The notes below the pieces were generated by a model. The model had not been told where the DNA came from, did no database searches, and saw only the letters and a program-made list of their open reading frames with translations. From CBDUXP01 sp965371225 [NCBI: uncultured bacterium] (lineage in GTDB: Bacteria > Abyssobacteria > SURF-5 > CBDUXP01): a stretch of 13,746 nt of DNA. Positions 1-13,746 of this stretch are shown here, piece by piece. The position numbers and the translations under genes are program-made. The stretch lies in the NCBI GenBank assembly GCA_965371225.1, contig CBDUXP010000085.1, forward strand, positions 1-13,746, written 5' to 3'. The first letter of the stretch is position 1. Each line of letters opens with the position of its first letter.

Positions 1-250
1 CCTCGATCGCGCCGCGGCTATGCAGAATCTTGTCCGCCAGATGCGCCGGCGGCGCGTACGCCTCGGGCAAGGGTGGGGCGTCCGCAGTCGATGGCGCGGG
101 CGAGAGTTTAGCGCCGCAGCCGGCGCAGAAGGCGTCGTCGGGCGCGTTCAGGGTGCCGCACGCGGCGCAGAGGCATTCCACCCCCGCGCCACACTTGGTA
201 CAGAATCGTGCTCCCTCGCGAACGGCTGCCCCGCATGCCGAACAGTCCAT
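1..250 (-). CDS. N-terminal double zinc ribbon of a probable adenylate/guanylate cyclase (5' part only)
   Basis: Only the first 83 codons lie in the window; the gene runs off the left edge. The ATG at 250-248 opens a reading frame with four CxxC pairs: C3/C6 with C17/C20, and C28/C31 with C42/C45, which form a double zinc ribbon. A proline/alanine-rich linker follows, then HLADKILHSRGAIE at residues 70-83. From memory, this layout (two ribbons, then an 'HLAEKIL..R..LEGERK' linker) is characteristic of proteins that continue into a class III cyclase domain and often an AAA/TPR signalling module. The cyclase itself is not visible, so that part is inference. A GTG lies one codon upstream of the ATG, and a GGAG-like motif sits only a few bases before it. 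The gene is divergent from the small zinc protein to the right. A generic zinc-ribbon protein of another kind remains possible. Confidence 0.75.
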   Translation of the reverse strand, partial: MDCSACGAAVREGARFCTKCGAGVECLCAACGTLNAPDDAFCAGCGAKLSPAPSTADAPPLPEAYAPPAHLADKILHSRGAIE

Positions 251-652
251 CACTCCGCATCCCCCGCGCGGACATCTGAGACGTCCCAGCCCGTGCCAGC
301 GCAGCGTATGCCACGCTTGCGGCCTCGTCAACGGGCGGACTGTCCGCGCCCAACCCCCCAGGATGCTGAACCGCCGAGCCGCCGAGGACGCCAGGAGGGC
401 ATGAAGAGAAACAGCCGGCCTGTCGCCGTCGCTCGAGGCCGCGAGCGATATCCCAAGGATACCCTGGACATAAGGGTTGTGTTACCAATACCTTATGGAG
501 AGCGTAGTCCGAGCGACGCCGCACAGCTGACACTCCGGTTTGGCGTGCGCAGCGTCGGCGCGGTGCGCCGGCGTGCGTGATTGCGGGGGCTGGGCGGCTC
601 TGGTAGCATGCCTCTATCGAGGGTGACCGGGGGGGCGCCCCAAGGTGTGCCG
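251..652. other. Divergent intergenic region, no convincing gene
   Basis: This stretch separates the leftward cyclase-like gene from the rightward small zinc protein. Open frames here have no recognisable domain and continue antisense over the cyclase start. It holds three small dyads. The first, 270-286, is GGACATC/GACGTCC around a 3-base loop, 20 bases upstream of the leftward ATG. The second, 449-461, is TATCC-CAA-GGATA. The third, 469-497, is CATAAGG and CCTTATG separated by 15 bases. The 440-500 stretch is noticeably more AT-rich than its surroundings. These could be operators or a short RNA element; none matches a family I can name. Confidence 0.5.
581..609 (+). promoter_or_regulatory. 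Possible sigma-70-like promoter for the zinc protein/Nudix pair
   Basis: TTGCGG at 581-586 and TAGCAT at 604-609 are separated by 17 bases. The predicted transcript would start about 35-40 bases before the ATG at 653. Both hexamers are imperfect matches to TTGACA/TATAAT, so this is a tentative call from spacing and position only. Confidence 0.35.
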
Positions 653-1009
653 ATGCCGAAACGCCGTTGTGATCGCTGTGGGGCCGAACTTCGCGCGGGT
701 GCGTACTACAACGTCACGCTGGAGCTGAAGTCCGACGCGGACCCTCTGCAGTTCAAGGCCAGCGACTTGCGCCGCGACACCCAGAAGGAAATCGACGGCC
801 TCGTGGAGCAGATGCGGGACGCCGACCCCAAGGCGCTGGAGGCGGACGTGTACAAGCTCATGAAGTTCCGCGTCTGCCGCGGCTGCCAGCAGGTGTTGCT
901 GCACGACCCGCTGCAGCGAAGCGGCCTCACACCGGAACAGTGGCCGGAGTTCGACGTGGACGATTTTCTGGATTCCCTCGGTGACGCCGACGCTGCCGAC
1001 GGGGACTGA
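653..1009 (+). CDS. Small protein with a split zinc-binding site (two CxxC pairs), function unknown
   Basis: This is a soluble protein of 118 residues. CDRCGAEL at residues 6-13 gives C6/C9 and CRGCQQVLL at 75-83 gives C75/C78. The roughly 65 residues between them are acidic and helix-prone (DLRRDTQKEIDGLVEQM, then KALEADVYKLMKFRV). The two pairs probably close one four-cysteine zinc site that brackets a helical insert, followed by a conserved-looking DPL and an acidic tail. I recall proteins of this shape from planctomycete-like genomes annotated only as hypothetical. There is no signal peptide or membrane segment. ATG 653 is preferred over an in-frame codon at 581 because AAGGTG lies at 643-648 and the cysteine motif starts five residues later. 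The Nudix gene begins 12 bases after its stop, so the two are probably co-transcribed. Confidence 0.8.
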   Translation: MPKRRCDRCGAELRAGAYYNVTLELKSDADPLQFKASDLRRDTQKEIDGLVEQMRDADPKALEADVYKLMKFRVCRGCQQVLLHDPLQRSGLTPEQWPEFDVDDFLDSLGDADAADGD

Positions 1010-1021
1010 GGCCACGGCGCG

Positions 1022-1561
1022 TTGGCGTACACCACCGTACAGCGGCGCGAGATTTACGAGGGGCGCGTGTTGCATGTGGTGGTGGACGACGTGCGCGACG
1101 GCGGGGGCACTACGCACACGCGGGAACTCGTGTTGCACCCGGGCGCGGCGGCGATCGTACCCGTGCTGGCGGACGGGCGCGTTATTCTCATCAAGCAATA
1201 CCGGCACGCCACGGGCGGGGACATCTGGGAGATCCCGGCGGGCACCCTGGAACCGCCCGAATCGCCTGAGGCCTGCGCGGCGCGCGAGTTGACGGAAGAG
1301 ACGGGCTACCGGGCCGACCGGTTGACGCCGCTGGGGGAGTTTTACACCGCGCCCGGGTTCTGCTCGGAACGCATGCACCTGTTCCTGGCGACGGAATTAC
1401 GCGCGGGCGACCAACGGCTGGACCACGACGAGCGGATTACGGTGCACGCGGCGGCGCCGGACGAGGTGGCGGCCATGGTGGCCGACGGGCGCATCGCGGA
1501 TGCCAAGACGCTGGTCGGCTGGTACCGGTACCAGGCGTGGTGCGCGGCCCAGGAGGATTGA
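1022..1561 (+). CDS. Nudix hydrolase, ADP-ribose pyrophosphatase type
   Basis: This is a cytosolic protein of 179 residues, the usual size for bacterial ADP-ribose pyrophosphatases, which hydrolyse ADP-ribose to AMP and ribose-5-phosphate. A complete Nudix box spans residues 74-96: G74, E80, R88-E89-L90, E92-E93, G95-Y96, which provides the metal-binding helix. P111 lies 16 residues after G95 within YTAPGF, the spacing regarded as diagnostic of the ADP-ribose subgroup. The upstream strand has IKQYRH and WEIPAG, also typical of this subgroup. A related nucleoside-diphosphate-sugar substrate cannot be excluded. The start is TTG at 1022: no ATG or GTG lies nearer the N-terminus of the fold, and GAGG at 1008-1011, overlapping the previous stop codon, sits 10 bases before it. 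Translation is probably coupled to the upstream small zinc protein. Confidence 0.9.
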   Translation: MAYTTVQRREIYEGRVLHVVVDDVRDGGGTTHTRELVLHPGAAAIVPVLADGRVILIKQYRHATGGDIWEIPAGTLEPPESPEACAARELTEETGYRADRLTPLGEFYTAPGFCSERMHLFLATELRAGDQRLDHDERITVHAAAPDEVAAMVADGRIADAKTLVGWYRYQAWCAAQED

Positions 1562-1703
1562 ACGACTGAGACGCCGCGACGGACCGCGCGAGGCACCCCC
1601 ACCGCTGTCGTGAGAGGACTGTTGGTGGTGGCGCCGCCGTGGTGAGTTGCCGGCATGGCGGAGTGAGCGATCGACGACGAACTTCTCGTGGAGGAGGAGA
1701 GAC

Positions 1704-3734
1704 ATGGCTGACGTTGCACACACGCGCACGCTGGTCTTTGCGGGCCACCGGGGCGCGGGGAAAACCACCCTCATTGAACGCATCCTCGCGGACACGAAGC
1801 AGATCGACCGGATGGGCGACGTGGACGCGGGGACGACGCATGGCGATTACCTGGACGAGGAGAAGGCGCACAAGTTCACGGTCAGCCTGAAGCTCCTGCA
1901 CACGGAGTACGAGGACCACCGGTTCTACCTGGTGGACGTGCCGGGCTACCTGGACCTGCAGGGGGAGCTGGAAGCGGCGTTGCGCGCCGTCGACACCGTG
2001 CTCATCGTGGTGGACGCGACGGCGGGGGTCAGCGTCGGCGCCGTACGCGCCTGGCGGCGGGCCGAAGCCCAAGGGTTGCCGCGGGCCATTTTCGTGACGC
2101 GCCTGGATAAGGAGAACACGAATTTCGTCACGTGCCTCACGGACATTCAGTCCACGTTCGGCGACAAGTGTGTCCCGGTGGTGCTACCCATCGGGCGCGA
2201 GGACCAGTTGTCGGGCGTGTACAACCTGCTCGAAGGCGGCGAGGCGCCGGCCGACGTGCAAGGGGACGCCGACGCGCTCCGCGAGCAACTCATCGAACGC
2301 GCGGCGGAAGGCACCGACGCCCTGACGGAGAAGTATCTCGAGGAGGGCGAACTCTCCGCCGCCGACGTGGCCGCCGGCTTGAAGGCGGGCATCCTCAGCG
2401 GCACGGTCGTGCCCGTCCTGTGCGGTTCGGCCGTCACGGGTGCCGGCATTCGCGCCCTGCTTGATTTCGCCGCCAGCTCCCTGCCCTCGCCCGCGGACCG
2501 CGGCACCGTCGAGGCGGTCAACGGCGAGACCGGCACCGACGTCGCGCCGGATCCCAACGCCCCGTTCTCCGCCCTCGTGTTCAAGAACCTGGCCGATCCG
2601 TTCCTCGGCAACCTCACGCTGATGCGCGTGATGAGCGGCACGCTGAAAGCGGACACGGGATTCACGAACATCACGAAAGGCCAGAAGGAACGCATCGGAC
2701 ACATCCTGCTGCTACAAGGGAAGGAGCAGACACATCTGGCTACCGCGGGGCCGGGGGATGTGATCGCCGTCGCGAAGCTGAAGCATACGAGCACGGGCGA
2801 CACGCTTGGCGACGGGGAATTCGCCGCGCAATTCAAGCCGATCGCGTTCCCGCATCCGGTGGTCAAGCTGGCCATCGATCCCGTGGCGCGCGCCGATGAG
2901 GACAAGATCATGGAGGCGCTCCACAAGATTGTGGCGGAGGACCCGACACTACGCGTGGAACGCAACCGGGAAACGGGAGAGGACCTGATCCTGGGCATGG
3001 GGGACATGCACCTGAAGCTCGTCACCGAACGGCTCAAGACGCGCTACCGGGTGGATGCGACGACGCGGCGGCCGAAGATCGCGTACAAGGAAGCCATCAA
3101 GAAGACGACCTCCGCGCGCTACCGCCACAAGAAGCAGACCGGTGGCAAGGGCCAGTTCGGCGAGGTGGAACTGGAGATCAGTCCGCTCCCGTCGGATCAG
3201 CATTTCGAGTTCGTCAACGACATTCGCGGCGGGGTCATCGCCGGCGGCTTCATCCCGGCCGTGGAGAAGGGGGTGCGCGAGCGCATGGAGCGCGGCGTCG
3301 TCGCGGGGTATCCCGTGGTGAACGTGAAGTGCCGCCTCTATGACGGGATGCAGCATACGGTGGACTCCTCGGAGATGGCGTTCAAGCTGGCCGGGTCGCA
3401 TGCGTTCCGCCTCGCGTGCGAAAGCAACGCCATGTGCCTCCTGGAACCGATTGTGAACGTGGAGGTGCAGGTGCCGGATGAGTTGATGGGCGAGATCAAT
3501 GGGCTGCTCACCACGAAGCGGGGCCGGATCCAGGGCATGGACACCACCGCCTACGGACAAGTTATCCAGGCCCAGATGCCGGAAGCGGAGATGATCGGCT
3601 TCAACGCCGAACTGCGCTCCCACACCGCCGGGCGCGGCACGTACGAGATGCAGTTCTCGCACTACGAGGAGGTGCCCGGCCAGGTCGCCGAGAAGATCAT
3701 CGCGGACGCGAAAGTCAAAAAGGACGAGGACTAG
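1704..3734 (+). CDS. EF-G-like translational GTPase (EF-G-2 type)
   Basis: The 676-residue protein has the five-domain EF-G plan at close to family length. G1 is GHRGAGKT at 14-21. Switch I carries the DAGTTHGDY segment near 41-49. G3 is DVPGY at 78-82 and G4 is TRLD at 132-135. Domain IV holds TGGKGQFGEV, and domain V holds LEPIVNVEVQVPDELMGEI. These signatures fit the EF-G-2/FusA2-like subfamily rather than the main EF-G: canonical EF-G has AHIDAGKT, DTPGH and NKMD. The histidine that promotes GTP hydrolysis is replaced by Y82, as I recall for other EF-G-2 proteins, so ribosome-dependent activity may differ from EF-G. The ATG at 1704 is chosen because GGAGGAG (1691-1697) precedes it and the GTPase fold begins at once. 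The 142 bases upstream (1562-1703) show no clear promoter or terminator. Confidence 0.93.
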   Translation: MADVAHTRTLVFAGHRGAGKTTLIERILADTKQIDRMGDVDAGTTHGDYLDEEKAHKFTVSLKLLHTEYEDHRFYLVDVPGYLDLQGELEAALRAVDTVLIVVDATAGVSVGAVRAWRRAEAQGLPRAIFVTRLDKENTNFVTCLTDIQSTFGDKCVPVVLPIGREDQLSGVYNLLEGGEAPADVQGDADALREQLIERAAEGTDALTEKYLEEGELSAADVAAGLKAGILSGTVVPVLCGSAVTGAGIRALLDFAASSLPSPADRGTVEAVNGETGTDVAPDPNAPFSALVFKNLADPFLGNLTLMRVMSGTLKADTGFTNITKGQKERIGHILLLQGKEQTHLATAGPGDVIAVAKLKHTSTGDTLGDGEFAAQFKPIAFPHPVVKLAIDPVARADEDKIMEALHKIVAEDPTLRVERNRETGEDLILGMGDMHLKLVTERLKTRYRVDATTRRPKIAYKEAIKKTTSARYRHKKQTGGKGQFGEVELEISPLPSDQHFEFVNDIRGGVIAGGFIPAVEKGVRERMERGVVAGYPVVNVKCRLYDGMQHTVDSSEMAFKLAGSHAFRLACESNAMCLLEPIVNVEVQVPDELMGEINGLLTTKRGRIQGMDTTAYGQVIQAQMPEAEMIGFNAELRSHTAGRGTYEMQFSHYEEVPGQVAEKIIADAKVKKDED

Positions 3735-3769
3735 CTCCGGCGAGGCGGCCCGGCGCGGCCCGTGCGCGG

Positions 3770-3778
3770 TGCTATACT
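3770..3778 (+). promoter_or_regulatory. Extended -10 promoter element for the membrane-protein pair
   Basis: TGCTATACT contains a near-consensus TATACT hexamer (3773-3778) with the TG of an extended -10. The expected -35 position is GC-rich and does not match. Transcription would start near 3785, which makes the GTG at 3769 impossible as a start on this transcript and supports the later GTG codons at 3811 or 3844. Confidence 0.55.
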
Positions 3779-3843
3779 CGCGCCCGCAGCGGTTCTTCGC
3801 TGCGTCGCTCGTGAGCGCGCCCCCCCAGCCCGAGGCCATCCCG

Positions 3844-5670
3844 GTGTCCCGCATTCCGCCCCTGCCGTGGATCGCCTGGGCCCTAATCACCGCCTGGGGC
3901 GTGGCGCACGCGCTGGCGCCGGATGCGCCGCCGCGGGCCGCCTGGGGGTTGACCACCTGGGAGGCGTGGCCCGACTCCATGCGGTGGGCCGCCGCTGTTC
4001 TGCTGAGCGTGCTGGCCTTGCCTCCCGTCATCGCCGTGTGGGGAGCCGCCGCCGCACGGATGGGTGCGCCGGTCGCGACGCGCGATGTGCCCCGCAGCGG
4101 ACGCGCCGTACTCGCAGGGGTGTTCGCCTGGCTCTGCTGGATCGGGCGCAGCGGCAACCTCCATTACGGCGACGGCGTCGTCGTCGCCAAGATCGCGCGC
4201 GCGCACGCGTCCCTGCTGCACTACGCGGGGTATAACGACGGGCGGGCGACGGCGGAACAGGTCGTCGAGTTCGCCCTGCACCGAACGGTCTTCGATGCGG
4301 TGCAGGCGCTCGGCCGGATGACGCCCTACGACACGATCGGGCTGACCCACGCGGTGTGCGGCGGCATCCTCGTCTGGCTGCTGACCGGGATGTTCGCCAC
4401 GTGGTGGCCGGGGCGTGGCGCCCGCCAGTTGGCCGCGCTCGGGCTGTTCCTCTGCATGGGCGTCATCCAACTCTGGTTCGGCCACGTGGAGACATACACG
4501 CTCGGCAGCACGGCGTTCGTCGGGTTCCTTGCGGCCGGCAGCCGCACCTTGCAGGGCAAGGCCGGTCTCGCGCGCCCCGCGCTGTGGGCGGCGGGGGCGA
4601 TGACGTTGCACGCGGTGTTCGGCGGCCTCGTGCTCGGCCTCGCGTGGCTGTGGCACGTCCGCTATCGCGCCGCGCCGCGCCCCGTGCGCGCGCGGAACGC
4701 CGTGTGGATCGTCGCGCCGCTGGTACTGGCCGTGGTCTGCATTGTGCTGACCTATCGCAACCTCGGGTTCTCGTGGGAAATGATCGCGGGCTTCCTGGCG
4801 CGCGACGCAGGCGAACGGCCGACCTTCGTCCCCTTGTGGGAGACCACGCGCCTGATGGAGCGCTACACCATGTTCGGTGGCGCGCACCTGCTGGACATGG
4901 TGAACGAAAGCCTGCTCACGGCGCCGTACGCGGCGGTCGCCATTGCCGGCGTGGTACTGGCGCGCGGGGTGCGCCCGTTCCGCGACGGGCCGCTGCCCGG
5001 CTTACTGGTTGCCGGGACGCTCCTGTACCTGGGCGTCATTCTGGTCTTCAATCCGAACCTGGGCGGGCGGAAGGATTGGGACCTCTTCGCGCCGCCGGCC
5101 ATTGGGTACGGGCTGCTGGCCATCCTGCTGCTGTTTCGGACGCTGCCCGACGCGCGTGTGCGCGGCGGCATCATCGCCGCGTGCACGCTGGCCGGCCTGG
5201 CGCACACCGTGCCGTGGCTCGTGCAGAACGCGCGCATCGATCTGCCCCGGTACATCGGGCATCAGTTCTCGGGCGAACTCGCGGCGGCACAAGGACAGAC
5301 GGGCACCGCGCTCCTCGAATACCGGCAGGCGCTGGCGATCTTGCCCACGCCGGAGCTGGCCACCACGTGCGCGGACCTGGCCCGGAAACGCGGCGACCTG
5401 CCCGGCGCGCTGCGCTACTACGCGCAGGCGATCCGCTGGGAGAATCGCAGTGAGCTGGCGCTGTTTGGCGGGTGGGAACACGCGCTGATCGCCAGCGCGG
5501 AGATTCACGAGACGCTCGGCGACGATGCCGCGGCGCGCACGGCATTCGAAGAGGCCATCGCGCTCGCCGCGCGACGACACAGCGCGTTTCCGGAGCGGGC
5601 GGTGGCGGAGGCCGGGCTCGCGCGCATCAAGCAGCGCGCGCCAGCCCACCCACCCGACAGGGCCCCGTGA
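3844..5670 (+). CDS. Polytopic membrane protein, GT-C-like, with C-terminal TPR-like repeats
   Basis: The protein has 608 residues with about eleven hydrophobic segments in the first three quarters. A soluble alanine-rich helical tail follows, starting near FSGELAAAQGQTGTALLEY, which repeats in a TPR-like way (TGTALLEYRQALAI, LPGALRYYAQAI, DAAARTAFEEAI). Conserved-looking polar motifs sit in loops: GNLHYGDG after the third segment, FGHVETY between the fifth and sixth, and GGRKDWDLFAPP before the last two. I associate such motifs with GT-C-fold membrane glycosyltransferases that use a lipid-linked sugar, but no substrate can be assigned. The start is GTG 3844, with GAGG at 3832-3835 eight bases before it; GTG 3811 is the alternative and would add 11 residues. 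Its stop codon overlaps the start of the next gene in GTGA, so the two proteins are probably made together. Confidence 0.75.
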   Translation: MSRIPPLPWIAWALITAWGVAHALAPDAPPRAAWGLTTWEAWPDSMRWAAAVLLSVLALPPVIAVWGAAAARMGAPVATRDVPRSGRAVLAGVFAWLCWIGRSGNLHYGDGVVVAKIARAHASLLHYAGYNDGRATAEQVVEFALHRTVFDAVQALGRMTPYDTIGLTHAVCGGILVWLLTGMFATWWPGRGARQLAALGLFLCMGVIQLWFGHVETYTLGSTAFVGFLAAGSRTLQGKAGLARPALWAAGAMTLHAVFGGLVLGLAWLWHVRYRAAPRPVRARNAVWIVAPLVLAVVCIVLTYRNLGFSWEMIAGFLARDAGERPTFVPLWETTRLMERYTMFGGAHLLDMVNESLLTAPYAAVAIAGVVLARGVRPFRDGPLPGLLVAGTLLYLGVILVFNPNLGGRKDWDLFAPPAIGYGLLAILLLFRTLPDARVRGGIIAACTLAGLAHTVPWLVQNARIDLPRYIGHQFSGELAAAQGQTGTALLEYRQALAILPTPELATTCADLARKRGDLPGALRYYAQAIRWENRSELALFGGWEHALIASAEIHETLGDDAAARTAFEEAIALAARRHSAFPERAVAEAGLARIKQRAPAHPPDRAP

Positions 5671-7583
5671 CCGAGCAGTCCGTCCATCGCGTGCGCGCGG
5701 GCCGTGCGTTGCTCCTGCTGGGCCTGCTCGTCTACTTCTTCGCGCTGCGGCGCTACAGCGGCATGGACCTGGGCACGGAGTGGGTGGACGCCGATTCCGG
5801 GCAGCGCTCCGCAAACGCGGTGCGCGTCTTGAACGGGGAGTTGCCCTATCGCGACTTCTGGGCGGCGTACACCCCCCTGCCCTATTTTCTCAACGCCGGA
5901 TTGTTTCGGGTGTTCGGCGTGCAGCTCTCGTCATTCCGCCTGGGCCTGGCGTTGGTGGGTGCGTGCAGCGCGTTCCTCGTCTACGTCATCACGCGCCGCG
6001 TAGCGTCGCGCACGGCGGCGTCGGTGGCGTGCGCCCTCTGTGCATCGTGGAGCGTACCGAGCCTTAACGTGAATTACGGCACGTGGTATTGCGTTCCGTT
6101 TGCGCTCGGCACTATGTGGGCCGTCGTGCGCGCCACGCAGACCCCGCGCCCGTGGCCGTGGCTGCTCGCCGGTCTCTTCGCCGGAGTCGTGCTGAGTGTG
6201 AAGGTGACCTACGGCACGTACGTCATCACCGCCGCGGGCATTGCCGCCATCGCGCAGGGAGGCGGCAGCCGCGGGTTCCGGCGGCAGGCGGCGACCGCGT
6301 TGCTCGCGTTGGCCGGTGCGGGCAGCCTCACGCTCATCGCGCTCCACAACCGGCCCACCCTCGCCTCGCTCCTGCACTTCGGCCTCCCGCTGGCGTTGTG
6401 CGCCGCCTGGGCGTGGCAGACGACGCGCGCCGGCGCCGAGGGCCGCGGCCCGTGGCCGGCCCTGTGGCTTCTGGCAGGCGGGGTTGCCGCGGCGTTTCTC
6501 CCGTGGGTGCTGTACTTCGGCGTGCGCTGGGATGCCGGCGCGTTCCTGCGCCACGCGTTCATCGGCTACGCGAACATGGGCGCGTCGGTCGCGCTGCCGC
6601 CCGCGAGCCCGAGCGGGCGGGGCCTGCTGCTGGCGCTGGGCGTGGGCGCCGGGCTGGTGGCGCACGCGCGGCTGCCATCGGCCGCACCCCACACCCGTGC
6701 AGGCATCGTCGGACTGACGCTCCTCTTCTGTCTCCTCGGCCTGGCAGTGCCGGTGCAGTCGTCCCCCGACGGTGCACGGTGGCTTTACACCCTGGTGCAC
6801 AGTTGGGTGCACGTGCGCAGTTTCCTTCCCCTGCTCGCCATCTGGTGCGCGCTGGTGGTGCTCTGGCGCGGGCGGGGAAGCGCCACGGCGGACCAGCCCT
6901 TCTTCGCGATTACGGTGTTCGCGACCGCCGTCTTCTTAACCTACTACCCGTACTCCGATGTCAACCACTTCCAGTGGGCCTGGCCGGTGCAAACGATCCT
7001 CGTCTGCGCGCTCGTGGATCGGTACGTCGCACGCGACGGCCGGTGGGCCCGCGCCTGGTGGCTGCTGCCGGCGGGGTTCGCCGCGGTGCAGTGGTTCGAG
7101 CTGGCGACGCACTTCGTACGCCCCGATCCGGCGAGTGGCGCGTGGCAGGCGCGCACGTTCCACTACGCCGCGCAACCCCGCGGCGACGTGTTGGTTCCCG
7201 CAGCGAACGCGGCGCGCGTGGACGCGGCGGTCGCATTCATTCGGGACTTCACCGCGCCCGGCACGCCGGTGCTCGAACTCTACGGCCACCATTTGGGATT
7301 CCTGGCCGACCGGCCGAATCCGACCTACTACGACTACTTCTGGCCGGGCTTTCTGGATGAGGCGGCGCAGCGCGATACCATCGCGGCGCTGGAGGCGCGG
7401 CCCCCCGCGTTGGTGATTGGCCATCGGCGGGATGACGCGGACGAGCCGCTCGCGCGATTCACGGAATACTTCCCGCTGCTCGGCGACTACCTGGCGGTGC
7501 GATACGAGCCGGTGCAGCGTATCGGGCCGTACGTGTTTTACGCAGCGCGGTGGCCGATGCCCGCGCGGCCCGCAGAACCCTAA
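5667..7583 (+). CDS. GT-C family glycosyltransferase, PMT/ArnT-like
   Basis: This 638-residue protein has about twelve to thirteen membrane segments. After the first segment comes a non-cytoplasmic loop rich in acidic residues (DLGTEWVDADSG, residues 34-45). Next is ELPYRDFWAAYTPLPYF at 58-74. The 'LPYRDF...TPL' signature is typical of PMT_2-type GT-C enzymes, which move a sugar from a polyprenyl phosphate donor onto a lipid, glycan or protein on the outer face of the membrane. The C-terminal 120 residues form a soluble domain with VLELYGHHLGFLADR and NPTYYDYFWPGF. The start is the GTG at 5667, chosen because it lies four bases inside the preceding gene (GTGA), just before the first hydrophobic stretch. 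The acceptor is unknown. The stop TAA (7581-7583) overlaps the stop of the convergent phosphoesterase gene. Confidence 0.85.
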   Translation: MTEQSVHRVRAGRALLLLGLLVYFFALRRYSGMDLGTEWVDADSGQRSANAVRVLNGELPYRDFWAAYTPLPYFLNAGLFRVFGVQLSSFRLGLALVGACSAFLVYVITRRVASRTAASVACALCASWSVPSLNVNYGTWYCVPFALGTMWAVVRATQTPRPWPWLLAGLFAGVVLSVKVTYGTYVITAAGIAAIAQGGGSRGFRRQAATALLALAGAGSLTLIALHNRPTLASLLHFGLPLALCAAWAWQTTRAGAEGRGPWPALWLLAGGVAAAFLPWVLYFGVRWDAGAFLRHAFIGYANMGASVALPPASPSGRGLLLALGVGAGLVAHARLPSAAPHTRAGIVGLTLLFCLLGLAVPVQSSPDGARWLYTLVHSWVHVRSFLPLLAIWCALVVLWRGRGSATADQPFFAITVFATAVFLTYYPYSDVNHFQWAWPVQTILVCALVDRYVARDGRWARAWWLLPAGFAAVQWFELATHFVRPDPASGAWQARTFHYAAQPRGDVLVPAANAARVDAAVAFIRDFTAPGTPVLELYGHHLGFLADRPNPTYYDYFWPGFLDEAAQRDTIAALEARPPALVIGHRRDDADEPLARFTEYFPLLGDYLAVRYEPVQRIGPYVFYAARWPMPARPAEP

Positions 7584-8410
7584 ACTGCTACGAAGGCGGC
7601 CTCGAGCGGTTCGAGCCACTCGAGGGGCGTCCGGACGCCGCCGAAATGCACGTCCGGCTTGACGGCGCCGTGGAAATCGCTCCCGCCCGTCTTCACGAGG
7701 CCGAGACGGTCGGCCATGGCCGCGAACCGTTCCCGGTCGTCGAGGGAGTGCTGCGAGTGGAGCACCTCGATGCCACCCAGGCCCATGTCAACGAGATCTT
7801 CGATCAAGGTTTCCACGCCGTTAATCTTCGGATGGGCGACGACGGGCACGCCGCCCGCGTCCCGGATCATGGCGCACGCCTGCTCCGGCGGCAGGAACGC
7901 CTTCTCCTGAAACGCGAGCCCACCGTCGGCGAGATAGAGGTCGAACGCTTCCTGGACGGAGCTGACCTGGCCGGTCTCGAAGAGATGCTTTGCCAGATGG
8001 GGCCGGGCGAGCGCCCCCGCCTGGTCCGGCGTCGTGATGTCCTCCAGTTCAATGGAGAGGCCGAGCCCTTGCAGCAGCTTGATCATGCGCCCGGCCCGGC
8101 CCAGGCGGAAGTCCTTGAAGCGCGCCAACGCTTCGCGCAGGTCTGCGTCAGCGGGATCGAAACCGTATCCGAGGATGTGCACGTCCTTGCCGCGGTGCAT
8201 GGCGCTCAGCTCCACGCCCGGCATCAGGCGGATGCCGGCGTCCGCCGCCGCGGCCACGCCGCGCTCCCAGTAGCCCAGTTCGTCATGATCCGTAATCGCC
8301 AGCGTGGTCACGCCCGCCGCCGCCGCCTGGCCGACCACGTCTTCCGGCGTGAAGCTGCCGTCGCTGAACGTCGTATGACAGTGCAAATCCATGAATCCCG
8401 TACTACGCAT
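7580..8410 (-). CDS. PHP-domain metal-dependent phosphoesterase (TrpH/RNase AM type)
   Basis: This 276-residue cytosolic protein has all the PHP metal-binding motifs: DLHCHTTFSDGS (H10, H12, D17), TDHD (H42), GVELS (E67), VHILGY (H78), AHP (H193) and GGSDFHG (D245, H247). The additional ARPHLA (133-140 region) and GIEVLHSQH (213-221) are characteristic of the YciV/TrpH group. E. coli members of that group act as 3',5'-nucleoside bisphosphate phosphatase and 5'-3' trimming exonuclease on small RNAs and rRNA 5' ends. ATG 8410 is preferred to TTG 8416 because GAGGAG (8423-8418) lies seven bases before it. The gene starts 17 bases after nusB and is the last gene of the leftward operon. Its neighbourhood with nusB fits a role in RNA maturation, but that is inference. 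Confidence 0.9.
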   Translation of the reverse strand: MRSTGFMDLHCHTTFSDGSFTPEDVVGQAAAAGVTTLAITDHDELGYWERGVAAAADAGIRLMPGVELSAMHRGKDVHILGYGFDPADADLREALARFKDFRLGRAGRMIKLLQGLGLSIELEDITTPDQAGALARPHLAKHLFETGQVSSVQEAFDLYLADGGLAFQEKAFLPPEQACAMIRDAGGVPVVAHPKINGVETLIEDLVDMGLGGIEVLHSQHSLDDRERFAAMADRLGLVKTGGSDFHGAVKPDVHFGGVRTPLEWLEPLEAAFVAV

Positions 8411-8427
8411 GCGCAAACTCCTCGGTA

Positions 8428-8865
8428 TTATTCCGCGGCGGTCTCCGTCTCGGCGAATACTCGGTCCAAGACGCCGTTGACGAACTTGCTCCCCTCGGGG
8501 GTGGAGAATTCTTTGGCGATCTCGATCGCCTCGTTGATGGTGACCTTCGGCGGCACATCCTGAATATACCGTAACTCGCAGATCGCCAGCCGCAAGAGAC
8601 TGCGGTCGACCGGGTTCATGCGGGCCAGCGTCCAGTGCTCCGCGGCCGCCGCGAGCGTGGTATCGATCGCGTCCCGGTGCAGCCCGACCAGGTCCACCAG
8701 TTGCTGGGCGTAGCGCCGCGCCTCGGGCCCGGCCGGAAACTGCGCCCAGTAGGCGGCACAGGCGGTCTCCGTGCTATCGCCCGTGGCCTCGATCTGGAAC
8801 AGCAGTTGGAGCGCCTTCTCGCGCGCTTTGCGGCGCGCGCCGCGGCGGCTGGGGTCCCGGGGCAT
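8428..8865 (-). CDS. nusB: Transcription antitermination factor NusB
   Basis: This 145-residue protein is of normal length for NusB, which with NusE (ribosomal protein S10) binds boxA RNA and supports rRNA antitermination. The basic N-terminus RRGARRKAREKALQLLFQIE matches the family's first helix. The C-terminal half contains MNPVDRSLLRLAICELRY, then INEAIEIAKEFSTPEGSKFV and NGVLDRV, the most conserved stretch of the family. Its ATG (8865-8863) follows the ribH stop by four bases with only a weak ribosome-binding site, so translation is likely coupled. A ribH-nusB junction is common in many Gram-negative bacteria. Confidence 0.97.
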   Translation of the reverse strand: MPRDPSRRGARRKAREKALQLLFQIEATGDSTETACAAYWAQFPAGPEARRYAQQLVDLVGLHRDAIDTTLAAAAEHWTLARMNPVDRSLLRLAICELRYIQDVPPKVTINEAIEIAKEFSTPEGSKFVNGVLDRVFAETETAAE

Positions 8866-8869
8866 GGCG

Positions 8870-9334
8870 TCAGATTCGCTCGAAGAGGTCCGTGATTTCG
8901 AGGGCGGTCACGGCCGCATCGTATCCTTTGTTGCCCACTTTGGTCCCGGCGCGCTCGACCGCCTGCTCGATGGTGTCCGTGGTGATGACACCGTAGATGA
9001 CCGGGACGCCGGACTGCAAACTCACCTGCGCGATGCCCTTCGTCACTTCCGCGCTGATGTACTCGAAGTGCGGGGTCCCGCCGCGGATCAACGCCCCCAG
9101 ACAGATCACCGCGTCGTAATCCTCGCTCATGGCCATCCGCTGGGCGCCGAGGGGAATCTCGAACGAGCCGGGCACCCACGCGATGGTGATCTCCTCGTCC
9201 TTCACGCCGTGCCGCGTCAGCCCGTCCAGGCACCCTTCGAGCAGCTTCGTGACGATGAACTCGTTGAACCGCGAGACGATAATGCCGTACCGCTTTCCAG
9301 TCGCAACGAGTTGTCCTTCAATAGTCCGGGGCAT
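8870..9334 (-). CDS. ribH: 6,7-dimethyl-8-ribityllumazine synthase
   Basis: This 154-residue protein condenses 5-amino-6-ribitylamino-uracil with 3,4-dihydroxy-2-butanone-4-phosphate, the penultimate step of riboflavin synthesis. Family motifs are complete: [14 protein letters not shown] at 21-34, [12 protein letters not shown] at 54-65, and [13 protein letters not shown] at 80-92 with catalytic His89. The C-terminal [11 protein letters not shown] carries the phosphate-binding arginine region. Length and motifs suggest the usual pentameric or icosahedral enzyme. AAAGGA stands seven bases before the ATG, a proper ribosome-binding site, unlike the methyltransferase gene just upstream, whose stop is 30 bases away. 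Confidence 0.97.
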
Positions 9335-9364
9335 GGAATGGTCCTTTCTCTGTCGTCGACGCGC

Positions 9365-10159
9365 TCAGCGCGCCGCCTTCTCCGCCACGATGAACATGTA
9401 ATCTCCCATGCCGCTCGTGAACTCGGCCGCCACGTCGGCGAACCGGCCGGTATGCAAATCGTCCAATAGCGCCGTGCAGCCGCGCTCCACCTCGGCCGGG
9501 AGGCCGAACTGCGCAAAAAGGGAAATGCCGGCCCGCACCGTCGGGTCGAAGTAGAGCACGGGGCGCTGCTTGCCACAGTAGAGGAACAGGTCTTGCAACT
9601 CCGGCGAGACCACGTACGGCTCCCGCGCGATCCGCGTAAAACCGGCGTCGGTCAGGGCCGCGAGGATCATTTCACCTGTAGACATCACCGCCGCCCCGCG
9701 ACGCATGGCGACGGGGAAGTAGGCATTCAGCCAGTAGTCGCGCATCTGCTCGGGCGTCGAGGTGAAGAGCACCAATCGCCCCGCGTCCATCACGCGATAC
9801 GCTTCCCGAAACGCGGGCCCCAGCGCCGGGAAATGGTGGATGGCATTCGTGCAGACCACCCCGTCGAACACCCCGTCGCGGAACGGCAGGGCCGTCGCGT
9901 CGCCCAGGTGCCAGCGCACGTGCGCGGCTTTCCCCGCAGCTTCCCCCAGCATGCGGCGCGACAGGTCCACTCCCGTCATGTTGAGCCCGTGGTCCGCGAG
10001 CGCCCGCGTATAGTTGCCCGTGCCGCACGCCAGGTCCAGGTAGCGCCCGGCCGGCCGCGGCTGCAGCAACGCATGGAGCTGCGCCGCGATACCGGGGTCG
10101 GCGCGGCGGGTGGCGTCGTAGCCCAGGCCGATGGAGTCGTATACGGCGGTGGCGCTCAT
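9365..10159 (-). CDS. Class I SAM-dependent methyltransferase inside the riboflavin operon
   Basis: The 264-residue protein has a Rossmann-type methyltransferase core. Motif I is YLDLACGTGNYT at 40-51. The acidic residue after strand 2 lies in MTGVDLS, motif II is GDATALPF, and FDGVVCTNAIHHFP is the motif IV/post-IV region of UbiE/BioC-like enzymes. The N-terminus YDSIGLGYDATRRADP is a recognisable cap shared by a group of uncharacterised small-molecule methyltransferases. The C-terminal third is less conserved and would hold the substrate. No substrate can be named. It lies 14 bases after ribBA and 30 before ribH, on the same strand, with no Shine-Dalgarno sequence before its ATG (CCGGCCTGCCCCGC), so it probably depends on translation of ribBA. 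It is not a known riboflavin-pathway enzyme; modification of a flavin or pathway intermediate is a hypothesis only. Confidence 0.88.
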   Translation of the reverse strand: MSATAVYDSIGLGYDATRRADPGIAAQLHALLQPRPAGRYLDLACGTGNYTRALADHGLNMTGVDLSRRMLGEAAGKAAHVRWHLGDATALPFRDGVFDGVVCTNAIHHFPALGPAFREAYRVMDAGRLVLFTSTPEQMRDYWLNAYFPVAMRRGAAVMSTGEMILAALTDAGFTRIAREPYVVSPELQDLFLYCGKQRPVLYFDPTVRAGISLFAQFGLPAEVERGCTALLDDLHTGRFADVAAEFTSGMGDYMFIVAEKAAR

Positions 10160-10173
10160 GCGGGGCAGGCCGG

Positions 10174-11376
10174 TTAGATGGCTTGGGTAATGAGGTGTCC
10201 GAGCTTGTCGCGCTTGGTTCTCAGGTACTTCGCGTTGTGCGGATTCGCCGGCAGCTCGATGGGCACCCGCTCGACGATTTCGATGTTGTACGCCTCGAGC
10301 CCGACGACTTTGCGCGGGTTGTTCGTCAGCAGCCGCATGCGGCGCACCCCCAGGTCCACGAGAATCTGCGCGCCGATGCCGTAATCGCGCAGGTCGGGCT
10401 TGAACCCAAGCTTCTCATTCGCCTCCACGGTGTCCAGTCCTTCGTCCTGCAGGGCGTACGCCCGCAGCTTGTTGTGCAGCCCGATGCCGCGCCCCTCCTG
10501 CCGCATATAGAGCAGGACGCCGCAGCCTTCCTCGCCGATCATCTCCAGCGCCCGATGAAGCTGCGGTCCGCAGTCGCACCGCTGCGAGGCAAACACGTCG
10601 CCGGTCAGGCATTCGCTGTGCACGCGCACGAGCGGCGCATCCGCCGCGTCCAGATCGCCGCGGACGAACGCGATGTGGTGCTGGTTGTCGATCGTCGTCT
10701 CGTACACGTACGCGCCGAACTCGCCCTGCGGCGTCGGGATCGTGGTGGTCACCATGCGTTCCACGAGCAATTCCGTGCGGCGCCGGTACTTGATCAGGTC
10801 TTCGATGGAGCAGATCTTCAGCCCATGCTCCGCGGCGAACAGTTCCAGGTCCGGCAGCCGCGCCATGGTGCCGTCATCGGTCATGATTTCGCAGATGATG
10901 CCCGCGGGATTCAGCCCCGCCAGGCGCGCCAAGTCCACGCTACCCTCGGTCTGCCCCGCACGCTGCAGCACGCCGCCCGGTTTCGCGCGCAGCGGGAAAA
11001 TGTGGCCCGGCCGCACGATGTCCGTCGGATTCGCGTCCGGCGCGCTGGCCGCCTCGATGGTGCGGGCGCGGTCCGCGGCGGAGATGCCCGTGGTGACGCC
11101 CTCCCGCGCTTCGATGCTCACGGTGAACGCGGTCGAAAACTGCGCCTCGTTGTCCGCCACCATCTGGGGCAACTGCAACCGATCGCACTTCTCCGGCGTG
11201 AGGGCGAGGCAGACCAAGCCGCGCCCGAACATGGCCATGAAGTTGATCGCGTCCGGCGTGACATGATCCGACGCCAGGAACAGGTCGCCCTCATTCTCGC
11301 GGTTTTCGTCATCCACGAGGACCACCATCTTGCCCTGGGCCACGTCCTCAAGTATTTCCGGAATGGGACTAAACAT
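10174..11376 (-). CDS. ribBA: Bifunctional 3,4-dihydroxy-2-butanone-4-phosphate synthase / GTP cyclohydrolase II
   Basis: This 400-residue fusion provides both entry reactions of riboflavin synthesis. The RibB half (about 1-200) makes dihydroxybutanone phosphate from ribulose-5-phosphate and has [11 protein letters not shown] at 22-32, [11 protein letters not shown] near 97-107 and [18 protein letters not shown] at 122-139. The RibA half (about 205-400) opens GTP. Its zinc cysteines are C256, C267 and C269 in [19 protein letters not shown], followed by RQEGRGIGL at 292-300 and LTNNPRK. All key residues are present in both halves, so neither activity looks lost. The start is ATG 11376, preceded by GGAGGAGG five bases upstream; the open frame extends much further upstream, but that lies across ribE in another frame. 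It follows ribE by 32 bases. Confidence 0.97.
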
Positions 11377-11408
11377 GGTCGCCTCCTCCGAAGGGGCCGT
11401 CGCGCCGG

Positions 11409-12056
11409 CTAGAAGCCGTACGCCCGCAGGCGCTCCTCGGTGAGCCCGGACGCCGCGGCTTCGGGCGGGCCGCCGCGCAGATACCGGTGCACGTACTTGC
11501 CGATCAGATCCATCTCCACATTCACCGCCGTCCCGGCGCGCAGCGCGCCCAGTGTCGTCTCCCGCAACGTCGCGGGAATCACGCTCACGGTCACGCTCTC
11601 CGGCGTCCAGGCGGCGACGGTCAGGCTGATGCCATCGATGGTGATGGAGCCTTTGTCGACTACAAACTTCATCAAGTCCTCGGGCACGGTGAAGGTCATG
11701 AGCACGGCGTTCGACTCCCGCCGCTGCTCCACGAGCCGACCGGTGCCGTCCACGTGCCCGAGCACCCAGTGCCCGCCCATCTTGTCCCCCACGCGCAGCG
11801 ACGGTTCCACGTTCACGCGATCGCCCGGCCGCCGCTCGCCCAGCGTGCTCGCACGGATCGTTTCCGGAACGGCGTCCATGGTCACGCGCGCGCCCTGCAC
11901 CCCCGTCGCCGTCAGGCACACGCCGTTGATGCTGATGCTGTCGCCCAGCGCCACCTCGGGCGCGGTTCGGGGCATCTCGACGGTCACCTCGTAGCCCGCG
12001 CCCGCGGGCTGCAGGACGCGCACGGTGCCCAGTTCGCGAATCAGGCCGGTGAACAT
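11409..12056 (-). CDS. ribE: Riboflavin synthase, alpha chain
   Basis: This 215-residue protein dismutates two lumazine molecules into riboflavin and the pyrimidine. It is built of two similar lumazine-binding barrels. The first opens with [12 protein letters not shown] and carries SINGVCLT at 42-49. The second starts around [13 protein letters not shown] (94-106) and carries [10 protein letters not shown] at the equivalent place. The C-terminal [15 protein letters not shown] is the family's usual ending. ATG 12056 is fixed by the invariant MFTG start and by GGAG eight bases before it, inside the end of ribD; the ribD stop is only two bases away. An in-frame extension upstream of this ATG has no homology and runs over ribD. 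Confidence 0.97.
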
Positions 12057-12058
12057 TT

Positions 12059-13177
12059 CTACGGCTCCAGCGGCCGCACCCAGCCGCGAATACACAGGTC
12101 CTCGCCAAGCCACTCCGTGGTCACGTCCGTCAGGGTGGGCACGCGGTCCATGCGCCCCGCCCCGTCGCCCGCGAGAGGACCGGGCGCGTCCGCGCCGCCG
12201 CACACCTTCGGCGCCAGGTAACAGGCTACTTCGTCCACCACGTCCGCTTGCCACGCCGACGCGTGCACCGTCGGCCCGCCTTCCACGAGCACGCTGTGCA
12301 GCTCCGCCTCCAGGCAGCGGGTGAGCAGCGCCTTCCAGCTCACCTGCCCCTGCTTCGCGCGCAGGGACCACACCTCCGCCCCAGCGCGTTCGAGCGCGCG
12401 CACGCGCTTGTGCCCCGGCTTGAGCGTGGTGGCGATAATCGTCGGCGCGGCGGACCGCTCCTGAATAACCTTTGCGGTCGCCGGCGTGCGCGCCTGCGAG
12501 TCGAGGATGATACGCACCGGGTCGCGCCCCTGCCCTTTCGGCAGGCGCGTGGTCAGCGCCGGGTCGTCCGCCCGCACCGTGCCCACCCCCACGAGAATCG
12601 CGTCGTGCCGATCGCGCAGGCGGTGCCCGTGTTCGCGCGCGGCGGGCCCGGTCACCCACCGGCTGTGCCCGGTGCGCGTGGCGACTTTGCCGTCGAGCGT
12701 CATGGCCCACTTGGCGATCACCCGCGGGCGCCCGCGCAGCACGGCGGTGAGGAAGGGCGCGTTCAGCCGCCGCGCCTCGGCGGCGCGCAACCCGCGTTCC
12801 ACCGTAATGCCCGCCTGGCGCAGCCGCTTCGCGCCCCCGCCGGCCACGTGCGGGTTCGGGTCGTCCATGGCGTAGACCACGCGCTTCACTCCGGCGGTGA
12901 GGATGGCTTCGGTGCAGGGGCCCGTGCGGCCCACGTGGTTGCAGGGCTCGAGCGTGATGTACAGGGTGCCGCCCTCGGCGCGCGGGCCGGCGGCGATGAG
13001 CGCGTTCACCTCGGCGTGGGGCTGGCCCGCCGCGTGGTGGTGGCCGCGGCCGACGATGGCGCCCTTGTTGACGGCGACGGCGCCCACGAGCGGATTCGGC
13101 GCGGTGCGCCCCGCCGCGCGGCCGGCCAGCGCCAGCGCTTCGTCCATGTACGTCTCGTCTGCCGGGCTGAACGACAT
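12059..13177 (-). CDS. ribD: Bifunctional diaminohydroxyphosphoribosylaminopyrimidine deaminase / reductase
   Basis: This 372-residue protein is of usual RibD length. The N-terminal deaminase domain has APNPLVGAV at 26-34, the zinc ligand and catalytic pair in PHAE (H54, E56), and the remaining ligands in [11 protein letters not shown] (C79, C88). The C-terminal reductase domain begins near [15 protein letters not shown], continues with [13 protein letters not shown] and ends with [14 protein letters not shown], the NADPH/substrate-binding features of the family. ATG 13177 is chosen because the deaminase fold starts here and AAGGAG (13193-13188) lies 10 bases upstream; the frame stays open further upstream only because the untranslated leader lacks stops. 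It is the first gene of the operon and sits about 200 bases behind the FMN aptamer. Confidence 0.97.
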
Positions 13178-13178
13178 C

Positions 13179-13211
13179 GCCCCAAGTCTCCTTCGTTCGG
13201 ACACTCGGGGC
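13179..13211 (-). promoter_or_regulatory. Hairpin enclosing the ribD ribosome-binding site
   Basis: On the transcript, GCCCCGAGU (13211-13203) can pair with ACUUGGGGC (13187-13179): nine pairs including one G-U, closing a 15-base loop. The Shine-Dalgarno AAGGAG (13193-13188) lies in the loop against the 3' arm, and that arm ends one base before the ribD AUG. A stable helix here would occlude the space between the ribosome-binding site and the start codon. No mutual exclusion with the aptamer can be shown by eye. Confidence 0.5.
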
Positions 13212-13292
13212 ACAGAGGCACGCGTCGCCAGAGACACCTCACGCGGCGCCCGCCGACACCCGTAGCAGCAGCAGCACGGCTGCCGCCACCCT

Positions 13293-13342
13293 GGCCTGAC
13301 ATCACAACACCCCGGAGCGCACACTACACTCCGGGGCAGGCC
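13293..13342 (-). terminator. Two-tier hairpin between FMN aptamer and ribD: probable terminator or expression platform
   Basis: The transcript has a contiguous 5' arm, GGCCUG (13342-13337) then CCCCGGAGUG (13336-13327). The inner part pairs with CGCUCCGGGG (13319-13310): ten pairs with one G-U and a seven-base loop. The outer part pairs with CAGGCC (13298-13293), leaving an 11-base one-sided bulge UGUUGUGAUGU. If only the inner stem forms, the bulge becomes a U-containing 3' tail, as in a weak intrinsic terminator. The U-tract is poor, so premature termination is plausible rather than demonstrated. Confidence 0.55.
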
Positions 13343-13352
13343 ATACGGGTCC

Positions 13353-13367
13353 CGTTGCCTGGCAACG
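13353..13367 (-). repeat. Perfect small inverted repeat after the aptamer
   Basis: CGTTGCC-A-GGCAACG lies between the aptamer's closing helix and the two-tier hairpin. In RNA it would form a six-pair stem with a CAG loop. The segment on its 3' side also contains ACCCG, which can pair with the CGGGU next to the 3' strand of aptamer helix P1, offering an alternative fold that links ligand binding to the downstream structure. Confidence 0.5.
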
Positions 13368-13373
13368 ACTACC

Positions 13374-13521
13374 CGGTCCGCTCTATCATCCGGACTCTTA
13401 CCGTCGGCCGAGGACTCACACCTCGTCAGGGTTGGCCGTACTACCGAGCCAACCGTCGCGGGCTTCGGAGCTTGCGCCCCGTCACCGCCGGTCGGGAATT
13501 GCACCCTGCCCCGAGGGACCG
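13374..13521 (-). promoter_or_regulatory. FMN riboswitch (RFN element)
   Basis: The leader of the rib operon contains the conserved FMN aptamer: GGGGCAGGGTGCAATTCCC followed by GACCGGCGGT, then AGCCCGCGA, GAGTCCTCGGCCGACGGT and AGTCCGGATG in the canonical order. Closing helix P1 is formed by CGGUCC-CUC (13521-13513) and GAG-C-GGACCG (13383-13374) with one bulged C. Known FMN riboswitches bind flavin mononucleotide and shut off riboflavin synthesis or transport genes. Its position 197 bases before ribD and just after a promoter makes feedback control of the whole operon the natural reading. Confidence 0.97.
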
Positions 13522-13538
13522 TTATATCTGGTGAACTA

Positions 13539-13567
13539 AGTTTACCCCGCTCTGGGGGCCGGGTCAA
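13539..13567 (-). promoter_or_regulatory. Sigma-70-type promoter of the riboflavin operon
   Basis: On the minus strand TTGACC (13567-13562) and TAAACT (13544-13539) are separated by exactly 17 bases, close to consensus. Transcription would begin around 13532, about ten bases before aptamer helix P1. The AAAAAT just upstream of the -35 box may act as an UP-like element. Confidence 0.85.
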
Positions 13568-13569
13568 GG

Positions 13570-13593
13570 ATTTTTGGCCAGCCGGCCAGAAAT
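13570..13593. repeat. Imperfect palindrome immediately upstream of the rib promoter
   Basis: ATTTTTGGCC and GGCCAGAAAT flank a four-base AGCC spacer. Nine of ten positions match (the tenth is T opposite G). It abuts the -35 box of the rib promoter, so it could be a regulator-binding site. No known operator is recognised. Confidence 0.4.
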
Positions 13594-13634
13594 AAGCTTC
13601 GTGGGGAGATCTGCCCCTGCCCCCGAAACGACGA

Positions 13635-13664
13635 GAGCCCGGGCGCGTTGGTGCGCCCGGGCTC
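13635..13664 (-). terminator. Strong GC hairpin, probable terminator of the gene at the right edge
   Basis: GAGCCCGGGCGC and GCGCCCGGGCTC form a perfect 12-bp stem around a six-base loop. It lies about 50 bases after the stop codon of the leftward gene at the right edge and before the rib promoter. The tail on the minus strand is TCGTCGTTT, only moderately U-rich, so termination may be incomplete; the other strand is similar. Confidence 0.65.
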
Positions 13665-13714
13665 CGTTCGATTGCACACTCGTCAGCGGGAACCGCGACG
13701 AGCCGCGGTCGGGA

Positions 13715-13746
13715 CTACCAGCGGTCCCGGCGTCCGCCGCCGCCGC
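13715..13746 (-). CDS. C-terminal end of a glycine/arginine-rich protein, possibly an RNA-binding protein
   Basis: Only the last codons are inside the window, ending GGGGRRDRW before a TAG at 13717-13715. Runs of glycine followed by arginine and aromatic residues at the extreme C-terminus are typical of small bacterial RRM-type RNA-binding proteins, but ten residues cannot prove it. The frame is supported by the terminator-like hairpin about 50 bases downstream. The rest of the gene lies to the right of the window. Confidence 0.4.
   Translation of the reverse strand, partial: GGGGRRDRW

Follow-up and report, generated by a model that had tools for sequence, protein, structure and literature searches.

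The structure closest to the protein described here, PDB 3EGE, is a putative methyltransferase from Anabaena variabilis. Its entry title mentions antibiotic biosynthesis, but to our knowledge no function is known for it, and no paper naming it is found among the literature matches listed. In the formation of toxoflavin, ToxA-type enzymes act as N-methylating enzymes. A precedent for methylation of a flavin is RosA, the 8-demethyl-8-aminoriboflavin dimethyltransferase (PDB 4D7K), which, in the available excerpts of its description, has 353 residues, an N-terminal helical bundle (residues 1-98) and a Rossmann part (residues 179-353; PMC4982073). The psd operon for pseudoiodinine combines RibA/RibD-like enzymes with methyltransferases, as given in the available excerpt of its description (PMC9911603).

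The locus studied here lies in a window of 13,746 nucleotides, which is the whole stretch of DNA analysed. It contains a gene encoding a SAM-dependent methyltransferase (MT) within a set of riboflavin genes. The MT is an ordinary class I methyltransferase from an uncharacterised subfamily, and its gene has been added singly to a rib operon that is otherwise conserved.

Organization of the rib Operon

Behind an FMN riboswitch the genes are ordered ribD-ribE-ribBA-MT-ribH-nusB-PHP on one strand (Table 1). The gap between ribBA and the MT gene is 14 nt and that between the MT gene and ribH is 30 nt, in line with the original prediction of an MT gene placed between ribBA and ribH on the same strand, with short gaps and behind the riboswitch (RF00050, 94.5 bits). 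When inspected by eye, Shine-Dalgarno-like stretches are seen upstream of ribD, ribBA, and ribH. No clear one precedes the ATG of the MT gene, as expected if it has no ribosome-binding site of its own, and nusB likewise lacks a clear one. A simple promoter scan of positions 7500-13746 gives one site where 0.5 are expected by chance, and the promoter-like site is for this reason weak evidence. A simple scan of the minus strand of the same interval found no terminator-like sites. The short gaps, the signals around the MT gene and the two scans together make it likely that the MT gene shares transcription with the rib genes and is coupled to ribBA. The proposed FMN co-regulation and coupling to ribBA thus stand, the FMN control as predicted from sequence.

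Elsewhere in the window, an EF-G-like paralogue with all EF-G domains by Pfam is encoded at 1647-3734 (+); in 28 genomes no match exceeds 46% identity to it. Two large proteins are encoded head to tail at 3769-5670 and 5671-7583 (+), and judged by eye from their translations they are probably membrane-embedded.

Table 1. Features of the rib operon and its upstream region (positions in the window).
Feature	Position	Strand	Evidence and remarks
Promoter-like site	13539..13567	-	Consensus scan; just upstream of riboswitch; weak evidence
FMN riboswitch RF00050	13373..13522	-	cmscan, 94.5 bits, E 3.8e-21; upstream of ribD
ribD	12059..13177	-	Pfam and NCBIfam; ATG 13177
ribE (riboflavin synthase)	11409..12056	-	Pfam and NCBIfam; ATG 12056
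ribBA	10174..11376	-	Pfam and NCBIfam; ATG 11376, GGAGGAGG upstream
Class I SAM-dependent methyltransferase (MT), 3EGE-like subfamily, 264 aa	9365..10159	-	ORF, Pfam, alignment with four relatives, model pLDDT 84.7
ribH (lumazine synthase)	8870..9334	-	Pfam and NCBIfam
nusB	8428..8865	-	Pfam and NCBIfam
PHP-domain phosphatase-like protein	7580..8416	-	Pfam; start codon uncertain, 8416 or 8410

The Methyltransferase Gene and Its SAM Site

The MT scores 80.8 bits against Pfam Methyltransf_11 (cut-off 21.2) and 77.8 bits against Methyltransf_25 (cut-off 27), which identifies it as a class I SAM methyltransferase. The SAM-site stretch YLDLACGTGNY is intact and for the most part invariant in an alignment with four relatives that are 40-49% identical to the MT and align with it from end to end, with a common start and end. 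The reading frame can be taken as real, since both its ends are shared with the relatives and the SAM-site residues are mostly invariant. The claim of a class I methyltransferase with an intact SAM site is thereby confirmed, and from sequence and model the MT is predicted to bind SAM at the usual Rossmann site.

The MT gene has a GC content of 0.683 and a GC3 of 0.875, both on a level with its neighbours; the GC3 of the neighbouring rib genes is 0.85-0.91. This host-like composition indicates that the gene is not a fresh arrival, and that it has been preserved intact within an essential operon, which speaks against it being a mere passenger.

Among the NCBIfam equivalogs 33 models match the MT with E≤0.001, and the best 25 of these 33 all score below their own cut-offs (for instance 61 against a cut-off of 158.35, and 52.9 against 184.95). 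The weak matches to UbiE/MenG, BioC, and other models would fit a housekeeping enzyme of another pathway, such as quinone, malonyl-ACP or RNA methylation, that is found here by chance. Both the scores below cut-off and the absence of the subfamily from nearly all sampled genomes, which is unlike a housekeeping gene, make this a very unlikely explanation.

Fold and Comparison with Known Methyltransferases

A model of the MT was made with AlphaFold2 from a five-row alignment (mean pLDDT 84.7, pTM 0.84). It displays a Rossmann-like α/β fold where the first Rossmann strand comprises residues 39-43. The best fold match among those listed is 3EGE, with a Z-score of 23.5 and an rmsd of 3.5 over 241 residues at 27% identity. 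The two proteins are homologous over most of their length, including the C-terminal region (profile positions 3-239 of 263, E 4.5e-51), which places the MT in a 3EGE-like subfamily. 3EGE is an outer relative; it retains part of the C-terminal signature (DLF...RPELYL...VRAGISSFA), while the stretch LQDLFLYCGK of the MT is only partly retained. The next-best folds among the matches listed are MitM and AtmM (Z 19.6-19.7), and RebM is matched with a Z-score of 17.7. The sequence similarity of these three enzymes to the MT is mainly found in the SAM domain.

Both RosA and the MT are SAM methyltransferases with a Rossmann-like domain. However, the MT has only 264 residues and reaches its first Rossmann strand already at residues 39-43, and the two-domain plan given for RosA in the excerpts of its description, with an N-terminal bundle and a C-terminal Rossmann part in a protein of about 350 residues, is absent. 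With phmmer the MT matches 58 PDB sequences, and RosA (4D7K) is not one of them; it is also missing from the best 60 of 139 profile matches, the best 50 of 1938 fold matches and 50 further fold entries. The domain plan of the MT thus speaks against a RosA-like enzyme.

It could also be imagined that the MT belongs to an azapteridine-like antimetabolite branch, N-methylating a product of early riboflavin intermediates in the way of ToxA in toxoflavin formation. ToxA (8rdl) shares the class I fold of the MT and matches the profile with E 4.7e-14, and the excerpt describing the psd operon shows RibA/RibD-like enzymes and methyltransferases joined in one operon (PMC9911603). The ToxA match is, however, confined to profile positions 5-141, which make up the general SAM domain. 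The operon in the window contains the housekeeping rib genes in one copy each; the additional tailoring genes seen in the excerpt on psd are missing, and no further azapteridine-type genes were seen in it. Such a branch therefore appears highly improbable.

Distribution of the Subfamily

A scan of genome contigs using the MT protein gave five loci, from an Oligoflexia bacterium, Fulvivirga marina, a deltaproteobacterium, Aquimarina algicola, and Longirhabdus pacifica. The first four encode the full-length relatives mentioned above. No homologue with more than 49% identity was found in the genomes searched, which apparently all lie outside the phylum of the window. The MT and the four relatives have the C-terminal signature LQDLFLYxGK...P..Y...R..IS in common, and these five sequences were used to build a subfamily profile.

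At E≤1e-40 the profile finds the subfamily in 1 of 240 genomes sampled from the G001 phylum. For G002 the figures are 3 of 395 genomes at phylum level and 3 of 241 at order level, for the G003 class 7 of 148 (one at 152 bits), and for the G004 family 17 of 249. At phylum level, G003 gives one of 297 genomes above 300 bits and two more with 170-176 bits. The seed genomes are part of these figures, and there is some overlap between the samples. The homologues form a recognisable but sporadic subfamily that has apparently spread horizontally. At E≤0.001 the profile has one or more matches in every one of the 297 genomes in the phylum of G003; methyltransferases are common, so that no particular cause has to be sought when one of them turns up in an operon.

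No DNA match to the MT gene was found in E. coli genomes. Seven phage records match, none of which covers 80% of the query, while 278 plasmid records match and 30 of them reach at least 80% coverage. The three best plasmid loci of these 30 have no rib gene within flanks of 5 kb. On the Alkalihalophilus pseudofirmus plasmid pBpOF4-01 (locus L082, 5069-5789) the subfamily gene is annotated as two CDS and has genes for GNAT, GrpB and an IS110 transposase as neighbours. In L. pacifica (locus L005, 6001-6764) the gene is frameshifted.

The broken genes of L005 and L082 would be in keeping with a decaying remnant without function also in the window. Against this, the MT gene of the window has its full length, can be aligned with four relatives from start to end and shows a host-like GC3, which leaves decay with very little probability. 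The two broken genes were left out of a homologue tree of 34 rows. The MT has no supported sister in this tree, and neither a donor nor a sister lineage is resolved, which counts against the gene being a passenger. Due to the lack of a supported sister and the unusual residue make-up of the MT no donor is claimed.

Genomic Neighbourhoods of the Homologues

Linkage to riboflavin genes was analysed by tblastn (E≤1e-3) with seven proteins from the window (MT, RibD, RibE, RibBA, RibH, NusB, and PHP) on 34 homologue loci, 31 genomic and three from plasmids; four of these are outer relatives with 31-34% identity. The flanks comprised up to about 6 kb on each side, and several were cut by contig ends, L003, L068, L071, L093, L097, L099, and L100 among them. 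Within these flanks none of the 34 loci has a rib, nusB or PHP match. Such matches are also absent from the flanks of L005, giving 0 of 35 loci in total. As a control, all seven genes were recovered in the window, and RibH was found in 59 of 65 ribBA loci. Recurrent rib linkage, which would characterise an accessory of the riboflavin pathway, is thus not seen in any of the 35 loci, which come from genomes apparently outside the window's phylum. In the four seed genomes the MT and ribBA are found on separate contigs. In G001 ribBA and ribH are adjacent, while no ribH match was found within 1.5 kb after ribBA in G002, G003, and G004.

The neighbourhoods of the homologues vary by lineage. They were tabulated for 24 of 28 loci; L003, L093, L096, and L097, where a simple ORF picker dropped the gene, were omitted from this table but included in the linkage analysis. 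A HemW-like gene, the MT gene, and a PF04199 cyclase gene are syntenic in four loci of the Flavobacteriaceae family (L004, L074, L075, and L078; assigned by Pfam in L004 only). In the class of G003, three loci (L003, assigned by Pfam, and L094 and L095, assigned by eye) have a DUF6081 gene upstream and short-chain dehydrogenase genes downstream of the MT gene, on the opposite strand. VOC genes are found near the homologue in L066 and L079, DUF1801 in L071 and L079, AHSA1 in L002 and L073, and DinB in L002. We infer that with the recurring VOC, AHSA1, DUF1801, DinB, GNAT, and GrpB genes the homologues sit among free-standing enzymes of modification or detoxification. In F. marina (L002, 5989-7775) the homologue is followed after 17 nt by AHSA1 and after a further gap of 12 nt by a gene for an FMN-reductase-like flavoprotein, and this neighbour leans away from the passenger explanation.

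The ribBA-ribH Junction in Other Phyla

A search with RibBA (E≤1e-100) found matches in 195 of 208 genomes of one phylum and in 100 of 144 of another. The 30 best-scoring loci of each search, i.e., not a random draw and apparently from phyla other than that of the window, were compared; a further five ribBA loci (L006-L010) in the same run bring the total to 65. In 58 of the 60 loci ribH lies less than 200 nt after ribBA. In one of the remaining two the contig stops 300 bp downstream, and in the other no match to ribH lies within 1.5 kb. None of the 60 contains an MT homologue at E≤1e-5. The window therefore has the usual ribE-ribBA-ribH-nusB order plus one gene. Members of one of the phyla searched have RibBA proteins with up to 68% identity to that of the window. 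This phylum is probably not that of the window, since the EF-G-like paralogue does not exceed 46% identity in the 28 genomes. As the genomes compared apparently come from other phyla, the ribBA-MT-ribH arrangement could be fixed within the window's own.

Origin and Possible Function

The original prediction was that the MT might act on a flavin, a lumazine or a by-product of the pathway, and a survey of homologues for rib linkage had been set beforehand as a check. The homologues proved to be scattered, with none rib-linked in 35 of 35 loci, and with the RosA domain plan also absent the proposed activity finds no support. The idea of a chance passenger, which had been mentioned as well, fits best with sporadic homologues that lack rib linkage. 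This arrangement of an MT gene among rib genes is not reported in the titles and abstract openings of the papers listed, which is no proof of absence.

A methyltransferase co-opted to act on riboflavin or a lumazine, on an aminopyrimidine intermediate or on a reactive by-product, with FMN control that is functional, would explain why an intact and composition-adapted gene is situated amid a complete rib set behind an FMN riboswitch, and the excerpts on RosA provide a precedent for a flavin methyltransferase (PMC4982073). But the homologues are not linked to rib genes in any of the 35 loci, none of the 60 ribBA loci has such an insertion, and the MT is built unlike RosA; we find this explanation unlikely. 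Because the window's phylum seemingly lies outside the genomes compared, a flavin role retains some probability, but beyond position little supports it. That the gene is fixed in the rib operon of this phylum, with the MT methylating lumazine, riboflavin or an intermediate to give an unrecognised modified flavin under FMN feedback, is still less likely.

Most probably, the MT is a roaming methyltransferase of the tailoring or detoxification type that has moved into the rib operon, where its position leads to co-expression. This passenger explanation is favoured because the ribBA-ribH backbone lacks the MT elsewhere, none of 35 loci is rib-linked, the family is sporadic and its neighbourhoods are varied, and also because the nearest folds are 3EGE and the natural-product methyltransferases MitM and AtmM. 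A stand-alone 3EGE-like gene from a sporadic subfamily would have been inserted at the conserved ribBA-ribH junction. It would be transcribed from the promoter of the FMN riboswitch and translated by re-initiation after ribBA, as the sequence suggests. The enzyme would transfer a methyl group from SAM to a small molecule, presumably held under the family-specific C-terminal region marked by LQDLFLYxGK...Rxx-IS. From the family context the substrate would most likely be a secondary metabolite or a xenobiotic and not a riboflavin intermediate, and the MT gene would be under FMN control only by chance, owing to where it lies.

If a flavin is methylated after all, this would indicate an unrecognised modified flavin. 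If the MT is a passenger, the finding has little import beyond annotation, and riboswitch co-regulation by itself should then not be taken to imply a common pathway. The subfamily is uncharacterised, and its C-terminal signature makes it easy to recognise.
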